From: an uncultured Allofournierella sp.
GTDB taxonomy: Bacteria; Bacillota; Clostridia; Oscillospirales; Ruminococcaceae
Assembly: GCA_944382775.1 (NCBI GenBank)
Contig: CALWNI010000008.1
Span: 1 to 56,369, forward strand
Length of the DNA stretch: 56,369 nt
Reading direction: 5' to 3'
A program made the position numbers and the translations under genes. Within the stretch, counting starts at the first letter, position 1. Every line of letters starts with the position of its first letter. Shown here piece after piece: positions 1 through 56,369 of this stretch. The notes beneath the pieces are model-generated. The model saw only the letters and a program-made list of their open reading frames with translations. It did no database searches and was not told the DNA's origin.

Positions 1-40
1 CACCCACGCGAATGCCGTGGGGATTGACTTTCTGGCCCAT
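1..40 (-). CDS. rpsC: 30S ribosomal protein S3, N-terminal fragment (window edge)
   Basis: Only the first 13 codons are inside the window. They read MGQKVNPHGIRVG, the diagnostic start of ribosomal protein S3, which binds the head of the 30S subunit near the mRNA entry channel. It begins 13 bases after the rplV stop codon, the expected position in the S10 operon. The rest lies beyond the left edge. Confidence 0.93.
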   Translation of the reverse strand, partial: MGQKVNPHGIRVG

Positions 41-53
41 TGTGTTTACCTCC

Positions 54-389
54 TTACTCTTTCTCTTTCAGAACCACAGTAACATGGCTGGTGCGCTTCA
101 ACACACGATAAGCGCGGCCTTGTGCGCGGGGACGAATGCGCTTCAGGGTGGGGCCGGGAGTTACGAAGCACTCGGCTACGTACAGGCTGTTCTTATCCAT
201 GTTGTGGTTGTTCTCCGCATTAGCGGCAGCAGACTTCACCAGCTTCAGAAGGGGCTCGCAAGCGGCCTTCGGGGTGTACTGCAGAATCGCCAGCGCCTTA
301 TCCAAAGGCTGGTTGCGGATCAAGTCCAGAACAACCGAAACCTTGCGGGGGCTGATGCGGGCGTATCTTAGATGTGCCCTAGCTTCCAT
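54..389 (-). CDS. rplV: 50S ribosomal protein L22
   Basis: This 111-residue protein is of normal L22 length and carries the family start ([10 protein letters not shown]-like, here [11 protein letters not shown]) and the conserved C-terminal block [14 protein letters not shown]. The C-terminal beta hairpin lines the peptide exit tunnel in known structures and is where erythromycin-resistance changes occur. It lies between rpsS and rpsC in the usual S10 operon order and is co-transcribed with them. Confidence 0.97.
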
Positions 390-409
390 TGCTTTACTCC
401 TCCTTTTAA

Positions 410-682
410 TTACTTACCGGTCTTAGAGCCAGCATGGCCCTTAAAGGTACGGGTGGGGGCAAACTCGCCCAGCTTGTGACCAACCATATCCTCAGTTACA
501 TAAACGGGAACGTGCTTACGGCCGTCATGTACAGCAAAGGTGTGACCGACAAAGTCAGGGAAAATGGTGGAGGAGCGGCTCCAGGTTTTCAGAACGCGCT
601 TCTCACCGGCAGCGTTCATTTCCTGAACGCGCTTCAGCAGAACAGGCAGGACATAAGGTCCCTTTTTCAAACTTCTACCCAT
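410..682 (-). CDS. rpsS: 30S ribosomal protein S19
   Basis: A 90-residue protein beginning [11 protein letters not shown] and containing the family signature around [14 protein letters not shown]19 binds 16S rRNA in the 30S head with S13. It sits 15 bases after rplB and 20 bases before rplV, in the conserved operon order. Confidence 0.97.
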
Positions 683-697
683 GTTCGTTCTCCTCTC

Positions 698-1528
698 TTA
701 ACCTTTCGCACGCTTGACAATAAACTTGTCAGAACGGTTGTGATTCTTGCGGGTCTTGTAACCCATAGCAGGCTTGCCCCAAGGGGTAACAGGGCCGGGA
801 CGGCCAACGGGGCTCTTGCCTTCACCACCACCGTGGGGGTGATCGCAGGGGTTCATAACAGAACCACGAACAGTGGGACGCCAGCCCATGTGGCGCTTAC
901 GGCCAGCCTTACCGATGTTCACGTTCTCGTGATCAACGTTGCCAACCTGACCAACAGTTGCGATGCAGTTCAGAGGGATGTTGCGCATCTCGCCGGAGGG
1001 CAGACGAACCAGAGCGTAACCGTTCTCTTTCGCCATCAGCTGAGCCATGTTGCCGGCACTACGTACCAGCTGGCCGCCCTTACCGGGGTACAGCTCGATG
1101 TTGTGGATAATGGTACCAACAGGGATGTTGGCAAAAGGCAGTGCGTTGCCGGGCTTAATGTCGGCGTTGGGGCCAGCCATGATAACATCGCCAACCTTCA
1201 GGCCTTCGGGAGCCAGGATGTAACGCTTCTCGCCATCCTCGTACTGAACCAGAGCAATGTGAGCAGAACGGTTAGGATCGTACTCCAGAGTCTTTACAGT
1301 AGCAGGAACGTCGAACTTGTTGCGCTTGAAATCAATCACACGGTACTTGGTGCGATTGCCGCCGCCGTGATGGCGAACGGTGATGCGGCCGGTGTTGTTA
1401 CGGCCGGAAGCCTTCTTCATGGGCTCCAGCAGGCTACGCTCGGGGGCCACTTTGCTCAGCACGCTGTAATCAGTTACAGTCATACCACGGCGGCCCGGGG
1501 TAGTCGGCTTATACTTTTTGATAGCCAT
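698..1528 (-). CDS. rplB: 50S ribosomal protein L2
   Basis: A full-length 276-residue L2, starting [18 protein letters not shown] and ending in the conserved [17 protein letters not shown] region. That region holds the histidine (in HGGGEG) near the peptidyl transferase centre. L2 is needed for subunit association and peptide-bond formation. It is separated from rplW by a 90-base gap with two small hairpins. Confidence 0.98.
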
Positions 1529-1562
1529 TGCTATTCTCCTTTATTACTTATGAATTGTTATC

Positions 1563-1599
1563 GGGGTCATATCCCCATACATGAGCCTTGCTCAGGCTC
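1563..1599 (-). other. two small hairpins between rplW and rplB
   Basis: The only sizeable gap in the L4-L22 part of the operon holds two short inverted repeats: GGGG/CCCC at 1563-1576 and GAGCC/GGCTC at 1583-1599. Neither is followed by a U run on the minus strand, so they do not look like terminators. They could be RNA-processing or mRNA-stability elements; this is inference. Confidence 0.35.
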
Positions 1600-1618
1600 G
1601 TTGCTGAAAAATCAGCTA

Positions 1619-1912
1619 TTAGACCATGCTCTCGAAGAACTCGATACCCTTGCTATCAGCTTTCAGGGTAACAACAGCCTTCTTGGTAGCAGCGGTGTAA
1701 CCGCCGTGCAGGCCCTGGCGGCGATAACGGCCGCGAACGTTGATGGTGTTAACCTTCTCAACCTTTACGCCGAACAGCTGCTCAACAGCCTTAGCGATCT
1801 CTACCTTGTTAGCATCGGTAGCTACTTTGAAGGTGTACTTCTTAGCAGCAATGCCCATCATAGAGTTCTCGGTAATGACAGGAGCCAGGATGATGTCATG
1901 TGCAATTTTCAT
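1619..1912 (-). CDS. rplW: 50S ribosomal protein L23
   Basis: A 97-residue L23 with the family pattern near residues 10-40 (ILAPVITENSM, KKYTFKVATDANK) and the NTINVRGR block. L23 sits at the tunnel exit and is the docking site for trigger factor and SRP. Its ATG overlaps the rplD stop in a TAATG arrangement, implying translational coupling. Confidence 0.97.
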   Translation of the reverse strand: MKIAHDIILAPVITENSMMGIAAKKYTFKVATDANKVEIAKAVEQLFGVKVEKVNTINVRGRYRRQGLHGGYTAATKKAVVTLKADSKGIEFFESMV

Positions 1913-2535
1913 TAGCCCAGAACCTCCTCAAGTTTCTTAGCTGCGTCTACGCTAACGATGAACTTGTCGGCGTTTACAACGTCGTAAGTGTTTACGCTGG
2001 TAGCTACAGTAGTTACTACGCCGGGGATGTTAGCTGCGCTCTTAACCAGCTTAGCTTCAACAACCGGGGTAACAATCAGGGCCTTCTTGCTTGCGCCAAC
2101 GGCGTTCAGCATGTTGACCACAGTCTTGGTCTTGTACTCGGCAACGCTCAGGTTGTCGATTACGATCATGTCGCCGGCAGCAGCCTTTGCGCTCAGAGCG
2201 CTCAGGATAGCCAGACGCTTAACCTTGCGGTTAATGTGGTAGCTGTAATCACGGGGCTTGGGGCCCAGGGCTACACCACCGTGAGTCCACTGGGGAGAAC
2301 GGATGGAGCCCTGACGAGCGTGACCAGTACCCTTTTGACGCCAAGGCTTACGGCCACCGCCGGAAACCTCGCTGCGGGTCTTGGTGCTCTGGGTGCCCTG
2401 ACGCTGGTTAGCCAAGAAGTTAACAACAGCGGCATGAACAGCCTTCTCATTGGGGGTGATACCAAATACGGCGTCGGAAAGCTCTACGGTGGAAACTTTC
2501 TTGCCGTTCATATCTAAAACGTCAAATTGTGCCAT
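1912..2535 (-). CDS. rplD: 50S ribosomal protein L4
   Basis: A 207-residue L4 with the conserved central tunnel loop (GGGRKPWRQKGTGHARQGS), which reaches into the exit tunnel. In several bacteria L4 is also the repressor of its own S10 operon, acting on the mRNA leader. That makes it the natural candidate ligand of the structured leader upstream of rpsJ here. Its stop overlaps the rplW start. Confidence 0.97.
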   Translation of the reverse strand: MAQFDVLDMNGKKVSTVELSDAVFGITPNEKAVHAAVVNFLANQRQGTQSTKTRSEVSGGGRKPWRQKGTGHARQGSIRSPQWTHGGVALGPKPRDYSYHINRKVKRLAILSALSAKAAAGDMIVIDNLSVAEYKTKTVVNMLNAVGASKKALIVTPVVEAKLVKSAANIPGVVTTVATSVNTYDVVNADKFIVSVDAAKKLEEVLG

Positions 2536-2549
2536 TGTGCTTTCCCTCC

Positions 2550-3182
2550 TTACGCCTTCACGCTATCGCTGATGCAAACAACAGCACCCTTGGGGCCAGG
2601 AACAGCGCCCTTGATAGCGATCAGATTATTTTCGGCGTCTACCTTAACGACGGTCAGGTTCTGAATAGTAACCCGCTCGGCGCCCAGGTGGCCAGGCAGC
2701 TTCTTGCCTTTAAACACGCGGCTGGGGGTGGAGCAGGAACCCATAGAACCCGCATGACGGGCAACAGGACCAGTACCGTGGGTCTCGCGCAAGCGATGAC
2801 CGTTCCAGCGCTTAATGGTGCCAGCGTAACCCTTACCTTTGCTTACGCCAACCACGTCGATGTGATCGCCAGCAGCGAACACGTCAGCCTTCAGAACATC
2901 ACCAACGTTTACGGTGCTGATGTCTGCCAGGCGGAACTCACGCAGAGTCTTCTTGGGAGCTACGTCAGCCTTAGCGAAGTGACCCTTAGCAGGCTTGTTA
3001 ACCCGCTTAACGGAAACATCACCAAAGCCCAGCTGAACAGCCTGATAGCCGTCGCTCTCAACGGTTTTCTTCTGCACAACGGTGCAGGGGCCGGCCTCAA
3101 TAACGGTTACGGGAACGACCTTGCCGTTCTCATCGAACAGTTGAGTCATGCCCAGCTTTTTGCCGATGATACCTTTTTGCAT
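2550..3182 (-). CDS. rplC: 50S ribosomal protein L3
   Basis: L3 of about 210 residues, starting [16 protein letters not shown], with the conserved tip that reaches toward the peptidyl transferase centre ([20 protein letters not shown]). An upstream in-frame ATG at 3195-3197 would add MEEEI. I reject it because those codons are the ribosome binding site itself (GGAGGAAG), eight or so bases before the ATG at 3182. The rplC-rpsJ gap upstream is long for this operon and contains a hairpin. Confidence 0.96.
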
Positions 3183-3209
3183 TATTTCTTCCTCCATATA
3201 AGGTTATTG

Positions 3210-3241
3210 GTTGACATCCTGAGTAACTTAATGATGCCAAC
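3210..3241 (-). promoter_or_regulatory. hairpin in the rplC 5' untranslated region
   Basis: On the minus-strand RNA, GUUGGCAUC at 3233-3241 pairs with GAUGUCAAC at 3210-3218. All nine pairs form, one of them G-U, so the plus-strand copy would pair less well. It lies about 25 bases before the L3 start. No U run follows, so it is not a terminator. A role in RNA processing or L3 translation is inference. Confidence 0.4.
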
Positions 3242-3353
3242 TTGACCTCTCCGTACGCATAGCGCTTTAAAAATTAAAATGTAAATCCATCATCACATGT
3301 AAGCAGTTGGAAGCTCTAGGCCACCCTTACAAACGCAGCTGCGATGTAAGAAC

Positions 3354-3665
3354 TTACAGTTTGATTTCGATGTCTACGCCAGCGGGGAGCTGAAGACCCA
3401 TCAGGGCCTCAACCGTCTTGTTAGACGGCTTCAGAATGTCGATCAGACGCTTATGGGTGCGGCTCTCAAACTGCTCACGGCTATCCTTGTACTTATGAAC
3501 AGCACGCAGAATGGTAACCACTTCCTTATCGGTGGGAAGAGGAATGGGACCAGATACACGAGCGCCAGTGCGCTTAGCGGTCTCCACAATCTTCTCTGCA
3601 GCACCGTCGATCAGCTGATGATCGTAGCTCTGCAAACGAATTCTGATTTTCTCTTTGACTGCCAT
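3354..3665 (-). CDS. rpsJ: 30S ribosomal protein S10 (NusE)
   Basis: A 103-residue S10, first gene of the operon. It has the conserved start [15 protein letters not shown] and the block [18 protein letters not shown]10 is both a 30S head protein and NusE, the partner of NusB/NusG in antitermination. A strong ribosome binding site (AGGAGG, about 8 bases before the ATG) precedes it. It follows a leader of about 320 nt driven by the promoter at 3993-4021. Confidence 0.98.
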
Positions 3666-3988
3666 TGTCGTCGCCTCCTATTTTAATTTTCTTGCCTAGG
3701 CGGCCGATTCGTTTACTGAACACAGCTCCGGGTGTTTCAAAATTTGGCACGATAAAAACCGGTGAACCGCTAGGCAGTTCCCCCGGGATAATATACGGCA
3801 AATTGAATTGGACATTGGTACGCCGCGCAGAATGCGACAGTGTACTTATCCCTTCGCTCTCAGTAATTGTTTCGCCCGGTTCTAGATCGGACATACTCCG
3901 CGGAAAAACCCGTTATGTAACGGCAACCTCCCGCATCAACGCATATCATGGCTTGCGTAGCTTGATACACAAGCCATTTGCAGCCGAG
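3666..3988 (-). promoter_or_regulatory. structured leader of the S10 operon mRNA
   Basis: The stretch between the predicted start of transcription and rpsJ has several clean hairpins on the minus strand. In order: GGCUUG/CAAGCC near the 5' end; a GCGG/CCGC stem enclosing CCGUU/AACGG; CGGA/UCCG with loop GUAUG; and GAACUGC/GCGGUUC nearer rpsJ. An ORF runs through part of it but overlaps rpsJ out of frame and looks like chance. Leaders of this operon are autoregulated by L4 in several bacteria; that this one is too is inference. Confidence 0.6.
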
Positions 3989-3992
3989 ACTT

Positions 3993-4021
3993 ATTGTAGC
4001 ACATCATTTTGCAGGTTGCAA
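3993..4021 (-). promoter_or_regulatory. sigma-A promoter of the S10 operon
   Basis: On the minus strand there is TTGCAA (4016-4021), a 17-base spacer and TACAAT (3993-3998). Transcription would start near 3986. It is the only good promoter in the gap upstream of rpsJ. Confidence 0.75.
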
Positions 4022-4106
4022 GGGCTTTTTGTAAAAAAATCAGAATTTTTTCAAAAAAGTTCGTCTTATTGCCAAAGTTACCCTTTTTAAGCGAAAATCG
4101 CAGCAT

Positions 4107-4523
4107 TTATCGATGCCATACTTCGGCTGTTGAATGGGATTGACCTGCAAGCACCATAAACAAAATAAACGCCACAATATACAGTGCCACTGTAATTGCC
4201 CAAAAAATCAGAATAGCACGCGCCCAGTTCCGTTTCGATGTGGGAACCCTAGAGCCAAACGCCCATACAAACAACATGATAATATTGATGATGGGAATTC
4301 CGCTTATAATCATGGTTAACATCCACTCGGTTACTTTTACCGGGCGCTCTGTTTGCAGCGGCTCGCTGTTAACGCATGGCATTTGCTGCCATTCGGGTTG
4401 GGCAGAACCATTGATTGCTTGAGTGTTTGCATAACCGTTATCTTCACGATAAACCGCTTCTCCACACACAGGACACTGCGACGCACGCTCATCCAAATAA
4501 GAACCACATCGTTTGCAATACAT
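4107..4523 (-). CDS. zinc-ribbon membrane protein of unknown function
   Basis: A 138-residue protein. Residues 1-20 form a zinc ribbon (CKRCG ... CPVCG); a polar linker rich in Asn, Gln and Glu follows; then two hydrophobic segments (about residues 66-90 and 106-128) likely cross the membrane. I chose the ATG at 4523, preceded by a GGGTGAGAAG ribosome binding site. The longer frame would translate through the rqcH terminator. Zinc-ribbon plus two-TM proteins of this kind are common in Clostridia and functionally undefined. Confidence 0.75.
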   Translation of the reverse strand: MYCKRCGSYLDERASQCPVCGEAVYREDNGYANTQAINGSAQPEWQQMPCVNSEPLQTERPVKVTEWMLTMIISGIPIINIIMLFVWAFGSRVPTSKRNWARAILIFWAITVALYIVAFILFMVLAGQSHSTAEVWHR

Positions 4524-4596
4524 TCTTCTCACCCTTTCTAAAATTATTTCTATGGCTAGTATATCAGCTTTTTTTGCTCTTGTCACCCTTTTTATA

Positions 4597-4628
4597 CAAA
4601 AAAGAGCAGGGCTTCCCCTGCTCTTTTT
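4597..4628 (-). terminator. rho-independent terminator after rqcH
   Basis: GAGCAGGG and CCCTGCTC form an 8-bp stem with a 4-base loop, flanked by A and T runs. It begins two bases after the rqcH stop codon. The poly-U follows on the minus strand. Confidence 0.88.
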
Positions 4629-4630
4629 CA

Positions 4631-6379
4631 TTATTTATTGGTTTTTTCCCGTAACCGTTCTTCAATTCCCGGCTCAGGAGTAACATAGCCTGTTTCATAA
4701 TGTTCATACAGAACCATTCCAGGCTTTAAATCACCGGTTTTGCGAATATTGCGCACTTCGGTGTAATCTACCGGTACTTTGGCACCGCCATTCAAACTAG
4801 AATGTACCACCGCAAGCATTGCCGCCTCGTTTTGTGTGGTCAACGGAATGTCTTGTCCCTCACTCATAACAACGGTGTGGCTTCCCGGCGCATTCTTTAC
4901 ATGGAACCATAAATCCTTACCACGCGCTGTATGAAGGGTAAGCTTATCGTTCTGCGCATTGTTGCGCCCTACCAGGATTAAGAACCCATCGCTGGAACGG
5001 TAGCGATAAAAATCTGCCGGCTTTTGCTTTTTATCGCGCACCTTATAATACTTCAGATACCCTTGACTTTTCAGCTCTGCCCGAATCTCACCCAAGGCTT
5101 GCTCACCAGTGGCGGTATCTACCTCGTACATAACGGTAGCGAGATACTCAATTTCCCGCTCGCCTTCTTCCAAAAGCTTTGCCAACATTTTTGCTGCCGT
5201 TTGTTTCTTTTTATAATCCTTAAAACACTTTTGTGCATTTCCGCTTGCATTTAAGCGTACATCCAAGGGAATCTCAACTTCGGTTCCGTCGTAATAATTC
5301 AAGACCTTTACACTGCGCATTCCTTTTTCGATGCACCACAAATTGGCCTGCAACAATTCCCCGTAAAGACGCAATTGTTCCGCCTTTCCGGTCTGCGCAA
5401 GCTCTTCCTTTCGTGCTGCCTGTTTTCGGATTGCACGCTCATGCAGATTTTTCACCGTTTTCGCCAAGTCTTTGCTTTTTTGACGCAACCGCTCTGCACG
5501 GTCTTTTGCCGAATAATACCCTTCCAGCATACTACTAAAAGAATCATACTTCCGCAACCGTTCTTGACCGTACTGTGTCAACGCAGTAAAGCTAAACTCA
5601 ATGGGCTTTCCGGTTTCATCCATGGCAACCCATGCCTGGCCACCGCAAGCGTAATCCTCTTTAATGGAGTCAATGGCTTGCATGAGTGCTATTTTCTGCG
5701 CTTCGGTCAGTGTATCCGCTTGACAGGATACATCACCCAAGGCACGAAACGCAGCTTCTCGGCAGATAACCGGCCCCACACCGGCACAACTGCGCATCAT
5801 TGCATCGGCTATGGGCAAATCTTTTTGGCAGGCTGCCGCAACCAATCCCATACTGCTTACTGCAAAGAAATCCATTTTATTCGGCTTTTGCGGTAAGGTA
5901 TAGCTCAATCCAGGCAGTAACTGGCGAATTTCCGAGTCCTCAAAATCCACACGCTTTAATGCATCGATAATTCGCCCATCTTGTACAAGAACCAGATTGG
6001 AATAACGACCCATTAGTTCAACCGCCATGATATTGCGAACCAAATCACCCATTTCATTGGTACACTGGAACTCAAAAAAGACCAGTCTGTCCCCTTGCTC
6101 CACACGCAAGTCAACCAATCGTCCGCCGGTTAAGTGTTTTCGCAGCAACATGCAGAAGCTGGGTGGTGTTTGGGGATTTTCAAAACTCTCTTGAGTAAGG
6201 CAAGCCCGCGCCGAACCGCTTCGTGCCGACAAAAGCAATTTATAGGTATCGGTACGGGTACGCAATGTAATTACTACTTCATCGCGTGTGGGCTCAAAAA
6301 TCTTATCAATTTTTGCATCCAGCAAAACGCTTTTAAGCTCTTGTGCCGTAAGGGCAAGCAACGCAGCATCCAGCGCCAT
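4631..6379 (-). CDS. rqcH: RqcH, ribosome quality control factor (NFACT family)
   Basis: A full-length 582-residue NFACT protein, the bacterial homologue of eukaryotic Rqc2/NEMF, formerly annotated as fibronectin-binding protein. RqcH binds stalled 50S-nascent chain complexes and directs C-terminal alanine tailing with tRNA-Ala. The NFACT-N domain carries Asp97-Arg98 (EQGDRLVFFEF), exactly the DR pair needed for tRNA recruitment in Bacillus subtilis RqcH. A long coiled-coil middle (about 280-430) and a C-terminal NFACT-R domain (RYRSSDGFLILVGRNNAQND ... DLWFHVKNAPGSH) complete the architecture. It starts at an ATG with GAGGTGA upstream. Confidence 0.94.
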   Translation of the reverse strand: MALDAALLALTAQELKSVLLDAKIDKIFEPTRDEVVITLRTRTDTYKLLLSARSGSARACLTQESFENPQTPPSFCMLLRKHLTGGRLVDLRVEQGDRLVFFEFQCTNEMGDLVRNIMAVELMGRYSNLVLVQDGRIIDALKRVDFEDSEIRQLLPGLSYTLPQKPNKMDFFAVSSMGLVAAACQKDLPIADAMMRSCAGVGPVICREAAFRALGDVSCQADTLTEAQKIALMQAIDSIKEDYACGGQAWVAMDETGKPIEFSFTALTQYGQERLRKYDSFSSMLEGYYSAKDRAERLRQKSKDLAKTVKNLHERAIRKQAARKEELAQTGKAEQLRLYGELLQANLWCIEKGMRSVKVLNYYDGTEVEIPLDVRLNASGNAQKCFKDYKKKQTAAKMLAKLLEEGEREIEYLATVMYEVDTATGEQALGEIRAELKSQGYLKYYKVRDKKQKPADFYRYRSSDGFLILVGRNNAQNDKLTLHTARGKDLWFHVKNAPGSHTVVMSEGQDIPLTTQNEAAMLAVVHSSLNGGAKVPVDYTEVRNIRKTGDLKPGMVLYEHYETGYVTPEPGIEERLREKTNK

Positions 6380-6400
6380 AAAATCACCTCTGTTATATTA

Positions 6401-6427
6401 AAAAAGCCGTGCCGGAATGGCACGGCC
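6401..6427 (-). terminator. terminator after the Nif3-family gene
   Basis: GCCGTGCC/GGCACGGC, an 8-bp stem with a 5-base loop, followed on the minus strand by TTTTTT. It closes the DUF1858-trmK-Nif3 operon and lies just upstream of rqcH. rqcH therefore needs its own promoter or read-through; I see no convincing separate promoter in the 50-base gap. Confidence 0.85.
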
Positions 6428-6432
6428 AAATG

Positions 6433-7179
6433 TTATACATATTGGTATGGGTCTTTGTTTTGTTGACTGCACAGCACTTGTACATCGGGAAATTGTTTTT
6501 GCAGCTTATCCGCCAATGCAGAAACAATCGGAAACTCGGTGGCATAATGCCCCGCTACAATTAACCCAATACCCATGCTTTGCGCATCCAAGGCATCGTG
6601 ATGGCTCGCTTCGCCTGTAACCAGCAAATCTGCACCTGCTGCCACTGCATCACGCAGCATACTTCCGCCGCTGCCACCAATGATAGCTACTTTTTGAATT
6701 TCCCGGTTGCTGTCCACAAATTTAATACGGGCATTCAATCGCTCTTTGCAGTGCGACACCAGCTGTTTTACATTTGTGGAATTTACAACTCCAATTCGAC
6801 CAATGCCTTCTTCTCCAAAAGCAGTCGGTTGTGCAATTTCCAGTACATCACACAAAACATCGTTTACACCACCCTGTGCTGCATCCAAGTTGGTATGCAT
6901 GCAAAGGGCAGAAATCCCTTTTTGAATCAGTTGAAACACCAAATCGCCCGACCGAACCGCCGCAAGCTTTTTAAAAATAACCGGGTGATGCGAAACAATC
7001 AGCTGGCAATTGTGTTCAGCGGCCTCCTGAATTACCTCATCTGTAATATCCAGCGCCACTAAAATTTTTGCAACTGCTCCGCCGCAGTCCACCAACAAGC
7101 CCACATTGTCCCAACTTTCTGCTAAAGTGCTGGGCGCAAATTGCTCCATATACTGATGAACTTCTGCAATTGTTGCCAT
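6433..7179 (-). CDS. Nif3-like dinuclear metal centre protein (YqfO/YbgI family)
   Basis: A 248-residue protein of the Nif3 family (COG0327). It shows the conserved opening ESWDNVGLLVDC, the metal-binding VSHHPVIFK (His-His), HTNLDAA, and the C-terminal GHYATEFP block, whose histidine and glutamate complete the dinuclear site. Length matches the short form without the inserted CutA-like domain of YqfO. In many Firmicutes it follows trmK, as here (13-base gap). Biochemical role is unsettled; GTP cyclohydrolase-type annotation in databases is not something the sequence proves. Confidence 0.9.
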   Translation of the reverse strand: MATIAEVHQYMEQFAPSTLAESWDNVGLLVDCGGAVAKILVALDITDEVIQEAAEHNCQLIVSHHPVIFKKLAAVRSGDLVFQLIQKGISALCMHTNLDAAQGGVNDVLCDVLEIAQPTAFGEEGIGRIGVVNSTNVKQLVSHCKERLNARIKFVDSNREIQKVAIIGGSGGSMLRDAVAAGADLLVTGEASHHDALDAQSMGIGLIVAGHYATEFPIVSALADKLQKQFPDVQVLCSQQNKDPYQYV

Positions 7180-7192
7180 GCAAACACCCCCG

Positions 7193-7864
7193 TTATTCCT
7201 GTAATTGTTTCAATAATTCGTCTACCTGTGCTGCAGCCTGTGGGTCCTGGTCCAATCCTTTTCGGATTTTCGCCAATCGACCTGCCACCTGCGCACGATA
7301 TTCCTGCATCTCCGGCCCTTGCGCCGAACGCCCTAACAGACATTCCATCGGTGTTGGTACATACGGAACCCCCGTATACTCGGCACTAAAGATTGCATAC
7401 CAACGACCCGCCGCTTTTGCCACACGCTCTTCCAACAGTGAAAACCCCTGTTCCCATAACCACTGCCGAAGAACTTCCGGCTTTGTGGCAGGTACAAACA
7501 CCAATCTTGTAGCGTATTCTTTCACCCATGGAGCTTGCTGCAAAATTTCAATAATCGTCTGGGCACTCATACCGGCCAGCACAATGCTATCCACCTCACC
7601 GGGCTGAACGACCTGTAATCCATCCCCCAAACGGAACTCTACCTTGTGCAAGCAGCCTGCTTCTTCGCAGGTTGCTTTTGCCACCGAAAGCGGGCCGGGG
7701 CGCAGATCCGCCGCAATAACGCGGCTACAAGTATCTTGGCACGCCAAATACGCAGATAGTTTGCCATGGTCACAACCAACATCTGCAACAATGCCATTGG
7801 GTTTTACCAAACTTGCCGCCGCAGTCAGGCGTGCATCCAGTTTGGGTGCTCTTTTAGTTGCCAA
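7193..7864 (-). CDS. trmK: tRNA (adenine-22-N1)-methyltransferase TrmK family
   Basis: A 223-residue class I SAM-dependent methyltransferase of COG2384. The SAM-binding motif I is VADVGCDHGKLSAYLA, followed by VIAADLRPGPLSVA and DSIVLAGMSAQTIIEIL, where most relatives have AGMGG. The family methylates A22 of tRNA. The C terminus is a helical extension (VAGRLAKIRKGL). The likely start is a TTG at 7864, overlapping the end of the DUF1858 gene by 11 bases. The conserved neighbour, the Nif3-family gene, follows. Confidence 0.88.
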   Translation of the reverse strand: MATKRAPKLDARLTAAASLVKPNGIVADVGCDHGKLSAYLACQDTCSRVIAADLRPGPLSVAKATCEEAGCLHKVEFRLGDGLQVVQPGEVDSIVLAGMSAQTIIEILQQAPWVKEYATRLVFVPATKPEVLRQWLWEQGFSLLEERVAKAAGRWYAIFSAEYTGVPYVPTPMECLLGRSAQGPEMQEYRAQVAGRLAKIRKGLDQDPQAAAQVDELLKQLQE

Positions 7865-8051
7865 AGTGCTTGTTCAGCTTTTCAACCAGCTCATCTGCAT
7901 TGGTACCATGAACCATGCAAGCTTCCTCGATGGTTTCGCCACGAGAAGCAGGGCAGCCCAAGCAGTGCATACCAATTTCCAAAAAGTAAGGAGCAACGGT
8001 TCTGTCTGCATCCAAAACATCGCCGATAATTGTATTCTTAGTAACAACCAT
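7854..8051 (-). CDS. DUF1858 domain protein (hybrid-cluster-associated/ScdA N-terminal type)
   Basis: A 65-residue stand-alone DUF1858 domain. It has the typical MxITKxxxIxDVL opening (VTKNTIIGDVLDADRTVAPYFLEIG) and the HCLGCP motif, whose cysteines are the family hallmark. Such domains occur alone in anaerobes or fused to the iron-repair protein ScdA/RIC; function is not established. It is the first gene of an operon with trmK and the Nif3-family gene, behind the promoter at 8120-8148. Confidence 0.85.
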   Translation of the reverse strand: MVVTKNTIIGDVLDADRTVAPYFLEIGMHCLGCPASRGETIEEACMVHGTNADELVEKLNKHFGN

Positions 8052-8119
8052 AGTATTATCTCACTTTCTTATTTTAAATATAAAACCGCTTTACCGTTTA
8101 AAACAGGTTTTCTTTTTAT

Positions 8120-8148
8120 ACTATACCCAATTTGTGGCTATTTTGCAA
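8120..8148 (-). promoter_or_regulatory. sigma-A promoter of the DUF1858-trmK-Nif3 operon
   Basis: On the minus strand there is TTGCAA (8143-8148), a 17-base spacer and TATAGT (8120-8125), about 70 bases before the DUF1858 start and directly after the stop of the upstream membrane-protein gene. Confidence 0.6.
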
Positions 8149-8151
8149 CCG

Positions 8152-10488
8152 TTAAACGCCACAAAACAATGCCATGCTTTGCAATATTACCATACCGGTT
8201 AGAATTCCGCTGCACAAATTTAAACCAACCGAGATATCTCGTCTGGTGCAAATCGCTTGATTTTCTCCAATCAGCAATAACAACAGCGGCAATACCGGCA
8301 AGAAATACCGCCCTTGAATACCAAAAATGGTTACTGCATTGATGGGTGTCCAAATCAATGCCGCCAAAACCACCAAACAGGTTACACCTGCCAAAATGGC
8401 AACCATCATGCATCGCCCCTTTGTGTGAATACGCACTGGTTCTGCCTGACTGCGCAGTGCCGAACACAGCAGCACGCCCACCAATCCCAAGGTCAAAAGC
8501 CAGCTGATTTCCAGTTTATGCACAATGGGTTCTCCCGGCAAAGCACCCACCAGCCCCTGCAAATAGGTCGGCAACTGCTGGCTTACGGTTTGCAACAATA
8601 ACTTTATGGTTGCACTGGGGTTCGCAATGATATAGCCAATGCTAAAGGTATAAATAGACTCACCATTCGGCTGGATTCCTGCCGCCATCTCTTCAGGCGT
8701 TAGGCGCAAACCGCTGTTTCCAAGTACCCAAATCGCAACACCGACAACCGATACCGCCACAACTACACCTGCGGCCATGGTTACCTTGCGGAATACGGAA
8801 GAATTTCTCCATTTCAGCCATGCCCCGGCAAACACAATTCCCAGTACCAATGCACCCATGGCAGCCAATCCGATGCGTTCGGTATCAATGCTGCGAAGCA
8901 TATAAACCACGGTTTCCAAATTGACCAGCTGCCAGCTGATAAAGCTTACCACACATACCAGCAGTTTATATCCCCTGCTGTGCCATGTTCCGCCAAGATT
9001 TTGCGGACGAATAAGCAAACACAGCGCAATCAACAAGATATAAATTGCCTTTGCCGGCGCAAACAATGCCGCAACCAGTATGAGTGCCAATTTTTTCTTC
9101 CAAGAAAACACATTGGCTTCAAAGATTCCCTGCAAACACAGAGCGGTAAACAGATAGGTTAATCCTAGCACCATGGTGTCTGCTGAAAAACTGCCTGCCA
9201 GTTCCAAGGACATTGGCAGCAAAGCCGCTGCAAAAAATACATTTTTTGCAAAAGGTGCCGCTTTGATTGCAAGCATACCCAAAAGTGTATAGGCAAGCAC
9301 ACTGCAAATCCGCCCCAAAAACAGCATGGGATAAAATCCAAGCCCAAGCAAACGAGCCAAAACAATGCCAATCATCTGGGGAAAATACTGCACCAATTGA
9401 ATATGAGCAGGTGCAACCACCCGAACATTTTCCGTGGTTTGTCCGTCATTTCCAAATCCACCTGGATGGTCCAACATCTGTTTATAGGCAAATACGCCAA
9501 TTTCTCCAGATTTATTCCGCATATAAGGAGCATCGCAAGCTCGCATGGGTAGGCTGTAAACTTCCCGACCATTGTCATCGTAAGATGCCATTACCCCCGG
9601 ATAGCCCAACACCTCATTGGCCAGCGAATACGCACCTGCCACATGGGTATATTCGTCCGGTGCTGCAAAAGGTGGTGTAACCATTGCAAATGCAACACCC
9701 AAAAACAGCGCAAACCAGGCAAAAACCATATGTGTTTTTGCTTTAAAGCAAACCGCCAAAGCCCAGCCGCCCATAACGGCAATAAACAGCACCAGTGCAA
9801 CAGGCGCAAACAGCTTCCAACCAATTTGTCCGCTATAATTCACAATGTACTGCATTGCGGCCGTTGCTGCGGTGGATTGCGGCTGCACTGCATCCGTTAA
9901 CGGGAAGTTCGGATTTGCCGCATTGGCTGAAACTGCCTGTTCCGGGTCCAAAACAATCGGAATCCCGTTGGCATCCAGTTCCACCTGCGGCATTTCACCG
10001 GTACCATAAATCAATCCCACCACATCTTCCGCTGTTTCCGGTTCATAATAGATATGCAGCGAATAAACCGTTCCATCTTGTTGGGAAAAAACAGGTTGAT
10101 CAAACACAATCGCCTGAAAATCTTTGCCCAAAATCTCGGTCATATCACATCGACCGCTGGTTAACACCTGCATATTCTGGTCCAGCAAATCCACATACAT
10201 GGTACCGCGCACAACCCGATTGTGTGTATCAAAATAAAGCCGTACACCATACAGCGGCATATCCGGCCCTGCTTTGATTTGTTGATACCAACCGGTTTGC
10301 GGATTTTGCGCATCCATTACCTGCTCTTCATTGTAATAGTCATGAACTTGCAGGTATTTCGATTGTCCGTTTACAGTTTTTGTAATGGTATATCCGGTCC
10401 AAGCAAGCACAACTGCCAAAATGCCCGCCAATAGGATTCCCGCCCATACTCGTTGATAGCGTGAAATCCATTTCCATATCTGCTTCAT
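8152..10488 (-). CDS. DUF2142 family polytopic membrane protein (GT-C-like)
   Basis: A 778-residue protein. The first hydrophobic segment is followed by a roughly 200-residue extracytoplasmic region and then many membrane segments. The block TPPFAAPDEYTHVAGAYSLA and the late GRYFLPVLPLLLLL are characteristic of DUF2142, a family related to GT-C glycosyltransferases acting on lipid-linked sugars for cell-surface polymers. I chose the ATG at 10488, with CGGAGGG 8 bases upstream; the longer frame would translate the neighbouring terminator. The acceptor and donor are unknown. Confidence 0.82.
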   Translation of the reverse strand: MKQIWKWISRYQRVWAGILLAGILAVVLAWTGYTITKTVNGQSKYLQVHDYYNEEQVMDAQNPQTGWYQQIKAGPDMPLYGVRLYFDTHNRVVRGTMYVDLLDQNMQVLTSGRCDMTEILGKDFQAIVFDQPVFSQQDGTVYSLHIYYEPETAEDVVGLIYGTGEMPQVELDANGIPIVLDPEQAVSANAANPNFPLTDAVQPQSTAATAAMQYIVNYSGQIGWKLFAPVALVLFIAVMGGWALAVCFKAKTHMVFAWFALFLGVAFAMVTPPFAAPDEYTHVAGAYSLANEVLGYPGVMASYDDNGREVYSLPMRACDAPYMRNKSGEIGVFAYKQMLDHPGGFGNDGQTTENVRVVAPAHIQLVQYFPQMIGIVLARLLGLGFYPMLFLGRICSVLAYTLLGMLAIKAAPFAKNVFFAAALLPMSLELAGSFSADTMVLGLTYLFTALCLQGIFEANVFSWKKKLALILVAALFAPAKAIYILLIALCLLIRPQNLGGTWHSRGYKLLVCVVSFISWQLVNLETVVYMLRSIDTERIGLAAMGALVLGIVFAGAWLKWRNSSVFRKVTMAAGVVVAVSVVGVAIWVLGNSGLRLTPEEMAAGIQPNGESIYTFSIGYIIANPSATIKLLLQTVSQQLPTYLQGLVGALPGEPIVHKLEISWLLTLGLVGVLLCSALRSQAEPVRIHTKGRCMMVAILAGVTCLVVLAALIWTPINAVTIFGIQGRYFLPVLPLLLLLIGENQAICTRRDISVGLNLCSGILTGMVILQSMALFCGV

Positions 10489-10590
10489 AGCAACCCTCCG
10501 CTTTTTACAAGCTGATTTATTGGTTATAATCCGTTTTATTTTACCCGAAAATATCAAAAAGCACAAGAAACACCCTGTTAAAGTCAAACA

Positions 10591-10621
10591 AAAAAGGCAT
10601 CCCATATCGGGATGCCTTTTT
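10591..10621 (-). terminator. terminator after the small zinc protein gene
   Basis: GGCATCCC/GGGATGCC stem with a 5-base loop, flanked by A5/T5; the U run follows on the minus strand. It separates the zinc protein gene from the DUF2142 gene. Confidence 0.88.
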
Positions 10622-10636
10622 ATTAAAAGAAAACGA

Positions 10637-10912
10637 TTAGTTTTCCTTCATCTTTGCGAAGCACTCGCTGCAATAAACAGGGCGGTCTTCACGAGGCTGG
10701 AAGGGCACACGAGCAGTGCTGCCACATGCTGCACAAGTTGCCTCAAACATCTCGCGAGTGTTGCGAGTAGCGTTCTTGCGAGCGTCACGGCAGCTCTTGC
10801 AACGCTGAGGCTCATTTTCAAAGCCACGGCTTGCGTAGAACTCCTGCTCACCTGCGGTAAATACAAACTCCGCGCCGCAATCTTTACATACCAGGGTCTT
10901 GTCTTCGTACAT
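10637..10912 (-). CDS. small double zinc-ribbon protein
   Basis: A 91-residue protein with two cysteine clusters. The first is CKDCGAEFVFTAGEQEFY plus CKSC, typical of the probable zinc-ribbon domain family. The second is CAACGSTARVPFQPREDRP followed by CSEC. The two halves are joined by a basic, Arg/Asn-rich linker. The ATG at 10912 is preceded by GAGGAGAA and is preferred to a start at 10960. Homologous proteins are widespread in Clostridia; role unknown, plausibly nucleic-acid binding (inference). Confidence 0.8.
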   Translation of the reverse strand: MYEDKTLVCKDCGAEFVFTAGEQEFYASRGFENEPQRCKSCRDARKNATRNTREMFEATCAACGSTARVPFQPREDRPVYCSECFAKMKEN

Positions 10913-10940
10913 GCTAGATTCTCCTCTGCATTTGTAATTT

Positions 10941-11009
10941 TGCCCGCGGAAGGATTTCAACCGACACCTTTGGATTGACCAATGCTCTAAATGTTAAGCT
11001 ACAGGGGCA
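10941..11009 (-). pseudogene. degenerate tRNA (pseudo-tRNA) with shortened anticodon loop
   Basis: The minus strand reads as a recognisable tRNA of 69 nt instead of 73. The acceptor arms pair at five positions (TGCCC/GGGCA), then a C-C mismatch. The D arm is GCTT/GAGC but lacks the G18-G19 pair. The anticodon region is TTGG-TCAAT-CCAA, so the 7-base loop is missing. The T stem has two mismatches, and the T loop is TTGAAAT where TTC is expected. No anticodon can be assigned. It lies in the upstream region of the small zinc protein gene. Confidence 0.6.
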
Positions 11010-11050
11010 TAGTAATAATATATTATAAGCCAACCGGCCTATAAACGTTG

Positions 11051-11605
11051 TTATTGCAATTGTTCTTTGCTTTGTCTCAGTTTTCTTCTTAACCGAACCA
11101 GCGCATTTTCAACTGCTTTTGGTGTGCGATTCAATGCTTCTGCAATTTGTTCATAACGATAACCATCTAAAAACAGGCTTAAAACATCACGTTCAAATGG
11201 AGATAGCTGTGTTTGAATCATACCCATTGTATTTTGGAACTGTTCATATTGTATGGTCAATTCCTCAGGGCTTGGGGTAACATGAATATCTTTTAAGGGA
11301 ACACTTTGGTTTAATGGCCCATGCTTTTTTCTGCTCGCTGCACGCTGCGCCGCAATAATTGCATTTTGAATGCAGATGGCTGCATATGCTTCAAAGGGAA
11401 CCTGCTTTTCAGCAGAATATCCTTTGATTGCACCAAATAACCCAATGATTCCTTCTTGTACTGCATCGTCAAATTCAAGCCCAGGGCAAATACTGTTTGC
11501 CGCTTTATATCGAATCAACGGCATCATGTGTGCTAACACACAAGCCACTGCCGATTCATCACCATTCTGCGCTTTCTGTAAAACTTCCAGCGTTATTTTA
11601 GGCAT
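11051..11605 (-). CDS. sigma-70 family RNA polymerase sigma factor (SigH-like/ECF-size)
   Basis: A 184-residue sigma factor. Region 2 spans about residues 20-90, with LEFDDAVQEGIIGLFGAIKGY (core binding) and FEAYAAICIQNAIIAAQR (the -10 recognition helix). Region 4 has an evident helix-turn-helix in RYEQIAEALNRTPKAVENALVRLRRKL. Size and motifs resemble SigH-type stationary-phase factors of Clostridia more than extracytoplasmic-function factors, and there is no adjacent anti-sigma gene. A sigma-A promoter lies about 190 bases upstream. Confidence 0.8.
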   Translation of the reverse strand: MPKITLEVLQKAQNGDESAVACVLAHMMPLIRYKAANSICPGLEFDDAVQEGIIGLFGAIKGYSAEKQVPFEAYAAICIQNAIIAAQRAASRKKHGPLNQSVPLKDIHVTPSPEELTIQYEQFQNTMGMIQTQLSPFERDVLSLFLDGYRYEQIAEALNRTPKAVENALVRLRRKLRQSKEQLQ

Positions 11606-11796
11606 TTAATAACCTCACTGCCAAATTAAGGATACTGCTTTTTTCTTGCATTGTCAATGATTTTTATTCTAATCTTTTCCTGTAAAATATATGCATATTT
11701 ACCAGTTTATGATTTTTCCCTCAAAATCAGACACCACGTTTTGAATATTTTTATCCTTTTGTGTCGCATTTTTGTATCCTTATGGTGTTAGTTAGT

Positions 11797-11825
11797 ATTT
11801 TAACACACGTTTTAGTATGGGTCAA
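11797..11825 (-). promoter_or_regulatory. sigma-A promoter upstream of the sigma factor gene
   Basis: On the minus strand there is TTGACC (11820-11825), a 17-base spacer and TAAAAT (11797-11802). The remaining gap between the sigma-factor gene and the helicase gene (11606-11921) is AT-rich, and I see no gene or RNA structure in it. Confidence 0.65.
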
Positions 11826-11921
11826 TGAATAAATACTACAAGATTTCAACGCTTTTTATGAGCAAATTGCCTTAAAAGATAGCCTCTGTTTCATGTCATG
11901 TCGCAAAACGCCTGAATTGAA

Positions 11922-13616
11922 TCAGCGTTTGTGCCGTCCACTTCTGCGTTTTTCGATGCCTGAATGATTGGATTTGGACGCTTTGCGCCGAACCCCGTTT
12001 TTCTGTGCTCTGCGCTGGTGCCCTTTGCCGGAAGCCAATGTTCCATACACTGTTTTTCCGCAAATTTTACAACCTTGCATTGCACTCATTACTTCATCCA
12101 AGCGTGCCTGTGCCACTTCCACCACACTGTATTCATCTGCAATATCAATGCGGCCTACCTCACGTCCGGTAATGCCGGCATGTTCGGTAATTGCCCCTAC
12201 CAGATGGTTAACGGTAATGCGGTTTTTGCGGCCCACATCCAAAATTATCGGACAATAACTACCGTTGCGGCGTTGCTTTGGCTCACGCTGTTCGGGCAGA
12301 GCAAATACCTCTGCAACAGGCGATATCTGCCCTTGGTAATGAAGCGACAGTGCTGCTTCTGCAATAGATTCCGCAGAATAGCCCTTTTCGCGCAAATCAC
12401 GAATTACTTCATTAAACAACATGTGGGTACCGGTATCCATAACCGCTTCCAGTGCAAGTGTAATGTCCAAACTTGCCTTTTTCTGAATATCCTTTGCGGT
12501 AGGAATGGGCATTTCTTTTGCTGCCCCGCTTGCCATGCGATGCAGGTCCGCTGCCTCTCTTCGGCTGGAACAAATGGTAACACTTGTGCCCTCTTTGCCT
12601 GCACGACCTGTTCTGCCAATGCGGTGAATGTAGTGCTCTTTATTGGGGGGCAAATCATAGTTAATCACATATTCCACATCGTTCACATCAATGCCGCGTG
12701 CCGCAATGTCGGTTGCCACCAAAACGGTGGTTTTTCCACCTTTGAAATTCCGCATTGTAGCGGTGCGCTGGTCTTGTTTAATATCGCTGTGGATGCTTTC
12801 TGCCGCAATATTCTGTTGACCCAGCAGTTCGGTAATTTCATCCGCCATTTTTTTGGTTGCACAAAAAACAATGGCGCGGGTTGGGCGATAATAGCGCAGC
12901 AATAATGCCAGCGCATCTTTTTTGCGTGCATGGGGCACTGCAATGTATTGCTGAAGAATTCGGTTTTCCTGTTCGTTATGTTGGCGATCCGCCTCAATCA
13001 GCTGCGGTGATTTCTGAAATTCTTTTGTGATTTTCATAATCGCCGGCGGCATAGTAGCCGAAAAAAACACGGTTTGACGGCTTTCAGGGGTATCGGTCAA
13101 AATGGTTTCAATGTCCTCTTTAAAGCCCATGTTCAGCATTTCATCCGCTTCATCTAAAACAACCATTTTTAACCGGTTCAGCTTAATGCTTTTGCGGCGC
13201 ATATGATCCATAATACGGCCCGGTGTACCCACAACCACATTGGCTTTACGCAAAGCAATGCACTGCTTATCGATACGAGCACCGCCGTAAACTGCCACCG
13301 AACGAATGTTTTCATTGAATCGAGACAGACGGCAAATTTCCTCGTTGGCCTGCATTGCCAGCTCTCGTGTGGGGCACAGCACCAAAACCTGAACGCCGCT
13401 TTTTTCTTGTTCGGTGTCCACCCGTTCAATGGCAGGAATTGCAAATGCTACAGTTTTACCTGTTCCGGTACGAGAACGTGCAATTACATCCACACCGGTA
13501 CGAATCACAGGAATGGCTTGTGACTGAATCGGAGTAGCCGCTTCAAACCCCATGCGCTCCACAGCACGCTGCATATCGGGGGTAAGGTTTAATTCGGAAA
13601 ATAAAGTTTTTGTCAT
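11922..13616 (-). CDS. DEAD-box RNA helicase with DbpA-type RNA-binding domain (DeaD/CshA-like)
   Basis: A 564-residue helicase with all core motifs. The Q motif is near residues 5-37, Walker A ARSRTGTGKT at 46-55, DEAD at 155-158, SAT at 186-188, and motif VI is HRIGRTGRAG. A DbpA-type RNA-binding domain follows (about 455-525, ILDVGRKNRITVNHLVGAI). A very basic tail closes the protein. This is the architecture of the cold-shock and ribosome-assembly helicases CsdA/DeaD. Transcription starts at its own promoter and must pass a strong terminator hairpin before the start codon. Confidence 0.92.
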   Translation of the reverse strand: MTKTLFSELNLTPDMQRAVERMGFEAATPIQSQAIPVIRTGVDVIARSRTGTGKTVAFAIPAIERVDTEQEKSGVQVLVLCPTRELAMQANEEICRLSRFNENIRSVAVYGGARIDKQCIALRKANVVVGTPGRIMDHMRRKSIKLNRLKMVVLDEADEMLNMGFKEDIETILTDTPESRQTVFFSATMPPAIMKITKEFQKSPQLIEADRQHNEQENRILQQYIAVPHARKKDALALLLRYYRPTRAIVFCATKKMADEITELLGQQNIAAESIHSDIKQDQRTATMRNFKGGKTTVLVATDIAARGIDVNDVEYVINYDLPPNKEHYIHRIGRTGRAGKEGTSVTICSSRREAADLHRMASGAAKEMPIPTAKDIQKKASLDITLALEAVMDTGTHMLFNEVIRDLREKGYSAESIAEAALSLHYQGQISPVAEVFALPEQREPKQRRNGSYCPIILDVGRKNRITVNHLVGAITEHAGITGREVGRIDIADEYSVVEVAQARLDEVMSAMQGCKICGKTVYGTLASGKGHQRRAQKNGVRRKASKSNHSGIEKRRSGRHKR

Positions 13617-13644
13617 ATGGTATCCTCAACTTGAAAAAAATCGC

Positions 13645-13692
13645 ACAAAAAAGCGCCGAAACTATTTGGTATATTCCAAATAGCCCCAGCGC
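13645..13692 (-). terminator. intrinsic terminator inside the helicase 5' leader (candidate attenuator)
   Basis: On the minus-strand RNA, 17 consecutive pairs form between 13676-13692 and 13653-13669 with a 6-base loop, then six U residues. Five of the pairs are G-U wobbles that do not exist in the plus-strand copy, so the hairpin is specific to the helicase transcript. It lies between the helicase promoter and its start codon, about 30 bases before the ATG. That placement fits regulated read-through rather than simple termination. Confidence 0.75.
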
Positions 13693-13715
13693 ATAACATG
13701 TGTCTTGTTTGGAAA

Positions 13716-13754
13716 ATGATAAACCGATGCTTTGTTGCACCTCGTCTTTATCAT
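13716..13754 (-). promoter_or_regulatory. 5' hairpin of the helicase leader RNA
   Basis: AUGAUAAA (13747-13754) pairs perfectly with UUUAUCAU (13716-13723), and inside it GGUGC pairs with GCAUC. The structure begins within a few bases of the predicted transcript 5' end. Just after it, CCAAAC (about 13707-13712) could pair with the UUUGG of the terminator's 5' arm, giving an alternative fold. The regulatory meaning is inference. Confidence 0.5.
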
Positions 13755-13765
13755 CTGATTTTTTT

Positions 13766-13794
13766 ATCATAACACCCAAACATCATAATGTCAA
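13766..13794 (-). promoter_or_regulatory. sigma-A promoter of the DEAD-box helicase
   Basis: A near-consensus minus-strand promoter: TTGACA (13789-13794), 17-base spacer, TATGAT (13766-13771). Predicted start near 13759, giving a leader of about 145 nt. Confidence 0.8.
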
Positions 13795-13821
13795 TGATTT
13801 TTCTAAATTTGTCCAAAACGA

Positions 13822-13853
13822 CAACCCCCATGCCGTATTAAGACACAGGGGTT
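13822..13853 (-). terminator. probable terminator of the hydrogenase-rubrerythrin operon
   Basis: AACCCC pairs with GGGGTT, and an inner TG/CA extends the stem past a bulge. Only a short T run (GTCGTTTT) follows on the minus strand, so termination may be partial. Confidence 0.45.
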
Positions 13854-13869
13854 CTGTACATTTATAAGA

Positions 13870-14526
13870 TTAGTAGTTTTCTTCGTGAACTTCAAAATAG
13901 CTCTGAGGATGTGCACAGGTGGGGCATACCTCGGGTGCTGCGGTACCTACTACAATATGACCACAGTTGCGGCACTCCCAAACCTTAACTTCGCTCTTTG
14001 CAAAAACCTGAGCGGTTTCTACGTTGCGCAGCAAAGCACGGTAACGCTCTTCGTGATGCTTCTCAATTGCACCTACCAAACGGAACTTTGCAGCCAGCTC
14101 GGTGAAACCTTCTTCTTCCGCAGTTTTTGCAAACTCTTCATACATATCGGTCCACTCGTAGTTTTCGCCCTCAGCTGCATGCAGCAGGTTTTGTGCGGTA
14201 TCGCCCAAGCCATTCAGCTCTTTAAACCACAGCTTTGCATGCTCTTTTTCGTTTTCGGCTGTTTTCAGGAACAGGGCTGCAATCTGCTCATAGCCTTCCT
14301 TTTTTGCTACCGAAGCAAAATAGGTGTACTTGTTGCGAGCCTGAGATTCTCCGGCAAATGCTGCCTCCAGGTTCTTCTCGGTTTTGGTACCTGCATATTT
14401 GTTGCCTGCTTGCTGCATTTTCTCAAATGCGGAAGCAGGCTGTTTGCAAACAGGGCAAACAAAATCAGCGGGCAGAGTTTCGCCCTCGTAAATATAACCA
14501 CAAACTTTACATTTCCACTTAGCCAT
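13870..14526 (-). CDS. rbr: rubrerythrin, from an internal start
   Basis: From the ATG at 14526 the frame encodes a complete 218-residue rubrerythrin. It has an N-terminal rubredoxin-like [10 protein letters not shown] ... CPVCK, the four-helix diiron domain with [14 protein letters not shown] and EKHHEERY carboxylate ligands, and a C-terminal rubredoxin [10 protein letters not shown] ... CPTC. It therefore has rubredoxin centres at both ends. AAAGGAGAAG precedes the ATG by about 10 bases, so separate translation is likely even though the hydrogenase frame runs into it. Rubrerythrin is an NAD(P)H- or ferredoxin-linked peroxide reductase of anaerobes. Confidence 0.88.
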
Positions 14527-15960
14527 AGTACATTCTTCTCCTTTGTTTTGATTTGTATTGTTAATCCTGGGATTTGCGCTCTCTTTTGTTTTATGTGCGA
14601 AAATATCGCTTCGATTTTTATAAGAAGTATGAAGCATTTTTTCAGCCATCTCACTTAGCGGCGCCCGATAAAACTCTTCATACACCTGCCGAATTTCCGG
14701 ATTTTCATGACTCTTGCGCAGCGTCATTGCTTGATCCCTTTGATAAAGCCCATTCATGCGGCCTTTGCGTATGGCATCGCCATCCTTTAGCAGGTCTTTC
14801 GGCTGTCCGCCGCCGCCAATACAGCCGCCGGGACAAGCCATTACCTCAATGAAGTGATACTGTTTTTCGCCCTGCAATACCTTTTCAATCACAGTTCGAA
14901 CATTTGCGGTGCCATATACCACTGCCACATTTAACGTTTGCCCTGCAATGGTTACGCTTGCCTCACGAACGCCTTCGTAGCCACGTACCGGCTGCAAGTT
15001 GCAAAATTCTTCCGGAACAGGCTGTTCTGTCATATATTCATAGGCGGTACGCAATGCCGCCTCCATTACACCGCCTGTATTTCCAAAGATAACACCGGCG
15101 CCGGAAGCTTGGCCCATCAAATCATCATAGGCAGAATCTTCCAATGCGGAAAAATCAATTCCTGCCTCTCGTGCCCAACGTGCCAACTCTCGGGTTGTAA
15201 TTACATGATCCATATCTTTCATGGTTGGGTCATTGTAATAGTCCGCAGCTGCATGCATCTCTTCCCTGCGAATCTCAAACTTTTTTGCAGTACAAGGGGT
15301 CAGTGCCACGTTTACAATTTTCTTCGGGTCAATTCCCTTTTTCTTTGCAAAATAGGTTTTTATTGTGGGACCTTGCATTCCAATGGGACTTTTTGCGCTG
15401 GAAAGGTGGGGCAATAACTGTGGATAATATTGTTCACAAAATGCCACCCAACCGGGGCAACAGCTGGTAAACTGTGGAAGAGGTTGTTCCTGCTTGGTGA
15501 TTCTTTGAATCAGTTCGCTGGCTTCCTCCACAATGGTCAAATCTGCCGCAAAGTTGGTGTCTAATACATAGTCTACCCCCAAAGCACGCAATAACGCAAC
15601 CATTTTGCCTTCCACAAAGGTACCGGGTTGTAAACCAAATTCTTCGCCCAACGCAACACGAACCGATGGCGATGTGCTTACAATTACCACCTTATCCGGG
15701 TCTGCAATTTGCTCCTTTACCTGCTGATACTCGTAACGTTCGGTAATGCTATCCACCGGACAAACGTTAGCGCATTGACCACAATAAATGCATACTGCTT
15801 TTCCGCCGGTTTGCTCCAGCGTATAACTTCCATGTACACTCATTTTTTGTGTACATACCTCTTTGCACATTCCACACTTGATGCATTTCTCCTCATCACG
15901 TTGAATGCTGGGATTGTCTGGTTCAATGGGTACACGCACCGATAACGGAAGATGATTCAA
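13870..15960 (-). CDS. [FeFe] hydrogenase continuing in frame into rubrerythrin (fusion ORF)
   Basis: The reading frame is open for 696 codons. Residues 1-478 are an [FeFe] hydrogenase with two 4Fe-4S ferredoxin motifs ([23 protein letters not shown]) and H-cluster motifs [16 protein letters not shown] and [16 protein letters not shown]. The second has Thr where clostridial CpI has Met353, a change I associate with group B enzymes such as CpIII. There is then no stop: a linker containing [15 protein letters not shown] leads directly into complete rubrerythrin. The start is a TTG at 15960 with AAAGGGG upstream, 14 bases after perR. The long frame from 16002 would overlap perR and has no ribosome binding site. 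Confidence 0.82.
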
Positions 15961-15974
15961 TGATATAATCCCCT

Positions 15975-16337
15975 TTACTTTTTGTTTTTGCAGTCCTCGC
16001 AAATATACATCAATTTCAGGTCATAGGCCAAAATTGGCACCCCTACCTGTTTTTGAAATTGCTCCGTTAAGTCCGTCAAATCCACATCCAATAGTTTTCC
16101 GCATTGCTTGCAAACCAAATGGTCATGGCGTTGTATTCGGTCGTACCGATCCGGCATTCCTTCTTGTGTAACACGGCGAATCAAGCCCATGTCACACAAT
16201 CGATTCAAATTGTTATATACGGTAGCCAAAACCACGGTAGGATACACCTGTCGCAATGCCTGAAAAACCTGTTCTGCCGTCATGTGGCTATAGGATTGTT
16301 CTACAATTTCGCAGATTTTTTTGACGTACTTTGTCAT
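15975..16337 (-). CDS. perR: PerR/Fur-family peroxide-responsive repressor
   Basis: A 120-residue Fur-family regulator. The winged helix covers about residues 1-70 ([25 protein letters not shown]). The metal-binding half has the [10 protein letters not shown] cluster and C-terminal CEDC, the paired CxxC structural zinc site. The N terminus is short compared with other PerR proteins. A perfect PerR-type box sits at its promoter, and the genes behind it are hydrogenase and rubrerythrin, so PerR rather than Fur or Zur is the better call. It is first in the operon and probably autoregulated. Confidence 0.85.
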
Positions 16338-16349
16338 ACATTCTCCTTT

Positions 16350-16364
16350 TTAGAATGATTCTAA
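16350..16364. promoter_or_regulatory. PerR box at the perR promoter
   Basis: TTAGAATGATTCTAA is a 7-1-7 inverted repeat, matching the PerR-box layout (TTATAATnATTATAA) with G/C at one position of each arm. It begins five bases after the -10 element, so it covers the transcription start. A bound repressor would block the whole perR-hydrogenase-rubrerythrin transcript. Confidence 0.8.
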
Positions 16365-16368
16365 TTTC

Positions 16369-16396
16369 ATTATATTCCTTTTTCTATAAAAGTCAA
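16369..16396 (-). promoter_or_regulatory. sigma-A promoter of the perR operon
   Basis: Minus-strand TTGACT (16391-16396), 16-base spacer, TATAAT (16369-16374), directly upstream of the PerR box. Confidence 0.75.
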
Positions 16397-16421
16397 GCAA
16401 AAAATTTAATTTTATAAAAAC

Positions 16422-16461
16422 AAAGCGAGAGTTTCGGCTTTTAGCCCTAAACTCTCGCTTT
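16422..16461 (-). terminator. terminator after the lipoprotein gene
   Basis: AAAGCGAGAGTTT and AAACTCTCGCTTT form a 13-bp stem with a 14-base loop; on the minus strand it is followed by TGTTTTT. It isolates the lipoprotein gene from perR. Confidence 0.85.
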
Positions 16462-16497
16462 TTAATGGAAATCAAAACTAATCGGAATGGTGCTTCA

Positions 16498-17127
16498 TCA
16501 ATTTCCCATATCAGAAGAATCGGTGGAAGAAATAACTTCACCGGTATCTGCATTTACAAAGTCCACCTGAACATTTTCCGGTGTTTGGCCTGCAAAGATA
16601 CCATATAAACCGCTATACATATACAGCACCAATACAGACATAGATTCTCCCATATCCGGCTCTGTGGATTTGGTTGTTACTGTAAATTTCGTAAAATCTT
16701 CGTTTGCGGTAATATTAGTAACATTCGGTGTTTGTTCCGAACCTACCATTTCTGCAAGCGACTCATTGATGGAATCTGCTGTTTCTTTTAGTATTTTTGC
16801 ATGTTGCTTTTTGCTCATGATATAGGTAGCAGTTCCGTCCTCGTTTAATTGAATGGAATGTACCCCTGCTTCTTTTGCTTTTTCATTCAGCTCTTCCTGT
16901 GTGCTATCTCCCACAAAATCTGCCGGCATGGTAATTTCCACATCAAACAAATTTTCCTCTACCTCAATATCACCCAAAGCATTTAGCTCATCCATAGAAG
17001 CAGTGGATGCAGAGCTGGTACTCACAGCAGAAGAAACATTGCTAGTTGTAGCGGAAGAAGGTGCTCCGCAAGCAGCCATTGTCAAGCATAAAACCACAGC
17101 TTGAAAAAGTGCAATCCCTTTTTTCAT
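16498..17127 (-). CDS. putative lipoprotein of unknown function
   Basis: A 209-residue protein with a lipoprotein signal: basic MKK start, hydrophobic core, and lipobox LTMAACG with lipidated Cys at about residue 20. A Ser/Thr/Ala-rich linker follows (about 22-45), then an acidic globular domain without a family I recognise. It ends in polar Ser/Asp residues. It is monocistronic, with an RBS (AGAGGAG) and its own terminator. It is probably anchored outside the cytoplasmic membrane; substrate unknown. Confidence 0.8.
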   Translation of the reverse strand: MKKGIALFQAVVLCLTMAACGAPSSATTSNVSSAVSTSSASTASMDELNALGDIEVEENLFDVEITMPADFVGDSTQEELNEKAKEAGVHSIQLNEDGTATYIMSKKQHAKILKETADSINESLAEMVGSEQTPNVTNITANEDFTKFTVTTKSTEPDMGESMSVLVLYMYSGLYGIFAGQTPENVQVDFVNADTGEVISSTDSSDMGN

Positions 17128-17299
17128 ATAATATCTCCTCTTTCCATTCGTTATTAGATGCAGATTCTAAAAATCCGCAGCTGTATCTGCACCCAATGAA
17201 ACCGAACACCATTATATCATGTTTAATTGCGTTATAAAACACAAAAATAGAGATATCTGGATTTTTATACAAAACCATACAATCGCTCGCTTTAGACAA

Positions 17300-17334
17300 A
17301 AAGAAAAACCCAGTCCTAAGACTGGGTTTTTCTT
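17300..17334 (-). terminator. terminator of the tRNA-Leu gene
   Basis: AAAAACCCAGT and ACTGGGTTTTT form the stem, followed by TCTTTTT on the minus strand. It starts directly after the CCA end of the tRNA. Confidence 0.88.
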
Positions 17335-17420
17335 TGGTGCCGGTGGTGGGACTTGAACCCACACGGTGTCGCCACCAACGGATTTTGAGTCCGCATCGTC
17401 TGCCATTCCGACACACCGGC
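17335..17420 (-). tRNA. tRNA-Leu (anticodon CAA)
   Basis: An 86-nt class II tRNA with CCA encoded. The acceptor stem is GCCGGTG/CACCGGC. The anticodon loop CTCAAAA gives CAA, which reads UUG. A long variable arm (GTTGGTGGCGACACC) identifies it as leucine type. The T loop TTCAAGT is intact. It is a single-gene unit with its own promoter and terminator. Confidence 0.96.
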
Positions 17421-17451
17421 ATTTTGTCGATGTCTCTCATCGACGTTTTAT

Positions 17452-17480
17452 ATTATAGCGCGGTTATTTTGAAAAGTCAA
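17452..17480 (-). promoter_or_regulatory. promoter of the tRNA-Leu gene
   Basis: Minus-strand TTGACT (17475-17480), 17-base spacer, TATAAT (17452-17457). The transcribed leader contains a 7-bp hairpin, GTCGATG/CATCGAC (17426-17444), probably a 5' processing site. Confidence 0.75.
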
Positions 17481-17544
17481 GCACTTTTTTGAAAAAAATA
17501 ACCGCATTTTGAAAAAATTTTTCAGAGCTGAAAATTCGCCCTTT

Positions 17545-20112
17545 TTATCGCTTTTTCTCTAGGATTTCCCGTATCTGCATATTGGTTTGGGCAATCTCTT
17601 CCGCAAATGCTTTTGCCGATATTCTTAGCGCACCATGCCCTAAAATAATCATCTGTTCTGCACCGTCGGAAGTTACTACCCGCACCTTTCGCTTTTTACC
17701 GATTTGATAGGTAACCTTTTCGATATACATATCTGCGGTTTCTGCCTCTTTGGTATATACAATATGAATGTTATGGTAACGACTAACCTCTCCCACTCCC
17801 TGCTTCACCTTGTAGGCATCAAACACCAGAATCACAACGCATTTCCGAAACCCTTGGTAGTTGCATAGAATATCCGCCAATGCCTGCCGTGCCGCTTCCA
17901 AATTGGTTTTGGCAAGTTCTTTTAATTCATCCCATGCAAAAATCACGTTGTACCCGTCTACCAGCAGATATTCCGGCCCTAAATCTTGGTATTGATATTC
18001 CACCGGCTTTTCAACGGCACTGCGAAATAGATTGGTACGTTTTACCGGGCCATAGGTTCGCTCAAAAATCGCTGCCAGCTCCGCATCTTCTTCCAACGAA
18101 TGTTCCACTGTGGTTCTGGTGCGAATGACTCGCTGCACCGCCGGCTCTTCCGTTTGCTGATTTAAGCGCAAACCACTTTCCACATGTGCATGTTGCGGCA
18201 CTTCGTCCCATTTTACCGTGTAACCGGCCCCATGGGAACAGAATACCGAATCCGGTGTATTTTCCACATCTGCTTGGGCATCGTATTCCATTGCTTGGAT
18301 TACTACCTGGGCATCGTGGCAAGGCTTATATCCCGCCGGGGTACAAAGCAACCGCCCTTTTCCATGGGTATACGCGGTTACTTCCATAGCATATCCCCGC
18401 AATTCTGCCACAGGTGCGCTGCCTGTCAGCACGGCGGTTTGCTGCTGTTGCTGGGGTGCTTCAAACTCACCACCCATGCGCTGGATATCCGTCATGGCAC
18501 GGCCCACATTTTCTGCCGGAACTTCCAACCGAAATTCATACCATGGTTCCAACAGAATGCTATCCGCCTGCATTAAGCCTTGTCTTACCGCCCGATAGGT
18601 TGCCTGCCGAAAATCGCCGCCTTCGGTATGTTTTTGATGGGCTCTTCCTGCCACCAGACTAATCTTCATATCCGTAATGGGGCTACCGGTCAACACGCCA
18701 AGATGTTCTTTTTCTTTCAGGTGTGTTAATACAAGATTCTGCCAGTTTTTGTCCAAAATATCTTCGCTGCATTGCAACGCAAATTGCAGTCCACTTCCAC
18801 GGGCAAGCGGTTCCAACAGTAGATGCACTTCGGCATAATGGCGCAGCGGTTCAAAATGACCGATACCGATTACCGCATCGGCAATGGTTTCTTTGTATAC
18901 TATATTGCCGGGTCCAAATCCTACCGCCAGACCAAAGCGTTCCCATATTATCCGCTTTAATACATCCAGCTGCACTTCGCCCATCATCTGCAACTGAATT
19001 TCAGACAAACGGCTGTTCCACACCAGATGCAACTGGGGGTCTTCTTCCTGCAATTGAATCAGTTTTTGAAACGCCACATAAGCATCGCAACCTTCGGGAA
19101 GAAGCAAGCGGCAACTTTGTACCGGTTCAATGAGAGGAACGGCAGATTGCTGTTCTTCCCCCAAACCTTGCCCTACCCATGTTTTTTCCAAACCGGTTAC
19201 TGCGCAAACTGTGCCGGCCGGAACTTCGTCCGCTGCTTTGAATTTTTCTCCGGAATACAGACGAATTTGGTCCACCTTTTCCTGCCAAATGCTCTCGCCG
19301 TTTTTTTCGCTGCCGGTTAAAATGCTTTTTACCTTTAGGCTACCACCGGTTACCTTTAAATAGGTTAACCGATTGCCCTGCTTATCCCGGGCAATTTTGT
19401 AAACCCTTGCAGAAAAAGAAGCCGGCCACTGCCTTACCTGGGTATAATCATCCAATGCTGCAAGCAGTGCTTCCACACCATCTAGTTTTAAAGCTGTCCC
19501 AAACAAACAGGGAAATATCTTTCGCTGCGCCACCAGCTCCGCAATGCGTTCTTTGCTGATGCTTCCTTGCTGAAGATACTCCTCCATTGCCTGCTCACTT
19601 TGCAACGCTACGGTTTCGCAAAAAGCATCCTGCGGCATGCGAGAATCAAACGCCACGCAGCGTTCATCCAGCTGCTGGCAAAGTTCCTCCATCACCTTAT
19701 CAAAATCCGCTGCTGCCAAATCCATTTTATTTACAAACAGAAAGGTGGGCACCTTATATTGCTGCAACAGCTTCCAAACGGTTTGGGTATGACTTTGCAC
19801 ACCATCGGTACCGCTAATCACTAGGATTGCATAATCCAACACACTGAGCGTGCGCTCCATTTCCCCTGAAAAATCCACATGCCCGGGGGTATCCAAAAGT
19901 GTAACTTCCAGTTGCGGCAACTGCATGATTGCCTGCTTTGAAAAAATAGTAATGCCCCGTTCCCGCTCCATTGCGTCGGTATCCAAAAATGCATCCCGAT
20001 GATCCACTCGACCAAGCTTTTTTATACAGCCACTGCAATACAGCATTCCTTCCGAAAGGGTTGTTTTTCCTGCATCAACATGGGCTAAAATTCCAACAAC
20101 CAGTCTTTTCAT
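17545..20112 (-). CDS. TetM/EF-G-like ribosomal GTPase fused to a YacP/Rae1-like NYN endonuclease domain
   Basis: An 855-residue fusion. Residues 1-650 follow the EF-G/TetM plan: G1 AHVDAGKTT, G2 ERERGITI, G3 DTPGHVDF, G4 NKMD, then domains II-V. Residues 715-855 are a NYN domain of the YacP family. Its acidic residues fall in LLVDGYNVIF, VFDAY, ETADMYIEK and VVTSDG, all in canonical places. YacP of Bacillus (Rae1) cuts mRNA in the ribosomal A site. TetM's essential loop (SPVSTPADF) is replaced by AHQKHTEGGDF, so tetracycline protection is unlikely. A ribosome-directed mRNA-cleaving or rescue factor is the best inference. Confidence 0.85.
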   Translation of the reverse strand: MKRLVVGILAHVDAGKTTLSEGMLYCSGCIKKLGRVDHRDAFLDTDAMERERGITIFSKQAIMQLPQLEVTLLDTPGHVDFSGEMERTLSVLDYAILVISGTDGVQSHTQTVWKLLQQYKVPTFLFVNKMDLAAADFDKVMEELCQQLDERCVAFDSRMPQDAFCETVALQSEQAMEEYLQQGSISKERIAELVAQRKIFPCLFGTALKLDGVEALLAALDDYTQVRQWPASFSARVYKIARDKQGNRLTYLKVTGGSLKVKSILTGSEKNGESIWQEKVDQIRLYSGEKFKAADEVPAGTVCAVTGLEKTWVGQGLGEEQQSAVPLIEPVQSCRLLLPEGCDAYVAFQKLIQLQEEDPQLHLVWNSRLSEIQLQMMGEVQLDVLKRIIWERFGLAVGFGPGNIVYKETIADAVIGIGHFEPLRHYAEVHLLLEPLARGSGLQFALQCSEDILDKNWQNLVLTHLKEKEHLGVLTGSPITDMKISLVAGRAHQKHTEGGDFRQATYRAVRQGLMQADSILLEPWYEFRLEVPAENVGRAMTDIQRMGGEFEAPQQQQQTAVLTGSAPVAELRGYAMEVTAYTHGKGRLLCTPAGYKPCHDAQVVIQAMEYDAQADVENTPDSVFCSHGAGYTVKWDEVPQHAHVESGLRLNQQTEEPAVQRVIRTRTTVEHSLEEDAELAAIFERTYGPVKRTNLFRSAVEKPVEYQYQDLGPEYLLVDGYNVIFAWDELKELAKTNLEAARQALADILCNYQGFRKCVVILVFDAYKVKQGVGEVSRYHNIHIVYTKEAETADMYIEKVTYQIGKKRKVRVVTSDGAEQMIILGHGALRISAKAFAEEIAQTNMQIREILEKKR

Positions 20113-20182
20113 TGATTTCTTCCTGTTCTATGATAAGTAATGGTTGTATTGTATCATAAAACCGAAAAAAGAGCGACGTCTT

Positions 20183-20296
20183 TTATTTTTCTGTATCCGC
20201 TTGCTCTTCAAAACGTGCAGCAACCACAACTGCTGCATAGCAAATCAACGTGCTTGCTGCCATTATACCAACTAGGATCAGCACTGTTATTTTCAT
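20183..20296 (-). CDS. small single-pass membrane protein (37 aa)
   Basis: The frame from the ATG at 20296 encodes 37 residues: MKIT, a hydrophobic stretch of about 24 residues (VLILVGIMAASTLICYAAVV) and a charged tail ARFEEQADTEK. A purine-rich GGAAAG lies about 13 bases upstream. The longer frame begins in sequence that looks non-coding. The N-out/C-in style resembles other tiny membrane ORFs of Clostridia, but I know of no assigned function. Real expression is uncertain. Confidence 0.45.
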   Translation of the reverse strand: MKITVLILVGIMAASTLICYAAVVVAARFEEQADTEK

Positions 20297-20394
20297 ACAT
20301 TCAACCGCTTTCCATTCATGTTTTATTTGCACGGATATTACTACATCATACGGCGGCATGTTTCTATAAATACACAATTTCAGTCGAAACAATA

Positions 20395-20432
20395 AAAAAT
20401 ACGCAACAGACTATATCTGTTGCGTATTTTTT
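20395..20432 (-). terminator. terminator after the Clp ATPase gene
   Basis: AAAATACGCAACAGA/TCTGTTGCGTATTTT, a 15-bp stem with a 5-base loop, immediately follows the stop at 20434. T runs lie on both sides, so it could work in both directions. Confidence 0.88.
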
Positions 20433-20433
20433 A

Positions 20434-22722
20434 TTAGTTTAATACAATTTTGCCGTCTTGTGCATCCAGTACCACTGTTCCTGCCAGTGTACCTGCTACA
20501 AAACGTTCTGCCAGGGGATCTTCCACCTGTTTGCGAATGGTACGGCGCAAATCACGTGCACCAAACTTCACGCCGCCACAAGCATCCACCAATGCCTGCA
20601 ATGCGGCAGGCGTATAACGGAATTCCACGCCTTTGTTCTGCATCGGCTCTTTGTATTCGTCCAACATTAAGCCTGCAATGCGGCACAAGCTTTCGTTTTC
20701 CAGCGGCTTAAATACCACAATTTCATCCACACGGCCCAAAAACTCCGGACGCAAAAACTGGCCCAATGCTTTCATGGTTTTGGATTCGTTCATCTGCACT
20801 GCGGTTTTATTAAAGCCGGTTTCTCCGGTTTTTTCGGTGCTGCCGGCATTGCTGGTCATGCAGATAACGGTATTTTCAAAGTTTACGGTACGGCCTTGGC
20901 TGTCGGTAATACGGCCTTCATCCAGGATCTGAAGCAAGATATTCAACACATCGGGATGTGCCTTTTCAATCTCATCAAACAAAACAACGCTGTAGGGACG
21001 ACGACGTACCTGCTCGGTCAACTGACCTGCTTCGTCATGGCCCACATATCCCGGAGGTGCACCGATCAAACGGCTCACCGCATGTTTTTCCATGTATTCG
21101 CTCATATCAATGCGAATCAAGGGGTCAACGGTATCAAACAGTTGGTTTGCCAGCTGCTTAACCAGCTCGGTTTTACCCACACCGGTGGGACCAACAAAGA
21201 TAAAGCTTGCCGGGCGGCGTTTGCCGGACAAATCGGCACGGGCACGCTTCATGGCACGGGCCACCGCCACTACGGCCTCATCCTGTCCAATTACATGCTT
21301 TTTCAGATTGTCTTCCAGCTCAATGAGCTTTGCAAATTCGCTCTGCTTGATTTTTACAGCAGGAATACCGGTCCACAGTTCAATAACCTTCGCCACATCT
21401 TCCAGTTCAACCGAAATACCGGTAGCCTTTTCTTCCAGTGCAGGCAGTTCTTCTTTTAAACGTGCCAGCTCGGTTTTAATCTGAGCCAAACGCTCATAGT
21501 CGGGGCCTTCCTCGGTTTGCTCCTGTGCCAGCTCTTCCTTTTCCAGCTCTGCAATCTTTTTGCGGCTATCGGCCAATGCACTGATTTCCGGATGGCGCAG
21601 ATTGCAGCAAGCACATGCTTCGTCCAGTAAGTCAATGGCTTTGTCCGGCAAAAAGCGGTCGGAAATATAACGCTCGCTCAGATTTACCGCTGCACTTACA
21701 ATTTGAGGCGAAACCTCTACCCCGTGATGGTTTTCGTAATATTTTTTAATGCCATTCAGCACATTGATGGCGTCGGCAATGCTGGGTTCGCCCACCTTAA
21801 CCGGCTGGAAACGACGCTCCAATGCCTGGTCTTTTTCGATATATTTGCGATACTCGGCAAAGGTGGTGGCACCAATTACCTGAATCTCGCCACGGCTCAA
21901 TGCAGGTTTCAAAATGTTGCCCGCATTCATGGAGCCTTCGCTGTCGCCTGCGCCGGTAATGCTGTGAATCTCGTCAATAAACAAGATGATATTGCCGGCA
22001 GACTTTACTTCGCTGATTAAGCCTTTTACACGCTGCTCAAACTGACCGCGGAACTGTGTACCTGCCACAAGGCTGGTCAAATCCAACAGATACAGCTGTT
22101 TGCCTTTTAAGCAAGCAGGTACTTCATCCCGTGCAATGCGCTGTGCAATGCCTTCGGCAATGGCGGTTTTACCAACACCTGCTTCACCAATTAAGCAAGG
22201 GTTATTTTTTTGGCGGCGTGCCAAAATTTGAATGGTACGGTAAATCTCCTGCTCACGGCCAATGATGTCATCCAGCTTGCCGGCACGTGCTTTTGCGGTT
22301 AAGTTCTCGCAATATTTGTCCAAGAACTTATACTTTACAGGCTTTTTGCCGTCTTTTTTCTCTTTTTCTTTCTTCTTTTCACTGCCTGCGCCAAAGCCAA
22401 AGGGGAAGGTTGCGCTTCCGCCGGGGGTAAATTCCTCATCGGGTTCCTCACCGTCTTCCCCATTTAAGCCCATACCCATTGGGCCAAAAGGAAACATTGG
22501 CATACCGCCTTCTCCTGCTTCCTCCATAAAGCTGTTCATGCGTTCTTCCATGCTTTCCAAGTCCTGTTCCGAAACGCCGAACTGCTTCATCAAATCATCC
22601 ACCGGTTTAATTCCCAGTTCTTTTGCACAGGTCAGGCAATAGCCTTCCTGCTTGGTTTGCCCCGCCTCCATTCGCTGCACGAATACAATTGCGGTGCGCT
22701 TTTTACAACGTACACAAAGCAT
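20434..22722 (-). CDS. ClpE-like ATP-dependent Clp unfoldase
   Basis: A 762-residue AAA+ Clp ATPase with two nucleotide-binding domains: Walker A GEAGVGKT (NBD1) and GPTGVGKT (NBD2), with FIDEIHS and LFDEIEKAHPD Walker B motifs. Instead of the paired Clp-N repeats of ClpC, the N terminus is a zinc finger (Cys3, Cys6, Cys29, Cys32) and an odd Met/Pro/Phe/Gly-rich acidic linker. This is the ClpE plan. A middle coiled coil with UVR-like spacing lies between the two ATPase domains. There is no ctsR or mcsAB next to it, unlike the Bacillus clpC operon. Confidence 0.85.
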   Translation of the reverse strand: MLCVRCKKRTAIVFVQRMEAGQTKQEGYCLTCAKELGIKPVDDLMKQFGVSEQDLESMEERMNSFMEEAGEGGMPMFPFGPMGMGLNGEDGEEPDEEFTPGGSATFPFGFGAGSEKKKEKEKKDGKKPVKYKFLDKYCENLTAKARAGKLDDIIGREQEIYRTIQILARRQKNNPCLIGEAGVGKTAIAEGIAQRIARDEVPACLKGKQLYLLDLTSLVAGTQFRGQFEQRVKGLISEVKSAGNIILFIDEIHSITGAGDSEGSMNAGNILKPALSRGEIQVIGATTFAEYRKYIEKDQALERRFQPVKVGEPSIADAINVLNGIKKYYENHHGVEVSPQIVSAAVNLSERYISDRFLPDKAIDLLDEACACCNLRHPEISALADSRKKIAELEKEELAQEQTEEGPDYERLAQIKTELARLKEELPALEEKATGISVELEDVAKVIELWTGIPAVKIKQSEFAKLIELEDNLKKHVIGQDEAVVAVARAMKRARADLSGKRRPASFIFVGPTGVGKTELVKQLANQLFDTVDPLIRIDMSEYMEKHAVSRLIGAPPGYVGHDEAGQLTEQVRRRPYSVVLFDEIEKAHPDVLNILLQILDEGRITDSQGRTVNFENTVICMTSNAGSTEKTGETGFNKTAVQMNESKTMKALGQFLRPEFLGRVDEIVVFKPLENESLCRIAGLMLDEYKEPMQNKGVEFRYTPAALQALVDACGGVKFGARDLRRTIRKQVEDPLAERFVAGTLAGTVVLDAQDGKIVLN

Positions 22723-22815
22723 AATAACATTCCCTTTCTTTGGGCTACCGAATTTTATTCGATAAATTTTGTGATTGCGGTGTGCAATGCTGCACTACCC
22801 TATAGGATTTCCCTT

Positions 22816-22844
22816 GTTATAATACAAAACCCATAAAATATCAA
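22816..22844 (-). promoter_or_regulatory. promoter of the Clp ATPase gene
   Basis: Minus-strand TTGATA (22839-22844, overlapping the CvpA stop), 17-base spacer, TATAAC (22816-22821). I see no CtsR or CIRCE repeat in the 90-base leader. Confidence 0.55.
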
Positions 22845-23518
22845 TAGAACGGATTGATTTGACTAAACAACTGATAGGCAATACTGCCTTGCAAGGTTGT
22901 TTCATTCAAATTTCCAATGGAACCGCCCGTAATCACAATTACGGCACATACGGCACAAAGCACCAGATACAAATCAACCAAGCCTGCCAAGATACCCATG
23001 CCAAAGCCCAGTGCTTTATTCACACCGCCCAGCAGGGGGATTCGGTTAAAGTTGGTCAATACTGCCACAATAAAGCCAACCAGCAATTTGCAAAGTGCAA
23101 ATGCCACAAAAAACACCACAATTGCGATGAGCGGCGTAAACAGCGGTGCAATTACATCCTGCACCAAGCGGTCGGCAAGTTCCGGCGCATTGGAAGTAAG
23201 CAGATTGTTTCCCGATTCGGTAATGCTTTCTTTTACCCCCTGCGGCAAAAAGCCTGCATACTTTTCAATCATAGTTTGCAACCCAACTTCTCCACCGTTG
23301 GATAAAGCTTTTTCAATTTGATCAACAAAGCTGTTTTCAAAAAACTGACGAAATACAATTGGCGCAATCTGGCGGCTTAGTAATATTGCACCGATTAAAC
23401 TTGCCAAATTGCCCACAAACTGCACCAATCCGGCCACAAACCCTCGCTTTGCATAACCGAATGCTACCACCAAAAGCAGCACCAGCAAGATAAGGTCAAA
23501 TATAGTTGCTGCACTCAT
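22841..23518 (-). CDS. CvpA family membrane protein
   Basis: A 225-residue CvpA-type protein with four or five hydrophobic segments and the family start (FDLILLVLLLVVAFGYAKRGFVAGLV). The central portion (about 70-120) is soluble. CvpA was named for colicin V production, but in Firmicutes its role is undefined, often annotated as cell-envelope related. It follows the DUF5711 gene by 34 bases and is preceded by AAGGAGAA. Confidence 0.85.
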   Translation of the reverse strand: MSAATIFDLILLVLLLVVAFGYAKRGFVAGLVQFVGNLASLIGAILLSRQIAPIVFRQFFENSFVDQIEKALSNGGEVGLQTMIEKYAGFLPQGVKESITESGNNLLTSNAPELADRLVQDVIAPLFTPLIAIVVFFVAFALCKLLVGFIVAVLTNFNRIPLLGGVNKALGFGMGILAGLVDLYLVLCAVCAVIVITGGSIGNLNETTLQGSIAYQLFSQINPFY

Positions 23519-23552
23519 TGCATTCTCCTTGTTTTATAAAGTACCCATCTGT

Positions 23553-24746
23553 TTATTCTGTGGGCTTTTTCAACTCCTGCACATTTCCGCCTTCAAATAC
23601 CAATAATTTTTTGGCATCCAAAACAGCCAGCGGCTGCGCATCCAGCTGCATCTCCCAGCTTGGTTCGCCGGTTAAAGTATATGCCGCCACCGATGCGTCT
23701 CGCAGTACATACACGCCGCTTCTGGTGCAGGTTACCTTATTGGCAGGCGACGGCACATGAATTGTTGCAGACTCCTGCATTTTTTGGTTTAACACCACTA
23801 ACTCAACCGGCGCATCTGCAATGCCCTGTTCAAAAAGCAACGCCACGTTTCTTCCACTAATGGACGCACTTTTCAGTGTTTTTTCTCCAAAACTATAGGA
23901 AGCAGTTTCCTCTCCGGTATTGGTATCGTATACGGCTACCTTATCGTTATAAACCACCAAAAGAGTATCCGTATTAATCCACTCCATTTGCAGCACTTGA
24001 CCGCTTACAGACTGAATTGTTGTCAAAATTTCATCTTTTTTTACATTTAGTAGATGAATGTTGCTTACCAATGCACCGTTTTCGGCTTTTAAGCAAGCAA
24101 CCGCAAACCGCTTATTGTCTTGCGCAAAGGCAATTCGGCTGGGCATGCCTTCGCTTTCGGTTAACCGCCACGAGTAAATCGCTTCAAACGATGTATTATA
24201 AACCACACACTCCGCCGCATAACGGGTTGATGCTGTTACCACCGCCAGTGTGCCGTTTTCGCTCATTTCTGCCAGCAGCAACGGCTGGTCGTATGTATGG
24301 GTGTACAAGGTTCGGGTTCGATTTTCCACCCGAAGCTCATAACCCGACCGATTGTATAAAACAAATCGGGTATTTCCGCTGCTGATTGCAGGCCGTGAAT
24401 AGTTGTGTGCAATATCACGCAGCTGATTGCCATTGGAGGCAAACACAACCAAATCTTTTTGGCCCAGTTCCACAAATCCCCCGGCCAAACTTTCCACCTG
24501 CAACAAATCAGAGATTCCTGTTTTTGCGGGGTAGCCTTCTCCCAGCTGCATTCCAATGCGAGCCGAATCCACCAAATCTCCCAGCATTGCCAGGCCTTTG
24601 CCGTAAATTCCGCTGGCATATAGGGCTAAAAGAACCAGCGCAATGGCTGCCAAAATGCCATTGCGTACCTGGCGAACTTTGCGGCGGTGGCGTAACTCGC
24701 TGATTAAGGTTACATTGCCGCCTGTATTTTCTTTTGCTTTAGGCAA
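23553..24746 (-). CDS. DUF5711 family membrane-anchored beta-propeller-like protein
   Basis: A 397-residue protein with a basic cytoplasmic start (RHRRKVRQVRN), one membrane segment (about residues 30-47) and an extracytoplasmic domain of repeated beta-strand blocks (for example TRFVLYNRSGYELRV, KRFAVACLKAENG). These resemble propeller blades. This pattern matches DUF5711, a family of Oscillospiraceae with no known activity. The start is a TTG preceded by AAAGGCGGGG. It lies between truA and cvpA in one transcription direction. Confidence 0.75.
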   Translation of the reverse strand: MPKAKENTGGNVTLISELRHRRKVRQVRNGILAAIALVLLALYASGIYGKGLAMLGDLVDSARIGMQLGEGYPAKTGISDLLQVESLAGGFVELGQKDLVVFASNGNQLRDIAHNYSRPAISSGNTRFVLYNRSGYELRVENRTRTLYTHTYDQPLLLAEMSENGTLAVVTASTRYAAECVVYNTSFEAIYSWRLTESEGMPSRIAFAQDNKRFAVACLKAENGALVSNIHLLNVKKDEILTTIQSVSGQVLQMEWINTDTLLVVYNDKVAVYDTNTGEETASYSFGEKTLKSASISGRNVALLFEQGIADAPVELVVLNQKMQESATIHVPSPANKVTCTRSGVYVLRDASVAAYTLTGEPSWEMQLDAQPLAVLDAKKLLVFEGGNVQELKKPTE

Positions 24747-24769
24747 TGGACTGCCCCGCCTTTCTTTGT

Positions 24770-25519
24770 TTATTCTTTTGGATAATCAATCTGTGCCAAA
24801 AACAAGCCTTGGGCAGGCAGAGTGGGACCTGCTTTGCTGCGATCTCGGCTTGCAATGATTGCCGGCACATCCTCCGCATTCAGTTTATGCTGCCCGGCCA
24901 GTACCAAAGTACCTGCCAAAATGCGTACCATATTATACAAATACCCATCTGCTGTAACGCTGATGACCACCTCTTGCCCATTGCGGGTTACAGTACACTG
25001 GATAATGGTGCGTACAGTGTTGCCCCGCTGTGCCACTTCGCACCCGGCGGAACACAAACACATGAAATCATGTGTTCCCACAAATTGGTCTGCTACGGCC
25101 TGCATGGCTTTTTCATCCAATGCACCGGGCAATTTATAGTGATATCCTGCCGAAAAAGGGCTGTCAATCTGACTATTCCAAATGTGGTAGTGATAGGTTT
25201 TTGCATGGGCGGAATAACGGGCATGAAATGCTTCGTCTACCTCAACCGCTGTATTTACACGGATCGATGCAGGCAGCTTTTGATTCAATGCCAAGGGCAA
25301 TTTCTCCATGGGAATTCGGGTATCGGCATGGAAATTCAAGGCATAGTGCAATGCGTGCACGCCGGCATCGGTGCGGGAGCACCCTTTCACATCCGGACGA
25401 ACCCCCAATAAAGCCTCTAAGCCATTTTGCAATGCTTCGCATACCGAAATCCCGTTCTTTTGTACTTGAAAGCCGCAGTAATCGGTTCCGTCAAAGCTTA
25501 AATCCAATAAAATATTCAT
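24770..25519 (-). CDS. truA: tRNA pseudouridine(38-40) synthase TruA
   Basis: A 249-residue TruA. The catalytic aspartate is in GCSRTDAGVHAL (about residue 52), and FHARYSAHAKTYHYHIWN and FLYNMVRILAGTL are family blocks. It isomerises U38-U40 in the anticodon arm of many tRNAs. It follows ecfT by 4 bases, the ecfA1-ecfA2-ecfT-truA order seen throughout Firmicutes. Confidence 0.96.
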   Translation of the reverse strand: MNILLDLSFDGTDYCGFQVQKNGISVCEALQNGLEALLGVRPDVKGCSRTDAGVHALHYALNFHADTRIPMEKLPLALNQKLPASIRVNTAVEVDEAFHARYSAHAKTYHYHIWNSQIDSPFSAGYHYKLPGALDEKAMQAVADQFVGTHDFMCLCSAGCEVAQRGNTVRTIIQCTVTRNGQEVVISVTADGYLYNMVRILAGTLVLAGQHKLNAEDVPAIIASRDRSKAGPTLPAQGLFLAQIDYPKE

Positions 25520-25523
25520 GAAT

Positions 25524-26342
25524 TTACAATACCCCCGGCATTACAAATCGGGTGGCCCATACTGCAATAAATACTACGGTGCAAACCGCCAACACAGCCC
25601 AATCATGCCCTTGAAATTTCAGCACTTTCAGTCTGGTGCGTCCATCACCACCCCGATAGCAACGACATTCCATGGCCATTGCCAGCTCATCGGCACGACG
25701 AAAGGCCGAAATGAACAAGGGAATCAAGATGGGCACCATTGCTTTTACACGGTCTTTTAAGCTGCCGCTGTCCAACATTGCGCCACGTGCTTTTTGCGCA
25801 TTCATAATTTTATCGGTTTCCTCAATCAATGTGGGAATAAACCGCAATGCAATGGTCATCATCATTGCCAGTTCATGCACCGGCATATGCAGTTTTGCAA
25901 ATGGTTTTAACAGCCGCTCAATGGCATCCGTTAAAACAATGGGGCTTGTTGTATAGGTCAACAAGCTGGTTCCTGCAATCAAAGCCAGAATACGTACACT
26001 TAAAAACACTGCGTACGAGATACCCTCTTTGTAAATTTCAATAAAACCAAGATGCACAAGCGGTTCTCCGCTTCCACCCATGAATAAGATATTCAATAAG
26101 GAGGTAAACAGGATAATCGGTACAATGGGCTTCATGCTTTTGCCAATCATCTTCAGCGGAATCTCTGCCAACACATACAACCCAGCCAGCAGGCAAAGGC
26201 TCAGTGCCAAACCAACAAAGTTAGTAAGGGTGAACAGCAGCACAATGTATGCCACAACCAACATAATTTTCAGGCGTGGGTCGGTGCGATGCACAATGGA
26301 ATTACCGGGAAAATGTTGACCTATGGTAATATCTTTCAGCAT
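25524..26342 (-). CDS. ecfT: EcfT, transmembrane subunit of the energy-coupling factor transporter
   Basis: A 272-residue integral membrane protein with the CbiQ/EcfT fold. HRTDPRLKI is the N-terminal signature, and the coupling helices carry two ARG-type motifs that dock on the ATPases (AQKARGA and the mid-C-terminal RADELAMAMECRCY). It is shared by many vitamin- or metal-specific S-subunits in group II ECF transporters. It overlaps the ecfA2 stop by 7 bases. Confidence 0.95.
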   Translation of the reverse strand: MLKDITIGQHFPGNSIVHRTDPRLKIMLVVAYIVLLFTLTNFVGLALSLCLLAGLYVLAEIPLKMIGKSMKPIVPIILFTSLLNILFMGGSGEPLVHLGFIEIYKEGISYAVFLSVRILALIAGTSLLTYTTSPIVLTDAIERLLKPFAKLHMPVHELAMMMTIALRFIPTLIEETDKIMNAQKARGAMLDSGSLKDRVKAMVPILIPLFISAFRRADELAMAMECRCYRGGDGRTRLKVLKFQGHDWAVLAVCTVVFIAVWATRFVMPGVL

Positions 26343-27220
26343 TCTGTGCCCTCCTGCTTTTGATCCCGCGCTGCTTTTGCTTGCAAAATGGTCTTAACTG
26401 CATAGGGAACGGTGTACACATCTTGGGGTACATCCACGCCCATTTGGCGCAGCTTTAAAAAGATTTTGGTTACCTGCGGCACCGATAACCCCAATGCCAA
26501 CAGTTCATCGGCACGGGCAAACACCTTATCCACCTTGTCGTACATGGCAATTTTTTTCTGATTCATTACCAAAACCTTATCGGCATATTTTGCAATATCC
26601 TCCATGGAATGGCTTACCAGCAAAACGGTGGTTCCGGTTTCTTTGTGGTACTGTTTAATCTGGGAAAGAATCATGTCCCGTCCTTCGGGGTCAAGGCCCG
26701 CTGCCGGTTCATCCAAAACCAACACACGAGGCTCCATTGCCAGCACACCCGCAATGGCTACACGGCGTTTTTGTCCACCGCTTAACTCAAAGGGGCTGCG
26801 CTCCAGATATTCTTCCGGCAAACCGGTAAATGCCGCCGCTCTGCGTACACGGCGGTCAATCTCCGCATCGTCCACCCCCATGTTTTTGGGGCCAAAGGCA
26901 ATGTCTTTGTAAATGGTTTCCTCAAACAACTGGTATTCGGGATATTGGAACACCAGACCAACCATAAACCGACATTTGCGAATGTCGTTATTTTTTGCCC
27001 AGATGTCCTTACCGTCCAACAATACTTGACCGCTGGTAGGCTTTAAGATTCCGTTTAGGTGGGTAACCAAGGTGCTTTTTCCGCTTCCGGTTGAGCCGAT
27101 GATTCCCACAAACTCGCCTTCTTCCACCGCAAAACTTACATCTTCCAGTGCTGTGGTGGCATCGGGCATTCCTGCATTGTATATATGAGTAAGATGGCGT
27201 GTTTCAATAATTGCAGCCAT
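26336..27220 (-). CDS. ecfA2: EcfA2 ATPase of the ECF transporter
   Basis: A 294-residue ABC ATPase. Walker A is GSTGSGKST, the signature LSGGQKRR, Walker B LVLDEPAAGLDPEGR and the switch histidine SHSMEDI. The C-terminal helical extension typical of EcfA proteins follows. It forms a heterodimer with EcfA1 that powers EcfT. Its RBS lies in the gap after ecfA1. Confidence 0.95.
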   Translation of the reverse strand: MAAIIETRHLTHIYNAGMPDATTALEDVSFAVEEGEFVGIIGSTGSGKSTLVTHLNGILKPTSGQVLLDGKDIWAKNNDIRKCRFMVGLVFQYPEYQLFEETIYKDIAFGPKNMGVDDAEIDRRVRRAAAFTGLPEEYLERSPFELSGGQKRRVAIAGVLAMEPRVLVLDEPAAGLDPEGRDMILSQIKQYHKETGTTVLLVSHSMEDIAKYADKVLVMNQKKIAMYDKVDKVFARADELLALGLSVPQVTKIFLKLRQMGVDVPQDVYTVPYAVKTILQAKAARDQKQEGTEC

Positions 27221-27306
27221 ACCTTCACATCCTTCTATGATGAGGGCTTGCGCCCATTGAAATGTACCTCTGTTGTATCAGATGGCGCTTTCTTTTCTTG
27301 TGTTGT

Positions 27307-28140
27307 TTATTTCAACAACTCGTACAGCATTGCTGCACACTCTTCTTCGTTGATGATGCCTTCCGGCAAGGTAAGCCCTGCCTTTACCAGTTCATCCCGA
27401 AGCTCTGCCGCCTGCGGCACATCCAGCCGTAAGCTGCGCAAACGGTCGGTTTGGCTAAACACCTCTTTGGGTGTTCCTTCCATCACCACTTTGCCGTCGT
27501 TCATTACAATCACTCGATCGGCTTGGGCGGCTTCTTCCATATAATGGGTAATGGATACCACCGTAATGCCAAAATCTTTGTTTAGGTGATGAATGGTTTG
27601 CATCACCTGGTCACGGCCTCTGGGGTCCAGCATTGCGGTGGCCTCATCCAGTACCAAGCAATCCGGGCGCATTGCAATGACACCCGCAATGGCCACACGT
27701 TGTTTTTGACCGCCACTTAATTTGTGCGGTGCCTTTTCACGGTATTTATAAATACCCGCCATTTGCATTGCTTCGTCAATTCTGCTGCGAATTTCTGCGG
27801 GTTCAACCCCCAAATTTTCCAGCGCAAAGGCCACATCTTCTTCCACCACAGTGGCAACAATCTGGTTATCGGGGTTCTGGAACACCATGCCCACTTTTTG
27901 GCGAATGTTATACAAATGTTCGTCCTGTGTGGTGTTCATATTCTCCACCAAAACCGTGCCCTGTTCAGGCAAAAGAATGGCGTTAAAATGTTTTGCCAGG
28001 GTAGATTTACCGCAGCCGTTTGCCCCCAATACCGCCACAAATTCTCCCTTGTGAATGGTCATGCTGGCACCATTCACGGCGTACGGTGTTTCCGGTGCAT
28101 AACGAAACTGCACGTTTTGTGCAACAATCATCTCGCTCAT
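27307..28140 (-). CDS. ecfA1: EcfA1 ATPase of the ECF transporter
   Basis: A 277-residue ABC ATPase with Walker A GANGCGKST, signature LSGGQKQR, Walker B LVLDEATAMLDPRGR and switch histidine THYMEEA. The alanine in DEAT is the EcfA1-type departure from DEPT. It is the first ECF gene, 30 bases after the methyltransferase gene, so the two may share a transcript. Confidence 0.95.
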   Translation of the reverse strand: MSEMIVAQNVQFRYAPETPYAVNGASMTIHKGEFVAVLGANGCGKSTLAKHFNAILLPEQGTVLVENMNTTQDEHLYNIRQKVGMVFQNPDNQIVATVVEEDVAFALENLGVEPAEIRSRIDEAMQMAGIYKYREKAPHKLSGGQKQRVAIAGVIAMRPDCLVLDEATAMLDPRGRDQVMQTIHHLNKDFGITVVSITHYMEEAAQADRVIVMNDGKVVMEGTPKEVFSQTDRLRSLRLDVPQAAELRDELVKAGLTLPEGIINEEECAAMLYELLK

Positions 28141-28170
28141 CGGGTCTAGCCCCCTTCTTTTTGCTGGATC

Positions 28171-29037
28171 TTATACTTCTTGCCAAATGGCGGTAGCACC
28201 GCAAGGCACAACACCGCCTGTGCTGCTTACCGGCAAACCTATTTCGTCGCAGCTGGTGGCACCGCCGTACTTTTTGCACAGCGTTGTTTTCAAGATATAT
28301 TCCATAACAGCCGGCGAAAGACCTGTGGTATAGCTGTTAACCGCCACAAACAGCGGTGTATCGCTTAATACGCCGGCGCACAAATCAATCAAATCGTAGA
28401 TGTTGTCTTCCAACTTCCAAACCTCGCCGCCGGGGCCACGTCCATAGCTGGGCGGGTCCATAATGATAGCGTCGTAGGTATTTCCGCGGCGAATTTCACG
28501 GGCAACAAATTTGGCGCAATCGTCCACAATCCAGCGAATGGGCTTCGTTTCCAAACCACTGGCCTGTGCATTTTCACGCGCCCAAGCCACAATACCCTTG
28601 GAAGCATCCACATGGCAAACGCTTGCACCTGCTGCGGCACAAGCCAGTGTTGCACCGCCTGTGTAGCCAAACAGATTCAAAACCTTAATGGGACGACCGG
28701 CTGCCTTAATTTTCTCTTGATACCAAGCCCAGTTTACCGCCTGTTCGGGAAAAACACCGGTATGCTTAAAGCCGGTGGGGCTTACCACCAGTGTTAAATC
28801 ACCACAGCGGATGTTCCACTTTTCCGGCAACCGACGGCGATATTCCCACTGTCCGCCGCCACGTTCCGAGCGGTGATACACCGCATCTGCTTTGGCCCAC
28901 AGAGGGCTTGTTTTGGGATTCTTCCAAACGACCTGCGGGTCAGGACGCACCAACAGGGTGGTACCCCAACGCTCCAAACGGTTTCCGCAGGTTGCATCAA
29001 TCAGTTCATAATCTTGCCAGCTGGTGGCAGGGCGCAT
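28171..29037 (-). CDS. class I SAM-dependent methyltransferase, RlmI/RlmK-like C-terminal type
   Basis: A 288-residue protein matching the catalytic part of COG1092 rRNA (cytosine-C5) methyltransferases. HTGVFPEQAVNW, VLNLFGYTGGATLACAAAGA (SAM motif I), VHVDAS-like HVDASKGIVAWARENA and IIMDPPSYGRG (the DPPS substrate-base motif) are clear. The N-terminal PUA domain of full RlmI is absent. I start at ATG 29037, with AAAGGAGA eight bases upstream; a TTG two codons earlier is less likely. The exact RNA target is unknown. Confidence 0.85.
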   Translation of the reverse strand: MRPATSWQDYELIDATCGNRLERWGTTLLVRPDPQVVWKNPKTSPLWAKADAVYHRSERGGGQWEYRRRLPEKWNIRCGDLTLVVSPTGFKHTGVFPEQAVNWAWYQEKIKAAGRPIKVLNLFGYTGGATLACAAAGASVCHVDASKGIVAWARENAQASGLETKPIRWIVDDCAKFVAREIRRGNTYDAIIMDPPSYGRGPGGEVWKLEDNIYDLIDLCAGVLSDTPLFVAVNSYTTGLSPAVMEYILKTTLCKKYGGATSCDEIGLPVSSTGGVVPCGATAIWQEV

Positions 29038-29116
29038 ACGCAATTCTCCTTTTTGCCGTGCTTTGCAGCACTTAAAGTTTTAGTATAGTGATTATTTATG
29101 AATTTTTCTTGTTTTT

Positions 29117-30166
29117 TCAGTCGAATAAACTTTGTTGTCCATTGGCTGCATCCAACTCTTTGGGCAGTTCCAATCCCAAATGAGTCCATGCCAAACGGGT
29201 AGCACACCGCCCACGAGGGGTACGGGTTAAAAAGCCCATCTGCATCAAATAGGGTTCACACACATCTTCCAGGGTTACGGCTTCCTCGCCCAATGCCGCT
29301 GCCAAAGTATCCAAACCAACCGGGCCGCCGCCATACATTTCAATAATGGCACGCAGCATACTGCGGTCCATTTCATCCAGACCCAAATCATCAATATCCA
29401 TGCGTTTTAAGGCCAATTTTGCTGTTTCTTTGTCAATGTTGCCATCCGCCAACACTGCCGCAAAATCACGCACCCGCTTTAACATACGGTTTGCCACACG
29501 GGGCGTGCCACGGCTGCACTTTGCCAATTCAAGCGCGCCTTCTTCGGTGCAGGGCTGCCCCAAAATATTGGCCGAACGCAAAATAATACCGCTTAATTCC
29601 TGCGGGCTATACAGTTCCAGCTTTAACAAAACGCCAAAACGGTCACGCAGGGGGCCGGTAATTTGTCCTGCACGGGTGGTTGCGCCAATCAGGGTAAAAC
29701 GGGGCAGATTGATTCGAATGCTCTGTGCACTGGGGCCCTTGCCAATCATGATATCCAGTGCATAGTCTTCCAATGCAGGATAAAGAACCTCTTCTACCTG
29801 ACGGGACAAACGGTGAATCTCGTCAATGAACAGCACATCGCCTTCTTGCAGGTTGGTCAGCAACGCTGCAAGGTCGCCCGGCTTTTCAATGGCAGGGCCA
29901 CTGGTAATGCGAATCTGGACTCCCATTTCCTGGGCCACAATGCCGGCCAATGTGGTTTTGCCCAAACCCGGCGGGCCGTACAACAGAATATGGTCCATTG
30001 GTTCGCCGCGGCGCTTGGCTGCTTCCAGATAAATCCGTAAGTTTTCCTTTACCTTCTCCTGCCCGACATACTCTTCCAACGTTTTGGGGCGTAAACTAAT
30101 TTCTTCCCCTTCGCCCTGGTTCATCTCAGGGCTTACCAATCGACTGCCAAACTCGTATTCTTCCAT
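29117..30166 (-). CDS. ruvB: Holliday junction branch migration ATPase RuvB
   Basis: A 349-residue RuvB with the start motif [19 protein letters not shown], Walker [10 protein letters not shown], Walker [10 protein letters not shown], sensor 1 GATTR and the C-terminal winged helix ([19 protein letters not shown]). Hexamers pump DNA through RuvA-bound junctions. The stop codon of ruvA lies 7 bases before it, so expression is coupled. Confidence 0.97.
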
Positions 30167-30172
30167 CTGCTA

Positions 30173-30772
30173 TCACCCCTTTGCCATGCTGCGCAGTGCA
30201 ACTTTGATAATCTCTTCCACCGACATGCTGTCATCCGCTTTGGATACCGCCTGTGCCGCCTCGCTTGGGCTGTAGCCCAAACTGGTCAAGGCTGCAATGG
30301 CCTGCGTCATGTTGCCGGCCGCCACTGCGCCACCGCTCACATCGCCAAAACCGATGCCCTCTGCCAGACCTTTGCCCACTTTATCCTTTAATTCCAAGGT
30401 AATACGCTGGGCAAGTTTGGGGCCTACACCACTTGCCGCTGTAAACGCTTTGTGATCTCCTGCCGAAATTGCCAGCGTAATTTTTTCCGGTGTTAATACA
30501 TTTAAAATGGCAATGCCTACTTTAGGCCCTACGCCGGAAACACTTGTCAACATTTTAAAGCAAGCCTTCTGCTCTTCGCTTGCAAAACCGAACAAGGTAA
30601 CATCATTTTCTGTTACATGCATCTCGGTAAACAGGGTTGCCTCCTGCCCAATTGCCGGCAGTGCCGACGCCACCGAGGTTGGCACCAACATCTGATATCC
30701 AACACCCGCACAGGAAATAACCACCATATCTAAAGTCTTTTTTAACAGCTTGCCGCTCAAACAATAAATCAT
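30173..30772 (-). CDS. ruvA: Holliday junction DNA-binding protein RuvA
   Basis: A 199-residue RuvA: an OB-fold domain (MIYCLSGKLLKKTLDMVVI) followed by helix-hairpin-helix motifs (MLTSVSGVGPKVGIAIL and AASGVGPKLAQRITLELKDK), then a flexible linker and domain III, which contacts RuvB (IAALTSLGYSPSEAAQAV). I use the ATG at 30772, eight bases after GCGGAGG, not the longer frame that adds MRRFA. Confidence 0.95.
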   Translation of the reverse strand: MIYCLSGKLLKKTLDMVVISCAGVGYQMLVPTSVASALPAIGQEATLFTEMHVTENDVTLFGFASEEQKACFKMLTSVSGVGPKVGIAILNVLTPEKITLAISAGDHKAFTAASGVGPKLAQRITLELKDKVGKGLAEGIGFGDVSGGAVAAGNMTQAIAALTSLGYSPSEAAQAVSKADDSMSVEEIIKVALRSMAKG

Positions 30773-30827
30773 AGCAAACCTCCGCAATCAACGAATGGCG
30801 GCATTCCCCATTCGAGTATTTTTCTTT

Positions 30828-31325
30828 TTAACGTACCGGTGTATTGAACAACCGGCTGCGACTGCAGTGGCAATGAGCAATCGCCATAGCCAGTGCGTCG
30901 GCGGTATCATCGGGCTTGGGCACCTTTTCCAGTTTCAGCATCATGCGGGTCATTTCCTGCATCTGCTTTTTCACTGCTCTTCCGTAACCGGTAACCGCCT
31001 GTTTTACCTGCATAGGTGTGTATTCAAAAATAGGCAAACCGCATTTTGCTGCTGCCAAAAGAATCACACCGCGCGCCTCTGCAACGCCAATTACCGTGGT
31101 CTGGTTATGTTGGTAAAACAGCTGTTCAATGCTGAGTGCCTCCGGTTTATAGGTTTGCATTACTTCCAATACCCCCTCATAAACCCGATCCAACCGATGT
31201 TCAAACGGCACTCCGGCCTCGGTTGTAACAGCACCAAACGCAACCGGTGTAAACCGATTTCCCACATATTCCACTACGCCCCAACCTACAATTGCATATC
31301 CGGGGTCAATGCCCAATACTCGCAT
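30828..31325 (-). CDS. ruvC: Holliday junction resolvase RuvC
   Basis: A 165-residue RuvC with the RNase H-like fold: Asp in LGIDPGYAIVGWG (near residue 7), Glu in LSIEQLFY (near 67), and the DTADALAMAIAH block with the last catalytic acidic residues. It cuts junctions symmetrically with RuvAB. The start at 31325 follows GGAGAGG; the longer frame from 31382 is non-coding in appearance. ruvC-ruvA-ruvB forms one minus-strand cluster. Confidence 0.95.
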   Translation of the reverse strand: MRVLGIDPGYAIVGWGVVEYVGNRFTPVAFGAVTTEAGVPFEHRLDRVYEGVLEVMQTYKPEALSIEQLFYQHNQTTVIGVAEARGVILLAAAKCGLPIFEYTPMQVKQAVTGYGRAVKKQMQEMTRMMLKLEKVPKPDDTADALAMAIAHCHCSRSRLFNTPVR

Positions 31326-31384
31326 AGATACACCTCTCCATATTAACCAGTACAGTATACTATAATTCACATTAAATAGCAAAT

Positions 31385-31410
31385 ATCCAGCACCAAATGT
31401 TGTGCTGGAT
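31385..31410 (-). other. inverted repeat upstream of ruvC
   Basis: ATCCAGCAC/GTGCTGGAT form a 9-bp stem with an 8-base loop. No U run follows on either strand, so it is not a convincing terminator. It sits about 60 bases upstream of the ruvC start, where a protein or RNA control site would be possible (inference). Confidence 0.3.
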
Positions 31411-31430
31411 TGCCTACGTTTTTATACGAC

Positions 31431-31471
31431 AAAAAACCGGTGTGTTACCCATGGCAACACACCGGTTTTTT
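31431..31471 (-). terminator. terminator of the tRNA-Val gene
   Basis: AAAAAACCGGTGTGTT and AACACACCGGTTTTTT are perfectly complementary around a short loop, with T runs on both strands. It follows the tRNA directly. Confidence 0.88.
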
Positions 31472-31474
31472 CTA

Positions 31475-31550
31475 TGGTGGACGGTAAGGAACTCGAATCC
31501 CTGACCCTCTGCACGTCAAGCAGATGCTCTACCAGCTGAGCTAACCGTCC
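31475..31550 (-). tRNA. tRNA-Val (anticodon GAC)
   Basis: A 76-nt tRNA with encoded CCA. The acceptor stem is GGACGGT/ACCGTCC, the D arm AGCTCAGCTGGTAGAGC, and the anticodon loop TTGACGT gives GAC. The T loop is TTCGAGT. All stems are intact, in contrast to the degenerate tRNA at 10.9 kb. Confidence 0.96.
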
Positions 31551-31569
31551 ATAACCTTTCGGCTCAGTT

Positions 31570-31598
31570 ATTATATCGAACTTTTTTTCAAAATGCAA
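31570..31598 (-). promoter_or_regulatory. promoter of the tRNA-Val gene
   Basis: Minus-strand TTGCAT (31593-31598), 17-base spacer, TATAAT (31570-31575), about 20 bases upstream of the tRNA. Confidence 0.65.
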
Positions 31599-31700
31599 GT
31601 GTTTTTTTAATTTTCTTTAAAATTCCTGCAAATTTTTTCTTTGCTCCCTTTTGCTCTTATGTAATCTTGCATGAGCCAACTAAAAATTATTTGTATATTC

Positions 31701-31729
31701 TTGACAAACGATTTTGGGTGATTTAGTAT
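31701..31729 (+). promoter_or_regulatory. sigma-A promoter of typA
   Basis: TTGACA (31701-31706), 17-base spacer, TAGTAT (31724-31729). Predicted start near 31737, giving a leader of about 55 nt that ends in AGAAAGGG, the ribosome binding site. Confidence 0.75.
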
Positions 31730-31790
31730 AGGTAACGTTGCTGTAATATTGTAATAATAGATAGACACCAATTTCAGAAAGGGTAAAACT

Positions 31791-33617
31791 ATGGAACGTA
31801 AAGACTTGCGCAACGTCGCAATTATTGCCCACGTTGACCACGGCAAAACCACTCTGGTAGACCAAATGCTGAAGCAGGGCGGTTCTTTCCGCGATAACCA
31901 GCAGGTTGCCGAGCGTGTGATGGACTCCGGCGACATCGAACGTGAACGTGGCATTACTATTTTGGCAAAAAACTGCTCTACCACCTACAACGGTGTTAAG
32001 ATCAATATTGTTGACACCCCCGGCCACGCCGACTTTGGCGGTGAGGTTGAGCGTGTTTTGAAGATGGTTAATGGTGTTCTGCTGCTGGTTGATGCCGCCG
32101 AAGGCTGCATGCCCCAGACCCGCTTTGTTCTGCAAAAGGCTTTGCAGCAAAACCTGAACCTGGTTATTGCTGTAAACAAAATTGACCGTCCCGACGCTCG
32201 TATTAAGGAAGTTATCGACGAAGTTCTGCTGCTGTTGATGGATCTGGGTGCTACCGACGAACAGCTGGACAGCCCCATGGTATTCTGCTCCGGCCGTGCA
32301 GGTACTGCAAGCTACAGCCCCGACGTACCCGGTACCGACCTGAAACCCCTGTTTGACACCATTCTGGAGTACGTTAAGGGCCCCGAAGGCGACCCCGAAG
32401 CTCCCCTGCAGATGCTGTGCTCCAGCGTTGACTACAACGACTTTGTTGGCCGTATCGGCATTGGTCGTGTTCAGAATGGCAAAATCAAGGTTGGTCAGGA
32501 AGTGCAGGTTTGCGACTTCCACGATCCCGACGTTTCCATTAAGGGCCGTATCACCAAGCTGTACGAGTTCCAGGCAAACGGCCGTGAGCCCATCGAAGAG
32601 GCCAGCGCCGGCGACATCGTTGCATTCAGCGGTATCACCGATGTAACCATCGGTAACACCCTGTGCGCTCCCACCAACGTAGAGGCTCTGCCCTTTGTTA
32701 AGATTAACGCCCCCACCGTTGAGATGACCTTTGCTGTTAACGACAGCCCCTTTGCCGGCCGCGAAGGCAAGTTTGTTACCAGCCGTCAGATTCGCGATCG
32801 TTTGATGCGTGAGCTGCTGAAGGACGTTGCTTTGAAGGTTGAGGATTCTCCCACCAGCGATTCCTTCCGTGTTATGGGCCGTGGTGAAATGCACCTGTCC
32901 ATCTTGATTGAAACCATGCGCCGCGAAGGCTACGAGCTGCAGGTAAGCCCCCCGAAGGTTTTGACCTACGAGGAAGACGGCAAGCTGATGGAGCCCATGG
33001 AGCGTGTTGTAATCGACACCCCCACCGAGTATCAGGGTGCTGTTATGACTGCACTGGGTTCTCGCAAGGCAATTCTGCAAGCAATGGAGCCCACCGGAAC
33101 CCGCGTTCGTCTGGAATTCCGTATGCCCAGCCGTGGCCTGTTCGGCTACCGTAGCCAGTTCTTGACCGACACCCACGGTGAAGGTATCCTGAACACCATT
33201 TTTGACGGCTACGACGAGTGGTGCGGCGATATCTCCTGCCGCAATACCGGCAGCTTGGTAAGCTTTGAAACCGGCGAAGCTGTAACCTACGGTCTGTACA
33301 ACGCACAGAACCGCGGTACTCTGATTGTTACCCCCGGCGAAAAGGTATACGAAGGCATGGTTATCGGTTACACTCCCACCGGCGAGGACATCAGCGTTAA
33401 CATCTGCAAAACCAAGCACCTGACCAACACCCGTGCTTCCGGTTCCGACGATGCCCTGCGTCTGGTTCCTGTTTCCAAGTTCAGCTTGGAAGCTTGCTTG
33501 GAGTTCCTGGCTCCCGACGAGCTGCTGGAGGTTACTCCCGAAAACCTGCGCATCCGCAAGCGTATTCTGAACCACGATATGCGCATGAAGAGCCTGAAAG
33601 GCAAAAAGAACGGCTAA
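31791..33617 (+). CDS. typA: ribosome-associated GTPase TypA/BipA
   Basis: A 608-residue translational GTPase: G1 AHVDHGKTT, G2 ERGITI, G3 DTPGHADFG, G4 NKIDR, then domain II, domain III, the EF-G domain V-like part and the BipA-specific C-terminal domain (TPGEKVYEGMVIGYTPTGED). BipA binds the ribosomal A site region in stress and aids 50S assembly at low temperature. Its codon use is strongly biased (many GTT, CTG, AAC, CGT), as in highly expressed genes. It is monocistronic on the plus strand. Confidence 0.97.
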   Translation: MERKDLRNVAIIAHVDHGKTTLVDQMLKQGGSFRDNQQVAERVMDSGDIERERGITILAKNCSTTYNGVKINIVDTPGHADFGGEVERVLKMVNGVLLLVDAAEGCMPQTRFVLQKALQQNLNLVIAVNKIDRPDARIKEVIDEVLLLLMDLGATDEQLDSPMVFCSGRAGTASYSPDVPGTDLKPLFDTILEYVKGPEGDPEAPLQMLCSSVDYNDFVGRIGIGRVQNGKIKVGQEVQVCDFHDPDVSIKGRITKLYEFQANGREPIEEASAGDIVAFSGITDVTIGNTLCAPTNVEALPFVKINAPTVEMTFAVNDSPFAGREGKFVTSRQIRDRLMRELLKDVALKVEDSPTSDSFRVMGRGEMHLSILIETMRREGYELQVSPPKVLTYEEDGKLMEPMERVVIDTPTEYQGAVMTALGSRKAILQAMEPTGTRVRLEFRMPSRGLFGYRSQFLTDTHGEGILNTIFDGYDEWCGDISCRNTGSLVSFETGEAVTYGLYNAQNRGTLIVTPGEKVYEGMVIGYTPTGEDISVNICKTKHLTNTRASGSDDALRLVPVSKFSLEACLEFLAPDELLEVTPENLRIRKRILNHDMRMKSLKGKKNG

Positions 33618-33640
33618 TCCCCTTTTTGCTGACGATATAA

Positions 33641-33677
33641 AAGAAGAGCCTTGGCAGATTGCCAAGGCTCTTCTTTT
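33641..33677. terminator. bidirectional terminator between typA and the convergent membrane-protein gene
   Basis: AAGAAGAGCCTTGGCA and TGCCAAGGCTCTTCTT form a nearly perfect 16-bp stem with A/T runs on both sides. It lies between the typA stop (33617) and the convergent gene's stop (33676), so one hairpin serves both. Confidence 0.88.
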
Positions 33678-35358
33678 ATGCAAATGACTTGCTTTTCTTA
33701 TGCTTCCACAGATATGCCGCTGTTCCGCCAGCCAATGCCAGCATACTAAGCCCACTTACCCAGTTGGAAACATGCTGAATGGTTGTTCCGCTGTAACTTA
33801 CCGTTACCGTGCCTGCCGGCGCATTCTCCGGAATATTCAATTCCACTCGTCCGCCACCGTCTTTATGCAGTTCCAGCGTAATCGGTTGTGAACCATCCGC
33901 CGGGGTAAGGATTGCCGTATATCCCTTATACCATAGCTTAGGAATACCGTAAGCACCCGAAACCTGTCCATCATACTCAAATACAAAATCACCGTTGGGC
34001 AGATAGTTTCCTGTATATGCCCCTTGTGTATTGGTATATTGTGCCCCCGGTTCAAAGGCAAACGCCTTTGCATCCACACCGGCAGGCACCCATTCTGCAC
34101 CCACCAGATAAAAGGTTTCTTCTCGATGACCGGTGAAATAGTTGCGCTCATAATTCATTTGCTCCGGAAAGTTTGCCGAAAGCAAAAACAAATCTGCAAT
34201 TCCAACCACAAATACCATTGCTAATACTGCGGCACGCACTCGTTTCTGTTCTACATTTGCCACAAACAATGTGGCACCTAAACAAAACATCATCTGACCA
34301 AAGGCATTCAGACGCCACGGAAACTGAATGCTATTCAACAAAGTGTCATCCAGCAGCCGCCATGGCACAAAGGACAAATCCAATGCAGTTAGCAGCACTC
34401 CCACCGCTAAAAAAATCCATGCAGCGGCATTTTTAAATCGAATTTGTTTTTTCGCAACCAGACTGCCTATTGCCACAAAAACCAAAACCGCAACCGTTCC
34501 CAAACCAATGCCCATATAATTGCGCAAATCGAACATTTGAGATAGGGTTATGGTATTCCATGAAATATAGGTAAGCGGTTCTTCGTTTACCGCAAATTTA
34601 TCAGAAGCAAATTGTTCCAACAGCGGCAACCAATAATAACAGGTTACCACAAGGCAAGCCGCCGCAGCCCCTAACACACCTAAAACGGCACGCTTATGTA
34701 AAGCTTTCGGCAATCGAACCAAAACCCAGACAATTGCAAACAATCCTGCCAGTACCAAACTAACCGTATGGCTTAGCATTAGCCCGGTAAATGCCAAAAA
34801 TAAAATCCATGGCTTTTGGGCTTTTTCTTCGGTTAAATCCCATAACCCCCAAACCACCAAAGGCAAAAACACCATTGCCTGCACTTCGCCCAAGGCGCTG
34901 CGAATATATAAATTTGTATAGTGGTAATGGCATAGCCCATACAACACCATAAACACACAGCCGCCAAAATGCCGTTTGGTAATGCCTCTGCCGGCACAAT
35001 AGCTTGTAACACACTGTGCTGCTACACAGAGCAGCATGATAAATTTAAAGGTCAGTTCCGGCCCCAATGCAACAACCCGCAGCAGTGCCGCCGGATACAA
35101 AAAGAAATCCGGGTAAAAAATTCCGCAGGCATATCCATAGCCGCCCAGAATCAAGGAATAAATCCGTACCGGAAGCGATGCTCCACCACCTAAAGCAGCC
35201 GCCAATCCCTCTAACCGTAAAATGTGAAAGATGCTGTCATGCCCTGCTACTAAATCGTTACTGGCAAACGGAACCGCACAGATCAGCAGTACCAAAAAAC
35301 CACATAAAACGGCAGTGATCCACTGCCCACTTGTTGTTTTTATTAATTTATGTATCAT
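33676..35358 (-). CDS. PTPS-related (6-pyruvoyl-tetrahydropterin synthase-related) polytopic membrane protein
   Basis: A 560-residue protein with many membrane segments over residues 1-395 and an extracytoplasmic C-terminal beta-rich domain of about 150 residues, closed by one final membrane helix and a basic tail. The N-terminal block [20 protein letters not shown] and [17 protein letters not shown] match the membrane family named after PTPS, a GT-C-like group related to YfhO. Such proteins are thought to move or transfer sugars on lipid carriers for cell-surface glycans; here the substrate is unknown. Confidence 0.78.
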
Positions 35359-35558
35359 TCTTATTCTTCCGCCTTTTTTGCGTTTTTCGCTTTTCCATTA
35401 TAACACAAAACCATCACAAAAAAGCCTTGCTTGCTGTATTTTATTCCGTAGAAGAATAATACATTGTTTTAGACGGCTATTTTAATGCACAAAACACCAT
35501 AACTTTTTGTTAAAAGTGCAGGTTTCTCTATTCCTTTTAACAAAATTACATACAATTC

Positions 35559-35587
35559 TTGCACCATTTGTACAAATAAGATACAAT
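35559..35587 (+). promoter_or_regulatory. sigma-A promoter of the PPi-phosphofructokinase gene
   Basis: TTGCAC (35559-35564), 17-base spacer, TACAAT (35582-35587). The 287-base divergent gap holds this promoter and otherwise AT-rich sequence; I see no convincing promoter for the membrane-protein gene on the other strand. Confidence 0.65.
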
Positions 35588-35645
35588 AATACCCGATAAT
35601 TAGAATGGCCGGTTTTGCCGGTAAAATAAAAGGACGTGTAATACA

Positions 35646-36869
35646 ATGGGTATGAATTTTTTAGTGGGTCAAAGCGGCGGCCCTACTGCGGTTATTAACT
35701 CCAGTCTTGCCGGTGTATACGAAACTGCACGCAGCTGCGGCGCAAATCGCATTTACGGTATGCAGTACGGCATCGAGGGGCTGTTGCAGGAAAAGTTGGT
35801 AGACCTGGACCAGCTGCTGGGCAACACCTTAAACATTGAATTGCTTAAGCGCACCCCTTCTTCCTATCTGGGCAGTTGTCGTTATAAACTGCCCACCCCT
35901 GAGCAGGACGAAGCCGTTTACCAAAAACTGTTCTCTATTTTTGCAAAGTATTCCATTGATGCCGTATTGTACATTGGCGGCAACGACAGCATGGACACCA
36001 TTGCAAAGCTTTCTGCTTACGGCAGCCGCATCGGCAGCCCCATTCGCTTTATCGGTGTACCCAAAACCATTGATAACGATTTGATGCTGACTGACCATAC
36101 CCCCGGCTTTGGCAGTGCCGCTAAGTTCATCGCAACCATTACCAAGGAACTGATTTGCGACTCCAACGTATACGACTTACAAAGCGTAACCGTAGCCGAA
36201 ATCATGGGCCGTCATGCCGGTTGGCTGGCAGCATCCGCAAGCTTAGCAAAAGGCGAAGACTGCGACGGCCCCGATATGATTTTGCTGCCCGAAATTCCCT
36301 TTAGCGAATCGGTCTTTTTAAGCCGTGTTGAAGCACTGCGTAAAGAAAAGAATAACATCATCATTGCCGCCAGCGAAGGTGTGCAAACCGAAGACGGTAC
36401 CTTCCTGTGTGATTTAGTTTCGGGCAGCGGTGCTGTTGACGCTTTTGGTCATAAGGTTACTTTGTCCGGCACAAGCCGCTATCTGTCCGGCCTGATTCAA
36501 AAGCATCTGGGCTGCAAAACCCGCGCCATCGAGTTTTCTACCTTGCAGCGTTGTGCAAGCCACTTGATCAGCCGTATCGATGTAAACGAATCCTACCAGG
36601 TGGGCGGCGCAGCTGTTTTGGCTGCAATGGCAGGTGAAACCGGCCGTATGAGTGCCATTATCCGTAAATCCAATGCACCTTATGTATCCACCTGTGAAAC
36701 CGTTGATGTGCAGGAAGTTGCCAACAAAGAAAAGACCATTCCCACCCAATGGATTGCAGAAAACGGCATGCAGATGACCGCTGCTTTTGAAGCATATGCA
36801 CGTCCGCTGATTCAAGGCGAGCAGCTGCCCATGTATGTAAACGGCGTTCCCCGCCATATTCGCATGTAA
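35646..36869 (+). CDS. pfp: pyrophosphate-dependent 6-phosphofructokinase
   Basis: A 407-residue phosphofructokinase. Two residues mark the PPi type: the loop reads GGNDSMDT (Asp where ATP enzymes have Gly in GGDGS) and PKTIDND (Lys where ATP enzymes have Gly in PGTIDND). EIMGRHAGWLAA is the fructose-6-phosphate site. It converts fructose-6-phosphate and PPi reversibly to fructose-1,6-bisphosphate and phosphate in glycolysis, saving ATP in an anaerobe. AAAGGACG provides the RBS. Confidence 0.9.
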   Translation: MGMNFLVGQSGGPTAVINSSLAGVYETARSCGANRIYGMQYGIEGLLQEKLVDLDQLLGNTLNIELLKRTPSSYLGSCRYKLPTPEQDEAVYQKLFSIFAKYSIDAVLYIGGNDSMDTIAKLSAYGSRIGSPIRFIGVPKTIDNDLMLTDHTPGFGSAAKFIATITKELICDSNVYDLQSVTVAEIMGRHAGWLAASASLAKGEDCDGPDMILLPEIPFSESVFLSRVEALRKEKNNIIIAASEGVQTEDGTFLCDLVSGSGAVDAFGHKVTLSGTSRYLSGLIQKHLGCKTRAIEFSTLQRCASHLISRIDVNESYQVGGAAVLAAMAGETGRMSAIIRKSNAPYVSTCETVDVQEVANKEKTIPTQWIAENGMQMTAAFEAYARPLIQGEQLPMYVNGVPRHIRM

Positions 36870-36944
36870 TTTCATTTTTCAATGTTTCTGCAATGATATA
36901 ATTGGGCTGTTGCATTGGCAGACGATCTACTTTAATCTCTTACA

Positions 36945-36979
36945 AGCACGGAAATCACCTTAAACTTGGTTTCCGTGCT
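36945..36979 (+). terminator. probable terminator after the phosphofructokinase gene
   Basis: AGCACGGAAA and TTTCCGTGCT form a 10-bp stem with a 15-base loop, but only TATATTTC follows, so it is weak as a rho-independent terminator. The rest of the gap to 37038 holds a GGAGG and a GGCC/GGCC repeat, with no clear promoter. Confidence 0.5.
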
Positions 36980-37037
36980 ATATTTCATATAATTAATGCG
37001 GAGGTATAACGGCCTTAATACGGCCTGTTTTAATACA

Positions 37038-37175
37038 ATGAAACCAAACAAGTTTGAACCAACTCAAGATTTATTAAAAACTCTGCTTGGGGGCATGCAG
37101 GCAGCAGCCTATATCATTGACCAAGAAACCTTTAAATTGGTATATGTAAACGCCTATTTAAAAATATTTTTTTAG
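37038..37175 (+). pseudogene. N-terminal PAS-like fragment of the EAL protein, cut off by a frameshift
   Basis: From ATG 37038, 45 codons encode a PAS-like start (AAAYIIDQETFKLVYVNAYLK). The frame then ends in TAG after a run of seven T (37167-37173). One extra T would give IFFLDAQEGSICYEALWGYS and join the frame of the EAL gene that follows. The upstream codons and the downstream frame clearly belong to one PAS-type sensor domain with a CxxCP motif. So the gene is disrupted by a one-base loss, unless slippage restores it. Confidence 0.7.
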
Positions 37176-37243
37176 ATGCGCAAGAAGGCAGCATTTGCTA
37201 CGAAGCCCTGTGGGGTTATTCGGCACCCTGCCAAAACTGCCCT

Positions 37244-38668
37244 ATGATTCATGCGAAAGAGCAGGAAAAAGTTCATTTTGAACGCTTTGAATGCAAATCA
37301 CAGCGTTATCTTTCCATTGATGCAATTAAATTGATGGGTGCTTACAAAAACCAATATGTATTCACCGGTTACGACATTACCGACCGTGTATTATCAGAGC
37401 AAAAGCTTCACCAATTGGCTTACTACAATGAACGCTTTGGAATCAAAAACATGAAATTGTTTTTACAAGATTCCAACATTTTGGTTCATCAAACCCCCAA
37501 TGCTATTTCCTATTTGATTCGGCTGAAAAATATTGCGCAATACAATATGATTCTTGGCCGAGAAAATGTGGACCGCTTGATTCATCACATCATTGCCTGT
37601 TACGAATCGGTGATTGATAAAAGCAACATCTATTATATGGAAGATGCTATTATTGGCTTTTTAATTCCCGATGCCGAAACATTAGAGCAAATTCGGTCCG
37701 TTACCAATAAAATCAACTTGGGCACCTGCGATAGTTTAAAGGGTTCTTTCAATGTTAAAATCGACACGGTAGATCTTCCGCTCTCCACCGAGCCGAACTA
37801 TTACCAAAAAACTATGCATTATATTGAATCCTTGTTCAACTCTATGGAGGACCAAAAAGAAGCCGGTTCCACTCTACTTACCGAAACTCACATTCAAAAC
37901 ATTGAGCGCCGCAACAAAATCCGCACATTAATCGAGCAAGAAATTAAACCAGAGGATTTTAAAATTTATTTGCAGCCGGTATACTCCATTCAGGAACAAC
38001 GGTACACAAAATGCGAAGCTTTATCACGACTTTATACCGAACAGCTGGGTTGGGTTTCTCCCCTTGAGTTTATTCCGGTATTGGAAGAAACAGGAAAGGT
38101 CAAAGAACTTACCTTCTCCATTCTTCGCACCGCCTGCAAAATGATTCAATCCCGAAAAGAGCGCGGCAAACCAGCCGTTTATATTAACGTAAACATTCCA
38201 CCACTGTTGCTGCCCACCCAAGAGTTCCACAAAGAATGCGAAAACCTTCATCAACAGTATGGTGATTGTTTACAGTATATCAAAATGGAACTTACCGAAA
38301 ACATTGCCATCAAGGAATTTGAGCACATCAAGGAATCTATGGAGCGTTTGATTGCTTTGGGCGTTAGCTTTAGCATCGACGACTTTGGTTCGGGATATTC
38401 CAACTTAAATTATCTGGTTGAACTGCAAGCCACCGAAGTAAAGGCGGATAAATGTTTAATTGATAAAATCCATACCAGCAGCTCCCACCGTTTAATGATT
38501 GAAAACATCATTAAGCTATCCCACGCATTAAACTTTGAAGTGGTAGCCGAAGGTGTAGAAGTGCAAGAGCAGTATGAAATCCTAAAGGATTTGGGCTGCG
38601 ATTACATTCAAGGATATTATTTTTCAAAACCAATTGATTCTGCCGAAATTGAATCGGTATTGCCCTAA
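37244..38668 (+). CDS. EAL-domain cyclic-di-GMP phosphodiesterase (degenerate GGDEF, PAS N terminus disrupted)
   Basis: The intact part is 474 codons from the first ATG of the downstream frame, which is open back to the T run near 37170. It comprises the end of a PAS domain, a degenerate GGDEF domain (YYMEDAIIGFLIPD replaces GGDEF) and a full EAL domain: EALSRL, ELTEN, DDFGSGYS, VKADK, EGVE and QGYYFSKP. All metal and substrate residues of active phosphodiesterases appear present. It probably hydrolyses c-di-GMP. Without the sensor start its regulation or translation is doubtful. Confidence 0.8.
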   Translation: MIHAKEQEKVHFERFECKSQRYLSIDAIKLMGAYKNQYVFTGYDITDRVLSEQKLHQLAYYNERFGIKNMKLFLQDSNILVHQTPNAISYLIRLKNIAQYNMILGRENVDRLIHHIIACYESVIDKSNIYYMEDAIIGFLIPDAETLEQIRSVTNKINLGTCDSLKGSFNVKIDTVDLPLSTEPNYYQKTMHYIESLFNSMEDQKEAGSTLLTETHIQNIERRNKIRTLIEQEIKPEDFKIYLQPVYSIQEQRYTKCEALSRLYTEQLGWVSPLEFIPVLEETGKVKELTFSILRTACKMIQSRKERGKPAVYINVNIPPLLLPTQEFHKECENLHQQYGDCLQYIKMELTENIAIKEFEHIKESMERLIALGVSFSIDDFGSGYSNLNYLVELQATEVKADKCLIDKIHTSSSHRLMIENIIKLSHALNFEVVAEGVEVQEQYEILKDLGCDYIQGYYFSKPIDSAEIESVLP

Positions 38669-38669
38669 T

Positions 38670-38715
38670 AAAAAGAAGCTTCCGCAGCAGACATTCGCTG
38701 CGGAAGCTTCTTTTT
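38670..38715. terminator. bidirectional terminator between the EAL gene and sbcC
   Basis: AAAAAGAAGCTTCCGCAGC and GCTGCGGAAGCTTCTTTTT are complementary over 19 bp with an 8-base loop. It lies between convergent stops at 38668 and 38715. Confidence 0.9.
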
Positions 38716-41700
38716 TATAATTCACGCAATGTTACCGTACTACCGGCGGTTGTTTTGCGTACCACCAGTTGTTTTTCAATGCGGCTTCTTAGCTCGGGAA
38801 CATGTGAAATAATGCCCACAAGCCGTTCATCCTGCGTCAGATTATGCAAAGTTTCAATGGCTTTTTCTAAGCTGTCTTCGTCCAAGGTGCCAAATCCTTC
38901 GTCAATAAACAAAGTATCCATCTGCACGCCGCCTGCATAATTTTGAATCACATCGGATAAGCCCAATGCCAACGCAAGCGCCGCTTTAAAGGTTTCACCG
39001 CCCGAAAGACTGCCCACGCTTCGCTCTTTTCCGGTGTAGTTATCAAACACATCCAAATCCAGGGTATCTTTGTTCTCACTGTCTTGCATTTCGTGATAGC
39101 GCAGTTCATATTGTCCCCCGGTCATGCCAAATAACCGCTGGTTTGCAGCATCCACCGCCTGCTTAAAGTATGCGGTTAATACATACTGTTCAAATTGGCG
39201 TTTGCCCAAACCGCCGGACAGCTTTCCGTTTGCGGTGGCATCCAATCGGTCAATGATTGCCTGCCGTTTTTGTTCCTTTTCGTTGTTTTGCCAAGCTGCT
39301 CGCAACTTACACAAGGTATCCACATTGGCTGCCCACTGGGTATTGATGGTAAGCAGCTGTGCATTTGCATTGCTGCGTTTTTCTTTTTGCTGGTCAATCT
39401 TTTGTTGCAACGCTTCTACATCTGCGGTAACAGCATCTTGCAATTGTTTTTGCAGGCTATCCCACTCTACCTCTACAGCTTGCCTTGCCTGCTGTTGTTG
39501 CGCAATCCAATTGCGAAGCTGCTCTAATTCCTGTCGTTCTCGTCTGCTTTGCTCAAACTCCGATTGTTGGAATCCGTTTTCCTGCAACGCTTTTTTCCAG
39601 TCTTGCTCCGCCTGGCTCCATTGCTCGTTGTATTGCTGTTGCAAAGCTTGTTGGTTTACCAACCGTTCTTGCACCGCAGCCCATGTTTGCTGGTAGGTTT
39701 TTGTTTCCTGCTCCAGTTCCGATATCTGTTGGTTGAACTGCTCCTTTTGATGATACAGCATCTGCAATGTTTCTTCTGCCTGTTGCTTTGTGGCATATGG
39801 CAATGTTTGTTGCAATGCCTCTATCTGTGCCGTTAACCCCAGCAAACTTGCCTGCTGTTCCATTTGTTGCTGTTGTGCCTGCTCTAACATTTGCTGTATT
39901 TCTTTTTGCTGGGTTTGCGTGGTGGCAAGTTGCTGTTCCGCTTGCTGGATCTGCTCTATTTGACCGTTTAACTCTGCTTGCCAGTTCTTTAACTGCTCCA
40001 ATGTAGCATTTACTTGACCGCTACATTCCACCAATGTTTGCAACAAGACCTCGTTTTCCTCTTGTACAACCGCTTCACAACCACAGTCCGCTAATATCTG
40101 TAATGCTTGCTGTAAATAGTGTTGCCGCTGTGTTTGCAATAAGGTATCCATCTGTCCTGCTTCGGTTGCTTTTTTGCTCATCTCAGCACGCAATTGTTCC
40201 ACTTTTTGCTTTTGTTCGTCTAGCTGCTCTTTGGTCAGCACTGAATCCAAACAAACCGCCGAGGCCGGATGTTCCTTGCTTCCGCACACGGGGCAGGGCT
40301 GCCCTGCTTGCAGTTTTTGGGCCAAAATACCTGCCTGGCTTTGCCAAAACATCTGCTCTGCCAAAAGATATGTTTGATTGCTCTGCTCAAACTGTTGCTG
40401 TGCCTGCAAAAATTCCTGTTGCTTATTCTGTGCCGTATGCTTGGTTGCTTTTAACTCCTTATACTGTGTTGCCAAGCCAGAAAGCTTGTTTCTGCACTGC
40501 TGCCAATGCTCTAGTTCTGTTAAGGTTTTTTGCAACGAAAGCTGCACCTGCTCGCGCTGTGCCAGCCGTTTTGAAAATTCTTCTGCTTGCTGTTCTAACT
40601 GAAGATGCTTTTGTGTTAACACCTGCTTTTCTTGCTCTGCCGCTTGGTATTGCACCTGTTTTTGTTCTTGCTGTTGTTTCAGCTGATCCAAACGGACGTA
40701 TTCTTCCAACTGCCGCTTTTGCTGTTCCAATTGTGCGGCACATTGTTCGATTGATTCGCGTGTTTGCTGCAACATTACCTCACGCTGTTTTTGTAAGGGT
40801 GCTTGTTGCTGCAATTCCGCCTGTTGGTGTAACGCTTGCTGTAGCTGTTCTTCTGCCTGCATCTTGCTGTGCTGCACCGCTTGCCGCTTATCAAACACCG
40901 GGCCCAGCGTATAGGATGCCACTTCACAACGGGCAAGTTGTTTTGCCTGCTGTTCCAGTTCGGGCTGCTTTTGCTGCCATTCCTGCCGCTGCAACTGCAA
41001 TTGTTCTTTGCGTTCCATTAATTTTTGGGTATTGCAGGCGTTTTCTCTTATCTGCTGATCCTGTTCAATCTGCTTTTCCAGCTGTTCCACTTGCTTTGCA
41101 AGCTGATTTTTCTGTTGTTCGTCCTGTTCACAAAATGCAGCCAAGCACTCTATGATTTCATCGCATCGCCAAATACCTTGTGGATTGTCCAGCAACTCGA
41201 CCAATGCCTGTGTTGGTTGGCTTGCTTGCTCTTGCTGCTGTGGCAGACGAATGGCCGCCAAATAATGCTCCAATGTTTGACGGCTTTTTGCATTTTCTGC
41301 TCGGCATTGCGATGCCATTTCTTTTAATTGCAGCTGCACTTGCTGGTGAATTTGCGTGCCGAAAATTTGACGCAAAATAACACTTCGCTCTCGGCCGGAC
41401 TTATTGAGCAGTTCCGCAAACTGATTTTGTGCAATCATGGAAATTTGCCGGAATTGGTCCACATTGATTCGCAAAATAGAATCAATCTCGCTGTCTACCT
41501 TATCCTTTCCCTCTGCCAGCACAATCTCTTGCCCCTGCTCCAAGCGGGCAATTTCTGCCCATGCCGACACATTAATTTCGGGATAAACACCGTCTTTTTT
41601 GCGCTTGCTCAATCGTCTTTGTTCTGGCTTTCGGGTAATTCGGTATTGTTTGGCCTTATGTTCAAACACCAAGGTTACACTGGTTTCCAAATCCTGCTGT

Positions 41701-41912
41701 GCATAGTCGCTTCGCATCATCTTTTCATTGCGGATCTGACCGCTTAATTTTCCAAATAAGGCATAACAAATGGCATCAAACAAGGTTGTTTTGCCTGCTC
41801 CGGTATCTCCCGTAACCAAAAACAAGCCACTTTGCCCCAAACGTGTCAAATCTACAGTTTGTGTTCCTGCATAGGGGCCAAATGCTACCATAGTAAGTTG
41901 TAATGGTTTCAT
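38715..41912 (-). CDS. sbcC: exonuclease subunit SbcC (Rad50-like)
   Basis: A 1065-residue SMC-like ATPase. Walker A GDTGAGKTT is near the N terminus; the Rad50 zinc hook is in PCPVCGSKEHP in the middle; the signature LSGGETFKAALALALGLSD and Walker B TLFIDEGFGTLDEDSL are near the C terminus. Long coiled coils lie on both sides of the hook and are extraordinarily rich in glutamine. With SbcD it opens DNA hairpins and cuts blocked ends. The ATG at 41912 follows GAGGAGGTGG and overlaps the sbcD stop (ATGA). Confidence 0.95.
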   Translation of the reverse strand: MKPLQLTMVAFGPYAGTQTVDLTRLGQSGLFLVTGDTGAGKTTLFDAICYALFGKLSGQIRNEKMMRSDYAQQDLETSVTLVFEHKAKQYRITRKPEQRRLSKRKKDGVYPEINVSAWAEIARLEQGQEIVLAEGKDKVDSEIDSILRINVDQFRQISMIAQNQFAELLNKSGRERSVILRQIFGTQIHQQVQLQLKEMASQCRAENAKSRQTLEHYLAAIRLPQQQEQASQPTQALVELLDNPQGIWRCDEIIECLAAFCEQDEQQKNQLAKQVEQLEKQIEQDQQIRENACNTQKLMERKEQLQLQRQEWQQKQPELEQQAKQLARCEVASYTLGPVFDKRQAVQHSKMQAEEQLQQALHQQAELQQQAPLQKQREVMLQQTRESIEQCAAQLEQQKRQLEEYVRLDQLKQQQEQKQVQYQAAEQEKQVLTQKHLQLEQQAEEFSKRLAQREQVQLSLQKTLTELEHWQQCRNKLSGLATQYKELKATKHTAQNKQQEFLQAQQQFEQSNQTYLLAEQMFWQSQAGILAQKLQAGQPCPVCGSKEHPASAVCLDSVLTKEQLDEQKQKVEQLRAEMSKKATEAGQMDTLLQTQRQHYLQQALQILADCGCEAVVQEENEVLLQTLVECSGQVNATLEQLKNWQAELNGQIEQIQQAEQQLATTQTQQKEIQQMLEQAQQQQMEQQASLLGLTAQIEALQQTLPYATKQQAEETLQMLYHQKEQFNQQISELEQETKTYQQTWAAVQERLVNQQALQQQYNEQWSQAEQDWKKALQENGFQQSEFEQSRRERQELEQLRNWIAQQQQARQAVEVEWDSLQKQLQDAVTADVEALQQKIDQQKEKRSNANAQLLTINTQWAANVDTLCKLRAAWQNNEKEQKRQAIIDRLDATANGKLSGGLGKRQFEQYVLTAYFKQAVDAANQRLFGMTGGQYELRYHEMQDSENKDTLDLDVFDNYTGKERSVGSLSGGETFKAALALALGLSDVIQNYAGGVQMDTLFIDEGFGTLDEDSLEKAIETLHNLTQDERLVGIISHVPELRSRIEKQLVVRKTTAGSTVTLREL

Positions 41913-43039
41913 TGCTGTTCCACCTCCTCGCACAAGGTTTGCATTACACTGCATTCTTCTTCATTCATCGAGCGGTTATGTACCACCTGATAAAAATCAT
42001 CAAATAGTTGCAGTAAGCTTTTTTGACTAATATCTTCTCCCGTAAGTTGATGTGTTTGTTTGTTCTGTGTTCGTGGTGCAAACTCTAACTTTACCAAATT
42101 GGGGTAGACACTGCGCAGTTTTGCCGCTGCATTGAATTGGGGTGTTTCATCGGTAAGAATCACATAAATATAGTCGTCGCTTGGTTGCGCATGCTCCAAT
42201 AACTCCTCCAATGGACCCTCTAGACGACGCAACGCACGTTTTGACTCTAAGGGCAACAGTTTCCACGATACCTGCCCTTTGGCACCCAATTCCACCAAAA
42301 CTGCACTTTTTTTGTGCCGTACTTCGCTAACCGAATACGGCAATGGTGAACCACAGTATCGAACGGTTTCTCTGCCCACCTGTTGCGGCCCATGAATATG
42401 CCCCAATGCTACATAATCAAACACATCAAATACCGATACATCCACATTATCCAATGTACCAAGGTTCAAGCTTTCCGAATCGCAGGTTTCCGGGGATTTT
42501 CCGCCTGCTGTTACAAATTGATGTGCCATCATCACATTGCGGGCAGAAGCATCAATGTTGGCATGCTTTATCACAGTACGCACTGCATCGGTGTAATCAC
42601 AAATATCCTCTTGTGGCCAGCAAGATCGAATCATGCTGGGGCGTATAAACGGCAATGCCCATAAGTGCAATACGCCATGTTCATCCTGTAGTTGGTAATG
42701 TTCCAACCCATTTTCAAATACCGAAGAAAGATAAATCCCATTGGATTGCAACAACTTACTGCCAAACCCCAAACGGTCTGCACTATCATGGTTTCCGCTA
42801 ATGATATATACGGCAATTTGCTCTTGTGCCAGCTGATTCAAAAAGCGGTCCAGCAAATTCACCGCGCCCACAGTGGGAACACTGCGGTCATACACATCGC
42901 CGGCCACCAATACCGCCGACACCTTATGCTCTTTGGCTAAGGTTACACATTGCTGTAAAATATACTCTTGGTCTTGCAGCAAATCCATCTCACACAATCT
43001 GCGCCCCAAGTGTAAATCCGATAAATGCAATAGCTTCAT
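41909..43039 (-). CDS. sbcD: exonuclease subunit SbcD (Mre11-like)
   Basis: A 376-residue metallophosphoesterase with motifs HLSDLHLG, AGDVYDR, SGNHDS, the VMMAHQF block and GHIHGPQ, all metal ligands of Mre11-type nucleases. The C-terminal capping domain follows. I use the ATG at 43039, with AAGAAGGTG upstream; the ORF extension to 43135 is in AT-rich promoter sequence. A TATAAT at 43082-43087 (minus) may be its -10. Confidence 0.94.
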   Translation of the reverse strand: MKLLHLSDLHLGRRLCEMDLLQDQEYILQQCVTLAKEHKVSAVLVAGDVYDRSVPTVGAVNLLDRFLNQLAQEQIAVYIISGNHDSADRLGFGSKLLQSNGIYLSSVFENGLEHYQLQDEHGVLHLWALPFIRPSMIRSCWPQEDICDYTDAVRTVIKHANIDASARNVMMAHQFVTAGGKSPETCDSESLNLGTLDNVDVSVFDVFDYVALGHIHGPQQVGRETVRYCGSPLPYSVSEVRHKKSAVLVELGAKGQVSWKLLPLESKRALRRLEGPLEELLEHAQPSDDYIYVILTDETPQFNAAAKLRSVYPNLVKLEFAPRTQNKQTHQLTGEDISQKSLLQLFDDFYQVVHNRSMNEEECSVMQTLCEEVEQQ

Positions 43040-43125
43040 GATACACCTTCTTTTGCTTGTTCTTATGGTTTTATTGTGCTTATTATACCATAACCGTCTG
43101 GTTTCAAGTGTTGTTTTCTTGGTTA

Positions 43126-43154
43126 TTGCAGGCATTTTTTTAATATGATACCAT
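43126..43154 (+). promoter_or_regulatory. promoter of the GNAT gene
   Basis: TTGCAG (43126-43131), 17-base spacer, TACCAT (43149-43154), 20 bases before the start codon with AAAGGAGGC as RBS. It diverges from the sbcDC operon. Confidence 0.55.
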
Positions 43155-43174
43155 AGAAAAAAGGAGGCTTTTGG

Positions 43175-43696
43175 ATGAATCGACTCTATCTTAAATCCCC
43201 TTGTGCCACCGACAAAGCCGCCGTGCTTGCTTATCGGCAGGAATTTTTAAACAGCGGCGATTCCATTGACGGCTCTGGTGGACTTGCATGGGCTTCTACT
43301 TTTGAAGAGTGGCTTGAATCCGTGCAAGACAACGCCCAGAAAAACACCGTTCGTGCCGGTTGTGTTCCCACAAGTGTATATCTTGCCTTTGCATGCGATA
43401 CCAACCATCTGGTGGGTATGATTTCCATTCGGCACGAACGAAACGCTGCCCTAGAGCAATTTGGTGGAAACATTGGATATAGCGTGCGGTATAGCCAACG
43501 TGGAAAAGGCTATGCTGCCGAAATGCTGTCGCTGGCACTGGAACAATGTCGCAAGTTGGGACTTTCTAGCATTCTGCTTACCTGCCATAAAAGCAATGTG
43601 GCATCGGCCCGCACCATGCTTAAATGCGGTGCTACCCTACAGGACGAACTTCAACTGGGGCCCTATACCATCCAGCGATATTGGATTGCTTTATAA
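43175..43696 (+). CDS. GNAT family N-acetyltransferase
   Basis: A 173-residue acetyltransferase. The acetyl-CoA loop is in YSQRGKGYAAEML (R/Q-x-x-G-x-G/A pattern), and the fourth motif is KSNVASARTMLKCGATLQDE. The GMISIRH strand and the N-terminal region match RimJ/RimL-like and uncharacterised GNATs that act on amines. Substrate unknown. Confidence 0.85.
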   Translation: MNRLYLKSPCATDKAAVLAYRQEFLNSGDSIDGSGGLAWASTFEEWLESVQDNAQKNTVRAGCVPTSVYLAFACDTNHLVGMISIRHERNAALEQFGGNIGYSVRYSQRGKGYAAEMLSLALEQCRKLGLSSILLTCHKSNVASARTMLKCGATLQDELQLGPYTIQRYWIAL

Positions 43697-43701
43697 CAAA
43701 G

Positions 43702-43736
43702 AAAAAGCTTGTGTTTTGCAAAACACAAGCTTTTTT
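43702..43736. terminator. bidirectional terminator between the GNAT and GT-C genes
   Basis: AAAAAGCTTGTGTTTT and AAAACACAAGCTTTTT form a perfect stem with the minimal loop GC. Convergent gene ends are at 43696 and 43739. Confidence 0.9.
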
Positions 43737-43738
43737 CT

Positions 43739-46690
43739 TTAGTAATACCAACTGCTAAGCCACTGCGTGCTTTCCACCCAAGAAGTTAGCGTTGGGACTC
43801 CCGCTACAATCGGGCTAAACCAGATAAACACCAATCCTGCGGCAATCATTAAACCATAGCGCAGGCGTTTGCCCACTTTGGGATGCTCCTTGCCAATGCG
43901 AGAAGTCATAATTGCCAATGCTACCACCGCAAACCACAAACTGGGGAAATAGTGGTACATAAAGGTGCAGCGTGGCACCAATACCCACGGCAAAAGCTGT
44001 GTGAGGTACAATACAATCACAGCACCTTGAATGCGGTCTGCTCGGCCACTAATTTGACGCCAAATCAGTAGGCCAATTGCAATGGTACTAGACCACCATA
44101 CAATCGGGTTACCCATACCGCTAATGGTTCCATGCAACCCAGCCGGCAAGTTGGATGCTAAATAGTACCATACAGGACGAATAGCAAACGGCCATGTATA
44201 CCAGCGCGATTCAAAAGGATGCGTACTCTTTAGCTGGCTGTGGTAGTCATACATAGAAATCTGGCACTGCCACCACTCCTGTAGGCTAAATCCGCCTTCG
44301 CGCCACCAATACGGGAAATATGCTGCAATATAAATTGCAAGCGGTACCAATACAAAAAAGATTACGCCGCCTACAAATGCGGTGATAACCTCTTTTTTAA
44401 AGTTAGGCTGTTGCTGCTTCCATCTTGCCCAAAGCACACCAAAATACAAAACAGCCAACCCTGCTCCGGCATAAATACCTGTCCATTTGCTTGCTGCCCC
44501 TAAACCAAATGCAACACCGGCCAATGCCATGGGCAAAATGCTTTTGCACACGCCTTTTTGTAATACACTTTGTGTATAGCATATCATAAAATATGCACCC
44601 AATAAAATAAAGAATGTGCCGTATACATCAATGGTTGCAATGCGGCTTTGTGCATAGCGCATTAAATCAAAGCTTGCCAAAACTGCCGCAAATACTGCTA
44701 AGTGTTGCTTTTTGGTCAAACGGCGTACAAAGAAATACAACAACGGTACCATTGCAACGCCAAACAGTGCCCCTGCTACACGCCAACCAAATCCCGTCAT
44801 TCCAAACACCGCAATGCCCAGCATGATAAATACTTTGCCCAGCGGTGGATGGGTGGTTTCGTAAACAGTCATACCATGCAAATGCTCATATGCTGTTCTT
44901 GCATGATAAATTTCATCAAAATACATGCTATTGCGGTAACTGATTGTTGAGGGTACTAAATCCTGCTCATCAAACAGATTTCCGCCCTCTCCGATTACCG
45001 GCAGAACCTGATTATCGCAGTCTTTAAACGCCAATTCAATCACACTTGCATTGGTTAACCGAATGGTATAACCGGTATTGGGCACCACATCTACCTTTAG
45101 CCAATGAAACACATTGCTATAGTTGAGTTCTTGCTCTACCAACACCGTTCCGGATTCATCCAGTACTTCCAGCTTACCATCCCAGTTAATTTCCGGGTAA
45201 ATCCACAATGCTTGTGCCTTGCCCTCTACCTGTACCTGTGTGGTATAGCTGGTTTGCTGGGCATCTTGTACGGTCTGGGGTGCAGATGTATCACCCAAAT
45301 TGTTCAGCGACACCACCGCCACCAATAAGGTAATACCGGCAACAAACAGTCGTTCTCGTCCGTTCCAATTGGGTTGTTTGGCAGGCAGTTTTATAATGGA
45401 CTTATTTTCTGCAAGTGTATAGGGAACCGTTTTTTCCCCTTTGCAAATCTTGACTGCGGTTCGTACCAACCAGGCAGTTCCCAGTACATTGATTGCACTG
45501 ATAATAAAAATCATCAATTTTGCGCTGTCGCTGGTTAAAAACTGGTCATCGGTTCCGTCGCTGGTCAATACAATTGCCAAATTTAAAAAGGTGGAAAAGC
45601 TTAGCAGTGCAAAGGAGGCCAACAACCGACGGTCGCCACAATATGCCGCTGCTGCCAAAATCAACAGCAATGCCGGAATCAAATAGCGTTCGTGCATTCG
45701 ATGGCTTAAACAGAACACCATAGCACTGTATACCGCCGCCAATAGCAGTGGGCTAAATCTTCGATTTTGTACCGACTTCCATGCCAAATACAGCAATGTG
45801 ACGGTTGCCAGCACAATGCCGATGACCCCCAGCATTTGCCAGGTAATGGGCATACCCATTACCCATTCGGTTTGTTTCACCCAGTTTCCACCCAATAAGG
45901 TAATCAGATTAAATGCGTTTACACTCGCATAGGGGTAACTGCTTACCGTACCCGTGTATTTTTCCAGCAACCAGCCTGCCGGTTGTTGGCCCCAAAATGG
46001 CAAAGAGGTTGCTACTACAACGCCAATGGCTATGCCGGCACCTGCCACTGCCTTTGATAAAACCGCTGTAATCTCTTTTTTGTCTTTTATACGCAAAAGC
46101 GGCGCCAAAAAGCACACCGCCAATACCGGCCCAAACAACAGAGCCTGTGGCTTTATGGCCAGCGATAAACCAAACCATGCAGCTGCCGGCAGATATTGTT
46201 TGCGGTGTAACATCCAAAACACAAGCAGAATACACAGCGCAAATACGCTATCCACCTGTTTCCAAACCGCTGTATCATACAGCAGTGCCGGGCAAATCAA
46301 GGCCATTGCAGTTAAACGAATCGCCCGTTCTTGATCTAAAAATTCATCGGCAATGCGCCACACTAAAACACCAATGCCCAAATCACATAGTATAGGCAAC
46401 AAGCTTAATAAAACAATAAATCCCTTTGCAGCGGTATCCATATGAAAAAACCGCGCCACGCTTCCAATGCCCCATAAAACCAACATATAGGCAGGCGGAT
46501 AGTCGGCAAAGTAATCGGGATCATAAAATGCACCGGGACCCACATCGGCCAAGCGCATTGCCCAAGCCGTAAAGCAAGAAACGTCGGTGGCGTAACCTTC
46601 GGTAATTACTGTTAGTACCAGGCGCATCCCAAACGCCACCAACAAAAGCAACAGCAACGCCTTAGGCCATTGCTCTTTTTTTGTTTTCAA
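43739..46690 (-). CDS. double GT-C membrane glycosyltransferase (mannosyltransferase-like plus PMT-like)
   Basis: A 983-residue membrane protein with two GT-C halves. The first (about 1-430) has DVSCFTAWAMRL and KQVDSVFALCILLVF with many helices. A periplasmic-side beta domain follows (about 460-560). The second half is a PMT-like module with YFDEIYHARTAYEHLHG and THPPLGKVFIMLG, where the DE pair is the catalytic signature of PMT/ArnT enzymes. I start at TTG 46690, preceded by GCGAAAGG; the upstream ATG at 46744 would translate the cysS terminator. Lipid-linked sugar donor and acceptor are not known. Confidence 0.82.
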   Translation of the reverse strand: MKTKKEQWPKALLLLLLVAFGMRLVLTVITEGYATDVSCFTAWAMRLADVGPGAFYDPDYFADYPPAYMLVLWGIGSVARFFHMDTAAKGFIVLLSLLPILCDLGIGVLVWRIADEFLDQERAIRLTAMALICPALLYDTAVWKQVDSVFALCILLVFWMLHRKQYLPAAAWFGLSLAIKPQALLFGPVLAVCFLAPLLRIKDKKEITAVLSKAVAGAGIAIGVVVATSLPFWGQQPAGWLLEKYTGTVSSYPYASVNAFNLITLLGGNWVKQTEWVMGMPITWQMLGVIGIVLATVTLLYLAWKSVQNRRFSPLLLAAVYSAMVFCLSHRMHERYLIPALLLILAAAAYCGDRRLLASFALLSFSTFLNLAIVLTSDGTDDQFLTSDSAKLMIFIISAINVLGTAWLVRTAVKICKGEKTVPYTLAENKSIIKLPAKQPNWNGRERLFVAGITLLVAVVSLNNLGDTSAPQTVQDAQQTSYTTQVQVEGKAQALWIYPEINWDGKLEVLDESGTVLVEQELNYSNVFHWLKVDVVPNTGYTIRLTNASVIELAFKDCDNQVLPVIGEGGNLFDEQDLVPSTISYRNSMYFDEIYHARTAYEHLHGMTVYETTHPPLGKVFIMLGIAVFGMTGFGWRVAGALFGVAMVPLLYFFVRRLTKKQHLAVFAAVLASFDLMRYAQSRIATIDVYGTFFILLGAYFMICYTQSVLQKGVCKSILPMALAGVAFGLGAASKWTGIYAGAGLAVLYFGVLWARWKQQQPNFKKEVITAFVGGVIFFVLVPLAIYIAAYFPYWWREGGFSLQEWWQCQISMYDYHSQLKSTHPFESRWYTWPFAIRPVWYYLASNLPAGLHGTISGMGNPIVWWSSTIAIGLLIWRQISGRADRIQGAVIVLYLTQLLPWVLVPRCTFMYHYFPSLWFAVVALAIMTSRIGKEHPKVGKRLRYGLMIAAGLVFIWFSPIVAGVPTLTSWVESTQWLSSWYY

Positions 46691-46716
46691 TATAACCTTT
46701 CGCTCCCTTCTATTGT

Positions 46717-46757
46717 AAAAAAAGAGCCATGAGCAATTGTTCAACTCATGGCTCTTT
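46717..46757 (-). terminator. terminator after cysS
   Basis: AAGAGCCATGAG and CTCATGGCTCTT form a 12-bp stem with an 11-base loop. It is followed on the minus strand by seven T, nine bases after the cysS stop. Confidence 0.88.
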
Positions 46758-46765
46758 GCAATGTG

Positions 46766-48160
46766 TTAAGCCTTGCTTACCTTGGGACCTTGTGCTGTAT
46801 CCTCTACAACCCAACCCATCTCGGTAATTTTTGCACGCAGTGCATCTGCAGTGGCCCAATCTTTTGCCTTCTTCGCCGCAGCACGCTGTTCTACCAGATC
46901 CATAACTTCTTGCGGTACTTCATTGGTCTTACGGTTGTACAGTAAGCCCAGTACCCCGGTAAGCTCATCAAATACCTGTGCAGCAGTTTGCAAGGCATTT
47001 GCGCTTGCCTCGTTGCCCAGTGTATTGATTTCTTTTACCAGCTCAAAAATTGCTGCCAGTGCATCCGGTGTGTTCAGATCATCGTCCATTGCTGTGTTGA
47101 ACTTATTTTTTGCAGCCTGTGCCTTTTCTACCAGCACCTCGCTGGTTCCATTTGCATTTTTCAGCATGAAATCCAGGTTTTCACGGCAGGTATACAAACG
47201 CTCCAAGCTGGACTTGCAGGCCTGAATTAAGTCAACGGTATAGTTCAGCGGCATACGATAACCGGCAGTCAACATGAAATAACGAATTGGCTCATAACCG
47301 TAAACCTGTGCCACTTCCCGCACGGTAAAGAAGTTATTGGCACTTTTGCTCATCTTATGATTGTCGATGTTCAAAAAGCCGTTGTGCATCCAGTAACGGC
47401 TAAAGGTGCAACCGTTTGCACACTCGGACTGTGCAATCTCGTTTTCATGGTGGGGGAAAATCAAATCCTGACCGCCGCAGTGCAAATCAATGGTGTTACC
47501 CAGATGTTTGCGTGCCATTGCGCTGCACTCAATGTGCCAGCCGGGACGTCCGGGTCCATAGGGACTTTCCCATGCAGGTTCGCCGGGCTTTGCCGCTTTC
47601 CAAACCGCAAAATCCGCTGGGTCTTCCTTCAGGTCTTCGTCCATCTGGCTGCGCAGCTCACGGTTTCCGCTTTCCAAATCTTCCAGATTCAGATGGCTAA
47701 GCTTGCCGTAATCCTTAAACTTTTTCGCACGGAAATATACATCGCCGTTTTTAGCAACATAACCATAGCCTTTTTCGATGATATCGGCCACAATTTCCAA
47801 AATCTCTTCCACATGCTCGGTTGCACGGGGGCGCACGGTGGGAGCCAGTGCATTTAGGCCTGTGCTGTCGGTAATGTATTCCTGTTCATAACGACGGGCA
47901 ACCTCCTGCATGGAAACGCCCTCTTCTTGGCTCTTTTTAATCAGCTTATCGTCAATATCGGTTACGTTAGAAACGTAAATCACCTTATTGCCCTGGTACT
48001 CCAGATAACGGCGCAGGGTATCAAATACCACAATGGGTCGCGCATTGCCGATATGAATATAATTATACACCGTAGGGCCACACACATAAATGCGGTACTC
48101 GCCCGGTGTTTGAGGAATAAACTCTTCTTTTTTACGGGTCAGCGTATTAAAAATTTGCAT
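46766..48160 (-). CDS. cysS: cysteinyl-tRNA synthetase
   Basis: A 464-residue class I aminoacyl-tRNA synthetase. The HIGH motif is YIHIGNARP, the KMSKS motif HKMSKSANN, and the zinc ligands fall in VCGPTVYN, HIECSAMA and FPHHENEIAQSEC. It charges tRNA-Cys. I start at ATG 48160, with AAGGAGCG; upstream codons to 48325 are shadow. Only about 45 bases separate the promoter start from the ATG, so there is no T-box. Confidence 0.96.
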   Translation of the reverse strand: MQIFNTLTRKKEEFIPQTPGEYRIYVCGPTVYNYIHIGNARPIVVFDTLRRYLEYQGNKVIYVSNVTDIDDKLIKKSQEEGVSMQEVARRYEQEYITDSTGLNALAPTVRPRATEHVEEILEIVADIIEKGYGYVAKNGDVYFRAKKFKDYGKLSHLNLEDLESGNRELRSQMDEDLKEDPADFAVWKAAKPGEPAWESPYGPGRPGWHIECSAMARKHLGNTIDLHCGGQDLIFPHHENEIAQSECANGCTFSRYWMHNGFLNIDNHKMSKSANNFFTVREVAQVYGYEPIRYFMLTAGYRMPLNYTVDLIQACKSSLERLYTCRENLDFMLKNANGTSEVLVEKAQAAKNKFNTAMDDDLNTPDALAAIFELVKEINTLGNEASANALQTAAQVFDELTGVLGLLYNRKTNEVPQEVMDLVEQRAAAKKAKDWATADALRAKITEMGWVVEDTAQGPKVSKA

Positions 48161-48208
48161 ACGTATTCGCTCCTTATATGACGCTGTAATATACTTATAG
48201 GTAGATTT

Positions 48209-48237
48209 ATTATACCTTGCCACAAAAAAATTGGCAA
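48209..48237 (-). promoter_or_regulatory. promoter of cysS with dyad
   Basis: Minus-strand TTGCCA (48232-48237), 17-base spacer, TATAAT (48209-48214). The region CTTGCCA-9-TGGCAAG (48216-48238) is an inverted repeat covering the -35 and spacer, possibly an operator. Confidence 0.65.
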
Positions 48238-48249
48238 GATTTTGTGGTT

Positions 48250-48618
48250 TTATTTTAGTATTTTCCAAAGAACCAACCCTAAAATAGCTACCCAAATTGC
48301 CACAACAGGAATTGCATAGTACCACATTTTTTGCATTTTACCATTTTGCAAGGCTCTCGTCTGCTCTTTGCACTCTTGGTAAACATCATGCGGAATCAAT
48401 CGAACCGCTAACAGTATTAAGGCCGGCAATAGAAGCACATCGTCCAGATACCCCAGTACGGGAATAAAATCCGGAACCAAATCAATCGGCGATAATGCAT
48501 ACGCCACAGCAACGGCCAATAACCCCTTGGCATACCATGGGGTTTTGGGGTGTTTTAATGCAAAGCATACGGTTGGAATATCCTGTTTTATCTTTTTGCA
48601 GCGTTCTTTTAAATTCAA
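48250..48618 (-). CDS. DUF1232 (YkvA family) membrane protein
   Basis: A 122-residue protein whose core LSPIDLVPDFIPVLGYLDDVLLLPALI is the hallmark of DUF1232/YkvA. It has two or three hydrophobic segments and a C-terminal membrane helix (WYYAIPVVAIWVAILGLVLW). Function unknown; the family occurs beside many unrelated genes. Confidence 0.85.
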   Translation of the reverse strand: MNLKERCKKIKQDIPTVCFALKHPKTPWYAKGLLAVAVAYALSPIDLVPDFIPVLGYLDDVLLLPALILLAVRLIPHDVYQECKEQTRALQNGKMQKMWYYAIPVVAIWVAILGLVLWKILK

Positions 48619-48636
48619 CCTGTATTTCCCCCTTAT

Positions 48637-48682
48637 AAAAAACTCTCAAACTTGCTGTAGTGTCAACAAATTTGAGAGTTTT
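48637..48682 (-). terminator. terminator after corA
   Basis: AAAACTCTCAAA and TTTGAGAGTTTT form the stem with a loop of about 20 bases, followed by TTATAAG on the minus strand. It separates corA from the DUF1232 gene. Confidence 0.75.
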
Positions 48683-48706
48683 CTGCTATTGTTTTTTATA
48701 ATGCAA

Positions 48707-49642
48707 TTATAGCCACTTTTTCCAACGAGCCAACAAAATTGCAGCAACGGTTGCAATGCCTGCCACACCCAGCACAATAGCAAACCCAAAGGGGTTGGAC
48801 TCAAAGGGTACCGGCACGTTCATGCCCCACAAACTGGACACAATGGTAGGCACGGTTAAAATAATGGTTACCGCCGCCAGCAGTTTCATAACAATGTTCA
48901 AGTTGTTGGAAATAACCGAGGCAAAGGCATCCATGGTACCGGACAAAATGTCGCGGTAGATGCTGCTCATTTCCATGGCCTGCTTATTTTCGATGATAAC
49001 ATCTTCCAGCAGGTCGGTATCTTCGGGGAAATCGCGCACAAAGTCCATGCGCAGCAATTTCTCCAAAACAATCTCATTGCCTTTCAGCGATGTGGAGAAA
49101 TACACCAAGCTCTTTTCTAAGCCCAGCATCTGAATCAGCTCTTTGTTTTTCATACTGATGTGCAGCTCATTTTCCACACGGGTGCTGGCTTTATCAACCT
49201 GGCGCAGATAGAACAGGAACAAACTTGCATTGCGGTACAGCATCTGCAATGCCATACGCTTTCTTTTTTTGGTGCTGCAAGCTTTTACCAGCCCCTCGGC
49301 AAATGCACGGGGCAAAGCGGTTTCTTTTAAGCAAACTGTGATAATGTTTTCTTCGGTTAAAACAATGCCAAACGGAAGGGTGGAATACACAAAACTGTGG
49401 CCCTCTGTTTCAACGGTGGGGGTATCCACGATGATTAAGGTGTGGCCATTGTCTTCTTGTTCAATACGGCTGCGTTCTTCTTCGTCCAATGCAGCGCGAA
49501 CCAAATCGGGGTCAATGTGCAGCTGAGCACATACCCGACCGATTTCTTTTTCATTGGGGTTGCACAGGTTGATCCATGCGCCGGGGCAGATTTGATCCTG
49601 CTCTAACATGCGACCGCCGTCGCTCAAATAAATGTTAATCAT
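48707..49642 (-). CDS. corA: CorA family magnesium/divalent cation transporter
   Basis: A 311-residue CorA-type protein: a cytoplasmic funnel domain (about 1-245) and two C-terminal membrane helices joined by the GMN loop (SSLWGMNVPVPFESNPFG), the selectivity filter. The basic tail ARWKKWL follows. It forms pentameric channels for Mg or other divalent ions. I use ATG 49642, about eight bases after AGCAGGGA. Upstream lies a long leader with a small ORF and alternative hairpins that suggest regulation by translation of the leader peptide. Confidence 0.9.
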   Translation of the reverse strand: MINIYLSDGGRMLEQDQICPGAWINLCNPNEKEIGRVCAQLHIDPDLVRAALDEEERSRIEQEDNGHTLIIVDTPTVETEGHSFVYSTLPFGIVLTEENIITVCLKETALPRAFAEGLVKACSTKKRKRMALQMLYRNASLFLFYLRQVDKASTRVENELHISMKNKELIQMLGLEKSLVYFSTSLKGNEIVLEKLLRMDFVRDFPEDTDLLEDVIIENKQAMEMSSIYRDILSGTMDAFASVISNNLNIVMKLLAAVTIILTVPTIVSSLWGMNVPVPFESNPFGFAIVLGVAGIATVAAILLARWKKWL

Positions 49643-49701
49643 ATTCAATCCCTGCTTTCCTGGTAATGCAGCAAGACAAAACATCTTGCTGATAACGGCA
49701 C

Positions 49702-49750
49702 AAAAAGGCCGCCCCCGATGCAGGCGTTTTTTATCATTAACACAAAACGC
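49702..49750 (-). promoter_or_regulatory. alternative hairpins in the corA leader (candidate attenuator)
   Basis: On the minus RNA, GCGUUUU (49744-49750, in the last codons of the leader ORF) can pair perfectly with AAAACGC (49724-49730). Instead, CGCCU (49722-49726) can pair with GGGCG (49710-49714), giving a short hairpin followed after three bases by UUUUU (49702-49706). The two structures share 49724-49726 and exclude each other. The second hairpin is a weak but plausible terminator. Ribosome position on the leader ORF would decide between them (inference). Confidence 0.5.
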
Positions 49751-49817
49751 AGACGTTCAGGGCAGCATGGCCGTTTTCAATTGTCATACACATTCGACTA
49801 CTCGGGTCGCCGTCCAT
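49737..49817 (-). CDS. 26-residue leader peptide upstream of corA
   Basis: A short ORF starts at ATG 49817, eight bases after a strong AAGGAG, and ends in TAA at 49737. It begins MDGDPSSRMCMTIENG and ends HAALNVCVLC. The acidic-proline start MDGDP recalls MgtL (MEPDP), whose N terminus destabilises the ribosome at low Mg and thereby switches on mgtA in enterobacteria. The start-codon region CAGCAUGG can pair with CCAUGCUG inside the ORF (8 bp). That this is a Mg sensor is inference, but position, RBS and downstream gene agree. Confidence 0.55.
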   Translation of the reverse strand: MDGDPSSRMCMTIENGHAALNVCVLC

Positions 49818-49860
49818 GCTGTCATCTCCTTACATTCTAATTGGGTCTTTGCCCTCAATT

Positions 49861-49889
49861 AGTTTATGCCCCTAATAGGGGTTTGTCAA
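49861..49889 (-). promoter_or_regulatory. promoter of corA and its leader, with spacer palindrome
   Basis: Minus-strand TTGACA (49884-49889), 17-base spacer, TAAACT (49861-49866). The spacer contains the perfect palindrome CCCCTAATAGGGG (49869-49881), a likely protein-binding site. The transcript start is followed by a hairpin, CTAATTG/CAATTAG. Confidence 0.65.
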
Positions 49890-49998
49890 GCCTAAAATGC
49901 CCAAACACGCCGTATTTTGAAGCTAATGCGTAAAAATCAGCTAAAATCAGCTAAAACAGCCGTAAATCATTTAAAATCGCCCACTTTGCAAAATAAAA

Positions 49999-50039
49999 AA
50001 CATCCCAAGCAAAACCACCGGGAGTTGCTTGGGATGTTA
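49999..50039 (-). terminator. terminator after the G5/3D-domain gene
   Basis: AACATCCCAAGCAA and TTGCTTGGGATGTT form a 14-bp stem, followed on the minus strand by TTTTATTTT. Beyond it, 49920-49960 has a short AAAATCAGCT direct repeat and nothing else I recognise. Confidence 0.88.
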
Positions 50040-50047
50040 ATAGCGCA

Positions 50048-51091
50048 TCAATCGATTACATATACATTTACTTGCTGCACACCGTTCATCAACGCTTCGT
50101 CGTAGGTTTCGTAAAACAGGTCAACCAAACAGGTGCCGCTCATAAGCGAAGTACCGGTATCGGTAGCAATGGCATAGCCATATACCATGCGACCGTCGGC
50201 ACTGGTAATATACAGTTTTGTTCCGTAAGGAATCAAATTGGGGTTTACTGCTACTGTACCGTAGCTTAACCCTAACCCGGAAGCACCGCGCCCACGGCTG
50301 GCACTGTATCCGGTTGCACGGCCGGTGTAAACCGCTTTGTATGTGCTGGGTACACCGTTAATTACTTCGGGGCCTTCCAGCGGGGAAACGGGGGCACCGG
50401 CTTGGTATGCCTTAATAATGGTATTTTGCGGGGCTACGGTTTGCTCCACGCTTACCACTTGACTTGATTCAACCACTCCGTCTACAACACGTTCACGACT
50501 TGTAATTTCATTGGTACCTTCGTGCCCTTGTTGCAATACTTCGGTATGTCGCTTGTTGCGGTAGTACAAACTGGTATAAACATACTCGGTTTCATAGGGG
50601 ATGCTTTCGTATGTTACGGTATCACGGTATTCTACCCGATGCACCGTAACGGGGGTTTGGCTGTCAACCAATGTGTGCAGGCTAGGCTCGGTATAATCGT
50701 GTTCGCCAAGCTCAATTCCGCACGCTTGCAACGCTTCTTCTACGGTGGCATTTGCCAGTTTGGTTACATAAGTTTGGTCATCTGCCATAACGGTAATGGT
50801 AACAGCACGCTGAATGTTTAAACTTGCCAAGTTACCGTTGTAAGCCGTGTAGTGAACATTGTCCCCTTCATCGGCAACAATTCCGGATAAGTTCATCAAG
50901 GTTTCCGGGTCTTTTGCGCAGGTCATCAGGGTTCTGCTTGCGCCTTTTGAGTCGGTAACTTTTACAACATGCAATGCATTGAACAACACAAACAAGGTGA
51001 TGGACAGGCAGCACAGGGTGATTAGACAGGCCCATAATTTTGCCGGAACAGCAAAACGGGTGTGCCGCATACGTTCTGTGAATTTTGTCAT
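50048..51091 (-). CDS. exported YabE-like protein with DUF348, G5 and 3D domains
   Basis: A 347-residue protein with an N-terminal membrane anchor (about 18-40). A ubiquitin-like DUF348 repeat follows (residues about 85-150), then a G5 domain (RVEYRDTVTYESIPYETEY, about 150-225), and a C-terminal 3D domain whose three Asp lie in IATDTG, CLVDLFY and DEALMNG. The 3D fold belongs to the RlpA-like double-psi barrel group with lytic transglycosylase members such as YabE. Role in peptidoglycan turnover or spore germination is inference. RBS AGGAGAAG. Confidence 0.87.
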   Translation of the reverse strand: MTKFTERMRHTRFAVPAKLWACLITLCCLSITLFVLFNALHVVKVTDSKGASRTLMTCAKDPETLMNLSGIVADEGDNVHYTAYNGNLASLNIQRAVTITVMADDQTYVTKLANATVEEALQACGIELGEHDYTEPSLHTLVDSQTPVTVHRVEYRDTVTYESIPYETEYVYTSLYYRNKRHTEVLQQGHEGTNEITSRERVVDGVVESSQVVSVEQTVAPQNTIIKAYQAGAPVSPLEGPEVINGVPSTYKAVYTGRATGYSASRGRGASGLGLSYGTVAVNPNLIPYGTKLYITSADGRMVYGYAIATDTGTSLMSGTCLVDLFYETYDEALMNGVQQVNVYVID

Positions 51092-51112
51092 ATCTTCTCC
51101 TAACTTTCCATG

Positions 51113-51307
51113 TTAGCGGGCAAAAGGCCACCAAAACAACGGCAGCATAGGCGGTTTGTTACATGGACCAAAACCGCGCCCTGCTTTAATTTTGCACCCG
51201 GAACGGTTGCCGCTCAACCGCAACACGGCATCTGTCGGGTACTTGTGGCATTTTAGCAAACAGGGCAGACAATCGTCAAACATCATTCGCAGTTCAATTT
51301 CAATCAT
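51113..51307 (-). CDS. possible small cysteine-rich protein
   Basis: An open frame of 64 codons upstream of the 3D-domain gene, with base composition near that of genes here while the flanks are very AT-rich. It has five Cys (DDCLPCLLKCHKYP, SGCKI, GPCNK). There is no strong ribosome binding site, only AAAAGAAT. I do not recognise a family. It may instead be a transcribed but non-coding leader. Confidence 0.3.
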   Translation of the reverse strand: MIEIELRMMFDDCLPCLLKCHKYPTDAVLRLSGNRSGCKIKAGRGFGPCNKPPMLPLFWWPFAR

Positions 51308-51557
51308 ATTCTTTTAAATTTACGCAAAATATATAAAAATGTCGGCTTTGCTTTTTAAATGCCTGTTTTTTTTAATTTTTCTTCAAAATACTCACTCGCA
51401 AAGCAGATTGTGCAAATTCGAAAGATTTTTATACAACATATATTTTTTCGATTTTTACTATCCCCTATGATTTAATTGTATGCATATATTCCATTTTTTA
51501 GTCATACAGGAATTATTTTATTTTTATAAATCAGCGATTTGATACCAAAACAGCACT
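51308..51557. other. AT-rich intergenic region without recognised gene
   Basis: This stretch between the small ORF and the terminator at 51558 is very AT-rich. I see no open frame of note, no repeat and no convincing promoter. Confidence 0.5.
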
Positions 51558-51603
51558 AAAAAACAGAGTCATTAAACTCCCGTAAGGCAGAATGACTCTG
51601 TTT
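51558..51603 (-). terminator. terminator after the small exported protein gene
   Basis: AAACAGAGTCATT and AATGACTCTGTTT form a 13-bp stem with a 17-base loop; TTTT follows on the minus strand. Confidence 0.85.
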
Positions 51604-51631
51604 CAAAACTTATCAAAAATGATTCTTTTTA

Positions 51632-52108
51632 TCAACTATGTTCCAAGGTAGGCATCTGGCCCAATGCAATCCAAGGCCATGTTGCCGAAAAATCCAGCAC
51701 ATCGTGTACTTCTTCTTTTGTTCCATCTGCAAGCACACCGTAACCGGCATATTCCATACGCACATGGTCATCGTCCTGCTCAATGGTCAATGTAGTTTGA
51801 GAACCTTCGCCATATCGCTCAAAATATTCTTCATATTGAGCGAATGTTGTGTTCTGAATATACAAATATCCCCGCGCAAAAAACGATTCAAACAAACCAT
51901 TGGGAAACGGCAAGCCGCACTTGCCCATCATAAATCTGGTTTCCATTGTGGTATTTTGCCACTCATCCGGCACACGGTTATAACTGCCAAACGTCATGCG
52001 GTAATGGTCATGAGAAACAGAAATTGCAAAAATATTGTATCCCAACCACAGAATACATAACGCCAAAATTGCCAAAAGCACTTTTTTCCAAACGGTATTA
52101 ATTTTCAA
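51632..52108 (-). CDS. membrane-anchored protein of unknown function
   Basis: A 158-residue protein with a TTG start (AAGGGGAGTG about nine bases upstream), an N-terminal anchor (VLLAILALCILWLGYNIF, about residues 10-28) and a soluble exported domain rich in Tyr, Phe and acidic residues. No family is evident. It is monocistronic, with its own terminator. Confidence 0.65.
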   Translation of the reverse strand: MKINTVWKKVLLAILALCILWLGYNIFAISVSHDHYRMTFGSYNRVPDEWQNTTMETRFMMGKCGLPFPNGLFESFFARGYLYIQNTTFAQYEEYFERYGEGSQTTLTIEQDDDHVRMEYAGYGVLADGTKEEVHDVLDFSATWPWIALGQMPTLEHS

Positions 52109-52311
52109 TTTAAGAACACTCCCCTTGAATTCCTGACCCCATAAAATAACGCTATTTTATAATATATCACCTGTAAAGAATCAAACAAAAAAGCCATTTA
52201 ACCCCATAAAAGGAACTACTTCCTCTGGATTGTTTTTAGAATTCATGCAAAAAACAAGACAACTTTGCTCCCTATATATTACATATATAATATATAAAGT
52301 AAATTGTATAT

Positions 52312-54663
52312 TTATCCCCACCGTTCTTCCAACCAGTTTTTGCAAAGCCAGCTCAATGCTAGTGCAATCAATACGACGCCAAAACCTGCCCATAAATCCG
52401 GCCGCTGCATTAGCTCGGCCATATGGAACAAGGGATAAAACCCACACCAGCGCATCCCCGAAAGCCCGCTCAACGCAAGCAATGAGGGCAAGCAAAACAC
52501 CACACTACCCACAAACAATGCACCCAACGCATTGCCAATCCGCTCAGACAATGCCATTGAAATAAACATCATTGCAAAACACGCCACTAGTCGGCACAGC
52601 ACACCCAAGATTAAAACATCCGAAAGTTTAATGCATGCAGGCAACGCTTGGTACCCTTGCAAACTCATGGCTGGAGCAAACGGCTGTGAAAGCCAATAAT
52701 CCCGCACAACCACAATAAACCGAGGCAAACAGGTAATACAGGTAATCAAAACCGCACCAATACTGCCTGCGGCTAACTTGCGGCGCACCGTATGCCGACG
52801 CCCCAACGGGGTTGCCATTACCACCCGTTTCATACCACCTTTGTGTTCAAATGCAAACAAACCGGTAAAGCACACACAACTTACGATTCCGGCCAGTAAC
52901 GTGTCCCGCAAGTCGCCATCTCCTTGCAAGCCGAACAGCTTTTCCCATCCGCTTTCGTATACCAAGTGTGCTTTTGGATTTTCTTTTATGTAGGCTACAT
53001 TGTTATACAAAATCTGCTGGAACACACCCATTTTTTCCTGCAAACCATAATAAGCACCCATTTGTGCCTGATACATTTCCTCGCTAATCTTACCGGCTTG
53101 CAGGTCGCGATTTAACTGGCGAATCGGCTCGAACTCTTCATTCAACTCCAAAAGTGTTTGGTAGGTTTTTTCGGTATAGGGGCCTTCCAGCTTTTTCATA
53201 TAATAGGTATAATAAATCTCTTCTGCATCAAGATAGCTTTGTGTGTTGACTGTCTGCCATGTTTGATAGCCCACAAAAACCAGCAATATTACTCCGGCAC
53301 CGCATAGCGCAAACAACTTGCGTGTTTCCTGCCGAAATACGGTCGTTGCCTTTGTTTTTGCTGCTTTTCTGCGCAAACCTGCAAATGCAGGTGCTGCCAA
53401 CAACTGCCCACAGCAAAAAAGCCAACAAAAGCCCAATGCCAAAGCCATGCCATACAAAACAGCCGAGAGCCACTCCACAAACGGCAAGCTGATGGGCGTA
53501 TCAAACCAATACAAATTGCGGTAGTTTCCCAACAGTTCATTGGTACGCAAAAGGCTAACCAAATTGGCATATTTGATTACGTTGAAATGGCTTGTTGCAG
53601 GAATCAGCTCACGAATCAGCCACTGTGCGGCCGGCAATGCCAACGCACCGCACCAACCCGAAAAGGCACATCTGGCCCATAATGCCGCCAACATAACCCA
53701 AAGTCCCATTACAAATGTGCCTGCCCATTTTGCTAGCAAAAAGCGACCCAAATATTCGCCCACGGTAATTTGCATGGTACAGCGCATAAGCGCCGGTACG
53801 CTTTGAATGCTGCGATTCAGCGAGCCTAAGCCAAAAGTTAACCCACAATAGATAAGGTTTACACCATACATCAAAACCAACACGACAAGCAGACTTACTG
53901 CCAAGGCCATCAACTTTGCCAGTGCTGTTTTGAATCGACCACCCGGCATGCTTCGTACCAAACTTAGCATGCCGCTGTCCCGTTCCTGCCGTACCAACAA
54001 ACTTGCCAAAAGCAACATTGCAGCCAGCAAAATCAAATCGGTAAACTGGTAATCCAATGCGGTATACAAGCCTTTTTGCGGTGAATACTCTATTTTTACG
54101 TTGTGCAGCCCTGCATACACAGCTGCTGTTTTCTCAATGTTTGCACGGTCATACCCGCTTTTGCCATTGTTGAAAATCGAAATATTCGAAAGCTGATTTG
54201 CCTTGGTTTGCACATCCTCCAAAAACTGCGAATAGTTCGCCACCGTGTCTAGCTCTGTTTTTATCTTACTCAAAAAGCTATGCTCCACCAACAAATCACC
54301 TGTGTAAAGGTCATAACTTTTGTTTTTGTAGGCTTCTTCGTATTGGTCAAACAAATCGGCATATTCTTGCCGCACATTCATTCCCATGTAGCCGCCCGAT
54401 GCTTGATAGGACAAAATCCTATCAATTTGCAGCACACCGTACACAAGATCCAATTTTTCATTGATAAACGCTTGTTGCTGTTGGGTGCTTAACCCAGACA
54501 TATCCTGTGCAATTGCACGCCAATGGGCTGGCTGTGCACTATTTTCACCGGGTTTTGTGCCGGTATACAACAAAAACAGATTGGCCGCAGCTAAAACTGC
54601 CAAGCACAGCACAAAGATACGCTGACCCCATATTTTGCGCAGTTCCGCAAGCAGCAATCTCAT
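52312..54663 (-). CDS. ABC-2 type transporter permease, duplicated architecture
   Basis: A 783-residue membrane protein. It starts LLLAELRKIWGQRIFVLCLAVL, the usual start of ABC-2 permeases, then a large extracytoplasmic loop and a first group of helices (about 205-430). A second membrane anchor (about 455-475), another soluble loop and more helices follow. This is two permease modules in one chain. It overlaps the ATPase gene by 4 bases, so both form one exporter. Substrate unknown. Confidence 0.8.
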   Translation of the reverse strand: MRLLLAELRKIWGQRIFVLCLAVLAAANLFLLYTGTKPGENSAQPAHWRAIAQDMSGLSTQQQQAFINEKLDLVYGVLQIDRILSYQASGGYMGMNVRQEYADLFDQYEEAYKNKSYDLYTGDLLVEHSFLSKIKTELDTVANYSQFLEDVQTKANQLSNISIFNNGKSGYDRANIEKTAAVYAGLHNVKIEYSPQKGLYTALDYQFTDLILLAAMLLLASLLVRQERDSGMLSLVRSMPGGRFKTALAKLMALAVSLLVVLVLMYGVNLIYCGLTFGLGSLNRSIQSVPALMRCTMQITVGEYLGRFLLAKWAGTFVMGLWVMLAALWARCAFSGWCGALALPAAQWLIRELIPATSHFNVIKYANLVSLLRTNELLGNYRNLYWFDTPISLPFVEWLSAVLYGMALALGFCWLFCCGQLLAAPAFAGLRRKAAKTKATTVFRQETRKLFALCGAGVILLVFVGYQTWQTVNTQSYLDAEEIYYTYYMKKLEGPYTEKTYQTLLELNEEFEPIRQLNRDLQAGKISEEMYQAQMGAYYGLQEKMGVFQQILYNNVAYIKENPKAHLVYESGWEKLFGLQGDGDLRDTLLAGIVSCVCFTGLFAFEHKGGMKRVVMATPLGRRHTVRRKLAAGSIGAVLITCITCLPRFIVVVRDYWLSQPFAPAMSLQGYQALPACIKLSDVLILGVLCRLVACFAMMFISMALSERIGNALGALFVGSVVFCLPSLLALSGLSGMRWCGFYPLFHMAELMQRPDLWAGFGVVLIALALSWLCKNWLEERWG

Positions 54664-55385
54664 TTGCCATCCTCCTCACCAAATACTGCAAGATACACAG
54701 CTTCCAAGTTTTCTTTTGGCGCATATGTTTCAATCAGCTTGTCTACGGGGGCTTGGTCTACCAGTTCGCCGCTTTTTAAAAGCAAAATTTCTGTGGCGAC
54801 TGTTTCCACATCACTTACCACATGGGTAGCTACTAAAATAATGCGATCCTTTGCAAGGTCTGCCAATAAACTGCGCAAGCGCACCCGTTCTTTTGGGTCA
54901 AGCCCTGCGGTTGGCTCATCTAAAATTAAAAGTTTGGGATTTCCCAAAAGGGCACTTGCCAACAAAAGCCGCTGTTTCATGCCCCCGGAATATGCCGCCA
55001 GCCGTTTATCCAATTCGTTGGAAAGGTTTACCCAGCCTGCTACTCGCTCCACCTGTTCCGATACTTCTTTTGCCGGAATCTCCTTGAGGGCGCACATATA
55101 CGCCAAAAACTTTCGACCGGTGTAGCTATCGTACAATCCTTGCTGCTGTGGCATGTAGCCCAGCGCACGGCGAAATTGAATATCAAGTGCCCTAGCATTT
55201 TTGCCACACCACCGCACACTACCGCTATCTTGCTGCAAGCTGCCGGTAATGATATTGATTAGGGTGGATTTGCCTGCACCATTTGGCCCCAAAAGACCAT
55301 AAAGGCCTGGACCAAGGGTGAAACTCACCCCAGCCAGAGCCTGCTTTTTTTGTTGTTTTTTGTGCAGAATTCCCCGTTTGCTCAC
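54660..55385 (-). CDS. ABC transporter ATP-binding protein
   Basis: A 241-residue ABC ATPase with Walker A GPNGAGKST, Q-loop YMPQQQGLYD, signature YSGGMKQR, Walker B LLILDEPTAGLDPKE and switch His in ATHVVSDVE, as in the drug or peptide exporter subfamily of BcrA/CcmA type. The start is a GTG that overlaps the stop of a short upstream frame, so translational coupling is likely. It pairs with the permease gene. Confidence 0.88.
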   Translation of the reverse strand: MSKRGILHKKQQKKQALAGVSFTLGPGLYGLLGPNGAGKSTLINIITGSLQQDSGSVRWCGKNARALDIQFRRALGYMPQQQGLYDSYTGRKFLAYMCALKEIPAKEVSEQVERVAGWVNLSNELDKRLAAYSGGMKQRLLLASALLGNPKLLILDEPTAGLDPKERVRLRSLLADLAKDRIILVATHVVSDVETVATEILLLKSGELVDQAPVDKLIETYAPKENLEAVYLAVFGEEDGK

Positions 55386-55486
55386 ATAGCTTTTTTCAGT
55401 TTTTCTACCACAAGCTGTGGATAAACTGCTTCTTGTTGCGCCATAAACCGTTCCACCTCTGCATTATCCCCAAAATTCGGGTTGCG
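55382..55486 (-). pseudogene. C-terminal gene remnant or mini-ORF coupled to the ABC ATPase
   Basis: A 34-codon open stretch between an in-frame TAA at 55487 and TGA at 55382 encodes an amphipathic peptide (FMAQQEAVYPQLVVEKLKKAM). An ATG at 55444 with AGAGGTGG upstream would give 20 residues. The stop overlaps the GTG of the ATPase. It looks like the tail of a lost upstream gene or a coupling mini-ORF; I cannot assign a family. Confidence 0.35.
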
Positions 55487-55514
55487 TTATCCAAATCACT
55501 TCTATTTTAAAAGG

Positions 55515-56369
55515 TTACTGATCAGGAAAAGCAATTTCATTGCCCAGCTTTCCGTTCCAATAATCCTCTTTACTTGCAATGCAATAAATAGCAGGATAGG
55601 TCATTTCTCCCACCAAGTTATATTCTTCTTGGTTTTTCAGGAGCTTTTCATCATAACGTATCAAATAAAAAAGCGAATCTCCTACGTCCCCGATAATTGT
55701 CTTACCATTTCCACGCGTAGAGATATATCGAACCCCTGTCAGCTCTCCGGTTTCGCAATCAATCAATGCATTCACAGGCTCTTTTTCTGCGTCTTCCAAA
55801 GTCAAGGCAAATTTGTCATCATAAAGATAAACCAAGCCATATAGCACATCGCCCGGTTCAAGCTCCGGTGCTTGGAATTTTTTGCTTTCACCTTTCACTA
55901 AATTTTCATACCCCAATTCATTGGTATGCGTGTCATAAGTACAAAAATAGTCCCCTTGTATATTGCAATACTGGGTTTCATTATCAAACTGAGACCCCAG
56001 TGTATGATTGCTCCAATCCTCCATGGAAGGATTTTCCGACGATAGATCTACGGTAAAATACTGATATTCGCTTCCGTTTATATGCAGATAAACCAATTCA
56101 CTTCTAACCGCGCCCATCAAACTATTCGACTCTCGCTCGCCTTCTGGGTAAGAAAACAGCACTTCTCTTTCGCCCATTTGCAAATCAATGGTTTCCATCT
56201 GCCGATGATAATTGCCTTCTGCATCTGTTTTTCCTATTTCACACAGAATGGAATCCCCATATCCGAAAATACAATCTGTAAACTCCTCTCCATTGTTCAG
56301 TTCCACTACAATTTTTCGGTCGGTACCATCCGGATTCATCCGCATCAAATAAGGATGATACGAATCGGT
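55515..56369 (-). CDS. propeller-like protein, truncated by the window edge
   Basis: The frame is open to the right edge (in-frame TDSYHPYLMRMNPDGTDRK), so the start lies outside. The visible 284 residues contain strand-rich repeats and the phrase LMRMNPDGTDRKIVVE, typical of the DUF5050 or TolB-like propeller repeats used by exported Clostridia proteins. No catalytic residues are visible. It is followed by the ABC exporter operon in the same direction, with no terminator seen between them. Confidence 0.65.
   Translation of the reverse strand, partial: TDSYHPYLMRMNPDGTDRKIVVELNNGEEFTDCIFGYGDSILCEIGKTDAEGNYHRQMETIDLQMGEREVLFSYPEGERESNSLMGAVRSELVYLHINGSEYQYFTVDLSSENPSMEDWSNHTLGSQFDNETQYCNIQGDYFCTYDTHTNELGYENLVKGESKKFQAPELEPGDVLYGLVYLYDDKFALTLEDAEKEPVNALIDCETGELTGVRYISTRGNGKTIIGDVGDSLFYLIRYDEKLLKNQEEYNLVGEMTYPAIYCIASKEDYWNGKLGNEIAFPDQ

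Follow-up and report, generated by a model that had tools for sequence, protein, structure and literature searches.

A probable Mg2+-linked leader peptide upstream of corA in an uncultured Allofournierella sp. and its counterparts before Mg2+ importer genes of Firmicutes

The stretch of DNA analysed here (the window, 56,369 nucleotides) originates from an uncultured Allofournierella sp. of the Ruminococcaceae and carries a corA gene on its minus strand. The closest named relatives of this gene are found in three Gemmiger strains, Fournierella massiliensis and Candidatus Fournierella pullistercoris (91-94% identity). It encodes the sole CorA found in its own genome, which is 84% complete; no MgtE was found in the same genome, and this absence is weak evidence because of the incomplete assembly. 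A covariance-model search found no M-box (RF00380) in the window or in its own genome, and the corA leader of the window matches no Rfam family at the gathering score of that family. The same-strand gene upstream of corA (50048-51091) encodes a DUF348/G5/3D-domain protein, and an S10-Clostridia ribosomal protein leader (RF03136, 49.2 bits) lies apart at window positions 3872-3948. The features of the corA locus are the following, all on the minus strand:

48707-49642 (-): corA, 311 aa, matching PF01544 (5.6e-49)
49650-49660 (-): Shine-Dalgarno (SD) region of corA, GGAAAGCAGGG, from alignment, with GAAAGCAGG invariant in 12 sequences
49710-49726 (-): weak terminator-like hairpin of 5 pairs, from a promoter/terminator scan, not conserved
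49720-49724 (-): CCTGC, proposed anti-SD, with 5 pairs to the corA SD that lie outside the MFE fold of the window
49724-49750 (-): hairpin of GCGTTTT (49750-49744) with AAAACGC (49730-49724) across the stop codon of the upstream ORF (uORF), from the MFE fold
49737-49817 (-): leader ORF MDGDPSSRMCMTIENGHAALNVCVLC, 26 codons plus stop, from the ORF list, relatives and gene-blind scans
49794-49802 (-): codons 6-8 of the leader, AGT AGT CGA, a rare-codon run behind the DP motif, from codon counts
49798-49806 (-): CCCGAGTAG, tentative long-range partner of CTGCATCGGG (49723-49714), from RNAalifold on 12 close relatives
49803-49817 (-): codons 1-5, M-D-G-D-P, proposed ribosome-destabilising sensor, from enrichment over controls and codon variety in relatives
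49823-49831 (-): SD of the leader ORF, AAGGAGATG, from sequence, recurring in close relatives
49861-49889 (-): promoter-like element TTGACA-17-TAAACT, from the promoter/terminator scan

The original prediction placed a 26-codon ORF with a strong ribosome binding site (RBS) upstream of corA, and both elements were confirmed: the ORF runs from 49817 to 49737 and the 3' end of AAGGAGATG lies 5 nt from its ATG. In close relatives (e.g., L002-L011) TTGACA and a second hexamer resembling CATA(A/C)ACT recur by eye upstream of the uORF. The locus has two marks of an MgtL-type leader, a short uORF with its own SD ahead of a Mg2+ importer gene, in the 5' leader, and an acidic/proline motif in its first codons, M-D-G-D-P, conserved as protein. 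It is the start of the ORF that exceeds chance in this leader, as judged by comparison with relatives.

Three sets of relatives were compared. For set A, the upstream DNA of corA was collected at the 80 closest hits among named genomes, and 77 of these were used (L012, L026 and L027 came without upstream DNA). Set B holds 113 CorA genes of a phylum sample, weaker or partial matches being left out, and set C 46 of 52 relatives in the order of the window, the window itself and five weak matches being left out; some set C genomes are near-duplicates of set A records. The search was for ORFs of up to 60 codons that have an SD in front and start with M.[APGSD][DEG]P, no more than 300 nt upstream, a limit that misses more distant leaders such as those of family handle f50. 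Such a leader stands upstream of corA in the window (1/1), in 54/77 loci of set A, 31/46 of set C and 12/113 of set B, these counts referring to related species and not to independent events; shuffle means are 0.0, 0.2, 0.8 and 0.2, respectively, and other long ORFs of the same loci have 2 in 428. None was found within 300 nt of corA in 23/77, 15/46 and 101/113 loci of sets A, C and B. The leaders of set B span 9 family handles, as do those of set C. The strict form M[DE][AG][DE]P, with acidic residues at both positions 2 and 4, is present in the window, in 48/77 loci of set A, in 6/113 of set B and in 0/46 of the order sample, and its controls gave 0 in shuffles and 0/428 at other genes. Since residue 2 is non-acidic in much of the window's order (MSPDP, MKPDP, MNPDP), a DxD motif with two acids does not hold for all leaders.

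Residue 2 is acidic (D or E) in 57 of the 88 distinct leaders, and residue 4 is D in 72, G in 10 and E in 6. Positions 3-5 are constrained by the search pattern, and therefore it is synonymous variety rather than invariance that carries the point: proline 5 is encoded by CCT (55), CCG (18), CCC (13) or CCA (2) and aspartate 4 by GAC (62) or GAT (10). The start is conserved as protein across relatives, the same residues being written with varied codons; synonymous variation among relatives was a check proposed in the original prediction. Judged from its relatives, the leader is a real ORF and no product of chance. A second style of start, M-[D/E]-[D/P]-P-x-P or M-[D/E]-P-[I/V]-P, was seen upstream of other corA genes (L088, L106, L162, L109, L169, L171, L175), often behind a GGTGGTAAG-like SD; examples are MDDPYPG, MDPVPDYGS and MEPIPLDR, and the style resembles the MgtL motif EPDP. 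Three further loci (L160, L161, L163) carry SAM riboswitches in the region upstream of corA, on the other strand.

Genomes were also scanned with a pattern derived from the corA leaders, an SD plus RTG-GAY-GSN-GAY-CC, genes being ignored in the search. It found 7 sites in 291 genomes of the class and 0 when read backwards. Each of the 7 is a short ORF standing immediately ahead of a Mg2+-transporter gene: six, the window's own among them, precede corA (Pfam) and the seventh precedes a gene that combines PRC, MgtE_N and CBS domains and has a Nramp homologue behind it. Mg2+ import by an Nramp-related protein is described in the available part of PMC4072509. Four of the 7 sites belong to f162, one of the 4 family handles represented. 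A slightly looser pattern run on 398 genomes of the phylum gave at least 70 listed sites, 69 distinct starts including that of the window, against about 16 in the backward control. The 69 sort into 38 short ORFs (at most 60 codons and no long open frame upstream) and 31 others. Mg2+ importer genes follow 27 of the 38, corA in 14 cases and mgtE in 13, with 82-638 nt from leader start to the start of the transporter alignment; these 27 represent 10 family handles, 12 of them being from f50. In 22 no SD-preceded ORF of at least 40 codons intervenes between leader and transporter, and the five with such an ORF all belong to f50. Two short-ORF sites (L344, L350) have no gene in reach, and at nine (L366, L367, L372, L374, L395, L397, L398, L407, L408) no Mg2+ transporter was found behind the ORF; 15 of the 31 sites outside the short-ORF class were compared and gave no transporter match. 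At the level of sequence, these results show a specific link of the leader with Mg2+ importer genes.

One of the sites, L397, has a leader-like ORF beginning MDADPGKKCPSQED and no recognisable transporter gene in the following 1.5 kb. Six f50 loci (L383, L384, L386, L388, L391, L393) carry MDGDP[G/A]S... leaders far upstream of corA, the CorA alignment beginning 392-638 nt past the leader start, and 4 of the 6 have an intervening short frame.

M-boxes were sought with cmscan at 64 of the listed mgtE places and found in 14. A leader stands behind the riboswitch in 7 of these 14, with the starts MDSDPLP, MDSGPLP (twice), MDPGPLP, MDSSPLP, MDSGPSNYYSR and MSDPLPRERR; MDSSPLP (L291) was read by eye after its M-box was known. 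No leader was seen at five others (L306, L313, L317, L320, L321). The remaining two, L297 and L318, have acid/Ser-rich ORFs (MVADSTGND..., MNAGSSGD...) that lack the acid-Pro start and have the segment DIKPPNLC in common. At mgtE loci without M-box a leader of this kind lies within 400 nt in 5 of 50, two of the five being more than 300 nt upstream. Among the eight MgtA loci over the family cut-off, acid/proline-rich short ORFs lie upstream in L241 and L242, which are of the same genus, and in L243 and L245; three were scanned, and L241 and L243 have an M-box while L245 has none. Positions 243-475 of L241 also match Group II intron D1-D4-6. Both Acetobacterium corA loci scanned (L065, L068) combine an M-box with an MDADP leader; these loci have in addition an FMN riboswitch downstream of corA, the M-box being upstream. 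At corA of L165 an M-box is present and no leader was found, and leaders without M-box hit are seen at L335, L339, L340, L351-L353, L358-L360, L362, L363 and L370 among the loci scanned. Some mgtE, corA and mgtA leaders therefore stand in series behind an M-box Mg2+ riboswitch.

The codons behind the motif are unusual as well. Codon statistics were based on the 88 distinct leaders among 98, and on 66 of the 88 for the expectation from each locus' own corA. At codons 6-12 of the 88 leaders, AGT accounts for 73 of 92 Ser, CGA for 48 of 88 Arg and TTA for 21 of 42 Leu codons; the corresponding shares within corA at these loci are 6%, 6% and 5%. In the 66 leaders the corresponding counts are AGT 53/67 vs. 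5.0 expected (maximum of 2000 simulations 15), CGA 42/71 vs. 5.3 (maximum 12) and TTA 17/34 vs. 2.4 (maximum 9), an expectation that ignores the relatedness of the leaders; 43 leaders picked by hand, roughly one per clade, give AGT 34/44 and CGA 24/40. Past codon 12, AGT (4/72, expected 6.3) and CGA (5/90, expected 6.7) are at background and TTA is somewhat high (10/68, expected 5.0). The corA of the window itself uses AGT for 4 of 19 Ser and CGA for none of 15 Arg codons. The bias follows the reading frame, AGT occurring 73 times in frame vs. 4 and 5 off frame and CGA 49 times vs. 3 and 6; it is less clean for TTA (21 vs. 13 and 2), and AGA has little frame preference (17, 12, 13). An RNA motif rather than codons is less likely, AGT and CGA being nearly always in frame at codon 6, 7 or 8, and their common frame may be inherited within clades. 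A general use of rare codons at gene starts was considered and set aside, codons 2-12 of corA giving AGT 13/132 and CGA 6/126 (235 loci). We suppose that the rare codons could act as a brake holding the ribosome on a destabilising start.

The RNA between uORF and corA gives a less uniform picture. The pairing of GCGTTTT with AAAACGC across the stop codon, as originally predicted, does appear in the MFE fold, and hairpins resembling it occur at the stop codon in the folds of L002, L003 and L009. Before the corA start GAAAGCAGG is invariant in 12/12 sequences (the window and 11 close relatives), and CCTGC lies near the uORF stop in 10/12 by alignment column, which together point to masking of the corA RBS and not to termination. 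At the place equivalent to CCTGC, the SD pairing comprises 10 or more pairs in L002 and L009; in the window itself the best SD duplex is formed with GCCATGCTGCCCTGA, which lies within the uORF, instead of CCTGC. In 26 of 88 leaders the anti-SD:SD duplex does better than 95% of the shuffles; the rank of the window is 7/100. Masking of the corA SD is suggested in relatives and weak in the window. The RNAalifold consensus for the window's group tentatively pairs codons 4-7 with the anti-SD region.

In a Limiplasma-type group, TCCGGGC inside the uORF can pair with the anti-SD GCCCGGA as an alternative to SD:anti-SD. Over 10 sequences, uORF:anti-SD has 84.3% of its cells paired and SD:anti-SD 98.3%; these pairings exceed slid versions of themselves, a comparison favoured by the structures having been drawn from one such sequence. 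Covariation, proposed as a further check in the form of compensatory stem changes, is thin: only one pair of the uORF:anti-SD helix is changed on both sides, and shuffles do not separate the pairings, the observed pairing being reached by 109/500 for uORF:anti-SD and 500/500 for SD:anti-SD and the uORF:anti-SD covariation score by 17/500. Folding of 38 hand-picked leaders with the ribosome footprint blocked gave a mean SD exposure of 0.35 with the leader free and of 0.40, 0.36 and 0.46 with the ribosome at codon 5, codon 9 and the stop, respectively, under a rough SD definition that picks AAAGCA in the window's group; it lends no support to the assumed sign (low Mg2+ = ON) and slightly favours the opposite one. 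The RNA output switch is not uniform among leaders.

That the ORF exists and is linked to Mg2+ is well supported by comparison with relatives. We consider it fairly probable, on sequence and analogy, that it works in cis as a Mg2+-linked leader peptide in the manner of MgtL/MgtQ, through which low Mg2+ might turn corA on. A Mg2+-linked MgtL-like leader is by far the best reading. Such starts, written with different codons, precede corA in many Firmicute families, and other Mg2+ importer families are also preceded by them, partly behind an M-box. The ribosome carrying nascent M-D-G-D-P would be unstable and held together by Mg2+, and AGT AGT CGA directly after the motif would prolong this unstable state. 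At low Mg2+ the ribosome would drop off within the first codons; with sufficient Mg2+ it would translate on to the stop codon. The stretch of leader that it occupies would determine the choice of pairings near the uORF stop and hence whether the corA RBS is masked, abortion at low Mg2+ switching corA on by analogy with mgtL, mgtQ and corL. For the window we infer that the uORF is translated, that drop-off depends on Mg2+ and that the rare codons contribute to it, as well as the sign of the response and its RNA switch. The whole suggests that the ribosome itself may serve as a magnesium gauge before unrelated Mg2+ importers of Firmicutes. Somewhat less firmly, we favour the broader view that starts of the type M-x-[G/A/P]-[D/E]-P followed by rare codons are nascent-chain Mg2+ gauges found throughout Firmicutes, placed before unrelated importers, with clade-specific RNA outputs and in some cases in series with the M-box. 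CorA, MgtE, the Nramp-type operon and probably MgtA would be under such gauges.

Other explanations have to be weighed against this. The original prediction saw here a possible Mg-sensing attenuator in a Firmicute: the Mg2+-linked MgtL-like leader finds support in the relatives, and the intrinsic terminator does not. Transcription attenuation at about 49726-49702 can draw on the 5-pair hairpin followed by a T-run in the window, but this hairpin is weak and the 3-kb stretch of the scan has 2 terminator-like sites where 4.4 are expected by chance. By eye, a T-rich stretch in a possible GGC/GCC-type loop is found at the same place in the window, L009 and L004; in the 12-sequence alignment a comparable T-run is absent from L002, L003, L005, L025 and L006-L011, so that none is conserved among the 11 aligned close relatives. 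A conserved GC hairpin with T-tract, as expected of a transcription attenuator, was not found in this alignment, and we regard termination as very unlikely. That the ORF is a chance or unconserved one might be read from the unremarkable folding energy of the leader (z -1.48; 13/200 shuffles fold as well or better); it is contradicted by the leader counts in relatives and by the gene-blind scans, and its probability is negligible.

The leader could also sense charged tRNA (Pro, Asp, Ser, Arg) or EF-P and precede Mg2+ importers only incidentally. The conserved proline with rare AGT and CGA immediately behind it would fit, Salmonella mgtP responds to charged tRNA-Pro (available part of PMC8092293) and prolines of mgtL reportedly play a part (PMC11552253, in the portion accessible). 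We find such a sensor unlikely, the leaders having one or two Pro codons and no run, the downstream genes being unrelated Mg2+ importer families rather than amino-acid genes, and an M-box standing ahead of the leader in some loci. Translational coupling or ribosome occlusion alone, which would set a constant level of corA translation with nothing being sensed, accords with uORF stops 13-15 nt from the corA start or overrunning it in Acetobacterium and several Oscillospirales. It leaves unexplained the acidic/proline start common to corA, mgtE and Nramp-type operons, the confinement of AGT/CGA to codons 6-12 and the uORFs ending 50-140 nt upstream, and is decidedly improbable.

Under the preferred reading, that of a Mg2+-linked leader peptide, the sensing of Mg2+ through ribosome drop-off, which the papers found describe for a few leaders of enterobacteria, would have a conserved Firmicute counterpart before several Mg2+ importer families and be a general strategy. 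The natural diversity of the leaders could then be used to tell destabilising nascent chains from others, and the part played by slow codons in drop-off would become directly testable. Where leader and M-box stand in series, one mRNA would measure Mg2+ twice, by RNA and by ribosome, raising the question of why a cell should measure one ion twice per transcript. Among the open-licence PMC matches listed, a scope in which subscription papers and preprints mostly do not fall, none describes leaders of this kind in front of Firmicute corA or mgtE genes.

Known systems provide several points of comparison. The M-box (ykoK, RF00380) likewise controls Mg2+ transporter genes, and in Mycobacterium tuberculosis it is followed by a conserved uORF, Rv1805A, whose peptide the available part of PMC12810186 describes as confined to mycobacteria and without a clear role; unlike these systems, the window and its own genome yielded no M-box. 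A corA RNA motif is reported only in Gammaproteobacteria and metagenomic DNA, according to the accessible text of PMC6429828. The corL uORF also precedes corA, in E. coli and Salmonella, its translation being inverse to corA expression (PMC11552253, as far as available), but it is Rho-dependent and gammaproteobacterial. The mgtQ uORF before mgtB of Salmonella shares acidic residues near its start (D2/E5), and ribosome abortion is proposed to free the mgtB RBS masked by a stem-loop; unlike the window's leader, mgtQ is an ORF of 8 aa lying between two genes within an operon, and the available excerpts of the same source do not present it as a Mg2+ sensor in its own right (PMC8092293). In mgtL of E. 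coli and Salmonella mgtA, ribosomes drop off at the EPDP motif (E2, D4) at low Mg2+ (PMC11282234, available part). As here, a short ORF with an acidic/proline start precedes a Mg2+ importer gene, and D4-P5 of M-D-G-D-P occupy the same positions, whereas mgtL belongs to Enterobacteria, a P-type ATPase gene and Rho-dependent termination. The Firmicute leaders differ from it in preceding corA, mgtE and Nramp-type genes, in often having Gly or Ala in place of Pro3, in the rare-codon run behind the motif and, in some loci, in the M-box ahead of them.
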